Translations under genes and position numbers: made by a program
Source of the DNA: Tahibacter aquaticus
GTDB lineage: Bacteria > Pseudomonadota > Gammaproteobacteria > Xanthomonadales > Rhodanobacteraceae
Length of the DNA stretch: 64,000 nt
Assembly: GCF_004363655.1 (NCBI RefSeq)
Contig: NZ_SNZH01000007.1
Span: forward strand, 62,001-126,000
Direction of reading: 5' to 3'
The notes under the pieces: generated by a model
Database searches by the model: none
What the model was told of the DNA's origin: nothing
Seen by the model: the letters and a program-made list of their open reading frames with translations, nothing else
Part shown: positions 1-64,000 of the stretch, in pieces
How the letters are laid out: the number at the start of each line of letters is the position of its first letter
Numbering within the stretch: position 1 is the stretch's first letter

Positions 1-250
1 ACTCGTTGTCACAGGTGGCTGAGGGCGTTCGGCCACTGCTGAAAGGCAGCATGTTGAGCGGGGTGGCCGGGTAATGCATGGCGCTGATGGCCAGATAGCC
101 AGGTACGGTGCCGGCGTTGCTATTCCATGCGAGGCTAGCGGTGCGGCTTGCACTATCACGAGCATAGGTCGCAACCCCGCGCCGCTCGGCGGGCAGGGTG
201 GGCAACTGGTCGAACCGCCGCTTTTTCACATGGATGGAAGAAGTGCTCAT
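1..250 (-). pseudogene. Chimeric ORF with a Ser/Thr-kinase-like N-terminus, cut by the window edge
   Basis: An ATG at 250 opens a frame that stays open for 83 codons to the window edge. The first roughly 24 residues (MSTSSIHVKKRRFDQLPTLP) closely match the N-terminus of the intact kinase that starts at 12556 (MSSSSIHVIKQLFDQLTALP). About 53 bp around and upstream of both starts (roughly 244-296 here) are identical. After residue 24 the similarity stops abruptly and the rest (TYARDSASRTASLAWNSNAG and onward) does not resemble a kinase. I read this as a recombination product or remnant of a duplicated sigma/kinase locus. It could still be a real gene that captured a kinase start region. Its end lies outside the window. 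Confidence 0.45.
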
Positions 251-379
251 GCCGTCTGTTCCGCAAAAGGGCAGCGGCGATGATCAGGTGGCGCGACGTG
301 TCGGGCAAGAGAGCATCCGCCGGGTTTGCATTGACTGGCACATCTTTCACTGGCGTGGCAGGCTCAGAAGCCGGCCAGG

Positions 380-569
380 TCAGGCCAGGGCTTTCTGCCG
401 CCAGACGCGGGCCCGCATCCGGTCGCGCTGTACGCTGCGTAGCGAGCTGTCCATGGTCTGGGAGGTTTCTTCCTCGGAAATTCCCGAGCGAAGAAGCGGA
501 ATTCCACTACCTGGCCCGGACGCGCATCGAACGCGGCCAGGTTGATTAGGCTCGCGTCGACCGAGGTTC
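380..569 (-). pseudogene. ECF sigma factor C-terminal remnant (frameshifted)
   Basis: This stretch aligns almost base for base with the last roughly 190 bp of the intact ECF sigma gene that ends at 13914, including the stop codon. The last residues (SEEETSQTMDSSLRSVQRDR) match region 4 of that sigma factor (TEEETAQAMDSSLRSVQRDW). A 2-nt insertion around 480-500 relative to the intact copy shifts the frame, so the upstream part is readable only in another frame (NLAAFDARPGQVVEFRFF). Similarity ends near 569, where an unrelated 35-bp repeat begins. It lies directly upstream of the kinase-like remnant, mirroring the ECF/kinase neighbourhood at 9.9-14.5 kb. It is almost certainly non-functional. 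Confidence 0.75.
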
Positions 570-572
570 CGA

Positions 573-607
573 GGTTCCTTGAATCGTGCTATCCAGCAAC
601 CCGAATT
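573..607 (+). repeat. 35-bp dispersed repeat, copy A
   Basis: This copy reads GGTTCCTTGAATCGTGCTAT then CCAGCAACCCGAATT. It is one of three same-orientation copies in this region (also 657-691 and 1606-1641). It sits where similarity to the ECF sigma gene ends, and with copies B and C it brackets the acetyltransferase gene at 730-1551. The family is unknown. Confidence 0.6.
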
Positions 608-656
608 TTCCGAACCGTTTTGCCGTGCTGCCAATGTTGGCGCTGCTGGACGAACA

Positions 657-691
657 GGTTCCCTGAGGGGTGTCATCCAATAACCAGAGTT
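657..691 (+). repeat. 35-bp dispersed repeat, copy B
   Basis: Second copy, beginning GGTTCCCTGAGGGGTGTCAT. It has the same length and orientation as copy A and lies 49 bp after it, just beyond the 3' end of the acetyltransferase gene. Confidence 0.6.
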
Positions 692-729
692 CGGCCAGCG
701 GTTCCCTAGCTCGCTCTTTGGATGGTTAG

Positions 730-1551
730 CTAGCGCTGCCTCGCCGCCCATCGCTCCAGCCACTCGATAGCAAACGCCAGCATCGATGCGGCATCCACCC
801 GAAGCGACGGTGCCCTGCCGATCGACGCCTGCGTGCCGCCGCCTTGCTGTACAAACGCCGTCACGATCTGCTCGATATAGTTTTCCGGCATGCCCTCGAC
901 GATGGGTTCCGTCGTGTCGTATTCCTCGATGAAACGCCATTCCTTCGCGCTGTCGACGGCGAAAGGGACTTCGTAGCGGCGCTGCAACTTGTCGGGGATA
1001 CGCGCCAGGTGATCGGCGTGATGGACCAAGGTCATCGTGTCCCAGGGCGCACCGACCATCAGCACCTGGCCGCCTGCCGCCACCAGCTTCGCGAGCGGCG
1101 ATCCTTCGCCATAGCCGTAGTCTTGCGGATGATCGGCGGTGATCCATTCGGCCAGCCTGCCGACGGCAGCGACCGAGGCGCCGGGGTTCGCGCTGCGACG
1201 GGCACCGGGTGCTGTGCGCAGGAATTCGGCGAGGATGCCGTTCATGCGGACGGCACGCGACGTCGCCGCGTCGAAGCCCGGCACAGGGTCTCGCCATTCC
1301 GGCAGCACGCGGCCATCGTCGTCGAGCAGATCCTCGTGGACGCTATCCCAGCTCGTATAAGCCAGCAGCGTGCCTTGTGGGCCGACGACATCGAGCAGGG
1401 CGCCAATCAGCGCATCCGGTCCGTTCAACAGCGGCCCAACTTTGCTCATGGCCGCATGGACCATCACCACGTCGCCGGACTTCAGGCCGATGCGGGTCAG
1501 GTCGCTGTGCAGGGCGGTGCGGGTGAGGAAGGGGGGCTGGGCAGTGGGCAT
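730..1551 (-). CDS. Aminoglycoside 3-N-acetyltransferase family protein, AAC(3)-like
   Basis: The 273-residue product matches the acetyl-CoA-dependent AAC(3) family (AAC(3)-II/III type), which acetylates the 3-amino group of 2-deoxystreptamine aminoglycosides in the cytoplasm. Visible family blocks are VVMVHAAMSKVG (about 28-39), GTLLAYTSW (about 61-69), APGARRSANPGASVAAVG (about 114-131), YGEGSPLAKL (about 147-156) and GGQVLMVGAPWDTMTLVHHADH (about 160-181). Length is normal for the family. The ATG at 1551 has no clear Shine-Dalgarno sequence. The gene lies alone between repeat copies A/B and C in a patch of gene remnants, so lateral acquisition is plausible. Some family members are environmental enzymes with little resistance activity, so the family call is firm but the substrate is not. 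Confidence 0.88.
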   Translation of the reverse strand: MPTAQPPFLTRTALHSDLTRIGLKSGDVVMVHAAMSKVGPLLNGPDALIGALLDVVGPQGTLLAYTSWDSVHEDLLDDDGRVLPEWRDPVPGFDAATSRAVRMNGILAEFLRTAPGARRSANPGASVAAVGRLAEWITADHPQDYGYGEGSPLAKLVAAGGQVLMVGAPWDTMTLVHHADHLARIPDKLQRRYEVPFAVDSAKEWRFIEEYDTTEPIVEGMPENYIEQIVTAFVQQGGGTQASIGRAPSLRVDAASMLAFAIEWLERWAARQR

Positions 1552-1605
1552 GGTGCGATGGTGGTGGCTGAGATGGGGAGGTCAAGGACCGTGTCGCGCT
1601 CGAAT

Positions 1606-1641
1606 GGTTTCCTTGAAGGGGGCCACCCAACAACCGGAATT
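1606..1641 (+). repeat. 36-bp dispersed repeat, copy C
   Basis: Third copy, beginning GGTTTCCTTGAAGGGGGCCA, on the 5' side of the acetyltransferase gene and in the same orientation as copies A and B. Its reverse complement contains GTTGGGT, which fits the integron core-site pattern GTTRRRY. The other copies do not fit that pattern. Confidence 0.6.
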
Positions 1642-1649
1642 CCACGGCA

Positions 1650-1781
1650 TTTAGAGAATTCAACAATTTCGCCACTGAAATCGCCTATTACGACTTCCAG
1701 GAACAACAGTACACGCGATATGCTGACGACATACGCAAGCGTCTTGAAATTCGGTGTGGTTTCTGCTTGACGCGCTGGTAA
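1650..1781 (+). pseudogene. Gene fragment with a YTRYADD motif
   Basis: A 43-codon stretch ending at TAA 1779-1781 reads like real protein (FREFNNFATE, then IAYYDFQEQQ, then YTRYADDIRKRLEI). It has no start codon, because a TGA lies just upstream in the repeat. Base composition is less GC-rich than in neighbouring genes. YTRYADD resembles the catalytic YxDD box of retron and group II intron reverse transcriptases, but nothing else in the fragment supports that. I treat it as the 3' end of a truncated mobile-element gene of uncertain identity. Confidence 0.3.
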
Positions 1782-1960
1782 GCGCCTATAAAACTGCACA
1801 TGTTGCCGCCTATTCGGCAACCGGGTTTGGCGACCCGATTCAAGGCGCACCTGCGCCGACCAACGTATCGGCGTTTTTTATGCCCGATGCTTGGTCGGCG
1901 CGCAATCCGCTTTACGGCGGCGGTGCGTGGGGAGCCGAAAGGCTCGCCGGGTTTCCTTGA
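1754..1960 (+). CDS. Small ORF overlapping the structured leader (Ash/Icd-like?)
   Basis: A GTG-initiated 68-codon frame (MWFLLDALVSAYKTAHVAAY, then TGFGDPIQGAPAP and FFMPDAWSARNPLYGG) runs through the hairpins of the leader. Its layout, a small poorly conserved frame laid over a chain of inverted repeats, recalls the Ash/Icd-like ORFs of P4-type phage elements. That comparison is from memory and unverified. There is no good ribosome-binding site, so the frame may be a by-product of the RNA structure. Confidence 0.25.
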   Translation: MWFLLDALVSAYKTAHVAAYSATGFGDPIQGAPAPTNVSAFFMPDAWSARNPLYGGGAWGAERLAGFP

Positions 1961-2031
1961 CCGGTTCGCCAACCTGCGCACCGTCCGCCACCTTCTCGAT
2001 TGGCGCGAACTGGCGGACTTCACTCAAGGAG
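1802..2031 (+). ncRNA. Hairpin-rich structured leader with attenuator-like alternative stems
   Basis: Consecutive perfect stems can be read directly. GTTGCCG/CGGCAAC is at 1802-1821, CGGGT/ACCCG at 1822-1837 and GGCGCA/TGCGCC at 1844-1857. GCGCCGACCAA (1853-1863) pairs over 11 bp with TTGGTCGGCGC (1891-1901). GAGCC/GGCTC with a GAAA tetraloop is at 1932-1945, GGTT/AACC at 1963-1974 and GTCCGCCA/TGGCGGAC at 1983-2018. Inside the 11-bp stem lies a competing hairpin, GCCGA/TCGGC, followed by GTTTTTT (to 1879), which looks like an intrinsic terminator. The leader ends at a strong AAGGAG site (2026-2031) before a 27-codon ORF. This is consistent with a regulated untranslated leader of phage or mobile-element origin. 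The transcript itself is inferred. Confidence 0.5.
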
Positions 2032-2037
2032 TTCGAT

Positions 2038-2121
2038 ATGGATTTCGCACGTCTGTTCCAGCCCCTCCCTCCCGTTTACGCCAGCGCGCGGTGTTCGCAC
2101 TCCCGCAGGAGTGCGCCATGA
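2038..2121 (+). CDS. 27-residue leader-type peptide, coupled to the next gene
   Basis: ATG at 2038 lies 6 nt after AAGGAG. The frame encodes 27 residues (MDFARLFQPLPPVYASARCS plus 7 more) and ends in TGA at 2119-2121. That stop overlaps the ATG of the next gene as ATGA, the usual signature of translational coupling. The peptide is basic near its end and has no recognisable domain. Its role may be only to couple ribosomes from the structured leader to the downstream ORF. Confidence 0.5.
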   Translation: MDFARLFQPLPPVYASARCSHSRRSAP

Positions 2122-2399
2122 GTCAACCGATGGGTTCGTTCTATCCTCTCGCCAGTGAAGACACCGAAGCCCCGGCCGTCCTCTTCGCCTTCACCGCCGA
2201 CACCCCGCAACAACGCCGGGCCCTGCACGACGAAGTCGTCTCGCGGCTGTCGGCGGTCCATTCCCTCAGCGATGCCTTGCTCGCCGTGCAGGTCGAAGAC
2301 CATGCCCGCCGCTCGCATGCGCGCGTGATGGAGGCCATCGCCATTCTTTCGCGCGATGTGCTGGGACTGATTCAAGCGACGCAGCACTCGGCTGCCTGA
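2118..2399 (+). CDS. Hypothetical protein, 93 residues, mobile-element associated
   Basis: The start at 2118 is chosen because the ATG overlaps the stop of the preceding 27-codon ORF and CAGGAG lies 7-8 nt upstream. Longer readings of this frame run through the structured leader and are unlikely. The product is a soluble, mostly helical protein (FTADTPQQRRALHDEVVSRL, later SHARVMEAIAILSRDVLGLI). It recalls the small helical ORFs that follow structured leaders in prophage-like elements of other gammaproteobacteria, but I assign no function. An 11-bp-stem terminator follows its stop within 20 nt. Confidence 0.6.
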   Translation: MSQPMGSFYPLASEDTEAPAVLFAFTADTPQQRRALHDEVVSRLSAVHSLSDALLAVQVEDHARRSHARVMEAIAILSRDVLGLIQATQHSAA

Positions 2400-2415
2400 T
2401 TGTTGCCGATACGAC

Positions 2416-2452
2416 ACCCGGCTGCCCGCATCACGGCAGCCGGGTTTCCTTC
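2416..2452 (+). terminator. Intrinsic terminator after the small ORF pair
   Basis: ACCCGGCTGCC (2416-2426) pairs perfectly with GGCAGCCGGGT (2435-2445) across an 8-nt loop and is followed by a T-rich tail. It closes the unit that starts with the structured leader. Confidence 0.75.
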
Positions 2453-2643
2453 GTAGGAGGTTCCTTCGCGCCCGCGACCGAACGCCAGCGTAGCCACATC
2501 GCTATTGCCATACGCCGCCGATACCCGAAAGACTGGATTTTGCACCGTCTGCAACATGCGTCGATTATGCGCAAATGGCAGAACGGAGCACGGGTGCAGC
2601 GCGCAATGCGCTGCTGTCTTGGATGGAATCGTGGAGTAACGCA

Positions 2644-3120
2644 ATGACGCAAGACCTGGTTTCCCTGGCTTTCACTGCGGAACAGCTGGCCGCCATCGAT
2701 GCGGCGATGGACCAACTGGAAGCAAACCTGATCGGACTGATCGCGCTGACGCCGGCCGAACGCCGCACCTTGCAGCGCATGGGCTCGGTGTCCGAGCCGT
2801 TCTGCCGGCAGACCCTGATCGTGATGCAGCAGAACCCACACGTCATCCCCGCCAGCGTCAACCTGGCCGGCGGTGTGCAAGACCTGGCCACGCTGGATCT
2901 CCTCGCCCCGCGCCTGGACCGCCTGCAACGCCTGGCCGAACGCGGCGACGACACCGAAGCCGCCCTGGGCAGCGACATCCGCTCGCTCGCCCACGAAGGG
3001 TACGCACTGCTGAAGATCGCCGGCAAAAGCCAGGGCCTGGACGGCCTGCGCAAGGAGCTGTCGGTGCGGTTCCGGCGCAAGCGCCCGAGCGCAGCAGAGG
3101 AGCCCGAGGCGGAAGGTTAG
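2644..3120 (+). CDS. Conserved hypothetical protein, 158 residues
   Basis: ATG at 2644 follows TGGAG at a suitable distance. An upstream in-frame ATG at 2575 has no ribosome site. The soluble product (SLAFTAEQLAAIDAAMDQLE near the start, FCRQTLIVMQQNP at about 60-72, GSDIRSLAHEGYALLKIAGK at about 112-131) belongs to a family I recognise as a recurrent uncharacterised protein of proteobacteria, predicted all-helical. The charged C-terminus (RRKRPSAAEEPEAEG) looks disordered. It is monocistronic, with a terminator about 75 nt downstream. Function unknown. Confidence 0.8.
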   Translation: MTQDLVSLAFTAEQLAAIDAAMDQLEANLIGLIALTPAERRTLQRMGSVSEPFCRQTLIVMQQNPHVIPASVNLAGGVQDLATLDLLAPRLDRLQRLAERGDDTEAALGSDIRSLAHEGYALLKIAGKSQGLDGLRKELSVRFRRKRPSAAEEPEAEG

Positions 3121-3194
3121 ACGTAACTGTCTGAGGGGAGAATCCGCCTGCGCTGCGGTCAGCGTTGGCCAGAACCGCGAGCGCAAATGAACGC

Positions 3195-3224
3195 AAAGCC
3201 CGGCCGCACCGGCCGGGCTTTGTT
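3195..3224 (+). terminator. Intrinsic terminator
   Basis: AAAGCCCGGCC pairs with GGCCGGGCTTT across a short loop, followed by TGTTCG. It lies 75 nt after the stop of the 158-residue hypothetical gene. Confidence 0.75.
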
Positions 3225-3239
3225 CGTCCGAAAACTTCA

Positions 3240-4106
3240 ATTCGGTAGCGTTTGGATTGGCAGGCGCGCGCTGCTGGTGATAGCGATGCGAGGAGCATCG
3301 CGGCTATAGCGCGATGCCGTGTTAGCCCACCGTGCGGCAACGTCGGTTTGCTCCACTGCTGCACGCGAGGGTCAGAAGCCAGGGTGGCGCAGCACAGTAC
3401 GGCGGCGATGATGTTCGCGCGTTCGACAACCTGATGAGCCATTGTCCGTTTTCGGCGCAGTGATATCCCGCCGCATTCCCGCGCCCTACCGGAATAGCCG
3501 CGACGACGCGGTGAAAAGCCGCAACAGCGCAGCAAAAACCTACGGCGACACCGTAGAAAACGGGCGGCTCGCACCCTGTTGGTGCAGGTTGCTGGCCTGA
3601 CCTATCGGCGGGTCCAACGTGACGGCGGAAACCTGCCCATTCCCACGAAAATTTTTCACGCTGGCCGTAACACGCTGCGGTCCGACGATTCGACGTCGCT
3701 CCGAAAAGTCGCGTCACTGCTACAAAACGCCGCACCGTTGTGGATCTTCAGGCGCAATGCTGCCGGTTTACGCGATGGCGCTTCACCTTTTTGATGCGCT
3801 ATTGCGCCATAGCTCGATGCGCGCGCGCCAACGTGGTGCGTTGGCGGAATCCGCGATCTGCTGCACCCATGGCGCATAGTTTCCCGGATCAACGCGTTCC
3901 GGTGCTGTGCACGACAAGATTTTCCGAGAGGTGGGTAGTGGGTGTTAGCGCCAAGTCAACGGTGATTTGTGGGTGTCCCGGACTCCTTCAGATCATTCGT
4001 CAAATCGCCCAAGATGATGCGTCCCGGCCGGGTGGGGCGCTGATCGTAGTGTCAGGCCAAGTTAGTGTAGGCCCAGGACTTCCGCCAATGGCGAACTCCC
4101 TTCGGT
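3240..4106. other. Gene-poor stretch without a supportable ORF
   Basis: About 870 bp in which all open frames are short, mutually overlapping and without family resemblance or ribosome sites. There are some short inverted motifs (for example GATGCGAGGAGCATC near 3282-3296) but no clear RNA gene. Base composition is less extreme than in the core genes. It separates the accessory patch from the RHS module and probably holds decayed sequence. Confidence 0.5.
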
Positions 4107-4418
4107 TCAGGCTGCCAGTTGGAGTCGGCCCGCATAAAGCACGATGGCAGCGCCGGGCAACACTAGAACTAGTCCGCACGCGACGCCGCTCAATATGAAC
4201 ATCGCTGCGTTCGTTTTTGGCATCAATAGAAGCAGCAAAGCTCCACACGGGAACGCAAGGGAAATCCACAAGCTTGCAAAGTATGCGGTGGTTGCTGAGA
4301 CCTTGAGGCGAGCTGCGCATTGTGTGCAGTCAAATCGTGCGGCTGAACCAACGCGCAACAGGAAGGAGTAGGAGATGTCCTGTTTGTTGCAGCTTGGACA
4401 TTCGACAGACGTCAGCAT
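4107..4418 (-). CDS. Small zinc-ribbon membrane protein
   Basis: The ATG at 4418 follows GGAGG and gives 103 residues. An upstream in-frame codon at 4469 would add 17 residues. The N-terminus carries two Cys pairs in zinc-ribbon spacing (VECPSCNKQD and FDCTQCAARL), followed by two hydrophobic segments (about residues 42-62 and 69-95). No family is recognised. It is the second small membrane-protein gene downstream of the RHS gene on the same strand. Its codon use is less GC-biased than in the core genes, suggesting transfer together with the RHS tail. A role as immunity or accessory factor is only a guess. Confidence 0.6.
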   Translation of the reverse strand: MLTSVECPSCNKQDISYSFLLRVGSAARFDCTQCAARLKVSATTAYFASLWISLAFPCGALLLLLMPKTNAAMFILSGVACGLVLVLPGAAIVLYAGRLQLAA

Positions 4419-4523
4419 TTCAACACGAGCCTCCAGAAATCTGATTGTACTTGCACCCGTCTCCTGCACCGCAAGGATGTTCTGGATGATTGCACCTGAG
4501 ATTGCCCGGATGGCTGGAACGAG

Positions 4524-4548
4524 AACGCCCCGGCTTTACCGGGGCGTT
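4524..4548 (-). terminator. Stem-loop between the two small membrane-protein genes
   Basis: AACGCCCCGG (4524-4533) pairs perfectly with CCGGGGCGTT (4539-4548) around a 5-nt loop. There is no strong T-run on the minus strand, so it may be a weak terminator or a processing hairpin after the 4639-4896 gene. Confidence 0.5.
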
Positions 4549-4638
4549 GAGGAGGACTAAATAGTGGGTATCCCGAGTTCACCACGAACTGCAAGCTTCC
4601 CGAGGCAGTCTGGGGCGCCGATTTGGACTCGCAAATGC

Positions 4639-4896
4639 TCAGCGTACGAGAGCAAATACTGTCAATAGACCTACCAGGCCTAGAAGAAATGCGGCTGACC
4701 GAGCTTTCCAGTTGGAATGGAGTATCTCCGCGAAGAACTGAAGCGCGAGATCGCTGCCGATTAGTAGCGTGGCGTAAAGCACGAGAAAAGCCCACCGAGG
4801 TAACGGCAAAGTTGTAATCAGGATCAGTCCGACAGCTGTGAGCGGAAGGACGCTGATTAGGTCAAGTACGTAGGTTCCGAATTTTCGTTTTGGCAT
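4639..4896 (-). CDS. Small membrane protein coupled to the RHS gene (candidate immunity protein)
   Basis: ATG at 4896 starts 2 nt after the RHS stop (TGA 4901-4899). A TTG at 4902 overlapping that stop is an alternative start. The 85-residue product has three likely membrane segments (LDLISVLPLTAVGLILI, then WAFLVLYATLLIGSDLAL, then AAFLLGLVGLLTVFALV). The tight spacing implies translational coupling with the RHS protein. In polymorphic toxin systems the gene directly after an RHS toxin is usually its immunity protein, and membrane-spanning immunity proteins protect against toxins acting at the envelope. That role is inferred from position only. Confidence 0.65.
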   Translation of the reverse strand: MPKRKFGTYVLDLISVLPLTAVGLILITTLPLPRWAFLVLYATLLIGSDLALQFFAEILHSNWKARSAAFLLGLVGLLTVFALVR

Positions 4897-4898
4897 GA

Positions 4899-7800
4899 TC
4901 AAAGGCTACCTTGAATACCTCGCACGTCGAACTCGTAGTTGCGGCGGTCACCGAAGTTAGTGTTGTAGTAATCGCGGGAGGACCAGAAAGGCGGTCGCGA
5001 AGGTCTGGGTGGCTGAGGATCCCGATACTCAGGGTGACATTCGAGTGTCGCACAGCCCATATCTGTTGGCGTCATTCCCCAGATGGCAACCCCGAGCGGA
5101 TTTGGAACCAGTCGGGTGCCCGCCGGATTTATTTTCAAGAACCCCTTAGTGCATTTGGCGATAACCTGATTTGACAGAAGCTTGTCAAACCAGCCGAACG
5201 ACCTTCCGCCATATGAAATCGGAGGTGGAATTCGGCCGTTGTACGTGGTCGGTGCCGGCGGCTTCGGGTGCCAGATCGGTGCTGGAATTCCGGGCTGCAG
5301 TCCATCTTCGTCGATAAACAAAAGAGGATTGGAATAGGCGTATCCGTAAGTGTTTGTCCCTCCATTGATTCCACTCGGATCGCTTTCTAGGTAGCGGCCG
5401 AGAGTCGCTTCGTACGAACGGAAACGGTTGTGATGGAGTTGTGTTTCCTCGTCTAGGATTTGCCCGGGATAGCGTAGATTCACTGCTTTTCCCGGTACGA
5501 TCGTCATGGCGGTGTTTTCTCCGAATCCGCTCCCGAGCCAGTCCCAGCGCCATTGAGCAGCGTTAGTGACCGGATCCACTGCAACGCGCGAAGTACCCAG
5601 ATGATCTGCCTCGATATAGCTGATTACAGCATTGCGCACCTGCGCTACCGGAGTCCGCCCAACATATAGATACGAAGTATGCTCGGCCGGACTTCCCGTG
5701 ACGTCACGGCGCTCCGCGAGCAACATTCCGTCGTAGCTGTAGGTGTAGCGGTCGACGACGGTCGTCCCGCCGTTGGCTCGGCTCTTTAGCAAACGCTCTC
5801 CTTCACCGGAGTACTCGTATGCCGTTGCATTCCCCGGCAAGGCGATAGCGGCAAGGCGATTGCTTGCGTCGTAACTCAATGTTGCGCCGTCACCGCGGTC
5901 GATGGTATTTCCGTTGGGATCGTACGTGCGAGTTGCTCCACCGACTATTCCTAGACGATGCGTGCCCGCAATTAGACTGCTAGTTTGCGCTGGTTGCCCT
6001 TCTCTTTGTTTGAATGTGCGATCTCCGGTCTTGTTGTAGCGGTATTCTTCCTTTAGCGATCCAGCGGAATCGAAAACTTTCGATAGACGGTTCTGCCGGT
6101 CGTATATATAAGTTCTGTCCGCGGTCGTGGCATCTATTGTTGCGGAGGCACCGGTGATGTTGCCCAATGCATCGCGGTCGAACTCAAGTACTAGGCCGCT
6201 TTGAGAAGAACTTACGATTCTGTCGATAACATAGTCTGAGTCGTAGACGCTCGTTAGTGTTCTACCGTTGCCGAATGAAAGTTTATTCATCGGGCCAAAA
6301 GGATAGTAGGAAATTCCCGCCACCACGGCTAGCGGCGACGCTGCAGGTGTGCTCTTCCAGCTCAACGAGTTAATGCGTCCGCTTAGATCATATCCGTAAA
6401 TCGCAGTGCCACCATCAGGATAGGTTATTGTCTCTACCCTGCCTGCTGCGTTGTAGGAATAGTGAATTGCTAGCGTTATACCCGCGGAATTCTGGGATTT
6501 TCGCGTGACATTGCCCAAGAAGTCGTAGCAGTAAGTTGTTGCATTTGTGCCCTGGACTATGCGAGTTAGCCTGTCTACGGGATACGAGTTGTTACAGCCT
6601 GTTGTGGCGTCTGTTTCGTCATAGTAGAAACTGGTATTTAGCGATACCGTCGGATATTTCGTTGAAGTTTGGCGGTTCAAGGCATCGTAAATGTGCGTGA
6701 CGACAGTTCCCCTCGCGTCGGTCTGGGATAGCCGATTTCCCATGCCATCATATGTGTATGAGGAATGAGCTGTATCGGGACTGTCGAGTGCGAGCAGATT
6801 GCCAAGACTGTCTACCGTGAATGTTGTTATCAGACCGTCCGGATCTTTTACACTGCGTAAAGTGTCCCGGGTGTCGTAGCCAAAATCTGTCGTCGCATTG
6901 GCAGTTTCGAGCGAAGTGCCCGTAATGTCCTCGATTGACCGCGCCAAGCGATTGAGCGGATCGTATGTGCGTTGCGTCTTGGTGCCACGCCCGTCTGCGA
7001 ATTCGACGCGGTTGCCGTTCGCATCGTAGCCGTCGTTCAGTAAGGCCGAGTCGTATGTGGAAGAATCATAGTTCGCCTGCCCTGAGACGTTCAGTGTCCG
7101 GGAGATTCGGCCAAGCACGTTGTACTGACGAACGATGGCATGCTTCAGGCTGGCACCTGGTACAGCTGCGTTGTATGTCGCATCGAAAATTTCATCTTTC
7201 GTTGGGTTTCCCGCGGCATCTAGGGTGTAGTGAATGCGATTGCCGGACCGGTCGATAATTCGGACTAGACGGTGCGCGTCGTCATAACCGTAGTCGACAT
7301 AGGTGCCATCGGCTTCGGTAATTCTTGTGACTTGTCCCGCGTGGTCGTAGGTAAATGAGATCGTCGCGTCCAATGCACTAGGAGATCCGCTGGAAAGCGC
7401 GCGTGTAGTTTGCGACAGCAGTCGACCACGCGCGTCGTAGCTCACGTCGACGATTACGTTATTCGCGTCACGTGTGCGCAAAATACGTCCACTGCGATCG
7501 TAGGCAATGGTTTCGCTTATGTGTCCGAGCGCGTCAGTAGCGGAAGACAAGTCCCCCTTGCGATGACACGGCCCACTGAGCGTCCCGCAACCGGTTTCGT
7601 CTGTGCTCGGGTAGTAGGCATAGCTTATGATGTCATCAAGTCCATTCATGCCCGCATCGCTGGTCAGCCGCGGCCCGTTGACTGACTTGGTGTAGCCAAG
7701 AATCGGACAAGTCGAATTGCTGGCCGCCACATCGCCCGCTTCGCAATAGGCATACGTCCAGCGCCGCACCCTGGCACCTGCGGCAGGCGCTGTCGTATCG

Positions 7801-9851
7801 CTGCACGTATAGGCCATGGCCGCCGCATCGGCGATATCGATTTCGCAGCGGGCGACGACTTGGCCGCGGCTGTTGTAGGCCCAGCGTGTTTTGCTTTCGA
7901 TGGCGCCGGTGCTGTTGCGAAGATCGCGCTCGAGCGGAGCGCGTAGGCTGGCGTGCCAGATCGTTTCGGTGGCGCGCGTATAGCTGCCGGCAGTGGTCGG
8001 TACGCGGCAGCTGTAGTGCCAGCCAGTCCAGCCGATTTCTGCGGCGTTGCTGCTGCCGGTGAACGGCGTGGTGCGCCAACAGGTGCCGGTCAGGCAGGTG
8101 GAAGTGTAATTGTTGCTGTCGGCGCTCGTGCCTGCGGGGCAGGTGGTCGGGCCTTCGCTGAAGTTTTCCCGGCGAGCGGTTTCCAGTGCCTGGTCGTTGT
8201 AGTCGTAATCGGTGATCGTGCCTTTGTAGTCGATGGAAAGGCGTGGATTGCCGTTGGCGTCGTAGTATTTAGTGGTCTTCTGCAGACTGGCGGAACTGCA
8301 GCCCGGGTTGTCGCAGCGGGTGACGCCTTCGTCGCGGATGGCGCCGTTGACGAAGCGGAAGCGGCGCTTTGTCAGCGAGCCCAGGCCATCCAGCAGATTG
8401 GCCTTGGACAACGTGTCGTCGAAGCCGGCGGTATAGCTGACTTTGAGGTAGTCCGCATTGCTGCTGCCGTGCCATTCCTCTACGGCTCGGCCATCGCCGC
8501 TGTATTTGTAGGTGGCGAAGCGCTGGCCATTTTCGTCGATGATGCCGGTCAGCAGATGCCAGCCTTCGGATACGGTGAAGGGCGCGGTCTCGTTATAGAT
8601 GTACTGTCGTGTCTTTCCTTCGGGATAGATGGTGCGGACCAGCCTTTCCTTGGGATCGAACTCATAGGCGATGACATTGCCGATGCTGTCGATGATTTCG
8701 AGCCGTCGCGGGTGATGTACGCCGCCCGGGTAAGTCTCCTTGGTATAGCGAAAATCCAGCGTGCGGCCGAGTGCGTCGGTGACGCGCACCAGCAGTCCTT
8801 CTTCCGGTGCGATCGAGGCGGGTGTACTTGCTGTGCTGTATTCCAGTGCCGTAACCAATCCGGACCGTGTCGAAATACTGAGCAGGCGGCCTTGTAGGTC
8901 GTAGTGCTCGATCTCGTCCTGGGGCGTGGTGTAGCGCCAGCCGGTGCGCACGCCCTGGTCGATGATTTCTTCCAGGCTTTCCCATTGGTCTTTGCGTCCG
9001 ACCCAGGCGCCGTTGATCAGGCGGAAATCACTGTACTTGCCGTCGGCGCGCACAAGGAAAGCCGTTTGCAACGTGTTGGGGGGAGTGGCGGTTTCCAGCT
9101 GCAATGTCCGTTGATAGCTGTGGCGCCAGTTCGGACCGAGGAAATTGCGTTTTGATGGCGATGAGTTATAGAAACCCGAGCTGGAATAGTGATGGCTCAG
9201 CGAAAGTGTGCCGGGCCCTGTGCTCGGGATATCGCTCTCGTGCTGCAGCTTCTGGCCGCCGGCACACTGAATGGGATTCCCGGCCGGACATGCCTTGGGC
9301 CTCGGGCGCGTACACATGTTGATGGTCAGGTCTGCCCCATAGGTCGGCGGACAGATGACCGGCGCCTTGCAGTCGATGGCCAGTCCATCGCCGCCTGCAC
9401 AGTTGGTTACGTATCCAGAGGGATTGTCATTGCAGGCTGACTTGGCGTCAAAGCTCAGCTCGTGACGGATGACCAGGCCCATGTACTTCGTTTGGGTATT
9501 CGGTTGCGTCGTTACGTCCCGGCAGGGCATGGGCTCCAGCGCCGAGCACAGCGGAAATGTCTTCACCCAATTGGCGCTGACAGCGTCGATGACCTGGCTT
9601 GGTGTTTTGCAGGCCAGGCCGCAGGGCGGATCGCTGGATGCAATCGAGGCGCCACCGACGCAGACTTGGGGATCCTGGTTTGGGGGTACGCATTCCAGGT
9701 CTCCTCCTTCCTTGTTACATCGCTTGTCGAGAAGCGCGTTGGCATGCGGTGTCGCAAACAGCAGCGACAGCGTCAGGAGAGCGCCGCGTAGCGTAGTAAA
9801 GGATAGTGGTCCTTGCCTCGGCTGCCCGGTGTGGCTTCGACTGGTGAACAT
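4899..9851 (-). CDS. Secreted RHS/YD-repeat protein with a variable C-terminus
   Basis: The start is set at ATG 9851 because GGAGGAG lies about 9 nt upstream. An ATG 21 nt earlier has none. The 1650-residue product begins with a Sec signal peptide (LRGALLTLSLLFATPHANA) and a Cys-rich segment of about 180 residues. A DUF6531-like start (LSLSHHYSSSGFY, about residue 220) follows, then many YD repeats (such as YSYDGMLLAERR). The RHS core (YIEADHLGTSRVAVD, about 1413, and RYLESDPSGINGGTNTYGYA) ends at an IDEDGL variant of the usual DPxGL cleavage box (about 1514). The last 135 residues are Pro-rich with a few Cys and match no toxin I know. RHS shells encapsulate a C-terminal effector. A signal peptide instead of a PAAR domain argues for export independent of type VI secretion. 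Base composition falls in the 3' two thirds, suggesting a mosaic gene. Confidence 0.9.
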   Translation of the reverse strand: MFTSRSHTGQPRQGPLSFTTLRGALLTLSLLFATPHANALLDKRCNKEGGDLECVPPNQDPQVCVGGASIASSDPPCGLACKTPSQVIDAVSANWVKTFPLCSALEPMPCRDVTTQPNTQTKYMGLVIRHELSFDAKSACNDNPSGYVTNCAGGDGLAIDCKAPVICPPTYGADLTINMCTRPRPKACPAGNPIQCAGGQKLQHESDIPSTGPGTLSLSHHYSSSGFYNSSPSKRNFLGPNWRHSYQRTLQLETATPPNTLQTAFLVRADGKYSDFRLINGAWVGRKDQWESLEEIIDQGVRTGWRYTTPQDEIEHYDLQGRLLSISTRSGLVTALEYSTASTPASIAPEEGLLVRVTDALGRTLDFRYTKETYPGGVHHPRRLEIIDSIGNVIAYEFDPKERLVRTIYPEGKTRQYIYNETAPFTVSEGWHLLTGIIDENGQRFATYKYSGDGRAVEEWHGSSNADYLKVSYTAGFDDTLSKANLLDGLGSLTKRRFRFVNGAIRDEGVTRCDNPGCSSASLQKTTKYYDANGNPRLSIDYKGTITDYDYNDQALETARRENFSEGPTTCPAGTSADSNNYTSTCLTGTCWRTTPFTGSSNAAEIGWTGWHYSCRVPTTAGSYTRATETIWHASLRAPLERDLRNSTGAIESKTRWAYNSRGQVVARCEIDIADAAAMAYTCSDTTAPAAGARVRRWTYAYCEAGDVAASNSTCPILGYTKSVNGPRLTSDAGMNGLDDIISYAYYPSTDETGCGTLSGPCHRKGDLSSATDALGHISETIAYDRSGRILRTRDANNVIVDVSYDARGRLLSQTTRALSSGSPSALDATISFTYDHAGQVTRITEADGTYVDYGYDDAHRLVRIIDRSGNRIHYTLDAAGNPTKDEIFDATYNAAVPGASLKHAIVRQYNVLGRISRTLNVSGQANYDSSTYDSALLNDGYDANGNRVEFADGRGTKTQRTYDPLNRLARSIEDITGTSLETANATTDFGYDTRDTLRSVKDPDGLITTFTVDSLGNLLALDSPDTAHSSYTYDGMGNRLSQTDARGTVVTHIYDALNRQTSTKYPTVSLNTSFYYDETDATTGCNNSYPVDRLTRIVQGTNATTYCYDFLGNVTRKSQNSAGITLAIHYSYNAAGRVETITYPDGGTAIYGYDLSGRINSLSWKSTPAASPLAVVAGISYYPFGPMNKLSFGNGRTLTSVYDSDYVIDRIVSSSQSGLVLEFDRDALGNITGASATIDATTADRTYIYDRQNRLSKVFDSAGSLKEEYRYNKTGDRTFKQREGQPAQTSSLIAGTHRLGIVGGATRTYDPNGNTIDRGDGATLSYDASNRLAAIALPGNATAYEYSGEGERLLKSRANGGTTVVDRYTYSYDGMLLAERRDVTGSPAEHTSYLYVGRTPVAQVRNAVISYIEADHLGTSRVAVDPVTNAAQWRWDWLGSGFGENTAMTIVPGKAVNLRYPGQILDEETQLHHNRFRSYEATLGRYLESDPSGINGGTNTYGYAYSNPLLFIDEDGLQPGIPAPIWHPKPPAPTTYNGRIPPPISYGGRSFGWFDKLLSNQVIAKCTKGFLKINPAGTRLVPNPLGVAIWGMTPTDMGCATLECHPEYRDPQPPRPSRPPFWSSRDYYNTNFGDRRNYEFDVRGIQGSL

Positions 9852-9952
9852 GCTTTTGTGCTCCTCCGGCATTTGCGCGAGCGTTCTGCTGCGCTGATAC
9901 CGTTATCGTCAAAGCAGGGCAAGCATGATCAGGGTGTAACGTTGTGCACGTG

Positions 9953-12556
9953 TCAGCGCGGCTTGCCGACGGACGTGCTGGTTTTGCCCGATTCGGATTC
10001 CTCCGCGGCTTTGTTCGCTTCGGCGGGGGCTGGCTCTACACCAAGTGTGCTGATCTTGGCGATGAGCAACTCCATATTGGATCTGGTCGATCGGCTGGCG
10101 ACGTTGTCCAGGATATGGCGCATTGACTGCGCCAGTGCGGCGCGATTGGCCGCACTGGGCTTTTCGTGGAAATCGCCGAGCTTGTCGATGACCAAGGCCA
10201 GTGGATAGGCGTCATAGTCTTTCAGACTGGGATAGGCTTCCGCGTCGGCCAAGGCGTGACGGATCATGTCGCGTGCTTCAGTGATCTGGTCACGGTCGAC
10301 CAGGAAGCGTGCGTAGACGAGGCGAAAGTAGAATACGTTGAGGTCCGAGGGAAGCCAGACTTGAGGTGCTGTGTCGACGGCCAAGTGGTAATGGTGTTCG
10401 GCTTCGTCGAGCTTGCCGAGCTCCTGATACAGCATTCCAAGGTTGAAGTTGCCCTTGGCAGCGTGCGTATTGACGTCGCCCAATTGGGCTTTGAAGATTG
10501 CCAGAGCCTGTAATTCGAGGTCTACCGCTGCGGCAACGTTATGTGAGCGTTGAAACAGCGCCGCAAGGGAAATGGCGTTTGCATAACGTATTGAGTTGCG
10601 ACCGAACGTCGCTTCGGCGGCAGCCATCTGCGACTTGCCCAGTTCCTCGGCTTCATCCATCTTGCCGGCGCGATAGTAGACGTAGGCCAGCCGTTGCAAG
10701 GTGGCCAATGCTGCAGGCGAATCAGTTCCTAGCCGCCTCTTTTGCGATTCCAGGACTTTGCTGAGTTCCGCTGTGGCTGTAGCACGCAGAGCCTCGTCTT
10801 TGGACGCCTGCAATGCCACACCGAGCCCTGACCCGCGTTGTTCCTGCTGTGCATCGGAGAGCCGTGTCGCATCAACCGCCTTGAACTTGCGCACGGCCTG
10901 GTCGACTTCCCCTCTCGAAAAGTCGATTTCCGCGTCGAGCAATAGCCACGCAGGTAGCAGATCCGAATCGTGGCCGAGCGTTGTCCGGTTGTTCTCGACC
11001 AGGATTTTCGCCTCGTCATATCGTTCCAATGCCTGCAGCGAACGTGCCTTGGCTAGAGCAACGCTGTTGCGTTGCACTCCTTCCAGCAGGCCGACATCGA
11101 GTTGATTGAGCAGCGTTTCAGCTTGTTGCGGCAGTCCAAGGTCCAGATTGATCGTGGCAATGGCCGCGAGTACCCGGGCGCGCGATTCGGCGGTGAGGTT
11201 GGGGCTGGCCTTGGCTTGCGCTGCAACGCGTTCGAACACTTCGCGAGCGGTCAGGTCTTTCTTGCTGGTGTTGGGTTCCAGCGTGCCGACTGCATCGGTG
11301 ATCAGGTTGGTCATTTCCTCGGCGCGCGCGCGTTGCTCGGCGATGGCGAGTTGCTGTCGCCAAAGCAGTGCGGCGCCTATGCCGGCGATGGCGACAATCG
11401 CCACTGTGGCACCAACGGCAACTTGGTGCCTGGCGACAAAGCGGCTGGCGCGATACAGCGCGCTGCCACGACGCGCTTGCACCGGCCGACCAGCAAGATA
11501 GTTGCGCACATCATCGGCCAGATGGCCTACGGACGCATAACGGTCGACGGGTTGCTTGCGCAGGCAGCGCAGCACGATGGCGTCGAGATCGCGATCGATG
11601 CGCAGGCGCGGCGCGGTGCTGGTCGCGCGCCGGCTGGGGGCGGGCGGATCGACTTGCAGGATGTCGTGTTCCAGTTCGCTGAAATGCCGCTCGCCCAGCT
11701 GGAACGGCGGCACGCCGGCGAGCATTTGGTAAAGCAGTACACCCAGGCCGTAGATATCGCAGGCCGCGCCGATGCGGCCGTCGCGCAGTTGTTCGGGCGC
11801 GGCGTGCGCGGGCGAGAAGAAGCGCTGTGCCGCGCCGGTTTCTTCCACATCGATGCTGCCGATACGCGCCTGCAGCGGCTTGGCGATGCCGAAGTCGAGC
11901 AGGCGCGGACGGCCGCTGCGGTCGACCAGTACGTTGCCAGGCTTGAGGTCGCGGTGGACGACCATGTTGGTATGCGCATAGGCAACCGCATCGCCGATGT
12001 GCAGGAACAGTTGCAGGCGCTGGCGCAGGTCGAGCTTGTGTTCGCGGACGTAGACGTCGAGGGGCGCGCCGTCCACAAATTCCATGATGGCGTAGGGGCT
12101 GCCGTCGTCGAGTTCGCCCAGGTCGAGCATGCCGGCGATATTCGGATGCTGCAGTACGGCCAGCACTTGGCGCTCCAGGCGAAAGCGCGCGAGGGTGCTG
12201 GCGTCGAGCAGGTCGGGGCGCACGATCTTGATGGCGGCCTGCTGGTCGACACCGCCGTCGACGCGCTGGGCCAGGAATACGCTGCCCATGCCGCCGCGGC
12301 CGAGTTCGCGCACGATTTCGTAAGCGCCGATGCGGCGGCCCAGCCAGGCCGCAGGATCGGTAATCGCGCGGCGAAGCACGGGCCAGGCGGTGAAATCGGC
12401 GACCTGGTCGTCGGCGGCGAGGAGGGCGCGCACATGGCGCAGCGTCGCATCGTCGATGCCGGTCTGCGCGGCGAGCCAGCTCTCGCGCTGGTCGGCGGGC
12501 AGGGCCGTGAGCTGGTCGAACAGCTGCTTGATCACGTGGATGGATGAACTGCTCAT
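9953..12556 (-). CDS. Transmembrane Ser/Thr protein kinase with C-terminal TPR region
   Basis: The 867-residue product has a short helical N-terminus, then a Hanks-type kinase domain at about 75-340. Visible motifs are GRGGMGSVFLAQ (glycine loop, about 84), AAIKIV (catalytic Lys), HRDLKPGN (about 199) and LLDFGIAKPL (DFG, about 219). One membrane span follows (VAVGATVAIVAIAGIGAALLW, about 377-400), then a long helical region with TPR-like repeats (such as NFNLGMLYQELGKLDEAEHHYH). The catalytic residues are all present, so it should be active, with the kinase cytoplasmic and the repeats periplasmic. It lies downstream of two small secreted-protein genes and an ECF sigma gene, the usual neighbourhood of such kinases in Lysobacterales. 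Its start region is duplicated at 1-300. Confidence 0.93.
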   Translation of the reverse strand: MSSSSIHVIKQLFDQLTALPADQRESWLAAQTGIDDATLRHVRALLAADDQVADFTAWPVLRRAITDPAAWLGRRIGAYEIVRELGRGGMGSVFLAQRVDGGVDQQAAIKIVRPDLLDASTLARFRLERQVLAVLQHPNIAGMLDLGELDDGSPYAIMEFVDGAPLDVYVREHKLDLRQRLQLFLHIGDAVAYAHTNMVVHRDLKPGNVLVDRSGRPRLLDFGIAKPLQARIGSIDVEETGAAQRFFSPAHAAPEQLRDGRIGAACDIYGLGVLLYQMLAGVPPFQLGERHFSELEHDILQVDPPAPSRRATSTAPRLRIDRDLDAIVLRCLRKQPVDRYASVGHLADDVRNYLAGRPVQARRGSALYRASRFVARHQVAVGATVAIVAIAGIGAALLWRQQLAIAEQRARAEEMTNLITDAVGTLEPNTSKKDLTAREVFERVAAQAKASPNLTAESRARVLAAIATINLDLGLPQQAETLLNQLDVGLLEGVQRNSVALAKARSLQALERYDEAKILVENNRTTLGHDSDLLPAWLLLDAEIDFSRGEVDQAVRKFKAVDATRLSDAQQEQRGSGLGVALQASKDEALRATATAELSKVLESQKRRLGTDSPAALATLQRLAYVYYRAGKMDEAEELGKSQMAAAEATFGRNSIRYANAISLAALFQRSHNVAAAVDLELQALAIFKAQLGDVNTHAAKGNFNLGMLYQELGKLDEAEHHYHLAVDTAPQVWLPSDLNVFYFRLVYARFLVDRDQITEARDMIRHALADAEAYPSLKDYDAYPLALVIDKLGDFHEKPSAANRAALAQSMRHILDNVASRSTRSNMELLIAKISTLGVEPAPAEANKAAEESESGKTSTSVGKPR

Positions 12557-12671
12557 GCCGTCTGTTCCGCAAAAGGGCAGCGGCGATGATCAGGTGGCGC
12601 GAAATGAGGGGCAAGGGTGCGCCGGTCGGCTTTGTACCAACCGGCGTGCCGTTCTTTGGTGTGAGCGGGGC

Positions 12672-13133
12672 TCAGGAAGCCGGGTGGACTGGCCACTCGA
12701 CCGCGGGATTGCGCAGGTAGACGTAGGTGACGGCGGTACCGTCTTCGTTGTTTTCCAGATGTGCCATGCCGGGCAGGCTGAAGCCGGGTTTGCCGGCGGT
12801 GCGTTCCAGCATGTCCTGCTGTGCCGCGATGCCGCTGTGGGTGAGTACCAGGCGGCAATAGTTCGCCGCGCAGTCCAGTTCGACCAGCCGGGTGCGGTCG
12901 TCGCGCAGGGTGGCCATGCTCTGGCTCAGCTGCTGCCTGGTTGCGGCGACCCAGTCGCTGTCGCGGCCACCGGCGTTGCGCATGGCCTGCTCGATGTCCT
13001 GGCGCTGGGTTTGCCGCTGCTGCCTGAGCAGGGTGGTTTCCTCGGAACTGGCGGAGCGGCTGGCAGCGCTCGCCAGTAGCGGCAGGCAGGCCAGCAGCAG
13101 CGCCGCGACGGGACGTGACGGGAAGCGGTGCAT
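12672..13133 (-). CDS. Secreted hypothetical protein, 153 residues
   Basis: ATG at 13133 is chosen because it opens on a signal peptide (PVAALLLACLPLLASAASRS), has GGGAG about 9 nt upstream and lies 2 nt after the stop of the upstream gene. The longer frame from 13319 overlaps that gene. The mature part is helical and Gln/Arg-rich (LLRQQRQTQRQDIEQAMRNA), followed by a small domain with two Cys (ELDCAANYCRLVLTHSG), probably a periplasmic disulfide. Only function-unknown homologues would be expected. The tight spacing points to co-expression with the other secreted gene and perhaps the kinase. Confidence 0.75.
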   Translation of the reverse strand: MHRFPSRPVAALLLACLPLLASAASRSASSEETTLLRQQRQTQRQDIEQAMRNAGGRDSDWVAATRQQLSQSMATLRDDRTRLVELDCAANYCRLVLTHSGIAAQQDMLERTAGKPGFSLPGMAHLENNEDGTAVTYVYLRNPAVEWPVHPAS

Positions 13134-13135
13134 GG

Positions 13136-13651
13136 TCACTCTCCCGAGGAATAGCTGGCGATGACGGAACGTCCGTAGGTCGGATCCGACGGCGGCAGGA
13201 TGCAGTAGATGTGGTGGAAACCGCCGTCCTGATCTTCCGAACTGCTGGAGGCGAAGGAGAAGGTCTTGTAGTTGTTGGGGCCCGAGCCCAGCGTCGCTTC
13301 CCAGCCGCTCCAGGTCCACGACTGCGCATAGGCGCGCAGGTCGTAGAAGCTGCAGCGGATGCCGGCCGTGGTGCTGCGGTCTACGACATGCACATTGGCG
13401 ATGCCGGTGGTCGACTTGCCAGCGACGCGCACCATGGGACAGACCAAGTGAAGGTCTTCCGTGGTGCTACTGTTTTCCACGAAGCCTGGCGTGCGCCGGA
13501 CCAGGGTGCCGTCGCCGTTGTACGCGTTGCACATGTCGGCGGAATGATTGAGCTGGCTTTGTGCCATGACAGGTGCGACAAACGACAGCGAGGTGGCCGC
13601 AATGGCGACGGCGGCACCGAGCAGAACCCGGGTGAAAGAATGCGCGAACAT
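13136..13651 (-). CDS. Secreted hypothetical protein, 171 residues
   Basis: ATG at 13651 has AAGGAT upstream and opens on a clear signal peptide (FTRVLLGAAVAIAATSLSFV ending VMAQS). The mature protein is probably a small beta-rich extracellular domain with four Cys (DMCNAYNGDG, LHLVCPMVRV, IRCSFYDLRA, HHIYCILPPS). It resembles uncharacterised secreted proteins common in Lysobacterales, from memory. It is first in a two-gene unit with the 153-residue secreted protein, separated from the upstream ECF gene by a terminator. Confidence 0.78.
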   Translation of the reverse strand: MFAHSFTRVLLGAAVAIAATSLSFVAPVMAQSQLNHSADMCNAYNGDGTLVRRTPGFVENSSTTEDLHLVCPMVRVAGKSTTGIANVHVVDRSTTAGIRCSFYDLRAYAQSWTWSGWEATLGSGPNNYKTFSFASSSSEDQDGGFHHIYCILPPSDPTYGRSVIASYSSGE

Positions 13652-13783
13652 AACAAGTATCCTTCTAGTTAATGAATTGGCGGCCGTCGCAACAGGAGTG
13701 CCATCGCGGTATTCGCTGTGGCAAAGGCGCCGGCCCGACGTCAGGGGCGCCCTTACATTGCTTAGTCGCAGGCAGCAGAAAAA

Positions 13784-13812
13784 ACCCGCCAGGCCGGCGG
13801 GATTTTTTTTCT
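13784..13812 (-). terminator. Bidirectional-looking terminator below the ECF sigma gene
   Basis: CCCGCC pairs with GGCGGG around a short loop, flanked by an A-run (13779-13784) on one side and TTTTTTTT on the other. It closes the ECF sigma gene that ends at 13914. Confidence 0.7.
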
Positions 13813-13913
13813 GCGGGTTCGCGGGCGGGGTTGGCGCTGCGCTATCGGCCAGGCAAGGAGTCGATCCGTTGCGCGTCCAGCCTGGCCGTGCGCATGCCGG
13901 AGACGGCGGTGGA

Positions 13914-14468
13914 TCAGGCCAGGGCTTTCTGCAGCCAGGCGCGGGCGCGCATCCAGTCGCGCTGTACGCTGCGCAGCGAGCTGTCCATGGCCTGGGCGGT
14001 TTCTTCCTCGGTCATGCCGGCGAAGAAGCGGCATTCCACTACCTGGCCCAGGCGCGCATCGAACGCGGCCAGGTTGGTCAGGGCCGCATCGACCGAGAGC
14101 AGCAGTACGCTTTGTTCGTCGCTGAGCACGATCATGTCGGGCTCAAGCGTGACATCGGCTTCGCCGGCGCCGCGCTTGAGGGCCTGCCGCTTGCGCGCGA
14201 AGTCGACCAGGATGCGGCGCATGGTGCGCGCGCAGATGGCGAAGAAATGGCCGCGGTCCTGCCAGGGCACGCCGGTTTCCTCGACCAGGCGGAAATAGGT
14301 TTCCTGCACCAGCACGCCGGTATCCAGGGTCTGGCCGCGGCTGGCGCGGTTGAGCTGGCGCCGCGCCATGGCACAGAGTTTTTCGTAGACCAGCGGCAGC
14401 AGCCGGTCGAAGGCATCGCGGTCGCCCTGGCGGTGCGAACGCAGCAGCTGGGTGATGTCGTCGCTCAT
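13914..14468 (-). CDS. ECF-type RNA polymerase sigma factor (TIGR02999-like), first copy
   Basis: ATG at 14468 (MSDDITQLLRSHRQGDRDAF) matches the typical family start. An upstream in-frame codon at 14504 would add 12 residues. The 184-residue product has sigma region 2 (LLPLVYEKLCAMARRQLNRA, LVQETYFRLVE, HFFAICARTMRRILVDFARK) and region 4 (FFAGMTEEETAQAMDSSLRS). Such sigma factors direct core polymerase to a small regulon. There is no anti-sigma gene nearby. In this group the partner is often a co-located Ser/Thr kinase, and one lies 1.4 kb downstream. Part of this gene is duplicated in ruined form at 380-569. Confidence 0.9.
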   Translation of the reverse strand: MSDDITQLLRSHRQGDRDAFDRLLPLVYEKLCAMARRQLNRASRGQTLDTGVLVQETYFRLVEETGVPWQDRGHFFAICARTMRRILVDFARKRQALKRGAGEADVTLEPDMIVLSDEQSVLLLSVDAALTNLAAFDARLGQVVECRFFAGMTEEETAQAMDSSLRSVQRDWMRARAWLQKALA

Positions 14469-14573
14469 GCGCGGGATTGTGGCGGCATTTGCCACTTGCA
14501 GCAATTTTGAACTTTGCGTTAAGCGGCGGACATGCCGGCCCGGGCGACAGGCGCCGCCGGCGCGTGGCCGGAT

Positions 14574-15164
14574 TCAGCGCCGCGTTTGCAGCCGATCGGT
14601 CAGCCAGGCCTTGGCGAAGCGCCAGTTGCGTACGACGGTTGCGCTGGAAATGTTGCAGGCCTCGGCAATTTCGTCAGTAGTCAGGCCGGAGAAAAATTTC
14701 AGTTCGACGATGCGGGCGCAGGCTTGATCGACCTGTTCGAACTGGTTCAACGCGTCGTGTACGGCCAGCCAGTCCACGCGCAGGTCGATCAGCTCGTGCG
14801 CGCCTTCGGCGTCGATGTCGATCTGGTCCAGCGCGACGAAGGGCAGGTTGCCGCCACCCTTGTCGCGGCCGCGGGCGCGCAGGTGGTCGACGACGATATT
14901 GCGCATGGCGCGGGCGGCGACGGCGAGGAAATGGCTGCGGTCGCGGTAGTCGATGTGCTCGATGCGCACCAGCCGGGTATAGGCCTCGTTGGCGATTTCG
15001 GTGGCGCTCAGGGTCAGCTCGCCGGCCGAGCGCTGCAGGCGTGCCTGGGCCAGCGCACGCATTACCGGGTAGACGGTCTGCATCAGCGCATCGCCGGCGG
15101 CGGGGTCGCCGCTGCGCCAGCGCGCGAGCAGGGCGGTGATGTCGGGATCGTCGGTCAGGCTCAT
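14574..15164 (-). CDS. ECF-type RNA polymerase sigma factor (TIGR02999-like), second copy
   Basis: The 196-residue protein is from the same ECF group as its downstream neighbour but clearly divergent. Region 2 is visible as LMQTVYPVMRALAQARLQRS, EIANEAYTRLVRIEHIDYRD and HFLAVAARAMRNIVVDHLRA. Region 4 is FFSGLTTDEIAEACNISSAT followed by VVRNWRFAKAWL. It lies about 105 nt upstream of the other ECF gene on the same strand and 40 nt after the glucan synthase gene, so it may be transcribed from within or with that unit. No anti-sigma factor is adjacent. Confidence 0.9.
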   Translation of the reverse strand: MSLTDDPDITALLARWRSGDPAAGDALMQTVYPVMRALAQARLQRSAGELTLSATEIANEAYTRLVRIEHIDYRDRSHFLAVAARAMRNIVVDHLRARGRDKGGGNLPFVALDQIDIDAEGAHELIDLRVDWLAVHDALNQFEQVDQACARIVELKFFSGLTTDEIAEACNISSATVVRNWRFAKAWLTDRLQTRR

Positions 15165-15203
15165 GACGGATATCGCGCCGCATCGGGTGCGGCGCGAATG
15201 GCC

Positions 15204-17792
15204 TCAGCCTGCCTGCTCGCCGGCGGTATGCGCGATCCAGGCGCCGATCAGCGCCGAGACGTAGGGAACCGCCTGCGCCGCCAGGATGATCATCCACAGC
15301 TCGCCTTCGCGGTACTGGAAGCCGAAGCCGACGGCCATGCCGGTGATGGCGCAGATCAGGGCGATGAACATCAGCAGTTCCTCGCGTACCGAGCTGAAGG
15401 CGCTGGGGCGGTTGGACAGGCGGCGGCTTTTCGCGGTGCGGACGAATTCGCCTTTCTTCTTGATCAGGCCCATGAAGATGCCGCGGGCGATGGCATGGCT
15501 CAGCGCCATGCTGGCGATGGACGCCATGATGGTGTCCTTCCACGAACAGGGCACGCGCACGCGGTAGAGCACGACGCCGAACACTGCCTTGGATACGAAG
15601 AAGCCCATGATGGGTATCAGGAACAACTGCAGCGGCAGGTTGAAGTATTTGGGCAGCACCAGCATCAGCGCGGTCCAGGCCAGCGCCATCAGGGTGAATA
15701 CCAGGTGCAGTGCATCAGCGAACCAGCTGAACCAGCCGGTGAGGAAGTGGAAGCGCTGGCCGCCGGAGAGCGGGCCTTTCTTCGTCATCCAGCTCCAGCG
15801 GCCCTTGAGGATCTGCATCGCGCCGAAGGCCCAGCGGTAGCGCTGCGACTTGTAGGCGGTGAAGTCGGCGGGAGTGAGGCCGCGGCCCATGATTTCGTCG
15901 ACGTAGACCAGTTCCAGGCCTTCCTGCATCAGGCGCAGGCCGAGTTCGGCGTCTTCGCAGATGGTCCATTCCGACCAGTTGCCGGTGCGTTCCAGCACGT
16001 CGCGCCGGACCATGGTCATGGTGCCGTGCTGGATGATGGCGTTGCGCTCGTTGCGGTGATGCATGCCGATGCGGAAGAAGCCGTCGTATTCCCAGTTGGT
16101 CATGCGGCGGAAGGCGTTGTGTTCCCAGTCGCGGTGCGCCTGCGGGCACTGCACCACGGCCACCTTGGGATTGTGGAAATATCCCGTCAGGGCCTTGAGC
16201 CAGTCGGCGCGCACGGCGTAGTCGGCATCGACTGCGGCGATGACTTCGGCGCGCGGGTCGGTTTCGGTCAGGCCGAAGTTGAGCGCGCCGGCCTTGAAGC
16301 CCGGCCACGGGCTGAGATGGAAGAAACGGAAGCGCGGCCCGAGCTTGGCGCAGTGTTCTTCCACCGGCTTCCAGACGGCTTCGTTCTTGGTGTTGTTGTC
16401 CAGCACCAGCACTTCGAAGTTGTCGTAGTCCAGCGCGGCGAGCGAGTCGAGCGTGAGTATCACCATCTCTGGCGGCTCGTTGCAGCAGGCCAGGTGGATG
16501 GAGACGAAGGGCTGGCGCTCGTCCGGTGCAGGCGTGAGCAGGCTGAAGCCGCGCTGCCAGCTGCGCCGCCAGATCACTTCGGTGAACTCGAACGCGTTGA
16601 TCAGCAGGATGGCGATGATGGCCAGCTGCGCCGGCATCAGCACGCCGAGCATGGCCCAGTCGATCGGGTCGAGGTAGAAGGTGTAAGGCACCGTGGTCGA
16701 CCAGACCATCACGCCGGCGGAGAGCTGGATCAGGGCGAGGAAGAACAGCCGTCCGGTGATGCGGAAGCGGGTGAACGCCCAGGCGAACCAGATCATCGGG
16801 AACAGCGCGAGGCCGGACGCCGCCAGCGCTTTCCACGGCCAGCTCGGATCTTCGATGACCGGTCCGACCATGGGGAATTTGGGATTGCGGTCGGCGCCGA
16901 AGATGCCCCAGTAGGCTTCCGCACGGCCACCGGTTTCTTCCTTCCAGGGCTGGTCGAACGCCTCCATGATGTAGTAGTCGATATGGTTGTCGCGGGCGAA
17001 ATTCAGCCATTCGCGGATGAAGTGCGCCTGGTTGGCCAGGGTTGGGTCGGCGTGCTTGCGCCGGTCGCCGTAGCTGGGCCAGCCCACTTCGCCGATGATG
17101 ACTTTCTTGTCCGGAAACAGCGCCTGGATTTCCTTGTAGTTGTTCATCGCCGCGGTGACCGCTTCCTTGCGGTCGACCTGCTCCCAGTAGGGCAGCGTGT
17201 GGATGGTGATGAAGTCGACGTGCTGCGCCAGCTCGGGATACTTTTTCCAGATGTGCGCGGGTTCCGCGGTGGAGACAGGCTGGCGGATCGCGGCGCGGGC
17301 ACGATCGAGATAGTCGATCATCTGGCCGATCTTCAGGTCGTCGCGCAGCATGGTTTCGTTGCCGATCATGACGCGGTCGATATTCGGCCAGCGCCGTGCG
17401 GCGCTGATGACGGCGTCGAGTTCCAGCTCGTTGTGTTCGGTGCGCCGGTCCAGCCAGGCGCCGGCTAGCACGTCCAGGCCAAGGTCGCGCGCGATGCGCG
17501 GAATGGCGGCGCTTTCCAGCGAGGAGTAGGTGCGTACGCGTTTGGCGTGCTTGGCGATGACGCGCAGGTCGGAAGCAAGCTCTTCTTCGCTGGGGTAGCT
17601 GTCGCGCAGCGGACTCTGGTAGCGCTGGAAGGCGGAGAAGGCCATGCCTTCGATCTTGCCTTCCCAGTTGGGCAGGTTGGCCGGCCGGTTGACCCAGGCC
17701 CACAGGCCGACGTTCAACGCGGCAATGATCACGGCGAGCAGGATGGCGCTCCACAGCGATTTCTGGACTACAGCGGGCTGCGGATTGCTCAA
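15204..17792 (-). CDS. ndvB: Membrane beta-glucan synthase, GH17-GT2 fusion (NdvB-like)
   Basis: The 862-residue protein starts with a membrane anchor (LWSAILLAVIIAALNVGLWA). A periplasmic GH17-like domain follows (about 45-310; IGNETMLRDDLKIG and IIGEVGWPSYGDRR carry the two acidic catalytic motifs). Membrane helices lead into a cytoplasmic GT2 domain (about 430-650) with VDADY, EDAELGLRL and the processive QRYRW motif, then more helices. This architecture matches P. aeruginosa NdvB and rhizobial NdvB/NdvC, which make cyclic or branched beta-1,3 glucans from UDP-glucose. Such glucans serve osmoadaptation and biofilm antibiotic tolerance. Length fits that group. The exact linkage cannot be read from sequence. 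Confidence 0.88.
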   Translation of the reverse strand: MSNPQPAVVQKSLWSAILLAVIIAALNVGLWAWVNRPANLPNWEGKIEGMAFSAFQRYQSPLRDSYPSEEELASDLRVIAKHAKRVRTYSSLESAAIPRIARDLGLDVLAGAWLDRRTEHNELELDAVISAARRWPNIDRVMIGNETMLRDDLKIGQMIDYLDRARAAIRQPVSTAEPAHIWKKYPELAQHVDFITIHTLPYWEQVDRKEAVTAAMNNYKEIQALFPDKKVIIGEVGWPSYGDRRKHADPTLANQAHFIREWLNFARDNHIDYYIMEAFDQPWKEETGGRAEAYWGIFGADRNPKFPMVGPVIEDPSWPWKALAASGLALFPMIWFAWAFTRFRITGRLFFLALIQLSAGVMVWSTTVPYTFYLDPIDWAMLGVLMPAQLAIIAILLINAFEFTEVIWRRSWQRGFSLLTPAPDERQPFVSIHLACCNEPPEMVILTLDSLAALDYDNFEVLVLDNNTKNEAVWKPVEEHCAKLGPRFRFFHLSPWPGFKAGALNFGLTETDPRAEVIAAVDADYAVRADWLKALTGYFHNPKVAVVQCPQAHRDWEHNAFRRMTNWEYDGFFRIGMHHRNERNAIIQHGTMTMVRRDVLERTGNWSEWTICEDAELGLRLMQEGLELVYVDEIMGRGLTPADFTAYKSQRYRWAFGAMQILKGRWSWMTKKGPLSGGQRFHFLTGWFSWFADALHLVFTLMALAWTALMLVLPKYFNLPLQLFLIPIMGFFVSKAVFGVVLYRVRVPCSWKDTIMASIASMALSHAIARGIFMGLIKKKGEFVRTAKSRRLSNRPSAFSSVREELLMFIALICAITGMAVGFGFQYREGELWMIILAAQAVPYVSALIGAWIAHTAGEQAG

Positions 17793-17882
17793 GTCGACCT
17801 CGGGAACGGCGGGCTGGTACGCAAAGAGCGCGCAGGATAGCCGATGGGCGAAGCGGCTAACAACGCGGCTGGCCGAGGTTTT

Positions 17883-18608
17883 TCAGTGCTGCGGCGGTGG
17901 CGCCGGCGGGCCCGGCCGGGCCTTGCGCCAGCGGTTGATGGCGATCGGAATCAAGGCCATCAGGGCCAGGCAGAAGCTGGGTCCCAGCACCCAGGGATCG
18001 CTGAACAGACTGGCATCGAGCTTGCCGTCGTGTTCGAGGTTCATGGCCAGGCCGGCGCCGAGCAGGCTTTCGATGGTCGTCATCAGCGAGCCGCCGAAGG
18101 CCGTGGCCAGGGCAAACAGCCACAGCGGGCAGCGCAGCCAGGCCAGTGCGACGGTGACGCCGCCGAAGGGGAAGAACGGCACCAGGCGCAGAAAGAAGGT
18201 GTAGCTGACCGGATGGTCCTGGTAGCCGCCGCGCAGGCGCTCGACCAGGGCCGGTGCACCGGACTCGCCGTGCTCGCCGAAGGCAAAGCGGCTGGCGCCG
18301 TAGAGGACGAGCGCGCCGCAGGTGACGCCGATGGACGACAGCAGCGCCCCATACCAGCCGCCGAACAGCATGCCGCCGGCGAGGATCAGCACCACCATGC
18401 CCGGTATGCCGGTGGAAATGCCGATGGTGATGATGCCGATGTGGATCAGCGCGGCCAGCAGCGGGTGTTCCGCGATCTGCTGCTGCAGCATGACGTGTTG
18501 CTGGTAGAGCGCTTCGGGGCTCAGGCGTTCGAGCACGCCGGAAGCAAACACGGCAATGCCGATGGCGGCCAGGACCAGCAGCGGTAGCAATGAGCGTAGG
18601 CGTTTCAT
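17883..18608 (-). CDS. TVP38/TMEM64 family (VTT domain) membrane protein
   Basis: The 241-residue integral membrane protein has about six hydrophobic segments and the VTT/DedA-like signature FFLRLVPFFPFGGV (about 156-169), plus the upstream reentrant-like IIGISTGIPGMVVLILAGGM region (about 60-80). Members are linked to lipid scrambling or transport and membrane homeostasis. The specific role in bacteria is mostly unknown. It is on the same strand as the glucan synthase with 90 nt between them. The C-terminus is short, basic and Pro-rich. Confidence 0.85.
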   Translation of the reverse strand: MKRLRSLLPLLVLAAIGIAVFASGVLERLSPEALYQQHVMLQQQIAEHPLLAALIHIGIITIGISTGIPGMVVLILAGGMLFGGWYGALLSSIGVTCGALVLYGASRFAFGEHGESGAPALVERLRGGYQDHPVSYTFFLRLVPFFPFGGVTVALAWLRCPLWLFALATAFGGSLMTTIESLLGAGLAMNLEHDGKLDASLFSDPWVLGPSFCLALMALIPIAINRWRKARPGPPAPPPQH

Positions 18609-18782
18609 GCCGCGGCGGAAGTCCTTTGCTGCCAGGCGCGAGGCCGGGCGGAGATGCCACAGATGGGCATGGTGGCGGGGCGATCAAGTTTTCCGGTGTT
18701 TTTGCAGCAGCTGGCGCGGTGGGGCGGCTTTCGTACCGCTCCCCGCTCCCCGCGCTTGCGTGGGGAAGCGGGCATTTCTGGC

Positions 18783-18815
18783 CCACAAAAAAATGGGGCC
18801 GGTCGCCCGGCCCCA
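18783..18815 (-). terminator. Terminator after the secreted nuclease gene
   Basis: TGGGGCCGG pairs with CCGGCCCCA (18794-18815) around TCGC. On the minus strand the hairpin runs into a T-run (complement of the A-run at 18787-18793). Confidence 0.8.
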
Positions 18816-18846
18816 CTGGTTCAGCTCGTTGCGGAGTTTACCCCGA

Positions 18847-21800
18847 TCACGGTGCCGGCTCGACACCGTCGGCAAAGATGCGGTCGGTGGCGAGTACGAA
18901 CACCAGGCCGTCGTGGTCGGACACGGCGATGGCGATGTTCGGGCAGCCCGGCGGCACCGTCGCCGGCGGCGTCGGCACGACGTTGCACAGGCGCTCCCAT
19001 TCGGCCGGTGCGTCGTTGTCGGCGCGGCCGTAGTCGAAGCCGGCGAACAGGCTGCGCGCAGTCACGTTGAGCAGGGCGTGGTCCAGCGACTGCTGGGTCG
19101 GCAGGTCGCGGGTGTTGAAGCCCTGGAATACGCCGAAGTTCTCGGTGAACAGGAACGAATAGCGCTCGTTCTCCGGTACCGACATCACCGCGTTCCACAG
19201 CTTGGGCGAGACCACGGTGTTGCCGGTGTAGTCGAGCAGGTTGGCGGCATCGTCGTAGGTGCCTTCCATGGCGCCGAGCATGTGGGTCCAGCCGTCGCTG
19301 AACTGGTAGTCGTTGAAGTCGCCGACCACGCTGAAGATCACGCCCGGATTGGCTTGCTGGAAGGCCTGGATCTGCTCGGCGTGGTACTTGCCCTGCAGGA
19401 AGCGCTTCTGCCGGTTGCGATCCACGTCGGCCTGCACGCAGGTGGCGCCGCCGGTCTGGTCGACGCAGGAACGCGACTTGGGATGTACCACCATCACGGC
19501 GAACGGACGGTTGCCGCCGGTCGTGAAGCTGGCCTGCAGCAGCAGCGGCGGACGGTCGTTGAGCAGGGCGGTGGGGCTGCCGGTCGGATCGTTCCAGGTG
19601 ACGGTCTTACCCAGCTGGGTGACGCTGGTGATGGCGACGCGGTCGGTGCGTACCAGGAAGCCGACGTCGATGCCGCCGATGTCGTTGCCTTCTTCCAGGC
19701 GGGCGACATAGGGGAAGCCGCTGTCGGCGCTGAGCTTGGCTGCCAGTGCCTGCAGCACGGCGAGGTTTTCCACTTCGACCGCACCCAGCACGTCCGGCGC
19801 CTTGAGCACCTCGTTGATGTACTTGGACAGGCGCGCGACCTTGTAGGCGAAGCCGTCCACCGTCGGCGTCGGTGCCAGGCAGGGATCGCTGCCGGTGCCG
19901 TTGTTGGTGGTGTCGCAGAAGCGCAGCATGTTGAACGAACCGATGCGCAGGTCGGATGCGCCCTTGGAATCGCGCACTGCACGCGGTACCGGCGCGGCGT
20001 CGACCACATTGAATTCGGTCGCCCACAGTTCGTAGTCGCCGAAGTCGTAGCCGAGCACGCCGACGGCGTTGAAGCGGGTACCGCCGGTGATCGGCGTGTC
20101 CTGCGGCACGGCGCCGAAGTAGTCGGCATCGACCTCGAACATTTCCGGATTGCCATCCCACTGGCCGGCGGCCAGGTTGCCGGCGGTCGGCACCAGCGGA
20201 TACAGCAGGCCCGGTTCGCGCACCCCGCGGCGGCCGTTGGCGGTGACGAACACTTCCGCATAGGTTTCGGTGGCGGGCGAACCGAAGCGCTGGTTGCCGG
20301 TATTCACCAGGCCGTTGGCGATGCGTACGCGCATGAACTCGAAGCATTCGTAGTTGCTGGCGCTGACCACGCAGCTGGGCGTGGCCGGGTTCGGCGACGG
20401 CGTGGTGGCGTTGAACTCGACTGGCGTCGGCAAGGTATTGCCGGTGCTGGTTACCGTGACGGTGGCCGAGCCGATTTCGGTCAGGCCGTTGAATTCCAGC
20501 GCGGTGCCGGAGACATCGACCATGTCGCCGACGAAGACGGTCGGCGTGCTGGAGGTGAACACGTAGATGCCTTCCGAGGTATTCGGATCGGCATCGGCGC
20601 GCGCATCCGGTGCCTGCATGGTGAAGCCCTGCGGACCCTTGCCGGTGACGATGTTGCTCTTGGTCAGCACGGTCTGGCCGACCAGCGGACCGGCCAGGCC
20701 GTCGCCCTGGATGGCGTGGATCTCGACCGCGTCGTCGTTGGTGATGGTGCCGGTGGCGGTCAGCGACGCGCCCGCCGTGGCGTTGACCAGGTTGCTCAGC
20801 GTGACGGTCAGCGTTTCGTTGGCTTCCGGCGTGGTGTCACCGTTGACGATCACGGAGAACGTGCCCGTGGTCTGGCCGGCGGCGATCGAGGCGCTGGTGT
20901 TGACGAAGGCGATGTAGTCGCTGGGTGCGGTCGCGGTGCCGTTGGCGGTGTTGATGGTGTAGTTGACGCCGCCGGCCGGAGCCGGGCCGCTCAGGGTCAC
21001 CGTGAATTCCAGTCCAACTTGGCCGCTGTTGCCTTCGACCACGCTGGCGTTGCCGACGGTCAGTGTCGGCAGGGCGTCGTCGTTGGTGATGGTGCCCACG
21101 CCCTGGGCGTCGCCGATCTGCGTGCCGGCGGGTGCATTGCTCAGGTTGACGAAGAACTGTTCGTCAGGCTCGACCGTGGTGTCGCCGTTGATGGTCACGT
21201 CGAAGGTGCCGCGGGTGGCGCCGGCGGCGATGGTGACGGTGCCGGTGCTTGCGGCGTAATCGCTGTTGGCCACGGTAGCCGTGTCGTCGGCGGTGGTCGC
21301 GGTGACGGTATAGCCGCCGGCCGGTGCCGCCACGCTGGAGGTAACGGTGAACTGCAGTATCGAGGTGCCGCTGTTGCCTTCGGCGACGCTGACGTCGTTG
21401 ATGGTGAGCTGCGGCACGAGGGCGTCGTCGTTGCTGATGGTGCCGACGCCCTGGCCGTCGGTGACGTTGGCGCCGCTGACACTGCTCACGTTGACGAAGA
21501 ACTGTTCGTTCGGCTCGATGGCCGAGTCGCCGTTGACGGTGACGTCGAAGGTAAAGCTCGACTGGCCGATGGCAATGGTCTGCGCGGTCAGCGAACGGGC
21601 GATGTAGTCGTTGTCGGCGACGGTGGCGCTGTCGTCGGCCGTGGCGATATTGAAGGTCACTGCGGCGGTCGCCGGCGTGGACAGGCTGACCGTGAAGGTG
21701 GCCGTGACGGTATTGCCGGCTGCGCCTTCGGTCACCGTGACATCGTCGATGCTCAGATCGGGCAGCGGCAGGGCGCCGCTGGGCGTCAGGCTGAAATCGT

Positions 21801-22476
21801 CGATGGCGACGCCGTCGTCGGCGCCAGTGGCGTTGAAGTCCTTCCAGCGGATCCAGAAGGTGGTGCCGTTGGCGATGGTCAGGCCGCTGATGGACGAACT
21901 CACGGCGGTGCGGTTGGCCGTGGCATTGCCGTCCAGCGCGCCCGCGGTGGCGGCAGTCTTGATCGGGTTGACCGCATTCAGCGCGGTCACCGCGGTCCAG
22001 GTGCCGGTGCTCAGGCTGGTGGCGTCGGTGCTGTACTCGAAATCGAGGCGGTCGTCGCGCGCGGTGGTATTGTTGCCAATGCGCCATTGTTCGGTAGTGA
22101 ACGCAATCGCGAGGGCGTCGATGGTGGCGCCGGTGCCGTTGCTGAACTGGGCGCCGATGACCGGGATCACGCTGCCGCTCTGCAAGGAGCCAAAGGCGCG
22201 GTCGGTGCTGGCGGCAGTGCCGTAGCTGTAGGTATTGCCGGCATTGTCGCTGCCGGTGCTGGCGGCGTAGGTGGTATTGGCCGAGGTACCGGTTTCGACG
22301 AAGGCCCAGCCCGTGGGCAGGGTGGTGTTGGTCGTGCCGCTGAGGGCCAGGGTGTTGAAGTCCTGGGTATAGGCCGAGCCCAGCGTGGTAAGGCTGACCT
22401 GGGCGCTGACCGGCCCGGCGGTGGCGAGCACGGCCAGGGCCAGAGCCCAGCGTGCGGGTGAAACGACTGCTTTCAT
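18847..22476 (-). CDS. Secreted multidomain nuclease with three Calx-beta repeats (ExeM-like)
   Basis: ATG at 22476 is chosen because it opens on a signal peptide (ARWALALAVLATAGPVSAQV). The longer frame to 22677 has no signal. The 1209-residue product has a lectin-like N-terminal region (about 25-235) and three Calx-beta domains (PDLSIDDVTVTEG about 240, PQLTINDVSVAEG about 355, PTLTVGNASVVEG about 469). An OB-like segment follows (about 583-780), then an endonuclease/exonuclease/phosphatase domain (from about 844) with GSFNMLRF, GDFNDYQFSD and SDHDGLVFVL. Extracellular nucleases of this build degrade environmental or biofilm DNA, and Calx-beta repeats bind calcium. The last residues, DRIFADGVEPAP, resemble an IFxDGFE-type tail seen on other secreted proteins of Lysobacterales. 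Confidence 0.88.
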   Translation of the reverse strand: MKAVVSPARWALALAVLATAGPVSAQVSLTTLGSAYTQDFNTLALSGTTNTTLPTGWAFVETGTSANTTYAASTGSDNAGNTYSYGTAASTDRAFGSLQSGSVIPVIGAQFSNGTGATIDALAIAFTTEQWRIGNNTTARDDRLDFEYSTDATSLSTGTWTAVTALNAVNPIKTAATAGALDGNATANRTAVSSSISGLTIANGTTFWIRWKDFNATGADDGVAIDDFSLTPSGALPLPDLSIDDVTVTEGAAGNTVTATFTVSLSTPATAAVTFNIATADDSATVADNDYIARSLTAQTIAIGQSSFTFDVTVNGDSAIEPNEQFFVNVSSVSGANVTDGQGVGTISNDDALVPQLTINDVSVAEGNSGTSILQFTVTSSVAAPAGGYTVTATTADDTATVANSDYAASTGTVTIAAGATRGTFDVTINGDTTVEPDEQFFVNLSNAPAGTQIGDAQGVGTITNDDALPTLTVGNASVVEGNSGQVGLEFTVTLSGPAPAGGVNYTINTANGTATAPSDYIAFVNTSASIAAGQTTGTFSVIVNGDTTPEANETLTVTLSNLVNATAGASLTATGTITNDDAVEIHAIQGDGLAGPLVGQTVLTKSNIVTGKGPQGFTMQAPDARADADPNTSEGIYVFTSSTPTVFVGDMVDVSGTALEFNGLTEIGSATVTVTSTGNTLPTPVEFNATTPSPNPATPSCVVSASNYECFEFMRVRIANGLVNTGNQRFGSPATETYAEVFVTANGRRGVREPGLLYPLVPTAGNLAAGQWDGNPEMFEVDADYFGAVPQDTPITGGTRFNAVGVLGYDFGDYELWATEFNVVDAAPVPRAVRDSKGASDLRIGSFNMLRFCDTTNNGTGSDPCLAPTPTVDGFAYKVARLSKYINEVLKAPDVLGAVEVENLAVLQALAAKLSADSGFPYVARLEEGNDIGGIDVGFLVRTDRVAITSVTQLGKTVTWNDPTGSPTALLNDRPPLLLQASFTTGGNRPFAVMVVHPKSRSCVDQTGGATCVQADVDRNRQKRFLQGKYHAEQIQAFQQANPGVIFSVVGDFNDYQFSDGWTHMLGAMEGTYDDAANLLDYTGNTVVSPKLWNAVMSVPENERYSFLFTENFGVFQGFNTRDLPTQQSLDHALLNVTARSLFAGFDYGRADNDAPAEWERLCNVVPTPPATVPPGCPNIAIAVSDHDGLVFVLATDRIFADGVEPAP

Positions 22477-22820
22477 ACTCGACCCCTGAACATGAGTGCG
22501 TGAGACAAGGTCCGGGGTCGTGAGCGACACCGGCATCCGGCGACAGAAGACGCCGCTACGCCGCCCGGGTCCTGGGCCGGCAGGCAACGCGGGGCGTTGT
22601 GCCGGGGGACGGGGCGGGTGAAGCGGCATCCGCGTTGGAATCCTGCAATTCGTCGTGCGCCGCGCCAGCGGCTGCACTTTCCCGGTACGCAGGCCTCAGG
22701 GGCTCTGCGCGCGGCCAGACCGCCGCGACGGGACAGTGGCGTCCTGCGTGGGCGCCGCTGTCGAAAGGTGGGGCAGGCTAGCACGGGTTTTTGTCGTTTT
22801 CATGTCCGCAATGGGAAGGT
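22477..22820. other. Upstream region of the nuclease gene
   Basis: No gene is supported here. Frames on both strands are short and composition-driven. The stretch should contain the nuclease promoter, but no convincing -35/-10 pair was found. Confidence 0.4.
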
Positions 22821-23006
22821 TTCGCGCACCTTGGGTGCGCGAACAGAGGGCATTTGCTTGTCCAAATGCCCTCTGGACTCCCAAAGGACACCCCGGATGC
22901 GGCGGTTTTGGGCCATCCATGGCCCAACACTATGCGAGGCCGCTACGGCGGTCGGCGTACGGGACATCCTGTTCCCTGCGCCGACTCGCGGCCATCCCTG
23001 GCCGCG
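22821..23006 (+). repeat. Array of five consecutive perfect or near-perfect hairpins
   Basis: TTCGCGCACC/GGTGCGCGAA (22821-22843), AGAGGGCATTTG/CAAATGCCCTCT (22845-22874, 12 bp perfect), GGGCCAT/ATGGCCC (22910-22925), GTCGGCG/CGCCGAC (22951-22985) and CGCGGCCA/TGGCCGCG (22987-23006) follow one another in under 200 bp. No ORF on either strand is supported. It looks like a composite intergenic repeat or a structured RNA between the nuclease and Dps genes. Confidence 0.6.
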
Positions 23007-23232
23007 ACCCTGCGGGCTTTTCCCTTCGCGGCCTCACCGCGGCATACGGGCCCCGTTGCCAGCGCGCGCTTCCTGCGCGCAGAAGCAACGGCAACAGCCA
23101 AGGCCAAGCGTCGGCAAGAGCTGCCGCGCTGGAAATTTCTCGCCAATTGGGGGGCAAGCCGTCGGGCTTACCCCCGACATGGAGGTATCTGGCCTTGAAA
23201 AACGTTAGCCGAAGCGGCGCTTGATCGATCGA

Positions 23233-23700
23233 TCAGGCCAGCAGGGAACGCAACATCCACGCCGTCTTTTCGTGCGCCTGCATGCGCTGCGTGGTCAGGT
23301 CGGCGGTGGGCTGGTCGGAGGCTTCGTCGGCGAGCTTGAACGCTTCGCGCGCGGTGCGGGCAACGGTTTCGTGGCCGTCGACGAGCTGGGCGACCATGTC
23401 GCGCCATTCGGGTACGCCGCTTTCTTCCTTGATCGAGGACAGGGCGGCGAACTGGGCGCCGGAAGCGGGGGCTGCCTGGTCGAGGGAACGGATGCGCTCG
23501 GCAATCGGGTCCAGCGCCAGCCACAGTTCGTTGTATTGCGTCTCGAACATCAGGTGCAGGCTGTTGAACATCGGCCCGGTGATGTTCCAGTGAAAGCCGT
23601 GGGTCTTGAGGTACAGGGTGTAGCTGTCCGCGAGCAGGCGCGAAAGGCCCTTGGCAATCGCTTCGCGGTCCTTCTTGGCAATGCCGATGTCGATACCCAT
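23233..23700 (-). CDS. dps: Dps-like ferritin, DNA-protecting during starvation protein
   Basis: The 155-residue protein starts at an ATG with GGAG 8-9 nt upstream. It is a four-helix Dps/ferritin-like protein. The inter-subunit ferroxidase residues are visible in [17 protein letters not shown] (two His) and [13 protein letters not shown] (Asp, Glu). The second half ([20 protein letters not shown]) fits the family. Dps dodecamers oxidise Fe(II) with H2O2, store iron and protect the chromosome in stress or stationary phase. The short N-terminus lacks a Lys-rich tail, so direct DNA binding is uncertain. It is monocistronic and divergent from hrpA. Confidence 0.92.
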
Positions 23701-23838
23701 GTGCAGGTCTCCGTGGTTGATTCAGAGGCGACTTTAGCGCGTCGCGGCGGACTGTAGTCCACATCTGGACGATGGTCTGCATAGGCAACGGCTATGATTG
23801 CCGGTTCCGCGGTCCGTTCCGCCGAGTTGTAGTCCCTG

Positions 23839-26800
23839 ATGGCAGAGAAAAATTCCCCGCCGGCCAAGCCCGCGCGGCCCGAACCCGGTTCGCCGGCCGC
23901 GGCGCTGGCGGCCCAGCGTAGGGCGCTGGATTCGGTGCTGGTACGCGATTTCGCCCGTCTGCAGGGTCGTTGGCGCCGCCTGCACGACGCAGCGGACAAG
24001 GCCAGGCCGGAGCAGATTGCCGCGCTGCAGGCCGACATTGCCACGTCGCAGGCGCGGCGTGCGGCGCGCGCGGCGCGCGTGCCGGAGATCCGTGTCGACG
24101 AATCGCTGCCGATCGCGGCCAAGGCCGACGAGATCGTGCAGCTGATCCGCAAGCATCAGGTCGTGGTGCTGGCGGGCGAAACCGGTTCCGGCAAGACCAC
24201 TCAGCTGCCCAAGCTGTGCCTGGCCGCCGGCCGCGGCGTGGCCGGGCGCATCGGCTGTACCCAGCCGCGGCGCATCGCCGCACGCAGCGTGGCGCGGCGC
24301 GTGGCGCAGGAGTTGGGCAGCGAGCTTGGCAAGCTGGTCGGTTTCCAGGTGCGCTTCGCCGACCAGGTCTCGGAAGAATCGCTGATCAAGTTCATGACCG
24401 ACGGCATCCTGCTGGCGGAAACCCAGGGCGATGCCTGGCTCAACGACTACGACACCCTGATCATCGACGAGGCGCACGAGCGCAGCCTCAACATCGATTT
24501 CCTGCTCGGTTATCTGAAAAGGCTGCTGGCGCGGCGGCGCGACCTGAAGCTGATCGTCACCTCGGCCACCATCGACACGGCGCGCTTCTCCGCCCACTTC
24601 GGCAATGCGCCGGTGGTGAATGTGGAAGGGCGCAGTTTCCCGGTGGAAGTGCGCTGGCGGCCGGCCGTGGCGGATGCGCCAGCGGCGGGGCAGGGCGGCA
24701 AGTCGAGGGCAACCAGCGAGCGCGGCGAGCTGAGCCTGGTCGAGCAGATCGTTGCCGTGGCCGACGAGATCACGGCGGAAGATCCCCGTGGCGACGTGCT
24801 GGTGTTCCTGCCGGGCGAGCGCGAGATCCGCGACGCGCATCTGGCCCTGGCACGGCGGCTGTACCGCAATACCGAGGTGCTGCCGCTGTATGCGCGCCTG
24901 TCGGCGAACGACCAGGACCGCGTGTTCAAGCCGGGCCAGGCACGGCGCATCGTGCTGGCGACCAATGTGGCGGAAACCTCGCTGACGGTGCCGCGCATCC
25001 GCTATGTGATCGATACCGGCACGGCGCGGGTGAAGCGCTATTCGCCGCGTACGCAGCTGGAACGCCTGCATATCGAGCCGATTTCCCAGGCTGCGGCGGA
25101 GCAGCGCAAGGGACGTTGCGGCCGCGTTTCCGCCGGTGTGTGTTTCCGTCTCTACGGCGAGCAGGATTTCCAGCAGCGGCCGCGCTATACCGAGCCGGAA
25201 ATCCTGCGCAGTTCGCTGGCCGGCGTGATCCTGCGCATGCTCAATCTGAAATTGGGCGAAGTGGCGGATTTTCCCTTTGTGGAAGCGCCGCCGGAACGTG
25301 CCATCGGCGACGGCTACCGCCGCCTGACCGAGCTGGGCGCGATCGACGAGGAAAAGCGCCTGACCGCGACCGGCCGCATCATGGCGCAGCTGCCCATCGA
25401 CGTGGCACTGGCACGCATGCTGATCGAGGCCAAGGACCGCGGCGCACTGCGCGAGCTGCTGACGGTGACCTCGTTCCTGAGCATCCAGGATCCGCGCGAA
25501 CGCCCCGCCGACGCGCGCCAGGCGGCCGACCAGGCGCATGCGCAGTTTGCCGATACGCGTTCCGATTTCGTCGCCGTGCTCAAGCTGTGGCAGGCGCACG
25601 CGGCCGCGCACGAGGAACTCAGCCAGGCGCGTTTGCGCGACTGGTGCCAGGCGCGTTTCCTCTCTTACATGCGCATGCGCGAGTGGCGCGAACTGCACCG
25701 GCAGTTGCTGCTGCTGGTGGAAGAACTGGACTGGTCGCTGGGCGACGTGGTGCGCGATGCGACGGCGCCCGATGCGGACGGCAGCGCGCCGGCCCTGCTG
25801 GATGCGCCGGGCTACGAGCAGGTGCACCGCTGCCTGCTGTCGGGCTGGCCCACCCAGGTCGGCCGCAAGGACGAGCGCGGCCAGTACCGCGGTACGCGCG
25901 AACGGCGTTTCCAGGTGTTTCCGGGTTCGTCGCTGGCCAAGTCGCCGCCGCAATGGCTGCTGGCCGGGCAGATTATCGATTTACAAAAAGTGTACGGCAT
26001 GCTCTGCGCGCGGGTGGAACCCGAGTGGATAGAGCAGCAGGCCGAACACCTGATCAAGCGCAGCTGGCGCGACCCGCACTGGTCGCGCAAGCGCGGTGCG
26101 GTGATGGCGTTCGAGCAGGTCAGCCTGTTCGGTCTGATTCTGGTGGAAAAGCGCCAGGTGCAATACGGCACGCAGGAACCGGCGCTGGCGCACGAGGTAT
26201 TCCTGCGCGAGGCGCTGGCCCGGGGCGAGATCGACGCCAAGGCCGATTTCGTACGCGCCAATGCGCGCGTGCTGGCCGAGGCGCAGGAGCTGGAAGCCAA
26301 GCAGCGCCGCGCCGGCCTGGTCAAGGACGAGTCGGGCCTGGTCGCCTGGTTCGCCGGCAAGTTGCCGCAGGAGATCAGCAGCGCCGCAGCGCTGGACGGC
26401 TGGTATCGCCGCGCGACGCCGAACGAACAGTCGGCGCTGCGCTGGTCGCTGGCCGATGTGCTGGGCGCCAAGGCCGGCGTTGCCGCGCAGGACTATCCGA
26501 CGCGGCTGGAACTGGCGGGGCACAAGCTGAAGCTGGAATACCGCTTCGTGCCGAACGATCCTGCCGACGGCGTCAGCCTGCAATTGCCGCTGGCCTTCGT
26601 CAACGCGGTGCCGGCGGCGCGCTGCGAATGGCTGGTGCCGGGTTTACTGGCTGAGAAAGCCGCCGAACTGATCCGCGGCCTGCCCAAGGCATTGCGGCGC
26701 AATTTCGTGCCGGCGCCGGATTTCGCCCGCGCCTTTGCGGAAAGCGAAGCGGTGCGCGACGAGCCGCTGGCACGCGTGCTGGCGGCGTATCTGCAGCGTG

Positions 26801-27837
26801 TCACCGGCGTGGCAGCGAGCGAGCAGGATTTCGCCGGCATCGAACTGCCGCCGCATCTGCGCATGCATTTTCGGGTTTACGACGAGCAGGGCCGCACCCT
26901 GGAACAGGGGCGCGATCTGGCACTGATCCAGGCCAATTGGAGCGGTGCGGCGCGGGCGGCATTTTCGCGCCAGGCCGATGCAGACCTGACGCGCGAAGAA
27001 GTCGACGGCTTCGATTTCGAGCAGATTCCCGATTCCTTGCTGAGCCAGGGCAACCTGACTGCCTATCCGGCCCTGGTCGATCTGGGCGACAGCGTTGCCT
27101 TGCGCGTGTTCGAGCGCCGCGAGGAAGCGCTGGCCTCGCACCGGCTCGGCGTGCTGCGGCTGCTGCGCCGGGCTCTGGCCGACCGCATCAAGCAGGCGCG
27201 GCGGCAATTGCCGATCAACCATGCGCTGGCGCTCAAATATGCCGGCATCGCCAGCGTGGAATCGCTGCGCGAAGACCTGATCGAGGCGGCGCTGAACGAG
27301 CTGTTCGGTGCGCGCGAGCTGGACCTGCGCCGGCGCGAGGACTTCGCCCGGGTCGAGGCGGATCTGGCGCGGCTGCTGTTCCCCGCCGCGGTGGAATGGC
27401 TGCGTCTGGTGGAAGATGTACTTTCTGCGTATGTGGAATTGGCACCCTGGCTGCAGGCGCCGCTGATGGGCTATGGCAAGGCCAACTACGACGACCTGCG
27501 CGACCAGCTGGAGAACCTGGTCCATCCCGGTTTCGTGCGCAGCCTGAGCAAGGCCCGGCTGGCGCATTACCCGCGCTATCTGAAGGCCATGCGCTTGCGC
27601 GCCGAACGCCTGCGCGTGGATGCCAGCCGCGACCAGTCGCGCCTGCTGGCAGTACAAGGCTACTGGCGCGAATACCTGCGCCTGCGCGCCAGCGGCGAGA
27701 CCGCCACGGCCGAGCTGGACGAATTGCGCTGGCTGATCGAGGAAATGCGTGTGTCGGTATTTGCCCAGGAACTGAAGACAGCCGAGGCGGTATCGCCCAA
27801 ACGGTTGCAGAGGGTGCTGGACAGCCTGCGGCGCTAA
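23839..27837 (+). CDS. hrpA: ATP-dependent RNA helicase HrpA
   Basis: The 1332-residue DEAH-box helicase is close to E. coli HrpA in length. Motifs are GETGSGKTTQLP (I, about 115), TQPRRIAARSVARR (Ia), DEAHERSLN (II, about 211), SATIDT (III), ATNVAETSLTVP (V) and QRKGRCGR (VI). They are followed by the HA2, OB-fold and long DUF3418-like C-terminal region typical of HrpA. It unwinds structured mRNA and resolves stalled ribosomes. A possible -10 (TATGAT, 23793-23798) lies about 40 nt upstream of the ATG. It is a single-gene unit. Confidence 0.97.
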   Translation: MAEKNSPPAKPARPEPGSPAAALAAQRRALDSVLVRDFARLQGRWRRLHDAADKARPEQIAALQADIATSQARRAARAARVPEIRVDESLPIAAKADEIVQLIRKHQVVVLAGETGSGKTTQLPKLCLAAGRGVAGRIGCTQPRRIAARSVARRVAQELGSELGKLVGFQVRFADQVSEESLIKFMTDGILLAETQGDAWLNDYDTLIIDEAHERSLNIDFLLGYLKRLLARRRDLKLIVTSATIDTARFSAHFGNAPVVNVEGRSFPVEVRWRPAVADAPAAGQGGKSRATSERGELSLVEQIVAVADEITAEDPRGDVLVFLPGEREIRDAHLALARRLYRNTEVLPLYARLSANDQDRVFKPGQARRIVLATNVAETSLTVPRIRYVIDTGTARVKRYSPRTQLERLHIEPISQAAAEQRKGRCGRVSAGVCFRLYGEQDFQQRPRYTEPEILRSSLAGVILRMLNLKLGEVADFPFVEAPPERAIGDGYRRLTELGAIDEEKRLTATGRIMAQLPIDVALARMLIEAKDRGALRELLTVTSFLSIQDPRERPADARQAADQAHAQFADTRSDFVAVLKLWQAHAAAHEELSQARLRDWCQARFLSYMRMREWRELHRQLLLLVEELDWSLGDVVRDATAPDADGSAPALLDAPGYEQVHRCLLSGWPTQVGRKDERGQYRGTRERRFQVFPGSSLAKSPPQWLLAGQIIDLQKVYGMLCARVEPEWIEQQAEHLIKRSWRDPHWSRKRGAVMAFEQVSLFGLILVEKRQVQYGTQEPALAHEVFLREALARGEIDAKADFVRANARVLAEAQELEAKQRRAGLVKDESGLVAWFAGKLPQEISSAAALDGWYRRATPNEQSALRWSLADVLGAKAGVAAQDYPTRLELAGHKLKLEYRFVPNDPADGVSLQLPLAFVNAVPAARCEWLVPGLLAEKAAELIRGLPKALRRNFVPAPDFARAFAESEAVRDEPLARVLAAYLQRVTGVAASEQDFAGIELPPHLRMHFRVYDEQGRTLEQGRDLALIQANWSGAARAAFSRQADADLTREEVDGFDFEQIPDSLLSQGNLTAYPALVDLGDSVALRVFERREEALASHRLGVLRLLRRALADRIKQARRQLPINHALALKYAGIASVESLREDLIEAALNELFGARELDLRRREDFARVEADLARLLFPAAVEWLRLVEDVLSAYVELAPWLQAPLMGYGKANYDDLRDQLENLVHPGFVRSLSKARLAHYPRYLKAMRLRAERLRVDASRDQSRLLAVQGYWREYLRLRASGETATAELDELRWLIEEMRVSVFAQELKTAEAVSPKRLQRVLDSLRR

Positions 27838-28015
27838 GTGGCCGTATCGCAGCGGCTCTGCTTTGATGCCACGGCGCAGCGCGCCGCAACAGCAGGCCAG
27901 GCAGCGCTGCGGCGATTGCGCCAGATCCAGGCATTGTCCCGTGACGGGGCCAATGCCTGGCTCGTTCATACAGCGGCGTCTTGCTGTCGGCGGCTTGAGA
28001 AGCCGCCCCGGCGAC
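27838..28015. other. Convergent intergenic spacer
   Basis: Short gap between hrpA and a convergent secreted-protein gene. No strong hairpin with a T-run was found, so I cannot point to a terminator. Confidence 0.4.
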
Positions 28016-28495
28016 CTACTTGATGCGCCGCACGCGGATGCTGCAGCCGCAGCCCTCGACGTACATCAGCCAGCTGCCCAGCAGCATGGGCTTGATGCGT
28101 ACTTCGGGGTTGCTCAGGGCGAGGCCGGACTTGAGGCCGGTTTCGGCCTGCTGCCAGACCTGGCCGTTGTCGAGCTTGAAGCTGGTCTTGCCCATCCAGC
28201 CGTCGAGCTTGCCTTCGATATGCGCCACGATGGGCTGGCGGGCTTTTTCGTCCGGGTAATACTCGGGAACGCCATCGCGCGAACGGGCGATGGCGACCGG
28301 CGCACCGGGGGCCAGGCCGTTGAAGCGCAGCCACTCGTTGAGTGCCTTGAGCTGTTCCGGCTTGAGCGTGTCGAGGCCGGCGGCGCTGAATTCGGCGCGG
28401 CTCATGCGCTCTTCCAGCGAAGAGAATTCCGCAGCGTGGGCCAGGGATGAAGCAGACACGACAGCGGCGAGGGCCAAGGCCCGGATCCTGTTCAT
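28016..28495 (-). CDS. Secreted hypothetical protein, 159 residues
   Basis: The product opens on a signal peptide (NRIRALALAAVVSASSLAHA, cleavage after AHA). The mature part has a helical start (LEERMSRAEFSAAGLDTLKP) and a basic beta-rich end with a CGC motif (YVEGCGCSIRVRRIK). KLDGWMGKTSFKLDNGQVW is typical of a small periplasmic family I recognise from Lysobacterales but cannot name. An AAGG-type site precedes the ATG. Function unknown. Confidence 0.8.
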   Translation of the reverse strand: MNRIRALALAAVVSASSLAHAAEFSSLEERMSRAEFSAAGLDTLKPEQLKALNEWLRFNGLAPGAPVAIARSRDGVPEYYPDEKARQPIVAHIEGKLDGWMGKTSFKLDNGQVWQQAETGLKSGLALSNPEVRIKPMLLGSWLMYVEGCGCSIRVRRIK

Positions 28496-28792
28496 GAAAC
28501 ACCTTTTGCGAAGCCGCAGGGGGGCGGCGAAAGCCGCGATTGTAAAGAGTCACGCAGCAGTTATCGTCAAGCCCCGGAATCTGGTCCAAAATCAACGGGT
28601 CAGGTAACTGCTACTTAACATCGGTGGGAAAGGCCGTCCGTATACTCCGTTTTCACAAGCGGCGGTCAGGCCGGCGTCAGGTTTTAGCGTGCGCTACCGG
28701 GCCGGAGCGGGGACAACGGGAAGGGTCCGAGCTGCATTCAATGGGATCGCGTGTACCTGCGTGCTCCGTTTCAAGCAAATCAGTCACTGGTG

Positions 28793-30535
28793 ATGAATAC
28801 GATGAGGCAATTCCGGCTTAACCGAACGAGTGCGCCCGTGCTGGGCCTGGCAATGGTCGGCATGGTGGGGGTCAGCCAGGCAGCGATACTGCCGCTGGCG
28901 TTCAATGACGAGAATCCGGATCTATTCTCGACCTTGCAGATCAATGGCGGGATCAGCACCGTCGGTGTGCAATTTCCGATGCTCTGTGGCAACACCAGCA
29001 ACGCCGTGCTGGCCGGAACGCGTATCGCGCCGGTGCTTCCCGGCGTCAACGGCAGTTCCGGGGACTTCAAGTTCGGTGGTATGACTGGTGGCGCGACCAG
29101 CAGTCTGGGCGGTGTCGGCGGGTGGAATTTCCGCGGTAATGGATTGACCATGGCGCCGAACGCAGGGTTGATCTGCTACGTACTCGACAGCAGCGGTGTA
29201 CGTAAGGCCTCTTACGGCTTGTTCACCGATGGCCTCGAAAGCACGGCAACGCCGAACGCGACTGTGTTGACGCGTGTACTCTCACTGCCGGACTTCGACA
29301 ACAACTACCAGTTCAAGTATCTGGTCGATATGACTATTCCGGCCGAATTTGCCGGCAAGTCCTACGTCATCCGCGACGGTTTCGATAGCTCGGTGTTCGA
29401 CTCCGGTTCGTCGCGCTTCTGCGAAGCAGCCCTGGGCGCGACCACCTGTACTGTAACGCCGACGCAGAATAGCATCGACGTTCTATCGACGGTTCCTGCC
29501 GGCGGCATCTCGCGCCGTTTCGTGGTGCAGCGTCCGTTGCGTTCCGGTGTGTTCCAGCTGCCGGCCAACCCTAACCTCATGCTGACCTCCGCGGCGCTCT
29601 TCGTCAGCTGCGATCCTAGTCCGACTGCTCCTCCTGGCTGTGTCGAAATCGAAGAGGCCAACCTCGCCGACAACGTCTCCGCCGGACGCGGCGTACTGTC
29701 CGACCTGTTGCCAGTGATCACCACCGCGCCGAACATGGTCGGCGTGCTCAACGAAGGCAGCGGCGCGACCGACGTGCGTTTCGTCATCAGCGACGACACC
29801 AGCGAAATCGGCCTGAACCCGCTCAATGCGACCGTGAACATCAGCTTCAACGGCGCGCTGATGCCGGCGACCAACCTGAGCTGCGCGCAGCAGGAAATTC
29901 CGCAGCCGGGCGAACAGATCCGCCGCACCTGCCGCTTCGACATCCCGGTCTACGATCCGAACTTCGCCACCGATTCCGTGGCAGGCACCTTCGTACAGGG
30001 CGTGCAGGCGTCGATCATCATCACGGCCGTCGACAGCCGCAACCAGAGCAGCACCAAGTCGGTGCCGCTGCATATCGTCTCGCTCGACAACGATCCGCCG
30101 TCGTTCAGCCTGTCGCCGATCGCGATCCCGGACGAAGGCAACGGCAAGCTGCCCACGGTCAGTTGCGATCTGAACCAGCAACCGCCGTATCCGGAACAGT
30201 GCCTCGGCCAGATCACCAACTTCATCCTCAATCGCAAGCCGGGTCCGCCGGGCGCCGCAGATGAAAATGCCACTCAGACTGCGTTCTTCGCTGGCGTGGA
30301 CGCAAGCAACAAGCTCAGCTGCACCGGTTCCATTCCGTCGATCTTTGCAACCGCCTTCCCGGGTGGGCTGCAGAGTCCGAAGTACATCACTAGCGGCAGC
30401 CAGCTCGGCCTGCAGTATCAGCTGAGCGCCGCGCCGGGTTATGCGGATTGCTGGATCGTCGTCGGCGACACCGGTTTGCCCGCCGGCCAGAGCTACAACC
30501 AGTCGCAGATCCTGTTCCGCATCAAGGTCGATTGA
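28793..30535 (+). CDS. Secreted hypothetical protein, 580 residues
   Basis: The start is set at ATG 28793, which gives a signal peptide (MRQFRLNRTSAPVLGLAMVG to VSQAA). A second ATG 9 nt later is equally possible. The mature protein is predicted beta-rich with several Cys in pairs (SRFCEAALGATTCTV, VSCDLNQQPPYPEQC) and low charge, consistent with an extracellular or surface protein. Codon use becomes more GC-biased after about 29,700. No catalytic motif or named domain was recognised. It is followed by a strong terminator and is probably monocistronic. Confidence 0.75.
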   Translation: MNTMRQFRLNRTSAPVLGLAMVGMVGVSQAAILPLAFNDENPDLFSTLQINGGISTVGVQFPMLCGNTSNAVLAGTRIAPVLPGVNGSSGDFKFGGMTGGATSSLGGVGGWNFRGNGLTMAPNAGLICYVLDSSGVRKASYGLFTDGLESTATPNATVLTRVLSLPDFDNNYQFKYLVDMTIPAEFAGKSYVIRDGFDSSVFDSGSSRFCEAALGATTCTVTPTQNSIDVLSTVPAGGISRRFVVQRPLRSGVFQLPANPNLMLTSAALFVSCDPSPTAPPGCVEIEEANLADNVSAGRGVLSDLLPVITTAPNMVGVLNEGSGATDVRFVISDDTSEIGLNPLNATVNISFNGALMPATNLSCAQQEIPQPGEQIRRTCRFDIPVYDPNFATDSVAGTFVQGVQASIIITAVDSRNQSSTKSVPLHIVSLDNDPPSFSLSPIAIPDEGNGKLPTVSCDLNQQPPYPEQCLGQITNFILNRKPGPPGAADENATQTAFFAGVDASNKLSCTGSIPSIFATAFPGGLQSPKYITSGSQLGLQYQLSAAPGYADCWIVVGDTGLPAGQSYNQSQILFRIKVD

Positions 30536-30559
30536 GTTTCGCTTTGCGGTGAAATACAG

Positions 30560-30586
30560 GAACCCCGGCCCAGGCCGGGGTTCTTT
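30560..30586 (+). terminator. Intrinsic terminator before relA
   Basis: GAACCCCGGC pairs with GCCGGGGTTC and is followed by TTTCGTT. Confidence 0.82.
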
Positions 30587-30618
30587 CGTTATGGGCTGGG
30601 CGCGACAGATCGCTCCGT

Positions 30619-30630
30619 TACAATTGCCGT
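30619..30630 (+). promoter_or_regulatory. -10 box adjacent to the relA start (probable leaderless promoter)
   Basis: TACAAT at 30619-30624 is followed by only 6 nt before the GTG start at 30631, so transcription would begin at or next to the start codon. There is no Shine-Dalgarno sequence. The -35 region is weak. Confidence 0.5.
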
Positions 30631-32775
30631 GTGAAACTGCCTACTGTCGCCAGCCTCGATGAATGGATTGCCCAGCGGCGTCAGGCCGGGCCTTTGTCGG
30701 ATGAATTGAATATCGCGTGCACGCGCCTGGAGACGGCGCTGCAGGCCGAGCCCACGCCTGACCTCGCCGCCCGCTTCGCGCGCCTGACCACGACGGTGCA
30801 GTTGCTCGGCAACCTGGGCCTGGACGACGAAACCCTGGCCGCCGCCGCTGTCTATGAACTGGATCGTGCCGGCTTCGCCGCCGAAGCGCCCGTCGCCAGC
30901 GCCGGCCTGCGCCTGCTGCTGGAAGGCCAGGCGGCGGCGGAGAAAGTCTGGAGCCTCTACGCAGCGCGCGACGCGCATACCAGCCCCGAAGGCCTGCGCC
31001 GGCTGTTGCTGGCCGTGGTGCGCGACCTGCGCGTGGTGTTCATCCTGCTGGCGCGCCAGCTGTCGCGCCTGCGCGCCGCCGATCAGATCGACGACGAAGC
31101 ACGGCTTGCGCTGGCCCAGATGACGGCCGACATCCATGCGCCGCTAGCCAACCGCCTGGGCATCTGGCAGCTGAAATGGGAACTGGAAGACCTGGCCTTC
31201 CGCCTGTCCCAGCCCGATACCTACAAACGCATCGCGCGCCTGCTCGACGAGCGCCGCGTCGATCGCGAAGGCTACATATCCGGCGCCATTGCACAGCTGC
31301 GCGAAGCCTTGCACGAGGCCGGCGTGGTGGCCGACATCGCCGGCCGGCCCAAGCATATTTATTCCATCTGGAAAAAAATGCAGCGCAAGGACGGCGACTT
31401 CGGCGCGCTGTACGACATCCGTGCCGTGCGCCTGCTGGTGAAAGACGTGCCGGCCTGCTACGCCGCGCTGGGCGTAGTGCATACGCTGTGGCCGTATATC
31501 CCCGGCGAGTTCGACGACTACATCGCCAGGCCCAAGGGCAATCACTACCAGTCGCTGCATACGGCGGTCGTCGGCCCCGAGGGCAAGACCCTGGAAGTGC
31601 AGATCCGCAGCCACGACATGCACGCGCACGCGGAACTCGGCGTGGCGGCGCACTGGCGCTACAAGGAAGGCGGCGGCGGCGATGCCAGTTTCGAGCGCAA
31701 GGTGGCCTGGATGCGCCAGCTGCTCGACGCCAAGGACGACAGCGACGACGACGCAGCCCTGCTGGCCGGCCTGCGCACCGACCTGCACGAAGACCGCGTC
31801 TACCTGTTGACGCCGCGCGGCGAAATCATGGATCTGCCGCGGGGCGCGACGGTGCTGGATTTCGCCTATCACGTGCATACCGACGTCGGCCATCGCTGCC
31901 GTGGCGCCAAGGTCAACGGCCGCATCGTGCCGCTGGCGTTCCAGCCGTCCAGCGGCGACCGCATCGAGATTCTGACGGCCAAGGAAAAAGCGCCGCGGCG
32001 CGACTGGCTCAGTGCCCAGCATGGCTTCCTCACCACGCACCGCGCGCTGGAAAAAGTGCGCACCTGGTTCAAGCGCGTCGACCTGGCGGCCAATCTCGCC
32101 GCCGGACGCACCATCCTGGAAAAAGAACTGCGCCGGCTTGCACTGAGCAACGTGGAACTCGATTCCCTGCCGCCGCGCTTCAACCATAAATCGCTGGAGG
32201 ATTTCCTCGTCGCGCTGGCGCTGGGCGACGTCAGTTCGGCCCAGGTCGCGCGGGCGCTGCACGAAATGATCGCGCCGCCCAAGCCGGCACCGGCACCAGC
32301 CTTGCGTCCGCCCAAGGCCGGCACCAAGGATGCGCTGACCATCGACGGCGTCGGCAATCTGCTGACCCAGCTGGCACGCTGCTGCCAGCCGCTGCCCGGC
32401 GATCCGGTGATGGGCTTTATCACCCGCGGCCGCGGCGTCAGCGTGCACCGCGCCGACTGTGCCAGCCTGGCGCGGCTGCGCACGCGCGATCCCAGCCGCG
32501 TCATCGAAGTGGAATGGGGCAACCGGCGCGAACAGGCCTACGAAGTCGACGTACTGGTCAAGGGCTACGACCGCAAATGGCTGCACAAGGACATCACCAA
32601 TGTGATTGCCTCGGCCAATGCACACCTGCTGGCCGTGAACACGCGCGTGGATGCGGTTTCCGGCCTGGCCACGATGAACTTCGCCCTGCGCGTGACCGAC
32701 TACGGCCAGTTGTCCAGCCTGCTCGGCCGGTTGGCCGCGGTGCCGAATGTGATCGAGGCGCGGCGCATGGCCTGA
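30631..32775 (+). CDS. relA: (p)ppGpp synthetase RelA
   Basis: The 714-residue RelA/SpoT-family enzyme starts at GTG. The N-terminal region (about 25-190) lacks the HD motif needed for ppGpp hydrolysis (ETLAAAAVYELDRAGF stands where His-Asp is expected), so it is a synthetase-only RelA. The synthetase domain shows RPKHIYSIWKKM (about 239), LYDIRAVRLLV and YIARPKGNHYQSLHTAV (about 300). TGS (VYLLTPRGEIMDLPRGATVL, about 390), a zinc-finger-like Cys cluster (LARCCQPLPGDP) and a C-terminal ACT domain follow. It senses uncharged tRNA on stalled ribosomes. Length is slightly below the 744 residues of E. coli RelA. Confidence 0.95.
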   Translation: MKLPTVASLDEWIAQRRQAGPLSDELNIACTRLETALQAEPTPDLAARFARLTTTVQLLGNLGLDDETLAAAAVYELDRAGFAAEAPVASAGLRLLLEGQAAAEKVWSLYAARDAHTSPEGLRRLLLAVVRDLRVVFILLARQLSRLRAADQIDDEARLALAQMTADIHAPLANRLGIWQLKWELEDLAFRLSQPDTYKRIARLLDERRVDREGYISGAIAQLREALHEAGVVADIAGRPKHIYSIWKKMQRKDGDFGALYDIRAVRLLVKDVPACYAALGVVHTLWPYIPGEFDDYIARPKGNHYQSLHTAVVGPEGKTLEVQIRSHDMHAHAELGVAAHWRYKEGGGGDASFERKVAWMRQLLDAKDDSDDDAALLAGLRTDLHEDRVYLLTPRGEIMDLPRGATVLDFAYHVHTDVGHRCRGAKVNGRIVPLAFQPSSGDRIEILTAKEKAPRRDWLSAQHGFLTTHRALEKVRTWFKRVDLAANLAAGRTILEKELRRLALSNVELDSLPPRFNHKSLEDFLVALALGDVSSAQVARALHEMIAPPKPAPAPALRPPKAGTKDALTIDGVGNLLTQLARCCQPLPGDPVMGFITRGRGVSVHRADCASLARLRTRDPSRVIEVEWGNRREQAYEVDVLVKGYDRKWLHKDITNVIASANAHLLAVNTRVDAVSGLATMNFALRVTDYGQLSSLLGRLAAVPNVIEARRMA

Positions 32776-32898
32776 GGGTGTTCGTGTCGCTGTAATTCTT
32801 TAATCATGGTAAATGTAATTTATTGACAGTGCCCTGTTTCTGGCGAAGCCCGCCTGGCCCGTGCAGGCAAGCGCGCCTGCATCCGTAGCAGTCCGCTT

Positions 32899-33001
32899 CC
32901 GTAGAGCGCCGATGAGCGCAGCGAATTGCGCCGTAAATCGAGCGAAAGCGGTTGGTTTCGCCAACTTGCGGTGCAATTCGCGGTTACTCATCGCACCCTG
33001 C
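32899..33001 (+). repeat. Palindromic dispersed element, copy 1 (MITE/REP-like)
   Basis: The left arm contains GATGAGCGCAGCGAATTGCG and the right arm contains GTGCAATTCGCGGTTACTCA then TCGCACCCTGCG, its near inverse. Copies 2 (37867-37975) and 3 (54158-54286) have the same arms and length. This copy is the most diverged, and its left tip reads CCGTAGAGCGCC. Confidence 0.8.
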
Positions 33002-33171
33002 GAAAGCAAGGGCGATGGCTCGACGGGTCGGCCGCGAATTGCTGGCCGTTTGCCGACGTGTGGCGACGAAGCCTGGCTCGCCCGGGCCGAGCGTTTTTTT
33101 GCGCCGTTGCCGCCGGCACCGGCCCAAGGCTATGCTGCGCCACCCACCCATCCGTCGCCCAGGAGGCTCTT

Positions 33172-33222
33172 GTGACTGTCCTTGTGTCTCTTCCCGCTGG
33201 CGCGGTGCGGATAGCCGTCTAG
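33172..33222 (+). CDS. 16-residue ORF with strong ribosome-binding site upstream of rsgA
   Basis: AGGAGG (33161-33166) lies 5 nt before GTG 33172. The frame encodes VTVLVSLPAGAVRIAV and stops at 33222. It is short and hydrophobic. It could be a leader peptide or chance, and a small hairpin (CCTT/AAGG) follows the stop. Confidence 0.3.
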   Translation: MTVLVSLPAGAVRIAV

Positions 33223-33370
33223 AACCTTCTGCGAAGGCGTGCCCGTTGCGGGCGCGGCTGTTTTCCTCCGTCCATCCCGCCAGCTGCTTTTGGCGGACGC
33301 GCTGCCACGCAGCCGCGTCCATCCGTTTGGCTTGCATCGCCGTCGCGGCGATGCGTCGCTGGTGAGACCC

Positions 33371-34429
33371 ATGACATCCAAGACTTCCGACCTGGCCGAC
33401 CTCGGCTGGAGTACCTTCTTTTCCGTTCAACTCGACCTGCAGGAGCTCGACAGTACCGAGCCGGTGCGGGTGATGGCTGTGCACCGCAACCGGCTGCTGG
33501 TCGCCGGTCCTTGCGGACAGCGCGACCTGCCGCCATTCGCCGCTGCCGACGACGAATCGGCCACGGCTACGGTCGGCGACTGGCTGCTGCTCGATGCGGC
33601 CAGCGGCCGGACGCAGCGCCTGCTGGCACGAAAAAGTGTTTTCCAGCGCAAGGCGCCCGGCAGCGACCGCCGCCTGCAGCTGATCGCGGCCAATGTCGAC
33701 ACCTTGTTCCTGGTCACTTCCTGCAACCAGGATTTCAATCCGGCCCGGCTCGAACGCTACCTCGCTCTGGCGCGCGAAGCCGGCGTCATGCCGGTGGTGG
33801 TGCTGAGCAAGGCCGACCTGAGCGACGGCAGCGAGGATTTTGTGCGGGCGGCTGCGCAGCTGCTGCCCGGCATCGCCGTGGAGGCGGTCGACGCGCGCTG
33901 TGCCGATTCGACATACCGGCTGCTGCCCTGGTGCGGCCGCGGCCAGACTGTTGCCCTGGTCGGCTCGTCCGGCGTGGGCAAATCGACGCTGGTGAATACG
34001 CTGAGCGGCAGCGGGCAGCTGCCGACCCAGGGCATACGGGAAGACGATGCCAAGGGCCGGCATACGACGACCGGGCGTGCCCTGTACCGCCTGCCCGCCG
34101 GCGGCTGGCTGCTGGATACGCCGGGCATGCGCGAGCTGCAGCTGAGCGAGGCCCGGGATGGCCTGGAAGCGGTGTTCGCCGACATCGTCGCGGCGGCGGC
34201 GAACTGCCGTTTCGGCGACTGCCGCCACGACGGTGAACCGGACTGTGCCGTGACTGCGGCGATTGCCGCGGGCCTGCTCGATGCGCAGCGGCTGCGGCGC
34301 TGGCGCAAGCTCGCCGCAGAAGAGGCATTGACCACGCAAAGCCTGTCGCAGCGGCGTGCGCGCGAGCGTGCATTCGGCAAATTTGCCAAACAGGTGATGG
34401 CGCACAAACAGTCGCGCCGCAGCGACTGA
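33371..34429 (+). CDS. rsgA: Small ribosomal subunit biogenesis GTPase RsgA
   Basis: ATG at 33371 gives 352 residues. Upstream in-frame starts extend into non-conserved sequence. An OB-fold N-terminus precedes a circularly permuted GTPase domain in the order G4 (VVLSKADL, about 142), G1 (GSSGVGKSTL, about 198) and G3 (DTPGMREL, about 250). A zinc knuckle follows (CRFGDCRHDGEPDC, about 279-292) and a basic helical tail. This order is diagnostic of RsgA/YjeQ, which assists late 30S maturation and is stimulated by the 30S subunit. Confidence 0.95.
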   Translation: MTSKTSDLADLGWSTFFSVQLDLQELDSTEPVRVMAVHRNRLLVAGPCGQRDLPPFAAADDESATATVGDWLLLDAASGRTQRLLARKSVFQRKAPGSDRRLQLIAANVDTLFLVTSCNQDFNPARLERYLALAREAGVMPVVVLSKADLSDGSEDFVRAAAQLLPGIAVEAVDARCADSTYRLLPWCGRGQTVALVGSSGVGKSTLVNTLSGSGQLPTQGIREDDAKGRHTTTGRALYRLPAGGWLLDTPGMRELQLSEARDGLEAVFADIVAAAANCRFGDCRHDGEPDCAVTAAIAAGLLDAQRLRRWRKLAAEEALTTQSLSQRRARERAFGKFAKQVMAHKQSRRSD

Positions 34430-34455
34430 GGCGGCCTGGCAAGCGCCTCTGCAAC

Positions 34456-34483
34456 GACACGCGCGGCATGGGCCGCGCGTGTC
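34456..34483 (+). terminator. Stem-loop after rsgA
   Basis: GACACGCGCGGC pairs with GCCGCGCGTGTC (12 bp) around a 4-nt loop. It lacks a T-run, so it may act as a weak or factor-assisted terminator. Confidence 0.5.
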
Positions 34484-34626
34484 CTGCGGCGTCGGCGAAA
34501 ACACGGCCGGACAAGGCCGCAGACCGCCCGTACAGGCGTCCGGACCGGCCACGGCAGCTATCGGTGAGGGCTGCTATGCTTGGCCTATAGCCGCCTGTCC
34601 GCGGCGTCACCGGCCTGATACAGCGC

Positions 34627-37131
34627 ATGATCGATATTCCCGGGTACCGCGTAGTGCGCCCGCTGGGGCGGGGCGGCATGGCCACGGTATATCTCGCGTT
34701 GCAGGAATCGGTAGACCGCGAGGTAGCGCTCAAGGTGATGTCGCCGACCCTGCTGGCCGATCCCACGTATGGCGAACGCTTCCTGCGCGAGGCACGCATC
34801 GCCGCCCGCCTGCACCATCCCCACGTGGTGGGCATCCACGACGTGGGCCGGCATGGCGACTATTTCTACATTGCGATGGAGTACATCGCCGGCGGGCCGG
34901 TGCTGCACGACGACGGCAAGGCCCGCGACGTACCGTTCACCCTGCGCGTAGTGCGCGAGATTGCCAAGGCGCTGGGTTATGCCAACAGCAAGAGCTTCGT
35001 GCATCGCGATGTCAAGCCCGACAACATCCTGCTGCGCGAGGACGGCTCGTCGGCACTGACCGATTTCGGCATTGCCCGCGCCAACGATTCGGCCACGCGC
35101 ATGACGCGTACCGGCGCCGTTGTCGGCACGCCGCACTACATGAGTCCGGAACAGGCGCGAGGGCGCGGCCTGGACGGGCGCTCCGACCTGTATAGCCTCG
35201 GCATCGTCATGTACGAACTGCTGGCCGGGCGCGTGCCTTACCACGCCGAGGACTCCCTCGCGGTCGGCATCATGCATATCACCCAGCCGGTGCCGCTGCT
35301 GCCGGTGGAATACAAGGCGCTGCAGCCGACCCTGGACCTGCTGCTGGCCAAGGAACCCGAGCAGCGCTTCCAGGACGGCAACGCCGTCGCCACCGCAATC
35401 GAGCAGATCGAGCGCCGGCTGGAACGCGGCGAACTGCGCGAGCTGCTGCAGGGGCGCACGGCCTCGGCGCCGACCATGGCCTTGCCCTCGATCACGCCGC
35501 TGGACCCCGGCGCGCGTGCCGAGCCGCGGTTCGGCACCATCGACTTGGTCGACAGCAGCCCGCAGCGCTTTTCCCGCATCAGCGAGCGGCGCGACAACAA
35601 AGCCAAGCGCAACAACCTGGGGCCGTGGCTATTTACCGGAGCTATGGTTGCGCTGGTGGCCGTCGCGGCGTTTACGCTGTGGCGCAACCAGGACAAATTG
35701 CGCGCCTTGCTGCCGCGCACCGAACTCAATGACGTGCTGGTGCGGGCGGAGAACGCGCTGGCCAAGGGCAAGCTCAGTGGCAATGCCGGCGACAGCGCCC
35801 GCGAGCTGTTCGAATCGGCCCGTGTGATCGACCCCGACAACGACATTGCCCGCGCCGGCCTGCGCCGCGTTGGCGAAGCGCTGGTAGCCGAAGCCGTGGC
35901 GGCGACGCAGCGCCGCGACTACGCCGTCGCGCATGCGCGCCTGGCCGATGCACGCGCGCTGCTGGCCGGTGGTACCGCGGTCGACAAGGCGGCGGCGGAA
36001 CTGAAGCTGGCCGAGGCGCAGAACACCGAGGTCGCCAGCCTGTTTGACCAGGCAGAAGCTGCCCTGGCTGCCGGCAAGCTGCTCGACGCCGGTGGTGCGG
36101 TCGATCTGTACGAGCGCGTGCTGGCCAGCGACAGCGGCAACGCACCGGCCCAGGCCGGCCTGCGCAAGACCGGCGCCGCGCTTGCCGCGCAGACGCGCGA
36201 TTTGTTGAATCAGGGAAAAGTGGACGAAGCGACGACACGCATCGAAGCGATCGCCCGCGCGCTGCCCAACGATCCGTCGCTGCCCAACCTGCGCGCAGAG
36301 CTGACCGCCGCACGCGGCAACGCCACGGCGGCGCTCGACGCGCAGCTCAGGCGCGGCCAGGAACTGCTGCGATCCGGTCGTGTCGACGGCCCCGGCGAAG
36401 AAACCGCGCTGGCCCAGTTCAAGGCCGTGCTGGCGCGCGATCCGAACAACAGCGGTGCCCGCGCCGGCCTGGCCCAGGTGGCGCAGGCGCTGATCGTGCA
36501 GGCGAATGCAGCGCTGGAAGAAAGCAATTCCAGCGTGGCGGAGCGGCTGATCCGCCAGGCCGAGCAGTTGGCGCCCGGTTCGGCCGACCTGGCCGCCGTG
36601 CGCAGCCGCCTGCGCGACCTGCGTGAACAGGTGGAAATTGCTGCATCGCGGCCGGTGCTGACGCCCGAGCAGCAGCAGAAGCTGACGGCCAACCTCGCTG
36701 CGGCAGGCCAGGCGGCGCAAGCCGGCAACCTGATCATGCCGCCGGGTACTTCCGCCTACGACAAATACCGCGCCGTGCTCGCCCTGGACGGCAGCAATGC
36801 GCAGGCCCAGGCGGGTCTGCAGGCCTTGCCGCAAATCGCCCGCGACCAGTTCAACCAGGCGCTGGGCGAACAGAAGCTGGCGCGAGCGCGCGACATGATC
36901 GATACGCTGGAGCAGCTGTCGCCGTCCGATGCCGCGCTGACTACCTTGCGTGCCCGCCTGGCCGAAGCGCTGCTCGACGAAGCCGAGCGGCGCGTGGCCG
37001 AGAACCGCCCGGGCGAGGCGCGCCGCGCGCTGGATGCGGCGCGCGGCCTGAGCCCGGCCAATCCGCGCCTGGGCGGCGTGGAGCAGAAGCTGCGCGAACT
37101 GTCGCCCGCTGCGGGCGGCAACGGCCTGTAG
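34627..37131 (+). CDS. Transmembrane Ser/Thr protein kinase with four periplasmic helical repeats
   Basis: The 834-residue PknB-type kinase has GRGGMATVYLAL (about 15-26), VALKVM, HRDVKPDN (about 127), LTDFGIARAN (about 143) and GTPHYMSPEQARG (activation loop), so it is catalytically complete. A linker and one membrane span (GPWLFTGAMVALVAVAAFTL, about 335-354) lead to a periplasmic region of about 475 residues. That region contains four units of about 100-115 residues, each with a DxxNxxAxAGL box (about 402, 502, 605, 721). No PASTA domain is present. A TATGCT box (34574-34579) may be its -10. It is separated from the NRDE gene by about 10 nt, so the two are probably co-transcribed. Confidence 0.93.
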   Translation: MIDIPGYRVVRPLGRGGMATVYLALQESVDREVALKVMSPTLLADPTYGERFLREARIAARLHHPHVVGIHDVGRHGDYFYIAMEYIAGGPVLHDDGKARDVPFTLRVVREIAKALGYANSKSFVHRDVKPDNILLREDGSSALTDFGIARANDSATRMTRTGAVVGTPHYMSPEQARGRGLDGRSDLYSLGIVMYELLAGRVPYHAEDSLAVGIMHITQPVPLLPVEYKALQPTLDLLLAKEPEQRFQDGNAVATAIEQIERRLERGELRELLQGRTASAPTMALPSITPLDPGARAEPRFGTIDLVDSSPQRFSRISERRDNKAKRNNLGPWLFTGAMVALVAVAAFTLWRNQDKLRALLPRTELNDVLVRAENALAKGKLSGNAGDSARELFESARVIDPDNDIARAGLRRVGEALVAEAVAATQRRDYAVAHARLADARALLAGGTAVDKAAAELKLAEAQNTEVASLFDQAEAALAAGKLLDAGGAVDLYERVLASDSGNAPAQAGLRKTGAALAAQTRDLLNQGKVDEATTRIEAIARALPNDPSLPNLRAELTAARGNATAALDAQLRRGQELLRSGRVDGPGEETALAQFKAVLARDPNNSGARAGLAQVAQALIVQANAALEESNSSVAERLIRQAEQLAPGSADLAAVRSRLRDLREQVEIAASRPVLTPEQQQKLTANLAAAGQAAQAGNLIMPPGTSAYDKYRAVLALDGSNAQAQAGLQALPQIARDQFNQALGEQKLARARDMIDTLEQLSPSDAALTTLRARLAEALLDEAERRVAENRPGEARRALDAARGLSPANPRLGGVEQKLRELSPAAGGNGL

Positions 37132-37141
37132 GAGGCGATGC

Positions 37142-37873
37142 ATGTGCCTGTTGCTGTTGGCCCTCGATGCAGTGCCGGGACGGCCGGTCGTGCTGCTGGG
37201 CAATCGCGACGAATTTCATGCGCGCCCCAGCGCTGCCGCGGCGCCCTGGGCAGACCTGCCCGGCGTGATCGGCGGCCGCGACCTGGAAGCCGGCGGTAGC
37301 TGGCTGGCCGCGCATCGCAGTGGACGCATCGCCGCGGTGACCAATATCCGACTGCTCACGCAGCAGCGCGGCAGCCGTTCGCGCGGCGATCTGGTGCGCG
37401 ATTTCGTCGCCGGCGAAGCCGGTGCAGCCGCGCAGATGCAGCTGCTACAGCGGCGGGTCGGCGACTACGCGCCGTTCAACCTGGTGCTGATCGATGCGCA
37501 TGAGGCCTGGTGCCTGGAAAGCCCCAGCGCCAGGGCGCAGCGGCTGCAGCCGGGCGTACACCTGATCAGCAACGGTCCGCTGGACGCGCCCTGGCCGAAG
37601 ATGCAGCGGCTGCGCGAACGCTTTGTGCAAACGGTTGCCGGCGGCGGCAATGACGACGCGCTGCTGGATCTGCTGGCCGATACCCAGCAGCCAGCCGATG
37701 CGGCGCTGCCCGACACCGGCATAGGTCTGGAGCGGGAGCGCTTCCTTGCGCCGATCTTCATCCGTGGAGAAAGCTACGGCACGCGGGCAAGTACCTTGGC
37801 CTGGCGCGACGGAGCAGGCCGCATCGGCCTGCACGAACGCCGCTTCGGGCCGGGCGGCTTGGCGCTCCCGTAG
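37142..37873 (+). CDS. NRDE family protein (TANGO2-like)
   Basis: The 243-residue protein starts at ATG 37142, preceded by AGGAGG. MCLLLLALD places a Cys at position 2, and GNRDEFHARPS (about 20-30) contains the NRDE signature. WADLPGVIGGRDLEAGGSWL follows the family pattern. The family is related to human TANGO2 and is often called DUF833. The biochemical role is unsettled (heme handling and metabolite repair have been proposed), and the fold may be an Ntn hydrolase with Cys2 as nucleophile. The stop codon (TAG 37871-37873) lies inside a palindromic repeat element, so the native C-terminus may have been replaced. Confidence 0.88.
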   Translation: MCLLLLALDAVPGRPVVLLGNRDEFHARPSAAAAPWADLPGVIGGRDLEAGGSWLAAHRSGRIAAVTNIRLLTQQRGSRSRGDLVRDFVAGEAGAAAQMQLLQRRVGDYAPFNLVLIDAHEAWCLESPSARAQRLQPGVHLISNGPLDAPWPKMQRLRERFVQTVAGGGNDDALLDLLADTQQPADAALPDTGIGLERERFLAPIFIRGESYGTRASTLAWRDGAGRIGLHERRFGPGGLALP

Positions 37874-37975
37874 GGCGCGATGAGCGCAGCGAATTGCGCC
37901 GCGCAGCGATTGGTTTTGCCGTGGGCAGGAAGGGTGCGAAGGTGCAATTCGCTTTTCTCATCGCACCCTACGGGG
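37867..37975 (+). repeat. Palindromic dispersed element, copy 2
   Basis: The left tip CCCGTAGGGCGCGATGAGCG and right tip CTCATCGCACCCTACGGG are near-perfect inverses, with AGCGAATTGCGCC/GGTGCAATTCGCT as inner arms. The TAG in the left tip is the stop codon of the NRDE gene. It is the best-preserved copy of the three. Confidence 0.88.
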
Positions 37976-38102
37976 ACTATTCCGTGGGGTGCGATGCGGA
38001 ATAGCCCTTCGTTGGCAGGGCTTCGTGGCGGCTATGCCTCGATGCGGGGGTTCGCCTGCGGCTCACCCCAACCTGCGCACGCTGCATTTTCTATTTCTAC
38101 TT

Positions 38103-38819
38103 TCAGTCGACCAGGGTGCTGGTGTGGTCGCCCTTGCGCCGCTCTTCCACCAGCGGCCGCGCGTGCACGAGGAAGTACACGTTCTCGGCGATATTGGTGG
38201 CGTGGTCGCCGATGCGTTCGATGTTCTTGGCCATGAACAGCAGGTGCGTGCACGGGGTGATGTTGCGCGGGTCTTCCATCATGTAGGTAAGCAGTTCGCG
38301 GAACATCGCCGTATACAAGGTGTCGAGCTGCACATCGCGCTTCCACACTTCGTGCGCGGCGACAGCGTCGCTGCGGCGGTAGGCATCGAGCACGTCGCGC
38401 AGCATGCCGCCGGCGACCTGGGCGAGGTGCGGCAGGCTGGCCGCCGGACGCATCGGCGCGTTCTGGTTCAGTGCGATGGCACGCTTGGCGACGTTGGCGG
38501 CATAGTCGCCGATACGCTCGATGTCGGCGGCGATGCGCAGCGCCGCCAGTACGTCGCGCAGGTCGCGTGCGATCGGCTGGCGCAGGGCGAGCAGGCGCAG
38601 CACATCGTGGCTGACGTCGTGTTCCAGCGCGTCGATGGCGTTGTCGCCTTCGACCACACGCGCGGCCAGGTCGCTGTTGCGCTCTTCCACAGCGGCAGCA
38701 GCCATGGCCAGCTGCTCGCCGGCCAGCTGGCCCATGCGCGTGATTTCGTCGAGCAGGCGCGCGAGTTCCGCGTCGTAGCTCTTGATGATGTGTTCGTGCG
38801 TGATCGGAGTTTCGCTCAT
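38103..38819 (-). CDS. phoU: Phosphate-specific transport accessory protein PhoU
   Basis: ATG at 38819 gives 238 residues, matching E. coli PhoU (241). The longer open frame extends into pstB. Two PhoU helical repeats are visible, with the metal-binding motifs ERIGDYAANVAKRA (about 93-106) and ERIGDHATNIAENV (about 204-217). PhoU links PstSCAB to the PhoR/PhoB system and restrains the Pho response and phosphate uptake when phosphate is abundant. It is the last gene of the operon, 83 nt after pstB. Confidence 0.96.
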   Translation of the reverse strand: MSETPITHEHIIKSYDAELARLLDEITRMGQLAGEQLAMAAAAVEERNSDLAARVVEGDNAIDALEHDVSHDVLRLLALRQPIARDLRDVLAALRIAADIERIGDYAANVAKRAIALNQNAPMRPAASLPHLAQVAGGMLRDVLDAYRRSDAVAAHEVWKRDVQLDTLYTAMFRELLTYMMEDPRNITPCTHLLFMAKNIERIGDHATNIAENVYFLVHARPLVEERRKGDHTSTLVD

Positions 38820-38902
38820 GATCGTTGCGTTCGCGTCCAGGAAGCTCTGAAAAGCGGCGTAAGCCGCCGACGTGGTATGGCTCGCCCGATCCGGGCGCGC
38901 GC

Positions 38903-39727
38903 CTAGCCGAAGCGGCCGGTGATGTAGTCTTCCGTCTGCTGCTTGCTGGGCCGGGTGAACATGGTTTCCGTCTCGCCGAATTCGATCAGCTCGCCCAGGT
39001 ACATGAAGGCGGTGAAGTCGGAGCAGCGCGCCGCCTGCTGCATGTTGTGGGTGACGATGGCGATGGTGAAGTCTTTCTTCAGTTCTTCCACCAACTGCTC
39101 GATCTTGCCGGTGGCGATCGGGTCCAGCGCCGAGGTCGGCTCGTCGAACAGGATCACCTCGGGCCGGAGCGCGATGGCGCGGGCGATGCACAAGCGCTGC
39201 TGCTGGCCGCCGGAAAGGCCCAGCGCGCTGCCTTTGAGCTTGTCCTTGGCCTCGTCCCAGATCGCCGCCTGGCGCAGTGCCTGCTCGACGCGGATGTCCA
39301 TGTCGGCGCGCGACAGCTTCTCGTAGTGCTTGATGCCGTAGGCGATGTTGTCGTAGATCGACATCGGGAACGGCACCGGCTTCTGGAACACCATGCCGAC
39401 CTTGGAGCGCAGCCGGTTCAGCGGATAGTGCGGATCGAGCACGTTCTCGCCGTCGAGCATCACTTCGCCGCGCGCTTCCAGCTTGGGGTAGATGGAATAA
39501 ATGCGGTTGAAGATGCGCAGCAGGGTCGACTTGCCGCAGCCGGACGGGCCGATGATGGCGGTCACGCGTTTTTCCGGAATATCCATGTGGATATTTTTCA
39601 GCGCGTGGAAGCCGTCATAGTAGAAGTTCAGATTGCGCGCGGTGATCTTCGCGGCAGCGGTGGCCTGGCCGGCCGCCGCTGCATTCACGTTGAGCGAGGC
39701 CGCGACGGCCAGGTTCAGATTAGTCAT
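38903..39727 (-). CDS. pstB: Phosphate ABC transporter ATP-binding protein PstB
   Basis: The 274-residue ABC ATPase has [16 protein letters not shown] (Walker A, about 60), [20 protein letters not shown] (signature, about 172), [13 protein letters not shown] (Walker B) and [11 protein letters not shown] (H-loop). The [20 protein letters not shown] segment is typical of PstB. The Ala-rich first 25 residues are longer than usual. ATG overlaps the end of pstA by 8 nt (ATGACTAA), indicating coupling. It powers phosphate import through PstC/PstA. Confidence 0.97.
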
Positions 39728-40580
39728 TGGCTACCTTCCGGCGGGCGATGATGGCGCGGGCGATGAGGCTGATGCAGAGCACGAACACGGTGACCATGAA
39801 CGCGCCGGCCCAGGCCAGCTCGTGCCAGGTGTCGTAGGGGCTCATGGCGTACTGGAAGACGACGACGGGCACGCTGGCGAGCGGGCCAGACAGGTCGTGG
39901 CTCCAGAACTGGTTGTTGAGCGCAGTAAACAGCAGCGGCGCGGTTTCGCCGCTGATGCGCGCCAGCGCCAGCAGGATGCCGGTGACGATGCCGGGCAGGG
40001 CGGAGCGGTACAGCACCTGCACGGTCACTTTCCACTGCGGTACACCCAGGCTCAGCGCCGCTTCGCGCATCTGGCTGGGTACCAGCTTGAGCATTTCGTC
40101 GGTGGTGCGCACGACGACGGGCAGTACGATCAGGGCCAGCGTGATCGCGCCGGCGAAGCCCGAGAAATGCCCCATCGGCCGCACCACCAGGGTGTAGACG
40201 AACAGGCCGAGTACGATCGATGGTGCCGACAGCAGGATGTCGTTGATGAAGCGGATCGCTTCGCCCAGGTAGGAGCGGCGCGCGTATTCGGCCAGGAAGG
40301 TGCCGGCGAGAATACCGACCGGCGTGCCCATGAGGATGGCGAGAATGCTCATCAGCATGCTGCCGAAGAACGCGTTGGCCAGGCCGCCGTCTTCGCCCGG
40401 CGGCGGCGTCATCTGGTAGAACAGTTCCGGCTTCAGCGCGCCGATGCCGTTGACCAGCGTCGTCCAGAGGATCCACACCAGCCAGAACAGGCCGAACAGG
40501 GTGGCGGCGCTGGCCATGACCAGCGCGATGCTGTTCTTCAGGCGCCGGCGGCGATAGAGCTTTTCTGCGATCGCGCTCAT
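39720..40580 (-). CDS. pstA: Phosphate ABC transporter permease PstA
   Basis: ATG at 40580 overlaps the pstC stop as ATGA and gives 286 residues. Six membrane segments are visible, with the ABC permease EAA-type loop ([20 protein letters not shown], about 185-204). [12 protein letters not shown] is the PstA hallmark near the substrate path. The larger open frame to 41408 is an overlap with pstC in another frame. Partners are PstC, PstB and PstS. Confidence 0.97.
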
Positions 40581-41575
40581 TTCGCACCCTCGTTGCGGTT
40601 CAGCCGCATCAGCATCAGCTTGGCAATGGCCAGCACCACGAAGGTGACGATGAACAGCAGGAAACCCAGTGCGACCAGCGACGACTGGTAGATTTCGCTG
40701 TCCGCCTCGGAGAACTCGTTGGCGATGGTGGCGGCGATGGAATTGCCCGGCATCAGCAGCGATGCCGTCAGGTGATGCGCATTGCCGAGTACGAAGGTCA
40801 CCGCCATGGTTTCGCCGAGCGCGCGGCCCAGGCCGAGGAACACGCCGCCGATAACCGCCGAACGCGTATACGGCAGCACCACGTTCCAGGACACTTCCCA
40901 GGTGGTCGAGCCCAGCGCATAGGCCGATTCCTTCAGCCGCGTGGGCACGGTGAGAAACACTTCGCGCATCACCGAGGAAATGAACGGAATCACCATGATG
41001 GCCAGCACGATGCCGGCAGTGAGCATGCCGATGCCCAGCGGCGGGCCCTGGAACAGCGGGCCGAGAATGGGCAGCGGACCGAGGTATTTGTTGAGGAACG
41101 GGATGACCGTGCTCGACATCACCGGTACGAAAACGAACAGGCCCCACATGCCGTAGATGATCGACGGAATGCCGGCGAGCAGTTCGATCGCGGAAGCCAC
41201 CGGCGTGCGCAGCCAGGGCGGTGCGACTTCGGTCAGGAACAGGGCGATGCCGAAGCTGACCGGTACTGCGATCAGCATCGCGATCAGCGCGGTGACCAGG
41301 GTGCCGTAGATCGGCACCAAGGCGCCGAACTTGTGGCCGACGGCATCCCAGTCGGTGGTGGTGAGAAACGAGATTCCAAAGGTGGAGAAGGCCAGTTTGC
41401 CGCCCCACAGCATGGAGAAGGCGGCGCCGGCCAGGGCTAGCAGAACGAACAGGCCGGCACCGGTGACGAGATAGCGGAAGGCATTGTCGGCGCGGCGATC
41501 GGATTCGGCGCGACGGGCGGTATTGTCGTTGTGCGCGGCGAGCGCGCTTGCAGGCAAGGCTTGGTCGGTGCTCAT
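40577..41575 (-). CDS. pstC: Phosphate ABC transporter permease PstC
   Basis: The 332-residue inner-membrane permease has about six helices. The motifs LKESAYALGSTTWEVSWNVV (EAA loop, about 213-232) and GRALGETMAVTFVLGN (about 254-269) are diagnostic of PstC. The first 35 residues are polar and cytoplasmic. It is separated from pstS by an 11-bp stem-loop (41612-41639) and overlaps pstA by 4 nt. Confidence 0.97.
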   Translation of the reverse strand: MSTDQALPASALAAHNDNTARRAESDRRADNAFRYLVTGAGLFVLLALAGAAFSMLWGGKLAFSTFGISFLTTTDWDAVGHKFGALVPIYGTLVTALIAMLIAVPVSFGIALFLTEVAPPWLRTPVASAIELLAGIPSIIYGMWGLFVFVPVMSSTVIPFLNKYLGPLPILGPLFQGPPLGIGMLTAGIVLAIMVIPFISSVMREVFLTVPTRLKESAYALGSTTWEVSWNVVLPYTRSAVIGGVFLGLGRALGETMAVTFVLGNAHHLTASLLMPGNSIAATIANEFSEADSEIYQSSLVALGFLLFIVTFVVLAIAKLMLMRLNRNEGAK

Positions 41576-41611
41576 GCGTCAGTCACGGGGCTGGCGGTGA
41601 AGAACACGGAA

Positions 41612-41639
41612 GGGGCGAAGCGCTTGCGCGCTTCGCCCC
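41612..41639 (-). terminator. Intercistronic stem-loop between pstS and pstC
   Basis: GGGGCGAAGCG pairs with CGCTTCGCCCC around 6 nt, with no T-run. Such hairpins after binding-protein genes usually protect the upstream mRNA from 3' decay or attenuate read-through, giving more PstS than permease. Confidence 0.7.
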
Positions 41640-41654
41640 CGTGCATGAGTGCTA

Positions 41655-42674
41655 TCAGGCTTTGATCTCGGCGGCCCAGTAGGCCTCGATCTGCTTGACC
41701 AGTTCATCGGGCAGCGGCACGAAGTCCAGCGCCTCGGCCTGGGCCTTGCCGTTTTCCAGCGCCCACTTGAAGAAGGCCAGGGCGTTCTTGCTGCGCGCGG
41801 CATCCTTGGGCTGCTTGTACATCAGGATGAAGTTGGTGGCGGCGATCGGCCAGGAGGTTTCGCCCGGCGCGTTGGTGATGATGAGATAGAAGTCTTTGGC
41901 GTTCTTCCAGTCGGCGCTGGCGGCAGCGGCCTGGAAGCTTTCGCGGCTGGGCTGCACGAACTTGCCAGCGGCGTTCTGCACGGCGCCATAGGTCATCTTG
42001 TTCTGCAGCGAATACGCCAGTTCCACGTAGCCGATGGAGCCCGGGATCTGCTTCACATAGGCGGCGACGCCTTCGTTACCCTTGCCGCCGACGCCGACCG
42101 GCCACTGCACCGAGGTGCCTTCGCCGATCTTCTGCTTCCACTCCGGCGACACCTTGGACAGGTAGTTCACCCAGTTGAAGGTGGTGCCGGAACCGTCGGA
42201 GCGATGCACTACGGTGATCAGCGCGTCGGGCAGGGTGATGCCGGCGTTGACGGCGACAATTTGTGGATCGTTCCACTTGGTGACTTTGCCGAGGAAGATG
42301 TCGGCCAGCAGCGGACCGGTGAACTGGATCTTGCCCGGGGCCACGCCCTGGATATTGACCACCGGTACCACGCCGCCGATGACCGACGGGAACTGGCCCA
42401 GGCCGGCTTCGGCGAGTTCCTTGGATTCCAGCGGCTTGTCGGACGAGCCGAAATCGACCGTGCCGGCCTTGATCTGGGCGATGCCGCCGCCGGAGCCGAT
42501 CGACTGGTAGTTGATCTTGTTACCCGTTGCCTGGCTGTAGTCGGCCGACCACTTGGACATGACCGGGTAGACGAAGGTGGCGCCAGCACCGGTGATGTCG
42601 GCGGCCTGGACGGTGAAGGCGGCAGCGCTGACGATGCCGGCGAGGGCGAGGCGGGTCGTGAGGGACCTGAGCAC
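41655..42674 (-). CDS. pstS: Periplasmic phosphate-binding protein PstS
   Basis: The start is a GTG at 42674 with AAGGAG about 8 nt upstream, and the product has 339 residues. A signal peptide (LALAGIVSAAAFTVQA) precedes the mature start ADITGAGATFVYPVMSKWSA. IGSGGGIAQIKAGTVDFGSS (about 59-78), HRSDGSGTTFNWVNYL (about 163-178) and VGGKGNEGVAAYV carry the phosphate-binding residues of the family. It is first in the operon and sits directly behind the Pho box. Confidence 0.97.
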   Translation of the reverse strand: MLRSLTTRLALAGIVSAAAFTVQAADITGAGATFVYPVMSKWSADYSQATGNKINYQSIGSGGGIAQIKAGTVDFGSSDKPLESKELAEAGLGQFPSVIGGVVPVVNIQGVAPGKIQFTGPLLADIFLGKVTKWNDPQIVAVNAGITLPDALITVVHRSDGSGTTFNWVNYLSKVSPEWKQKIGEGTSVQWPVGVGGKGNEGVAAYVKQIPGSIGYVELAYSLQNKMTYGAVQNAAGKFVQPSRESFQAAAASADWKNAKDFYLIITNAPGETSWPIAATNFILMYKQPKDAARSKNALAFFKWALENGKAQAEALDFVPLPDELVKQIEAYWAAEIKA

Positions 42675-42721
42675 GGGAAACTCCTTGGAAGGCGGCGATT
42701 GAGGCTTGCTGTTCGCCGCGC

Positions 42722-42777
42722 TTTGTACGCGTGCTGTGTTGCAGTCGCGTGGGAGTTTTGTTGCAGCTGTGTGACAG
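42722..42777 (-). promoter_or_regulatory. Pho box array and -10 element for the pst operon
   Basis: On the minus strand four heptads repeat every 11 bp: CTGTCAC (42771-42777), CTGCAAC (42760-42766), CTCCCAC (42749-42755) and CTGCAAC (42738-42744), with 4-nt spacers. This is the direct-repeat pattern bound by PhoB dimers (7 + 4 + 7). A -10-like TACAAA follows (complement of 42722-42727), about 50 nt before the pstS GTG. Two tandem Pho boxes in place of a -35 element fit strong phosphate-starvation induction. Confidence 0.85.
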
Positions 42778-42957
42778 GGCTGGAGCTAAGGCATTGAAAC
42801 GGCGCTGTGGCGCGCCTGAATGCCGTCGCCGGGCGGCTTGGGATTGTCACCGTTGTGAAATATTCGGACGCGCTGGCCGGTGGTTTCGGCCGCACCCGGC
42901 CGCCGCGCCGCAGACCCGGCGAGCTGCCGGGCCTGCGGCGAAAATGGCCGCTGCGAG

Positions 42958-43740
42958 CTATTTGCCGGAAAACACCGCTTTGCGTTTTTCCAGGAAAGCC
43001 TGAGTGCCTTCACGCATATCGGCCGTGGAGCAACACAGGGCAAAGGCCTGGCTTTCGAATTCCAGGGCCGGGTCCATGGCGCAGTCCGCGCCCAGGATGA
43101 CGGCGTCGAGGATGCCGGCCAGGGCAATCGGCGCGGCTGCGGCGAGCTGGTCGGTAACGGCCGCGATTTCGTCGTCGAGCCGGTCCGGTGCCACCACCCG
43201 GTTGAGCACGCCAAGAGCGAGGGCGCGCGCGGCGTCGATCGGTGCGCCGAGCAGGCACAGCTCCAGCGCGGCGCTGCGGCCGGCCAGCCGAGTCAGGCGC
43301 TGGGTGCCGCCGAAGCCGGGAATCACGCCGAGATTGATTTCGGGCTGGCCCAGGCGGGCTTTTTCGCTGGCGATGCGCAGATGGCAGCTCATCGCCAGCT
43401 CCATGCCACCGCCCAGGGCAAAGCCCTGGATGCGCGCGACGATGGGCTTGCCGGTACGTTCCATGCCGCGCATCAGGTTCTGTCCGGCACGCGAGAAAGC
43501 CTGCGCCTCGATCGGGCTGAGTTTGGCCAGCTCGGCAATATCGGCCCCGGCAACAAAGGCCTTTTCGCCGGCACCCGCCAGCACGATCACGCGTACGCCG
43601 CTGTCTTCGCGGGCGGCGCGGAAGGCCTGGTCCAGCTCCTGCAAGGTGAGCAAATTCAGCGCGTTGAGCTTGTCGGGCCGGTTGATGACGATGCTGCGGA
43701 CCGCGCCGCGGTCGCTGACAAGCAGATTCTGGTAAGGCAT
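42958..43740 (-). CDS. Enoyl-CoA hydratase (crotonase family)
   Basis: ATG at 43740 has GGAG 5 nt upstream and gives 260 residues. The crotonase fold shows AGAGEKAFVAGADIAELA (oxyanion hole, about 54-71) and IQGFALGGGMELAMSCHLRI (first catalytic Glu, about 113). GQPEINLGVIPGFGGTQRL carries the second Glu, about 133. With both glutamates it should hydrate trans-2-enoyl-CoA, as in beta-oxidation or (R/S)-3-hydroxybutyryl-CoA metabolism. Chain-length preference is unknown. It lies upstream of the pst promoter on the same strand but is separated from it by the Pho box. Confidence 0.9.
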   Translation of the reverse strand: MPYQNLLVSDRGAVRSIVINRPDKLNALNLLTLQELDQAFRAAREDSGVRVIVLAGAGEKAFVAGADIAELAKLSPIEAQAFSRAGQNLMRGMERTGKPIVARIQGFALGGGMELAMSCHLRIASEKARLGQPEINLGVIPGFGGTQRLTRLAGRSAALELCLLGAPIDAARALALGVLNRVVAPDRLDDEIAAVTDQLAAAAPIALAGILDAVILGADCAMDPALEFESQAFALCCSTADMREGTQAFLEKRKAVFSGK

Positions 43741-43957
43741 GAGCGCTCCAGCAGACGGAAAACGCCGATGGTAGCAGGGGGCAGGCGGGCGCCGTTCAGC
43801 TTGGGCTGGGCAGTCTGCGGCGGCCGTGCCGGAAGGAATCCGGCGGAAACCGGCCCTGCGCCGCGGTAGCCGCTGACGGACACCTTCGCTATCATGGCCA
43901 ACTCTTTGCGGCCGCCGCCTCTGGTCCGGCCTTTCGCGTTTTTCATTGGAGGTAAGC

Positions 43958-44638
43958 ATGAATTTGCGTTGGTCTGTCGCCGCAGCGGCGCTGCTCGCGA
44001 CCGGTGTCGTCGTCGCACAGGACACCACGAGTGAGAAAGGCAAGCTGAGCTACTCCATCGGCTATCAGATCGGCAACGATTTCGTCGAGCGCAAGATGGA
44101 CGTGGATATCAACACCATCATTCGTGCGATGCAGGATGGCTACAGCAAGAAGAATCCGGCCATCAGCGAAGAAGCCATGCGCGATGTGCTCGGCAAGATG
44201 CAGCAGAAGATGATGACCGAGGCCAAGGCCGAGTTCGACAAGATCTCGTCCGAGAACAAGGCCAAGAGCCAGCGCTTCATGGCCGAGAACAAGTCGAAGA
44301 AGAACGTGGTTTCGACCCAGTCCGGCCTGCAGTACCGCGTCATCGAGGAAGGCAGCGGCGCCCGCGCCACGGTCAACAGCGATGTCACCGTGCACTACCG
44401 CGGTTCGCTCAGCACCGGCCTGGAATTCGACAGCTCGTTCGCTCGCGGCGAGCCGGTGCATTTCAAGGTGAAAGACGTGATCAAGGGCTGGCAGGAAGCA
44501 CTGCCGCTGATGCGCCAGGGCGACCATTGGCAGCTGTTCGTGCCGCCGGAACTCGCCTACGGCGACCGCGGCCAGCCGCCGCGCATCGGCCCGAACGAGG
44601 CGCTGGTGTTCGAGATCAAGCTGATCGAAGTCAAGTAA
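43958..44638 (+). CDS. FKBP-type peptidyl-prolyl isomerase (FkpA/Mip-like)
   Basis: ATG at 43958 follows GGAGG and gives 226 residues. The signal peptide (RWSVAAAALLATGVVVAQ) is followed by a helical dimerisation region (about 25-115, Lys/Met-rich) and a C-terminal FKBP domain. Visible FKBP motifs are VTVHYRGSLSTGLEFDSSF (about 145), VIKGWQEALPLMRQGDHWQL and PELAYGDRGQPPRIGPNEAL. The layout is that of FkpA, FklB and Mip, homodimeric periplasmic or surface foldases. It is monocistronic with a strong terminator. Confidence 0.93.
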   Translation: MNLRWSVAAAALLATGVVVAQDTTSEKGKLSYSIGYQIGNDFVERKMDVDINTIIRAMQDGYSKKNPAISEEAMRDVLGKMQQKMMTEAKAEFDKISSENKAKSQRFMAENKSKKNVVSTQSGLQYRVIEEGSGARATVNSDVTVHYRGSLSTGLEFDSSFARGEPVHFKVKDVIKGWQEALPLMRQGDHWQLFVPPELAYGDRGQPPRIGPNEALVFEIKLIEVK

Positions 44639-44657
44639 AGCCTGCAAGTTGCAGAAC

Positions 44658-44688
44658 GAAAAAACCGCGCATTGCGCGGTTTTTTCTT
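44658..44688 (+). terminator. Intrinsic terminator after the FKBP gene
   Basis: AAAAACCGCGC and GCGCGGTTTTTT form a perfect stem with a 3-nt loop and a T-run. Confidence 0.9.
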
Positions 44689-44835
44689 TTGTGCCGGAGA
44701 AAATTGAAGCCGGATGCCGATCGGCCCACAATGCGGCGGCATGGGCGAAGCGCATCCAAAGCGGCTGTATGGCAATCCGGTGGCTGACTGCGGCGCCGGC
44801 ATGCGTGCCTGCCGCAACCGCCAGGCGCCGCACCG

Positions 44836-47586
44836 ATGAACAGGTCCGCAGCGCACGCGGCGCAGCTCAATGCGCTGCTGGAGCAAGCGCTTGATCTCGA
44901 CGCGGAACCGCGCCGCGACTTTCTGGCCAGGCTGCGCGACGAGGCCCCGGGCCTGCATGCCGAACTGGCCGAGTTGCTGGCCCTGGCCGAAGCGCCCGCG
45001 CCCTGGCTCGATCCGGCCCAGCTCGACCGGCGTGCCGCGTGGTCGGTGCTAGGCAGCCAGGACATCGGCAGCGAAGCCGGCGAGCGCATCGGGCCGTGGC
45101 GGCTGCTGCGGCGCATCGGCAGCGGTGGCATGGGCAGCGTGTTCGAAGTGTCGCGGGAAGACGGCGGTTTCGCCCAGAGCGCGGCGCTGAAGCTGATCCG
45201 CGCCGACCTTGCCACGCCGGGATTCTTCACCCATTTCGAACGCGAACGCCAGATACTCGCGTCGCTGAATCATCCGGGCGTAGCCCATCTGCTCGACGGT
45301 GGACGGCTCGCCGACGGAAGGCCGTACCTTGTCATGGAATACGTCGATGGCCTGCGCATCGACGACTGGTGCGACGAACGGCGTCTCGACCTCGACGCGC
45401 GCCTGGCCCTGGTAGTGCAGGTTGCCGAAGCGCTCGATCATGCGCATGCGCGCCGCGTCGTGCATCGCGATCTGAAGCCGTCGAACATCGTGGTGACGGG
45501 CGACGGCGTGGTCAAGCTGCTCGACTTCGGCATTGCCAAGGTGTTGCACAGCGATGCGGCGGCTGCGCCGCTACAGCAGACCGCGACGCAGCTGTTCACG
45601 CCGGACTACGCCACGCCCGAGCAGTTGCGCGGCGAGCCCAGCGATGTGTATTCCGATGTCTATCAGCTGGGCCTGCTGCTGTACGAACTTGCCTGTGGCC
45701 AGCGCGCGCAGCAGCCGGCCGACTTGTCTGCGGCGGCGCTGGAGCGCGCCATCTGCCTCGACGATCCGCCGCTGCCCAGTGCCGCCGCGGCGGCCAGTCC
45801 GCCGCAGATCGCGGCCAAGATCGGCGGTCTTGCGCCTGCTGCGCTGGCGCGGCGCCTGCGCAGCGATCTCGACCTGATCGTGATGAAGGCGCTGCGCAAG
45901 CAGCCGTCGCGGCGCTATGCCTCGGTACGCGACCTCGTCGACGACCTGCGCCGCTGGCAGCACCACCGGCCAGTAAGGGCGCGGCCGGAAACGCTGCGTT
46001 ATCGCACGGCGCGCTTCGTGCGCCGGCATGCCTGGGCGGTTGCCGGTGTTGCCGTGCTGTTCGCGCTGACCGCGGCTTATGCGCTGATGGCGACGCTGCA
46101 GGCGCGGGAAATAGCGCGTCAGCGCGATCTCGCCCAGACCGAAGTGCGCAAGGCGCAACAGGTCAAGTCGCTGGTGCTGCGTCTGTTCGAAGGTGCCGAC
46201 CCCGAGCGCGGCGCGGGCGCCGAGCTGAGCGCCCGCGAGCTGCTCGATTTCGGCTGGCAGGCGATCGACGCCGAACTCGATGCGCAGCCTGAAGTACAAG
46301 TGGAACTGTTGACAACCGTCGGCGAAACCTACCGCCAGCTCGGCAGCTACGACAAGGCCGAGCCGCTGTTCAATCGCGCGCGGGAACTGGCCCAGGCCCA
46401 TGTGCAGGTGCCGGCGACCGCGCGCGCCGCCGTGCTGCGCGGCCTGGGCGCCTTGACGACGACGCTGGGCCGCTTCGAAGAAGCCGAAGCATTGCTGCGG
46501 CAGGCCGAGGAGCTGTTCCGGCAGGGCGGACCGTCAGCACAGGCCGACCTGGCCCGGACCATCAACGATCGTGGCGTGCTGGCGCAGATGCGCGCTGACT
46601 ATGTTGGTGCCGAACCCCTGTTCCGCGCCGCCCTCGCCCAGCGCCGCGCCTTGTTCGGCGAGCGGCATCGCGATGTTGCCGAAACCCTGGCCGGGTTGGG
46701 CAACACCTTGCAGGTGCGTGGCGACTATCACGCGGCGGAACCGTTCCTGCGCCAGTCGCTGGCGTTGAACCGGCAACTGCGGCCCGCCGGCCATCCGATC
46801 ATCGCCAGTTCGCTGGCAGCGCTGGCCGAGCTGGAACGCAGTCTTGGCCACTTCGCGGTGGCCGAGGCGCTGTATCGCGAAGCGCTGGCCGATATGAGCA
46901 AGTCGCGCGGTGGCGAACATGTATACACCGCCACGCTGATGAACAATCTCGCGCGCGTGCTGAAGGCGCAGCGCAAGAACGACGAGGCCGAGTCGCTGCT
47001 GCTGCACGCGCTGGCGATACGACGCAAGCAACTGGGCGAGCAGCATCCGACCGTGGCGATGAATCTGGGCGACCTGGGCTGGGTGGTGGAAGGCGCCGGC
47101 AAGCTCGATGCCGCCGAAGGCTATTACCGCGAAGCACTGGCACATTACGCCGCCGATCATCCCTGGCGCTCGTCGGCCGTGTTCAATCTCGGCAGCGTGC
47201 TGGAAAAGCGCGGCGATCTTGCCGGCGCCGAACGGCAGTATCGCGAAGCGCTGGCGGCGCAACGCGAGCAATACGGTGCCGAGCACGAAGTGGTTGGCAT
47301 CGACCTGCGCCAGCTTGGTGTGGTGCTGTCAAAGCAAGGGCGCAAGGACGAGGCACAGGCCTCGCTGCGCCAGGCGCTGCAGATTTTCGAGAAGCGCCTG
47401 GACGCCGACGACCCGCGCATCGCCGATGCGCTGCTGGCGCTGCGCGGCAGCCTGCCCGACGCGCCGGACAGCAAAGCCGAAGCACTGCAGTTGCTGCGCC
47501 GCGCGCATGCCATACGTGTGAAGGCCTACGGTTCGGACGACGCGCGCACGGGCGAACTTGCGGCGCAGCTCGCCCGCGTGCCTTGA
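44836..47586 (+). CDS. Transmembrane Ser/Thr protein kinase with TPR repeats
   Basis: The 916-residue product has the same plan as the kinase at 9953-12556. A helical N-terminus of about 85 residues is followed by a kinase domain with GSGGMGSVFEVS (about 95), AALKLI, HRDLKPSN (about 210) and LLDFGIAKVL (about 229). One membrane span follows (WAVAGVAVLFALTAAYALMA, about 400-419), then about ten TPR-type helical pairs (such as VGETYRQLGSYDKAEPLFNR and NLGDLGWVVEGAGKLDAAEG). Catalytic residues are intact. The TPR region probably senses partners in the periplasm. No ECF gene is adjacent here. It is convergent with, and 12 nt from, the next gene. Confidence 0.93.
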   Translation: MNRSAAHAAQLNALLEQALDLDAEPRRDFLARLRDEAPGLHAELAELLALAEAPAPWLDPAQLDRRAAWSVLGSQDIGSEAGERIGPWRLLRRIGSGGMGSVFEVSREDGGFAQSAALKLIRADLATPGFFTHFERERQILASLNHPGVAHLLDGGRLADGRPYLVMEYVDGLRIDDWCDERRLDLDARLALVVQVAEALDHAHARRVVHRDLKPSNIVVTGDGVVKLLDFGIAKVLHSDAAAAPLQQTATQLFTPDYATPEQLRGEPSDVYSDVYQLGLLLYELACGQRAQQPADLSAAALERAICLDDPPLPSAAAAASPPQIAAKIGGLAPAALARRLRSDLDLIVMKALRKQPSRRYASVRDLVDDLRRWQHHRPVRARPETLRYRTARFVRRHAWAVAGVAVLFALTAAYALMATLQAREIARQRDLAQTEVRKAQQVKSLVLRLFEGADPERGAGAELSARELLDFGWQAIDAELDAQPEVQVELLTTVGETYRQLGSYDKAEPLFNRARELAQAHVQVPATARAAVLRGLGALTTTLGRFEEAEALLRQAEELFRQGGPSAQADLARTINDRGVLAQMRADYVGAEPLFRAALAQRRALFGERHRDVAETLAGLGNTLQVRGDYHAAEPFLRQSLALNRQLRPAGHPIIASSLAALAELERSLGHFAVAEALYREALADMSKSRGGEHVYTATLMNNLARVLKAQRKNDEAESLLLHALAIRRKQLGEQHPTVAMNLGDLGWVVEGAGKLDAAEGYYREALAHYAADHPWRSSAVFNLGSVLEKRGDLAGAERQYREALAAQREQYGAEHEVVGIDLRQLGVVLSKQGRKDEAQASLRQALQIFEKRLDADDPRIADALLALRGSLPDAPDSKAEALQLLRRAHAIRVKAYGSDDARTGELAAQLARVP

Positions 47587-47598
47587 GCAGCGATGGCC

Positions 47599-48420
47599 TC
47601 AGCGGCAACTGCCGCTGACAGTGACCTCGATGCTGTAGTGGTTCGGGTCAGGCTCGCCTTCGATCAGGTTCTCGCCTTCCTCGACCAGGTCGGGCGCATC
47701 GATGTCCAGCATCAGTGTCGAGCCGCCCGGACGCAGGAGGATTGTCGCGGCGAACTGTGTGTCGGTGCCGGGTTCGAGGCCCGGCAGCGCATGCTCTACC
47801 TGCACCGAGCCGTTCGAACTCTGTCGCGTGAGGCGATTCTTTGTCGGCGTCGACGCGCCGCCACCGACGTTGCCCGTGCGGTAGCTGAAAGGAAACGCGC
47901 ACTCGCCACCCTGCGGCTTGCCGTCGGCTGCCGACACGACGATCTGTTCGCCGGTCCAGCTTGCCGACGACGTGCCGATCTGCAACTGGCCCATCGCGAT
48001 CAGATTGGCGATCGGCAGGGCCAGCAGCTGGCCCTGGCCGGGCAGCCCGGTCGGCGGCATTTCGCCCTGGTCGTCGTCGCTGTGGGTGGTGAACTTGCCC
48101 AGCAGGATGCAGCTGCTGCTGTTGCGGGTAGGCACGCGGATCTCGGCCAGGGTCGCACGTCCCGATTTTCCGGTCAGCCAGAGCTGTGCCTGCTCGCGCA
48201 CGGCGGCGCCGGCGCCCAGCGGGCAATTGCTCGGCACGAGCGCGATATCCGGATAGACGAAGGCGCCGTCGTGGCGTGTCAGTGTGGCGCGCAGGCCGCT
48301 TGCTGCAACGCGCTGCAAGCGCAGTTCATAGCCGCGTTCCGGCGTGGTTTCCGCTGCGCCGGCGCTGTCGCCGAGCAGCGCAATGAACAGGATGGCGTAC
48401 GGCAGGCTGCGGAATTTCAT
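47599..48420 (-). CDS. Secreted hypothetical protein, 273 residues
   Basis: ATG at 48420, with AAAGGA upstream, opens on a signal peptide (SLPYAILFIALLGDSAGAAE). The longer frame from 48648 has none. The mature part is beta-rich, with Cys at LVPSNCPLG, NSSSCILLG, QGGECAFPF and SGSCR, so two disulfides are likely. ILLRPGGSTLMLDIDAPDLV suggests a structural or protease-inhibitor-like domain, but no named family is recognised. It is transcribed divergently from the secreted serine protease gene, which invites the unproven idea of a functional pair. Confidence 0.75.
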   Translation of the reverse strand: MKFRSLPYAILFIALLGDSAGAAETTPERGYELRLQRVAASGLRATLTRHDGAFVYPDIALVPSNCPLGAGAAVREQAQLWLTGKSGRATLAEIRVPTRNSSSCILLGKFTTHSDDDQGEMPPTGLPGQGQLLALPIANLIAMGQLQIGTSSASWTGEQIVVSAADGKPQGGECAFPFSYRTGNVGGGASTPTKNRLTRQSSNGSVQVEHALPGLEPGTDTQFAATILLRPGGSTLMLDIDAPDLVEEGENLIEGEPDPNHYSIEVTVSGSCR

Positions 48421-48722
48421 GATCGTTGTCCTTTCAGGGTGCCGCCAGGCCCTGTGCCGGGCGGTCGTCTGCTCTAGTCGCGGTTTCGCGGCAAAACCCG
48501 CCATGACGACAACGATTGCCGGTCTTGCATACGAACGTGGCGGGTTTTTCCCGCGTTCGCCGACTAGTTGTGCTGACAGCGATGAAAAGCGGCCGGCAAG
48601 CACGCGCCGAGACCGACCGCCAGCGCGACGGAGACGTCGCATCCGCATTGTTGTGGAGGAGTGGACTACCCCTGTCAGGTGTCGTCGCGCGTCGACGCTG
48701 CTACTTACCTAAAGGAATCTGT

Positions 48723-49937
48723 ATGAAACGCACTTATTTGTACGCTACGGCCGCGTCGCTGCTGTTCTCCTTCGCCGGTGTCGTGTCGGCCCAGTCCGTC
48801 GAAAGCGCACCGGCGCCGCTGCAGTTCGGCCAGGATCTTCAGGTTGATGCCGGCCTTGCCGCCAAGGCCGGCATTCCGGCGCAGGTATGGCGCTGGGCCG
48901 GCGTCGTCAACGGCGACCGCAGCGATACTGCCGGTAGCGACGGCTCGCGCCGCAAGGGAAGCGACAGCGACGAAGCTGATGCAAAGCACAGCGAAGCCTG
49001 GATCGCGGTCAACGTGAAGACCGGCTACAGCTATCGCGTCGAGGTACCGCGCGAGGTCTCGCACACGTTCTATCGGCAGGCATTACAGGCCGGCCTGACC
49101 GGCAGCAATGCGGGAACTGCCGTCAACGGCAGCGAGGCGGACGCTGCAGGTCTGAAAGGCTGGAGCGACGGCATCGACACGCGCACACGCCGTTTCGACA
49201 ATACGACCTTTCCGTTCCGCGCCATGGGCCAGCTCGGCGGCGGCAATACCAGCGGCTGCTCCGGTACCCTGGTCGGGCGCCGCCACGTGCTGACTGCCGC
49301 GCACTGCCTGTACAACCGCGACAGCGAAACCTGGAGCCTGGGCGCCATCTTCCGTCCGGGCCGCGAAGGCACCTGCAACGATGCCTCCTGCGAGCCCTAC
49401 GGCGAACACACCGGCGAGTGGTTCTTCACACCCGAAGCCTACCGCACCAGCACGAGCTGGGCCGACGACTACGGCATCATGGTGCTCGACACGGCGCCGG
49501 GCGACACCACCGGCTGGCTTGGCTACGTGGCGATCAGCGAATCCAGCCTGCGCGATTACTGCGATGACGACGCTTCCGGCAGCGGCCGCTGCTTCAACCG
49601 TGGCTATCCGGCCTGTGGCCTGTCCGGTGCGCCGGCTTCGTGCCAGCAGGGCTGGGCTTACCAGGATACGAACAACTGCCAGATCGGCAGCTTCAGCTCG
49701 ACCGATGCGGACGGCTGGAAGGCGCGCTATTCGACGGCCTGCGACCTGAGCGGCGGTCATTCCGGTTCAGCCGTCTACACCGACGTGTGGGCCGGCAGCA
49801 GCGACGTTGTAGTCGGTGTCGTCAGCACGCAGACCTGCTCGACCTGCTCGGCCTCCGACGACTTCCCCAATGGCATCCGCCGCATTACGCCGGAAGTGCT
49901 CGACTGGATTGCCTACTTCAAGTCCACCCGGCCGTAA
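48723..49937 (+). CDS. Secreted trypsin-like serine protease (S1/V8 type)
   Basis: ATG at 48723 follows AAAGGAA and gives 404 residues with a signal peptide (YATAASLLFSFAGVVSAQS). A region of about 130 residues looks like a propeptide. The protease domain has the catalytic triad: LTAAHCLYN (His, about 194), WADDYGIMVLDT (Asp, about 248) and LSGGHSGSAVYTD (Ser, about 346). It has several Cys, as in extracellular glutamyl-endopeptidase-like enzymes. Substrate preference cannot be read. It is secreted by the Sec route and followed by a strong terminator. Confidence 0.92.
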   Translation: MKRTYLYATAASLLFSFAGVVSAQSVESAPAPLQFGQDLQVDAGLAAKAGIPAQVWRWAGVVNGDRSDTAGSDGSRRKGSDSDEADAKHSEAWIAVNVKTGYSYRVEVPREVSHTFYRQALQAGLTGSNAGTAVNGSEADAAGLKGWSDGIDTRTRRFDNTTFPFRAMGQLGGGNTSGCSGTLVGRRHVLTAAHCLYNRDSETWSLGAIFRPGREGTCNDASCEPYGEHTGEWFFTPEAYRTSTSWADDYGIMVLDTAPGDTTGWLGYVAISESSLRDYCDDDASGSGRCFNRGYPACGLSGAPASCQQGWAYQDTNNCQIGSFSSTDADGWKARYSTACDLSGGHSGSAVYTDVWAGSSDVVVGVVSTQTCSTCSASDDFPNGIRRITPEVLDWIAYFKSTRP

Positions 49938-49965
49938 CACACCCGGCGAAACGCAGGCAAACCAT

Positions 49966-49994
49966 GGCGCGGGCCTTGCAGCCCGCGCCGTTTT
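49966..49994 (+). terminator. Intrinsic terminator between convergent genes
   Basis: GGCGCGGGC pairs with GCCCGCGCC around 6 nt, followed by GTTTTC. It lies just before the end of the convergent 49995-50366 gene. Confidence 0.8.
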
Positions 49995-50366
49995 CTATTC
50001 GTAGCTGGCGCCGGAAAGCTCGTCCAGCGCCTGCTCCATCTCGGCCTTGATACGGTTGATCAGGCGCATGGCGGGCTCGGCCTCGCCCTTGTCCGGCGAC
50101 TGGCCGGTGGCGACGGCTGCGCCGCGGGCGATGGTATCGGCGTCGCCGTCGTCGACAAATTGCGCAAGGTATACATAGCCACGGGCCAGGCCTTCGCGCA
50201 GTTCCGGGTGGCCAGGGGCGACTTCATGCAGCAGAAAACGCAGCGCGGCGCGGATGCGGTCCTTCGGATAGGGCAGCAGCGATTGGGGCAGCCCGTACAC
50301 GCCGGGAGCGACGTGGGCGAGCACCTTGCCGTAATCGCTGACAACCCGGGTGGCAAGTGCGAGCAT
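49995..50366 (-). CDS. Conserved hypothetical protein, 123 residues
   Basis: ATG at 50366 is chosen (a TTG 6 nt upstream is also possible). The soluble, probably all-helical protein (LPYPKDRIRAALRFLLHEVA at about 31-50, RLINRIKAEMEQALDELSGA near the end) has no recognised motif. It resembles a small uncharacterised family of Lysobacterales. It is divergent from the DUF1289 gene, with shared promoter DNA containing TTGTAATCT near 50394-50402. Confidence 0.65.
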   Translation of the reverse strand: MLALATRVVSDYGKVLAHVAPGVYGLPQSLLPYPKDRIRAALRFLLHEVAPGHPELREGLARGYVYLAQFVDDGDADTIARGAAVATGQSPDKGEAEPAMRLINRIKAEMEQALDELSGASYE

Positions 50367-50431
50367 GCTCAACCGTTGTGCAGTGCAGGGGTGTTGTAAT
50401 CTAGCAACGTAATCGCCACATTCCTACGACG

Positions 50432-50623
50432 ATGTTCTCAGTACAACCCACCGGAATCATCCTCACTCCCTGTATCGGCGTCTGCGCGCTGGACGCGCTG
50501 GGCTATTGCGAAGGCTGCCACCGCACCGGCGCGGAGATCGCCGCCTGGCGCAGCCTCAGCGACGAGCAGCGCCGTCATTTCATGGCCGAAGTGCTGCCGC
50601 AGCGCGAGCGTGAACGTTCATGA
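50432..50623 (+). CDS. DUF1289 family Cys-rich protein
   Basis: The 63-residue protein matches DUF1289: TPCIGVCALDALGYCEGCHR has Cys14, Cys18, Cys26 and Cys29, followed by TGAEIAAWRSLSDEQRR. The Cys set suggests an Fe-S or zinc site. Function is unknown. It is first of three overlapping genes, and its TGA overlaps the next ATG as ATGA. Confidence 0.9.
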   Translation: MFSVQPTGIILTPCIGVCALDALGYCEGCHRTGAEIAAWRSLSDEQRRHFMAEVLPQRERERS

Positions 50624-51237
50624 GCGCCCAGGCCGACAAGGCCGCCGCGCTGAAGCTTTCCCTGCGCACCCTGGACGATCCGCCTTCGCTGCCGGGCTGG
50701 AACCATGCCGAACTGGCCGACCTGCTCGGCGACAGCGTGCGCACGCCGGCCGCAGTGCTGGTGCCGCTCGTGCGGCGCGGCAGCGAATGTTCGGTACTGT
50801 TCACCCGGCGCAACGAAGGCATGCGCACGCATGCCGGCCAGGTGAGTTTTCCGGGCGGACGCATCGAACGCGACGATGCCGACGCGATTGCCGCGGCGGT
50901 GCGCGAAACCGAAGAGGAAACCGGTATCCAGCGCTCGTTGGTGCGGCCGCTGGGCTTTCTCGACTGTTTCGAGACCATCAGCGGTTTCGGCGTCACGCCG
51001 GTAGTCGCCGAGGTGGAGGCGGGCTATACCCTGGCCCCCGACCCGCGCGAAGTGGCCGAAGTGTTCGAAGTTCCTTTGCCTTTTCTGCTCGACGTGGCCA
51101 ATGTGCGGCGCAGCCAGATCGATTGGCGCGGGCGCCGGCGTGAGATCTACGAATACGACTTCGAAGGCCGGCGTATCTGGGGCGCGACCGCCGCCATGCT
51201 GGTGAACCTGTTGCGCCGAATGGAGGCCATGCCGTGA
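50620..51237 (+). CDS. NUDIX hydrolase, CoA pyrophosphatase type
   Basis: The 205-residue protein carries the UPF0035-type motif LFTRRNEGMRTHAGQVSFPG (about 60-79), specific to CoA pyrophosphatases (NudL/YeaB). The NUDIX box runs directly on (GGRIERDDADAIAAAVRETE then EETGI, about 79-103), with the metal-binding Glu residues present. It would split CoA or oxidised CoA to 4'-phosphopantetheine and 3',5'-ADP. It is translationally coupled on both sides (ATGA with DUF1289, GTGA with the sulfurtransferase). Confidence 0.9.
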   Translation: MSAQADKAAALKLSLRTLDDPPSLPGWNHAELADLLGDSVRTPAAVLVPLVRRGSECSVLFTRRNEGMRTHAGQVSFPGGRIERDDADAIAAAVRETEEETGIQRSLVRPLGFLDCFETISGFGVTPVVAEVEAGYTLAPDPREVAEVFEVPLPFLLDVANVRRSQIDWRGRRREIYEYDFEGRRIWGATAAMLVNLLRRMEAMP

Positions 51238-52082
51238 ATTTCACCACCCTGATTTCACCGCAGGAACTCGCCGGCCATTGCGGCAGCGAGGAACTGCTGA
51301 TCGTCGATTGCCGCTTCGAACTGAGCGACACCGCCAAGGGCGAGCAGGCCTGGCGTCAGTCGCATCTGCCCGGTGCGCACTACGCTCATCTGGACCGCGA
51401 TCTGTCCGACCTGCGCAAGAGTGGACTGGGCCGCCACCCGCTGCCCGATATCGACACCTTTGCCGACGTGCTGGTGCGCTGGGGCTGGCGTCCGGACATG
51501 CAGGTCGTCGCCTACGACGACGCCGCGGGTTCCACCGCGGCGCGGCTGTGGTGGATGTTGCGCCTGGTCGGCCATCAGCGTGCGGCCGTGCTCGACGGCG
51601 GTTTCGCCGCATGGTCGGCGACTGGCCTGCCGCTGAGCAACCTGGCGCCACCGCAGGCCGGCGGCGAGGTAGACCTGGCTTTTGCCAAAGATGAAATCGT
51701 ATACGCCGACGAGTTGAGCCGCGGCCTGCACGATGGCAGCGTGCTGCTGCTGGACGCCCGCGGCGGTGCGCGTTTCCGCGGCGAAGTGGAACCGATAGAC
51801 CCGGTCGCCGGGCATATTCCCGGCGCGCGCAACCGGCCGTTCAGCGACAACATGGGCGGCAACGGCCTGTTCAAGCATCCGGATGAACTGCGCGATGAAT
51901 TCGAGACGGTGATAGCCGGCTATGTGCCGGAACAGGTGGTGCATTCCTGTGGCTCCGGCGTCACCGCCTGCCACAACCTGCTGGCGATGGAGCATGCAGG
52001 GCTGGGCGGCTCGCGCATCTTCGCGCCGTCGTGGAGCGGCTGGATCGCCGATCCGGCGCGACCGGTCGCGCGCGGCGCCTGA
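51234..52082 (+). CDS. sseA: Two-domain sulfurtransferase (3-mercaptopyruvate sulfurtransferase/SseA-like)
   Basis: The GTG start at 51234 overlaps the NUDIX stop (GTGA). The 282-residue product has two rhodanese domains. The N-terminal one (LLIVDCRFELSDTAKGEQAW) is inactive, and the C-terminal one carries the active loop HSCGSGVTACHN (Cys about 240). CGSGVT is typical of 3-mercaptopyruvate rather than thiosulfate sulfurtransferases. It transfers sulfane sulfur to acceptors such as thiols. The context is a small stress or redox housekeeping operon. Confidence 0.9.
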   Translation: MNFTTLISPQELAGHCGSEELLIVDCRFELSDTAKGEQAWRQSHLPGAHYAHLDRDLSDLRKSGLGRHPLPDIDTFADVLVRWGWRPDMQVVAYDDAAGSTAARLWWMLRLVGHQRAAVLDGGFAAWSATGLPLSNLAPPQAGGEVDLAFAKDEIVYADELSRGLHDGSVLLLDARGGARFRGEVEPIDPVAGHIPGARNRPFSDNMGGNGLFKHPDELRDEFETVIAGYVPEQVVHSCGSGVTACHNLLAMEHAGLGGSRIFAPSWSGWIADPARPVARGA

Positions 52083-52198
52083 GCGTTGCGCTGCCGGCTT
52101 TTCCTGGTGCGGCGAAATACAGTTCGGCCTGGCCTGGACCGGCAAGACAGCCGGTCCGGCTGGAGGGACGTCTTATGCGAGCCGCGGCAGCGATGGAT

Positions 52199-52957
52199 TC
52201 AGCCGGCCTTGGCGCGCAGCTTGGCGACGAGTTCGCGCAGCACGCGCTGGGACTCCTCGCCGAACCAGCCGTCGACGTATTCGTCCACATTGAAGGACTC
52301 GATGCCGGCGAAGCCGTCGGCCAGGTCGGCGCGGGCGATGCGCCGAGTCTCGCTCATCGAACGCGGCGGCAATACCAGCAGTTCCTTCAGCCATAGCTGC
52401 GCGCGCGCGGTGACATGGTCGACATCGACCAGTTCGTCGACGAAGCCGATGCGCAGTGCTTCCTCTGAATCGACCATCGCGCCGGCGACCATCAGGCGCT
52501 CGGCCCGGAATGCGCCGACCAGGCGGCGCAGGCCGCGCTGGATCGGTTCCGGCACGACCAAGCCGACCTGCACTTCGTTCAGGCCGATGCGGTAGGTGCC
52601 GCGCGCCATCACGCGGTAGTCGCAGAAGATCGACAGTACCGCGCCGCCGGCGGGGCTGTGGCCGGTGATCGCCGCGACACTGGGAATCGGCGAGCGCGCC
52701 AGTGCCGCGCAGGTGCCGAACAGATCGCGCCAGACCTGGGCCATGCCCGGCCGGTCCAGCTGCAGCAGCGAAGGCACGTCCAGCCCACCGGAAAACAGGC
52801 CGCTGCGGCCGGAAAGAATGATGCCGCGGGCGCCGTCGCGCGGCGCCGCTTCGATGGCTTCGCGCAGCGCGCGGATCAGGCCCGCGTCCAGCGCATTGAC
52901 CGGCGGTCGGGCCAGGCGCAGTTCGAGAATGTCGTCATGGCGGATCAGGTCGAGCAT
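52199..52957 (-). CDS. Crotonase-family enzyme, probable enoyl-CoA isomerase (ECI-like)
   Basis: ATG at 52957 gives 252 residues. The crotonase fold shows GRSGLFSGGLDVPSLL (oxyanion hole) and ITGHSPAGGAVLSIFCDYRV. In that second motif the first catalytic Glu of hydratases is replaced (GGAVLS). GLNEVQVGLVVPEPIQ retains the second Glu. SPAGG..CDYR..GLNE.Q.G is the pattern of delta3,delta2-enoyl-CoA isomerases (human ECI1), which shift double bonds during unsaturated fatty-acid oxidation. The isomerase call is thus more likely than hydratase. Confidence 0.8.
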   Translation of the reverse strand: MLDLIRHDDILELRLARPPVNALDAGLIRALREAIEAAPRDGARGIILSGRSGLFSGGLDVPSLLQLDRPGMAQVWRDLFGTCAALARSPIPSVAAITGHSPAGGAVLSIFCDYRVMARGTYRIGLNEVQVGLVVPEPIQRGLRRLVGAFRAERLMVAGAMVDSEEALRIGFVDELVDVDHVTARAQLWLKELLVLPPRSMSETRRIARADLADGFAGIESFNVDEYVDGWFGEESQRVLRELVAKLRAKAG

Positions 52958-53082
52958 GGGGAATCTCCACAGGCGGGCGCGGCACTTCAGGAGGCTGCGA
53001 CCATGGGTCGCAGCGGTTCGCCGCGGGAAGGGCGTAGACGCCAATTATCATAGCCAGAAATCTGTGGCCGAAAGGAAAGTCC

Positions 53083-53565
53083 ATGCAGGGTCAGCGTTTT
53101 GTGTCGATTGGCGCGATGGTTGCCGGCCTGGCCGTGGCGTGCCTGTTACCGGCGACGTCCCACGCGGCCGGCGTTCTGCGGGTCGAAGCCGCATGGATAC
53201 GCAGCGCGCCACCGGGTGTGCCGATGCGCGCCGGCTATGCGACGCTGCGCAACAGCGGCGATGCGGCGCTGGTGATCGAGCGGGCCAGCAGCACACAGTT
53301 CGGTGCCGTAAGCATCCATGCGACCATCAACGAAGACGGCGTCGCGCGCATGCGCGAACTGCCGCCGATCCGACTGGCGCCTGGCGAAAGCGTGGTACTG
53401 GAACCGGGCGGCAAGCACCTGATGCTGATGCAGCCTAACGCCGAACTCGCTGCCGGCGCCAAGGCCGTGCTGCATTTTGAAATGGACAATGGATCTTCAA
53501 CCGACGCCGAATTCGTCGTACGCGATGCGCCGGCAACAGCCGGCGATCATGCCCATCACCATTGA
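53083..53565 (+). CDS. Periplasmic copper chaperone, PCu(A)C family
   Basis: The 160-residue protein has AAGGAA upstream and a signal peptide (VAGLAVACLLPATSHAAG). The family's Cu(I) site is spread over SIHATINEDGVARMREL (His then Met) and LEPGGKHLMLMQ (HxM). A His-rich tail (GDHAHHH) may add Cu(II) binding. PCu(A)C proteins deliver copper to the CuA or CuB site of cytochrome c oxidase. It is 27 nt upstream of the GNAT gene and probably co-transcribed. Confidence 0.93.
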   Translation: MQGQRFVSIGAMVAGLAVACLLPATSHAAGVLRVEAAWIRSAPPGVPMRAGYATLRNSGDAALVIERASSTQFGAVSIHATINEDGVARMRELPPIRLAPGESVVLEPGGKHLMLMQPNAELAAGAKAVLHFEMDNGSSTDAEFVVRDAPATAGDHAHHH

Positions 53566-53592
53566 GCTGAACCATACCGGAGCCTGGCGCGC

Positions 53593-54162
53593 ATGGACCT
53601 GTCGTCATCGAGCATACGTAGCGGCGAAGGTGTGTTGCTGCGGCCCTGGCAGCCGATGGATACAGATGCGCTGTATGGCGCGGTCGATGTATCGCGCGCG
53701 CAGCTGATGCAGTGGCTGCCCTGGTGTTCGGATGCCTATTGTCGCGCCGATACGGTGGCCTGGATCGATTTCTGCCGCGCAAGCTGGGCACAGCAGCGCG
53801 AATTTCCGATGGGTGTGTTCGATGCCGTCAGCGGCGAGGTACTCGGTGGTATCGGCATCAACCATCTGGATCGCGCCAATCGTCGCGGCGCTATGGGCTA
53901 CTGGGTGGCGACACCGCGCAGCGGGCAGGGCATTGCGCGCCGCGCCGCGCGGCTGGCGGCGGACTTCGCCTTCGCGGATTTGCAGCTCAACCGCATCGAG
54001 ATCGTGATATTGCCCGACAACATAGCCAGCCGGCGCGTCGCCCAGGCGCTGAGCGCACGCTGGGAATGCGATGCGCGCGAACGTATCGTTCACCATGGCG
54101 AAGCGCGTAGCGCATCGATCTATTCGCTGCTGCGCGCCGACTTCGCTGCGCCCCAAACGTAG
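53593..54162 (+). CDS. GNAT family N-acetyltransferase (RimJ/RimL type)
   Basis: The 189-residue protein has VLLRPWQPMDTDAL (about 14) and GGIGINHLDRANRRGAMGYW. The acetyl-CoA loop is visible in ATPRSGQGIARRAARLAADF (about 112-131), and NRIEIVILPDNIASRRVAQA is typical of RimJ/RimL-like acetyltransferases. These act on protein N-termini or small amines, and the substrate here is unknown. The stop codon TAG (54160-54162) lies in the left tip of a palindromic element, so the C-terminus may have been set by that insertion. Confidence 0.88.
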   Translation: MDLSSSSIRSGEGVLLRPWQPMDTDALYGAVDVSRAQLMQWLPWCSDAYCRADTVAWIDFCRASWAQQREFPMGVFDAVSGEVLGGIGINHLDRANRRGAMGYWVATPRSGQGIARRAARLAADFAFADLQLNRIEIVILPDNIASRRVAQALSARWECDARERIVHHGEARSASIYSLLRADFAAPQT

Positions 54163-54286
54163 GGTGATTTCACCGGGTGAATTCGTAAGGTGCGATGAGC
54201 GCAGCGAATTGCACCGCAAGGTATCGGCGACAGCCTCCGTCACAGGCTCCTGCGGCGCAATTCGCTTGCGCTCATCGCGCCCTACG
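54158..54286 (+). repeat. Palindromic dispersed element, copy 3
   Basis: The outer left tip ACGTAGGGTG contains the stop codon of the GNAT gene. The inner arms GTGCGATGAGCGCAGCGAAT and GCGCAATTCGCTTGCGCTCA then TCGCGCCCTACGT are inverses. The left end has an extra partial tip (GTAGGGTG then CGTAAGGTGCG), as if one end were duplicated. Confidence 0.85.
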
Positions 54287-54307
54287 TGAAGCGCAAGGCG
54301 GTCGCTG

Positions 54308-54771
54308 TCAGCGGCAGGCCTGCCGTACCACCCCCGGCAAGGCGGCCGAACGGCCGCTGGCGGCATCGATCCAGACCAGCACGACATGGCCGTCCGAATA
54401 CAGCAGTGCCGCGTCGTCGGCCGCAACGATGCGATGTGCGATGGTGAGTGAAGTGTTGCCGATGCGTTCGGCATACAGCTCCACGGCGATCGCGTTGGGC
54501 CACTGCAGCTGGCGCCGGTAGTTCACGTGCGTGGCGGCCAGAACCGGCTTGCCGTTGTCGCTGGCCCAGATGCCCTCAATGCGGTCCATCCAGACCAGGC
54601 GCGCCTCTTCCAGATAGCTGAGGAACATCGCGTTGTTGACGTGATTGAACGCATCCAGATCGCGCCAGCGCACTTGCAGCGGTATGCGTGCCAGCAGCTT
54701 CGGCGCCACGCTGGCGCCGCTGCTGGCATCGTTCGCTGCGGGTGTCGAGGTGTCGCTGTTGCGCCCGGCCA

Positions 54772-54772
<1 letters not shown>
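54308..54772 (-). CDS. Hotdog-fold acyl-CoA thioesterase (YbgC/4HBT-like)
   Basis: The 154-residue protein has RWRDLDAFNHVNNAMFLSYL (about 35-54), the 4-hydroxybenzoyl-CoA thioesterase/YbgC motif with catalytic Asp and the HVNN turn, then EEARLVWMD. THVNYRRQLQWPNAIAVELY follows the family. The N-terminal 25 residues are Ala/Ser-rich and probably disordered. Its ATG overlaps the uvrA stop as TGATG, indicating coupling to uvrA, an arrangement without an obvious functional link. The substrate is unknown. Confidence 0.9.
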
Positions 54773-57630
<2,858 letters not shown>

Positions 57631-57851
57631 GGGGGATTTGGGCATTGGGGTCAGCGAAGTAGTATGCGCCGCGCTTTGCCGGCGGCGCGTGAGAGGTGAG
57701 GTCGGCACCGGTGTTTTCCAATCAGGGCAGAAATGGAGCTATAAGACCGAATGAGGACAGATTCCGCCCTGATTCAGTGCTGCATTCGTGCTCAAACGGT
57801 AGTGCCCGCCTGCCCGGATTGCCGGCCAGCTGGCCGCGGCTTGCTGAGGAA

Positions 57852-57880
57852 TTGACCAGCGCGGCCAATGTCGCTATCCT
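57852..57880 (+). promoter_or_regulatory. Sigma-70-type promoter for rplU-rpmA
   Basis: TTGACC (57852-57857), a 17-nt spacer and TATCCT (57875-57880), about 70 nt upstream of rplU. The leader contains a small CAGGCC/GGCCTG hairpin and a GAGGAA ribosome site. Confidence 0.75.
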
Positions 57881-57951
57881 CGCGCGCCCCAAATAGGGAC
57901 AGGCCTGCGTGACCGGCCTGGCAACAGCAGAATAACTACAGAGGAATTCCC

Positions 57952-58266
57952 ATGTACGCAGTCATCGTCACCGGCGGTAAGCAATACCGCGTGATGAAGG
58001 GTGAGGTTCTCCGCGTCGAGCTGCTTACGGCCGACGTCGACTCCACCTTTACCTTCGACCAGGTCTTGCTGGTCGGCGAAGGCGATTCGATCAATGTCGG
58101 TGCTCCGCTGATCAGCGGTGCCAGCGTCACCGCCACCGTGAAGAAGCACGGTCGCGCCGACAAGATCCGCATCGTCAAATTCCGCCGGCGCAAGCATTTC
58201 CGCAAGGAAACCGGTCACCGTCAGCATTTCACCGAAGTCGAGATCACCGGCATCAGCGCCGGTTGA
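57952..58266 (+). CDS. rplU: 50S ribosomal protein L21
   Basis: The 104-residue protein ([20 protein letters not shown] at the start, [20 protein letters not shown] near the end) is full-length L21. It binds 23S rRNA with L20. It is paired with rpmA 18 nt downstream, the universal bacterial order rplU-rpmA-obg. GAGGAA precedes the ATG. Confidence 0.98.
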
Positions 58267-58284
58267 ATCTGAGGAGTAGCAGTC

Positions 58285-58542
58285 ATGGCATCAAAGAAGG
58301 GCGTAGGCTCAAGTCGTAACGGCCGCGATTCGAATCCGAAGTATCTCGGCGTCAAGGTTTATGGTGGCGAAGCCATCAATGCCGGCAACATCATTCTTCG
58401 CCAGCGCGGCACCCAGTTCCATCCGGGTACCGGCGTCGGCCTGGGTCGCGACCACACCATCTTTGCGCTGATCGACGGCAAAGTGGAATTCGCGGTCAAG
58501 GGCCCGAAGAGTCGCCGCACGATCAGCGTCGTTCCGGCCTGA
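58285..58542 (+). CDS. rpmA: 50S ribosomal protein L27
   Basis: The 85-residue protein starts [20 protein letters not shown], with the flexible N-terminal tail that reaches the peptidyl transferase centre. [20 protein letters not shown] is family-typical. No Firmicutes-style cleavage extension is present. GAGGAG lies upstream, and a strong terminator follows its stop. Confidence 0.98.
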
Positions 58543-58563
58543 TTTTCGCTGCAGCGATCCTGA

Positions 58564-59742
<1,179 letters not shown>

Positions 59743-59863
59743 GGTTTTGCGTCGAGCGGGGTTTTCGCTTTGGGTTGAGGTGTTGCTTTGGCCGGGCTGG
59801 ACAGGCCCGGCGAGCGGTCTTTGAATGTCGCCGCATCGCTCTTCAATCCCCCCAAACCGCCAC

Positions 59864-59893
59864 AAAAAAAGCCGGCTTTCGCCGGCTTTTTCG
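59864..59893. terminator. Bidirectional terminator between obgE and rpsT
   Basis: AAAAAAAGCCGGC pairs with GCCGGCTTTTT around TTTC. It has A/T runs on both sides and serves the two convergent genes. Confidence 0.9.
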
Positions 59894-59916
59894 TTCAACC
59901 TGCTACCCATCCGCTA

Positions 59917-60180
59917 TCAGGCAAGAGCCTTGATATGGTTGGTGAGACGGCTCTTGTGGCGGTTGGCCTTGTTCTTGTGGATCAGGCCACGGCTGCCATA
60001 GCGGTCCATGATGGGTTCGGCGATCTTGTACGCGGCTTCGGCGCTAGCCTTGTCCTTCGCTTCGATTGCCTTCACGACCTTCTTGATCGCCGTGCGCAGC
60101 ATGGAGCGGGCACTGACGTTGCGCTGACGGCGCACTTCAGACTGCTTCGCGCGCTTCTTTGCGGATTTGATGTTAGCCAA
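59917..60180 (-). CDS. rpsT: 30S ribosomal protein S20
   Basis: Translation must begin at TTG (60180), giving [20 protein letters not shown] after the initiator Met and 87 residues, the same length as E. coli S20. GGAG lies 8 nt upstream of the TTG. The E. coli gene also uses UUG, which limits expression and supports autogenous control. An upstream in-frame ATG exists but would add a non-family extension. It is divergent from murJ, as in related genomes. Confidence 0.96.
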
Positions 60181-60503
60181 GGTAAGACTCCAGACGCACG
60201 GCTTTGGAAAAAGACGCGCGAGCATACGGGGGATGTGCCATGGCGTCAACCGCCAGGACGGGATTTCCAGGTGTGGCGAGGGCTGGTCGTGCTGCCTGCG
60301 CCGGCCGTGCCGCGGTTGTGCCGGGGCGGGCCGTCGTGCTTCCAGCGCCACAGCGCGGGTGCGCCGCGCAACGCGGCCCAGGCCTTAGACTACGCTGTTC
60401 GTATCTCTGGCCCTAGTGTCCTGTCGCTGCGGCGACCCGCGGCCTCCTGTCCACCCGGTTGCTGTGCGCCGGCCGGGCCGGGCCCGGCGACGGAGTTGTG
60501 CGT

Positions 60504-62111
60504 GTGAAAACCCCGAGTCTGTTGCGTTCCCTGATGTCGTTCAGCGGCATGACCTTTATCTCGCGCCTGCTCGGCCTGGTGCGGGAGGTGGCAATGTCGG
60601 CGGCATTCGGCGCCGGCATGGTGACGGATGCCTTCAATGTGGCGTTCCGCATTCCGAATTTCCTGCGCCGGCTGTTTGCCGAAGGCTCGTTCTCGCTTGC
60701 CTTCGTTCCGGTGCTGACCGAGGTCAAGGAAACGGAATCGCCGGAGGCCTTGCGCGAGCTGGTTGCGCGCACCGCCGGCACGCTGGGCGCGATCCTGTTG
60801 GTGGTGACGGCCATCGGCGTGATCGGTGCTGACTGGCTGGTGCGCCTGTTCGCTGCGGGCGCGGTGGACGAACCGGAGAAGTTCGCGCTGACGGTCAGCC
60901 TGCTGCGCGTCACGTTTCCGTTCCTGCTGTTCGTGTCGCTGACCGCGCTGGCCGGTGCCGTGCTGAATGCGCATCACCGCTTTGCGCTGCCGGCGCTGGC
61001 GCCGGTGATCTTGAATCTGTGCTGGATCGTCGCCGCACTGTGGCTTGCTCCGTATTTCGACGTACCGATCATGGCCGTGGGCTGGGCCATCTTTGCCTCG
61101 GGCGTGCTGCAGCTGCTGTTTCTGCTGCCGTCGCTGGCCAGGCTGAACATGCTGGCGTGGCCGCGCTGGGGCTGGAGCCATCCGCGCGTCAAGCGCATCC
61201 GCCAGGTGATGATTCCGACCTTGTTCGGTTCGTCGGTGGCCCAGGTCAATCTGCTGCTGGATACCCTGATCGCCTCGTACCTGATTACCGGTTCGCAGAC
61301 CTGGCTGGGACAGAGCGACCGGCTGCTGGAATTTCCGCTGGGCCTGTTCGGCGTGGCGCTGGGCACGGTGATCCTGCCCAGTCTTTCGCGGCACCATGTC
61401 AGTACCGATGCGGCGGCGTTCTCCCGCGCGCTGGACTGGGGCCTGCGCACGGCGTTATTGATCGCGATGCCGGCCATGCTCGGCCTTGTGCTGTTGGCCG
61501 AGCCGCTGGTCGCCACCTTGTTCTTGCATGGCAAATTCACGCCGCACGATGTGGCCATGGCCGGCCTGAGCCTGTCGGCGCTGAGTTTCGGCCTGCCGGC
61601 CTTTGTGCTGATCAAGGTCGTCGCGCCGGCGTTCTATTCCCGTGGCGATACGCGCACGCCGGTACGTGCCGGTGTGGTGGCGATGGCGGCGAACATGCTG
61701 TTCAACATCGTGCTGGTGGCCATTCTGTTCGCCTGCTGGCATCAGCCGGCAGATCTCGAGCAGGGCTGGGTTGCGGCGCTGGCGCGTGTACCCGGTCTGC
61801 ATATGGCATTGGCCGTTGCCAGCGCGCTGGCGGGCTATCTCAACCTCGCCCAGCTCTGGCGGGCTCTGGTCAAGACCGGCGTCTATCAGGCTCAGCCCGG
61901 TTGGGGGCGGCATCTGCGGCGCGTAGGCGTGGCCTGCCTGGCGATGAGCGTTGTCGTGCTGCTCGGCAATCACTATGCGGCCGACTGGACGCGCATCCCG
62001 ACCTGGCAGCGTGCCGGCCAGCTCGCTGCGCTGGTCGCGGCGGCGGCGGCGGTCTACCTGGCTGCCCTGTTGGCGCAGGGCTTTCGCCTGCGCGAGTTGC
62101 GCGCCCATTGA
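60504..62111 (+). CDS. murJ: Lipid II flippase MurJ
   Basis: GTG at 60504 has GGAG 8 nt upstream and gives 535 residues. A longer frame from 60459 is possible but less likely. It is a polytopic MATE/MVF-like protein with about 14 helices. SFSGMTFISRLLGLVREVAM and FRIPNFLRRLFAEGSFSLAF (about 45-64) are MurJ signatures, and PAFYSRGDTRTPVRAGVVAM is the conserved loop of the second half. It flips lipid II across the inner membrane and is essential in most Gram-negative bacteria. It is followed by ribF. Confidence 0.96.
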   Translation: MKTPSLLRSLMSFSGMTFISRLLGLVREVAMSAAFGAGMVTDAFNVAFRIPNFLRRLFAEGSFSLAFVPVLTEVKETESPEALRELVARTAGTLGAILLVVTAIGVIGADWLVRLFAAGAVDEPEKFALTVSLLRVTFPFLLFVSLTALAGAVLNAHHRFALPALAPVILNLCWIVAALWLAPYFDVPIMAVGWAIFASGVLQLLFLLPSLARLNMLAWPRWGWSHPRVKRIRQVMIPTLFGSSVAQVNLLLDTLIASYLITGSQTWLGQSDRLLEFPLGLFGVALGTVILPSLSRHHVSTDAAAFSRALDWGLRTALLIAMPAMLGLVLLAEPLVATLFLHGKFTPHDVAMAGLSLSALSFGLPAFVLIKVVAPAFYSRGDTRTPVRAGVVAMAANMLFNIVLVAILFACWHQPADLEQGWVAALARVPGLHMALAVASALAGYLNLAQLWRALVKTGVYQAQPGWGRHLRRVGVACLAMSVVVLLGNHYAADWTRIPTWQRAGQLAALVAAAAAVYLAALLAQGFRLRELRAH

Positions 62112-62133
62112 GCCGGCCGGTCCTGCCAGCCGT

Positions 62134-62146
62134 TATACTCGGCCCA
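62134..62146 (+). promoter_or_regulatory. -10 box adjacent to the ribF start (probable leaderless promoter)
   Basis: TATACT at 62134-62139 is followed by 7 nt and then the ATG at 62147. No Shine-Dalgarno sequence is present. A TTGAGC 20 nt upstream may serve as a weak -35. Confidence 0.5.
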
Positions 62147-63097
62147 ATGCATACGCTGTCCCGTGACGCCGCCGGCCCTGTGCTTGCGCCGCGCGGCAGT
62201 GTGGTCTGTATCGGCGCATTCGACGGCGTACATCGCGGTCATCGCTACGTCATCGACCATGTCTGCCGTCGTGCTGCCGAGTTGAATCTGCCAGCCGCGG
62301 CCATCAGTTTCGAACCCGTGCCACGCGAATTCTTCGCCCGTGGCGATTTGGTGCGCCTGAGTTCGGCGCGGGAAAAGATCGAGCAGTTGTTCGCCGCCGG
62401 TCTGGACACGCTGCTGTTGCTGCGTTTCAACGACGCACTGGCGGCCATGAGTGCAGAGGATTTCGTTGCCGGCGTGCTGGTGCAGCGGCTCAACGTGCGC
62501 GAGCTGTTCGTCGGTGCGGATTTCCGTTTCGGCCATGGCCGGCGCGGCGATATGGACTTGTTGCAGCGCCTGGGCGCGCACTATGGCTTCCGTGCGACCG
62601 AGCTGCCGCCGCTGGTGCAGCAGGACGCGCGGGTGTCCAGCTCGGCCATCCGCAGCCTGCTGGCATGCAGCCAGTTCGATGCCGCGGCAGGCCGGCTGGG
62701 GCGCCGCTTCGGCATTTCCGGCAAGGTTGTGCACGGGCAGCAACTGGGGCGCCAGCTGGGCTATCCGACGGCGAATATCCGCCTGGGCCGGCGCCTGTCG
62801 CCATTGCAGGGCATCTTCGCCGTGCGTGTTCACGGTGCGGGGCTGGGCGATCATCCGGCCGTGGCTAGTCTCGGTGTGCGGCCTACCGTGGCCGGGCGCG
62901 AGCCGCTGCTGGAAGCGCATCTGTTCGACTTCGACGGCGATCTGTACGGCCGCCGCCTCGAAGTGGAATTTGTTGAAAAGTTACGCGATGAAGAAAAGTT
63001 CCCGGACCTGGAAAGCATGGTCCGGCAGATCGACCGAGACGCCGCGCAAGCGCGGCACATCCTGGGCGCAGCCGCGACAGCGACCGCCGGAGCCTGA
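62147..63097 (+). CDS. ribF: Bifunctional riboflavin kinase / FAD synthetase RibF
   Basis: ATG at 62147 gives 316 residues. The larger frame is an overlap with murJ. The N-terminal adenylyltransferase domain shows CIGAFDGVHRGHRYVIDH (about 21) and VGADFRFGHGRRGD. The C-terminal kinase domain shows GKVVHGQQLGRQLGYPTANI (about 193) and GDLYGRRLEVEFVEKLRDEE. It converts riboflavin to FMN and FAD. The stop is 3 nt before ileS, so the two genes are coupled. Confidence 0.97.
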   Translation: MHTLSRDAAGPVLAPRGSVVCIGAFDGVHRGHRYVIDHVCRRAAELNLPAAAISFEPVPREFFARGDLVRLSSAREKIEQLFAAGLDTLLLLRFNDALAAMSAEDFVAGVLVQRLNVRELFVGADFRFGHGRRGDMDLLQRLGAHYGFRATELPPLVQQDARVSSSAIRSLLACSQFDAAAGRLGRRFGISGKVVHGQQLGRQLGYPTANIRLGRRLSPLQGIFAVRVHGAGLGDHPAVASLGVRPTVAGREPLLEAHLFDFDGDLYGRRLEVEFVEKLRDEEKFPDLESMVRQIDRDAAQARHILGAAATATAGA

Positions 63098-63100
63098 ACC

Positions 63101-64000
63101 GTGACGACCGACTACAAGAACACGATCAACCTGCCCGAAACCCGATTCGCGATGAAGGCTGATCTGGCCAAGCGCGAGCCGGCCATGCTGGCGGACTGGG
63201 AAACCCGTCAGCTGTATCAGCAGATCCAGCGCGAAACCGCCGGGCGCGAACGCATCTTCGTGCTGCACGACGGCCCGCCGTATGCGAACGGCATGATTCA
63301 TCTCGGCCACGCGCTGAACAAGATCCTCAAGGACACGGTGGTCAAGTCCAAGCTGATGGCCGGCTACCGCTCGCCTTACGTGCCGGGCTGGGATTGCCAT
63401 GGCCTGCCGATCGAGATCGCGGTGGAGAAGAAGATCGGCAAGGTCGGGCAGAAGGTCGATGCCGCCACTTTCCGGCAGAAGTGCCGCGAATACGCCAGCC
63501 AGCAGATCGACCTGCAGCGCGCCGACTTCAAGCGCCTGGGCGTGATCGGCGACTGGGACAACCCCTACCGCACCATGGACGCGAAGTTCGAGGCGGACAT
63601 GGTGCGTGCACTGGCCACGATCTACGCCAACGGCCATGTGACACGCGGCTTCAAGCCGGTGCACTGGTGTTTCGACTGCGGTTCGGCCCTGGCCGAAGCG
63701 GAAATCGAATACCACGACAAGACCTCGCCGGCGATCGACGTTGCCTACGACGCCGTGGACAAGGAAGCCGTGCTGGCTGCCTTCCTCGGTGCGCGTAGCC
63801 AGGGCCATGCCCTGTGGCAGCAGTTCGACAGCCTTGTCGTTGCCGTGCCGATCTGGACGACCACGCCGTGGACGCTGCCGGCCAGCCTTGCCGTTTCGCT
63901 GGGGCCGGACCTCGAATACAGCCTCATCGAAGCGCCGGCGCGCAACGGCCAGCGCGTGCTGCTGGCTGTGGCTGCGGCGCTGGCGGACAAGTGCGCGGCG
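63101..64000 (+). CDS. ileS: Isoleucyl-tRNA synthetase, 5' part (runs off the window)
   Basis: GTG at 63101 opens a frame that continues through the window edge; 300 codons are visible. [20 protein letters not shown] is the typical IleS start. [20 protein letters not shown] contains the HIGH-type motif (HLGH, about 67), and [20 protein letters not shown] confirms the family. [20 protein letters not shown] lies at the start of the editing (CP1) domain. The order murJ-ribF-ileS is conserved in gammaproteobacteria, usually followed by lspA. Confidence 0.97.

Follow-up and report, generated by a model that had tools for sequence, protein, structure and literature searches.

We report a chromosomal C4 antisense-RNA cassette of the P1 immI, P4 CI and Gifsy isrK kind in Tahibacter aquaticus, and propose that its C4 RNA probably triggers early termination of the very transcript that encodes it. 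The cassette lies in the 64,000-nt stretch of DNA analyzed here (the window), and its parts, their covariation and a copy-specific matching between C4 and leader can be read from the sequences of its many relatives. It is an established kind of RNA module in an unusual form: C4 RNAs are familiar chiefly as lone immunity switches of phages, and here they occur in a multi-copy, chromosomal and self-coded form, and the sequences make it likely that C4 unlocks a terminator.

The region that led us to the cassette is a chain of hairpins at 1802-2031, which is real, with stems at the positions given in the initial annotation. Its predicted fold reaches -121.5 kcal/mol against a mean of -91.8 kcal/mol for dinucleotide shuffles (z -6.53, 0/200 as good), in a whole-region, single-sequence calculation that favors long-range pairs and is blind to co-transcriptional order. 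A repeat search returned eight inverted pairs of at least 7 nt, four of them perfect (1853-1863/1891-1901, 11 nt; 1983-1990/2011-2018, 8 nt; 1802-1808/1815-1821; and 1954-1960/2024-2030), and shorter perfect stems are found besides in the second leader hairpin, in a small hairpin that we call H0, in a terminator and in the C4 stems. On the forward strand, the cassette opens with a candidate promoter at 1767-1795 (TTGACG, 17-nt spacer, AAAACT), whose position and spacing recur by eye in other copies; a consensus scan returned no promoter, so the candidate is proposed from conservation only. Two c4-a1b1-like leader hairpins follow (1802-1837), and then H0, the terminator, C4 (1910-1995) and two coupled open reading frames: ORF1, 27 codons long (2038-2121), behind AAGGAG, and ORF2, of 93 aa (2118-2399), whose start codon shares ATGA with the stop of ORF1. 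The ribosome site, 27-codon frame and coupled second frame of the initial annotation are confirmed; two structures had been overlooked, the C4 RNA itself and a third exclusive stem at 1844-1848/1853-1857.

The element at 1910-1995 is close to certain to be a C4 antisense RNA. It matches Rfam RF01695 over the full length of the model (1-87) with 69 bits against a cut-off of 45 (E 2.5e-11), and its stems P1-P3 are paired in 99.1% of the cells of a 28-copy alignment. Its variable loop (1954-1960) and second pairing segment (1966-1972) have target sites in the same transcript at 1827-1833, 1840-1845, 2000-2005 and 2024-2030. With permissive settings, two more models align in register below their cut-offs: c4-a1b1 (RF03163) over its full length at 1789-1841, just short at 46.2 bits against 46.7, and isrK (RF01394) at 1802-1878, clearly short at 43.1 bits against 50. 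Tripartite arrays above all three cut-offs are present in 4/7 viral loci scanned (L196, L197, L208 and L220). The P4-like resemblance noted in the initial annotation was thus correct in kind, by the C4 match and the weaker c4-a1b1 and isrK matches.

C4 is a repeated element in this genome and its relatives. The 7.27-Mb assembly (82 contigs) holds 10 copies, all above the cut-off, and six of the eight genomes of the genus carry the element, with 10, 19, 6, 4, 6 and 4 copies (49 altogether, all above the cut-off). In the family it was found in 32 of 147 genomes, among them one of another genus with 16 matches (15 above the cut-off) and one of a third genus with 10 (5 above); in the class, 24 of 369 genomes have it, including one of the same order with 10 copies above the cut-off. 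A protein search located relatives in Tahibacter caeni, T. harae and two metagenome-assembled genomes. From the 49 places in the genus, collected with nhmmer, a second C4 in L053 and the copy L082, which has lost its leader, were dropped, leaving 47 copies that we sorted by eye into class A (5), class B (23) and class C (19). Class A, chosen by its match at the ribosome site, comprises L009, L011 (the window copy), two copies in L068, and L071; class C consists of 18 copies of a single relative genome (G001) and L012 of the T. aquaticus genome. ORF2 is 60-68% identical to that of the window in the three class A members aligned, against 37-50% in the others.

Homology among the copies of the T. 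aquaticus genome extends over about 600-730 nt in most class B pairs, from the promoter region to the end of ORF2, and over 599 nt between the same limits in L009/L011; L009 shares only about 220 nt with class B, and L012 about 80-200 nt. It reaches 886 nt in L010/L013 and up to 1088 nt, repeats included, in L016/L017. Tandem repeats of about 63 nt, which the cassettes have in common, lie beyond ORF2, roughly 0.6-1.1 kb after C4, in L013, L015, L016 and L017. In class B copies L014-L017 and L077-L079 we also noticed by eye a recurrent sequence, GGGACAAATCC..ACYCTTGACG, just before and including the -35 element and absent from the window copy, which is a possible regulator site. In the genome of another genus with 16 C4 matches (G066), the seven parsed modules (L114-L116, L118, L123, L129 and L130) have leaders without a clear T-run, and small proteins bearing a CPxC motif come after six of them; these modules may represent another version of the switch.

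Copies differ in the loop of the third C4 stem, and each loop can pair with a segment of its own leader, located between the second hairpin and the terminator, that we refer to as the barcode. In the window copy the barcode is TCAAGG (1840-1845), the complement of C4 loop positions 1955-1960 and the second C4 target site of the leader. Across the 47 copies, the longest perfect match between loop and barcode has a mean length of 6.5 nt when both come from one copy (own pairs) and 3.7 nt when they do not, and the sum over own pairs was reached by 0/20000 permutations. When the targets of all genomes are pooled, 24 loops match their own target strictly better than any other, and for 40/47 the own target is best or tied; L064 and L065 match over 4 nt only. 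Within a genome the loops are all distinct among the 10 copies of T. aquaticus and the 18 examined in G001, and when duplex energies with the barcode windows of that genome are compared, 10/10 and 17/18 of them are predicted to bind their own target most strongly. Two pairs of copies within one genome have identical loops (L072/L078 and L069/L084); by eye, both pairs differ at the site of the second pairing described below. The rule holds in other genera: in 36 modules, parsed from 70 loci (28 with a match out of 44 tried, plus 26 loci), own matches average 6.6 nt against 4.3 nt (0/20000 permutations), with 5/36 reaching only 4 nt and 6/36 only 5 nt.

A second pairing joins the loop of leader hairpin 2 to the C4 segment that follows the third stem; in the window copy, TTGGCGA at 1827-1833 (target site 1) is the complement of 1966-1972. 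It spans 7 nt in 43/47 copies and 6 nt in four, against 4.9 nt for non-own pairs, the run recorded in L013 and in one L068 copy lying beside the loop. It shows 28 double-change cells in the 28-copy alignment (0/500 shuffles); these copies are kin, so that shuffle counts here and below overstate independence and are not probabilities. In the closest copies it is the code that differs. Between L052 and L059, identity is 99% across 330 nt of downstream sequence, 96% for the body of C4 and 38% for the loop; for L055/L061 the values are 97%, 92% and 45%, and for L010/L013 of the T. aquaticus genome 92%, 93% and 44%. The counter-case is L068/L071, from two genomes, whose loops are 90% shared. The diversity of the loop can be explained as private coding between paralogues. 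As to phages, five viral contigs carry the window code, which at 6 nt is too short for this sharing to be meaningful; loose or exact versions of it occur at 30 viral loci, of which about 18 resemble C4 modules by eye.

Immediately at the barcode lies H0 (GGCGC/GCGCC, 1844-1848/1853-1857), a candidate antiterminator followed by an intrinsic terminator (stem CGCCGA/TCGGCG, 1854-1859/1868-1873, with T6 at 1874-1879). A perfect H0 is present in 43/47 copies and was not found in L051, L054, L064 and L080; in all 43 the barcode runs 1-4 nt into its left arm, an overlap that is partly built in because an H0 start was allowed only within the barcode or at most 3 nt after it. H0 is paired in 100% of cells in 28/28 aligned copies and shows five double-change cells (0/500 shuffles), which may amount to three or four events. 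The terminator is paired in 99.4% of cells (28 copies), the same changes being absorbed as G-U type pairs with no double change. Where H0 is altered to GACGC or AGCGC, the C4 loop is altered to match (L013, L016, L076, L083 and L085, by eye), making a three-way change.

The initial annotation had set a terminator-like hairpin of 5 bp against an 11-bp stem at 1853-1863/1891-1901 as its antiterminator. The hairpin is present, with six Watson-Crick pairs, or seven with a G-T pair, and the left arm is indeed common to both structures; with H0, three stems compete for the strand 1853-1863. The 11-bp stem, which would form only in read-through RNA, is paired in 89% of cells (72/500 shuffles as good) and has four double-change cells (26/500). 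Its right arm, at 1891-1901, is downstream of the T-run. RNA polymerase reaches that arm only after the choice between termination and read-through has fallen, which disqualifies the stem as antiterminator. By position and by covariation H0, unlike 1853-1863/1891-1901, qualifies as a competitor completed ahead of the terminator; H0 is the better candidate and could act in time. A ligand-gated attenuator built on the 11-bp stem, as that annotation read the leader, is extremely unlikely: the stem is perfect in the window copy and mostly kept elsewhere, but it is completed too late and covaries less than H0, and no riboswitch family was found at gathering score in the window or at E up to 1 in 1700-2200. 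What stands of that reading is an attenuator-like leader ahead of a coupled pair of ORFs, and the compensatory changes that it had suggested looking for are present in H0 and in the second pairing between leader and C4. The ligand or regulator for which it had no name is most likely C4 itself, encoded 30 nt past the T-run.

Structure prediction is consistent with such a role for C4. In ViennaRNA ensembles of the 47 copies, masking the barcode, which imitates C4 binding only crudely, takes the mean terminator probability from the free-leader value of 0.42 to 0.90, with an increase of more than 0.05 in 38/47 and no such rise in 9/47. Masking only the last 2 nt of the barcode gives 0.89 (38/47 up) and masking the barcode without them 0.50 (12/47 up), while a control mask of equal length gives 0.48 when placed 8 nt upstream (20/47 up) and masks on other leader segments give 0.36 (14/47 up); in a separate masking run the probability fell in 0/46 copies. 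For the window copy the values are 0.87 free and 1.00 masked, so the gain predicted from C4 is small at equilibrium because the terminator is already at 0.87 without it. The purpose of the variable loop is probably to match its own leader and reach into the antiterminator-like hairpin.

C4 has a second target at the ribosome site of ORF1 in the window copy, where TTGGCG (2000-2005) matches the second segment and TCAAGGA (2024-2030), over the Shine-Dalgarno, matches the loop. In all five class A copies, the window copy included, loop and second segment each match this site over 6-8 nt. In class B the loop matches it over 2-4 nt (23/23), and in class C over 3-4 nt in 15 copies, 5 nt in three and 7 nt in one, so that 41/42 copies of the two classes have at most 5 nt there and keep their leader target. 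Targeting of the leader is thus common to the copies, and targeting of the ribosome site is confined to a minority. Two other pairings occur in this part of the transcript: the 3' strand of C4 (1983-1990) can alternatively pair with 2011-2018 over a perfect 8 nt, an arrangement paired in 92.9% of cells with six double-change cells (0/500 shuffles), and a Shine-Dalgarno hairpin near the start codon is paired in 95.9%, with no double change.

These counts bear on translational repression of the P1 type as the main action of C4. It would cover the ORF1 ribosome site, the synthesis of ORF2 would thereby be lost, and the leader targets would only titrate C4. The matches of class A and the ATGA coupling of the ORFs fit this scheme, but the short ribosome-site matches of nearly all class B and C copies, with the leader match kept, do not, and the overlap between barcode and H0 and the three-way changes are left unexplained. 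We consider it rather unlikely, and favor C4-induced termination.

From this arrangement we infer how the cassette would be transcribed, processed and regulated. A single transcript would start near 1802, as the promoter-like sequence suggests, and RNA polymerase would first make the two target hairpins and the barcode, which leads into H0. H0 would hold the left arm of the intrinsic terminator, and some transcripts would read through because that arm is occupied. C4 would be carried in the read-through RNA, presumably released by RNase P as judged from P1/P7, and would pair by its two segments with the leaders of later transcripts from the same copy. The variable loop would take the barcode and the first bases of H0, opening H0 and allowing the terminator to form, and C4 would in this way limit its own synthesis and that of ORF1-ORF2. 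In the window copy a block of translation is also expected, as in P1, because C4 matches the ORF1 ribosome site.

The short terminated leader would act as a C4 decoy, as proposed for IsrK. It might instead work in trans on the long RNA and free the ORF1 ribosome site, in an activation of the IsrK type. IsrK was shown to activate in trans (PMC4825925), the isrK model aligns in register, and the coupled ORFs resemble orf45-anrP; its score is nevertheless under the cut-off, and the overlap between barcode and H0 is not something that activation requires. Activation as the main action is unlikely, and it is compatible with the decoy step of C4-induced termination rather than opposed to it. A result from Salmonella stands against C4-induced termination: there, co-expression of the C4-like STnc1160 with IsrK made growth arrest stronger, not weaker (PMC4825925).

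The payload of the cassette is a pair of small proteins. ORF1 has 27-35 codons in class A and B relatives, and ORF2 is predicted to be a two-helix hairpin, AlphaFold2 giving two long helices (30-60 and 64-90) with moderate confidence (mean pLDDT 71.4, pTM 0.59); fold searches returned nothing at E <= 0.001. The ORF2 family of classes A and B occurs in 6/147 family genomes, all six of this genus, and its 15 matches in the T. aquaticus genome exceed the 10 C4 copies. Neither Pfam nor PHROGs returned anything for the window ORF2 up to E = 1, and seven relatives gave only chance-level hits to a malonate decarboxylase subunit (Pfam 0.016 and NCBIfam 0.033, one member each), so that Pfam, NCBIfam and PHROGs offer no useful match. 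Family searches gave no antirepressor (ant) assignment of the kind held by the second gene of P1 immI. DUF3077, at 21 bits and at its cut-off, came from the second ORF after C4 module L103 and is too weak to name ORF2. A tblastn search with the ORF2 relative of L014 found nothing in 50,697 phage and 72,556 plasmid records, an alignment of seven ORF2 proteins found no match in viral contigs, and no Ash or other phage family was found in the leader frames with Pfam (one chance match, E 0.031).

Other copies carry other payloads. Class C has a different small protein in G001, and in viral contigs the arrays precede small proteins that look antirepressor-like by sequence or are of other kinds. L012 (3001-3700) has an ORF with a RadC domain in place of the ORF1-ORF2 pair. 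On contig 11 of the T. aquaticus genome (L229, 461-850, reverse strand), an ORF2 copy lies directly behind promoter-like sequence and a c4-a1b1-like leader (32.7 bits, sub-cut-off); lacking C4 and ORF1, it looks like a target-only version.

Several copies neighbor core genes named by eye in partly annotated flanks (carbamoyl-phosphate synthase, GreA, glucose-6-phosphate dehydrogenase, Fur and DusB), and the carA site spans 7.1 kb in the T. aquaticus genome, including cassette L016, against 285 nt in a relative (G005). At the DNA level, positions 1600-3200 resembled no phage, and similarity to plasmids was confined to 52 nt of an 'ash family' gene. That the cassettes are dead prophage remnants with no present function is very unlikely: broken copies do occur (L082 without its leader, the second C4 in L053 and the contig-11 leader without C4), but the compensatory and barcode-matched changes among copies, an ORF2 match free of internal stops in all 28 class A and B copies with a leader, and the core genes nearby all speak against decay.

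The surroundings of the window copy include an aminoglycoside 3-N-acetyltransferase family protein (Antibiotic_NAT) directly upstream (733-1551, reverse strand) and, downstream, a 1657-aa protein that looks RHS-repeat-like by eye (4899-9872, reverse strand) with small ORFs behind it. A 158-aa ORF with no family match (2644-3117, forward strand) is itself multi-copy, with eight matches in the T. aquaticus genome and eight in G001, and of its 21 matches in the genus, six are no more than about 1.5 kb from a C4 place. We scanned ten proteins flanking seven T. aquaticus copies for anti-phage functions: three copies have anti-phage-like neighbors upstream, namely an LmuB-like AAA protein and an ABC-3C CTD9 protein at L010, the end of an MmeI-type IIG enzyme at L013, and a PDC-S59 match at L014. 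Among 87 flanking ORFs of relatives, PADLOC assigned one member each to BrxA, PglZ, AbiLi, SoFic, PDC-S05 and PDC-S23 (among the best 25 of 43 families), and an McrBC match was also seen in relatives' flanks; in 34 control ORFs of the window, models matched two members each, mostly PD-T4-6 and other kinase-type models (among the best 25 of 37 rows). We do not retain an enrichment of defense genes beside the cassettes as more than a lead, the flanks being short, the ORF lists partly spurious and the sets not comparable in length.

As to what the proteins do, we infer tentatively, and with considerable doubt, that the cassettes may be addiction-like guard modules, in which a private antisense RNA restrains only its own ORF1-ORF2, whose unchecked expression would harm the cell. 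Selection would then favor joint changes of loop and barcode in near-identical copies, since with a common code the loss of one copy could be made good by another. The modules would stabilize accessory islands, several of which carry anti-phage genes. Independently of this, the matching yields a specific rule, open to experiment, for how C4 would act through early termination, puts dozens of natural and apparently orthogonal antisense switches on offer, and opens the question of why small helical proteins need such tight private control.

The phage P1/P7 immI operon has the order c4-icd-ant. The cassette is like it in the C4 fold (69 bits here) and in the placing of its targets, some ahead of C4 and some over the ribosome site of a small ORF to which a second gene is coupled; the specificity of P1/P7 C4 resides in the variable loop (PMC5320573), as it probably does here. 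Only here does an intrinsic terminator with H0 stand between the leader targets and C4; moreover, ORF2 matches no antirepressor family, and there are many copies per genome, mostly without the ribosome-site target. In P4, the processed leader RNA CI (seqA/seqC) pairs upstream and promotes premature termination, according to PMC4825925. Our likening to P4 draws on this description of CI, and no satellite-phage genes were recognized around the window copy.

For Gifsy-1, PMC4825925 describes IsrK, its terminator, the read-through orf45-anrP mRNA and the parallel with P4 CI, and its authors make the unproven suggestion of a possible modulating effect of STnc1160 on the IsrK terminator. The IsrK-STnc1160-orf45-anrP arrangement is like ours in its short leader RNA ending at a terminator, in a further RNA within the read-through transcript, which is stable in Gifsy-1, and in its coupled ORFs; it differs in that the window copy reaches 43.1 against the isrK cut-off of 50 and in a payload unrelated to the antirepressor by family search. 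C4 and c4-a1b1 are listed in PMC2864571, and C4 with isrK in Xylella in PMC12189769. In the literature searched, which included few subscription journals, we met neither C4 sets that match themselves copy by copy nor any mention of C4 in Tahibacter. The 21 Group 1 C4-like small RNAs of A. baumannii AB5075 have a variable specificity loop, and their targets are left open in PMC5320573. They resemble our cassettes in their many copies per genome and in the variability of that loop, and the difference is that here each loop matches its own leader.
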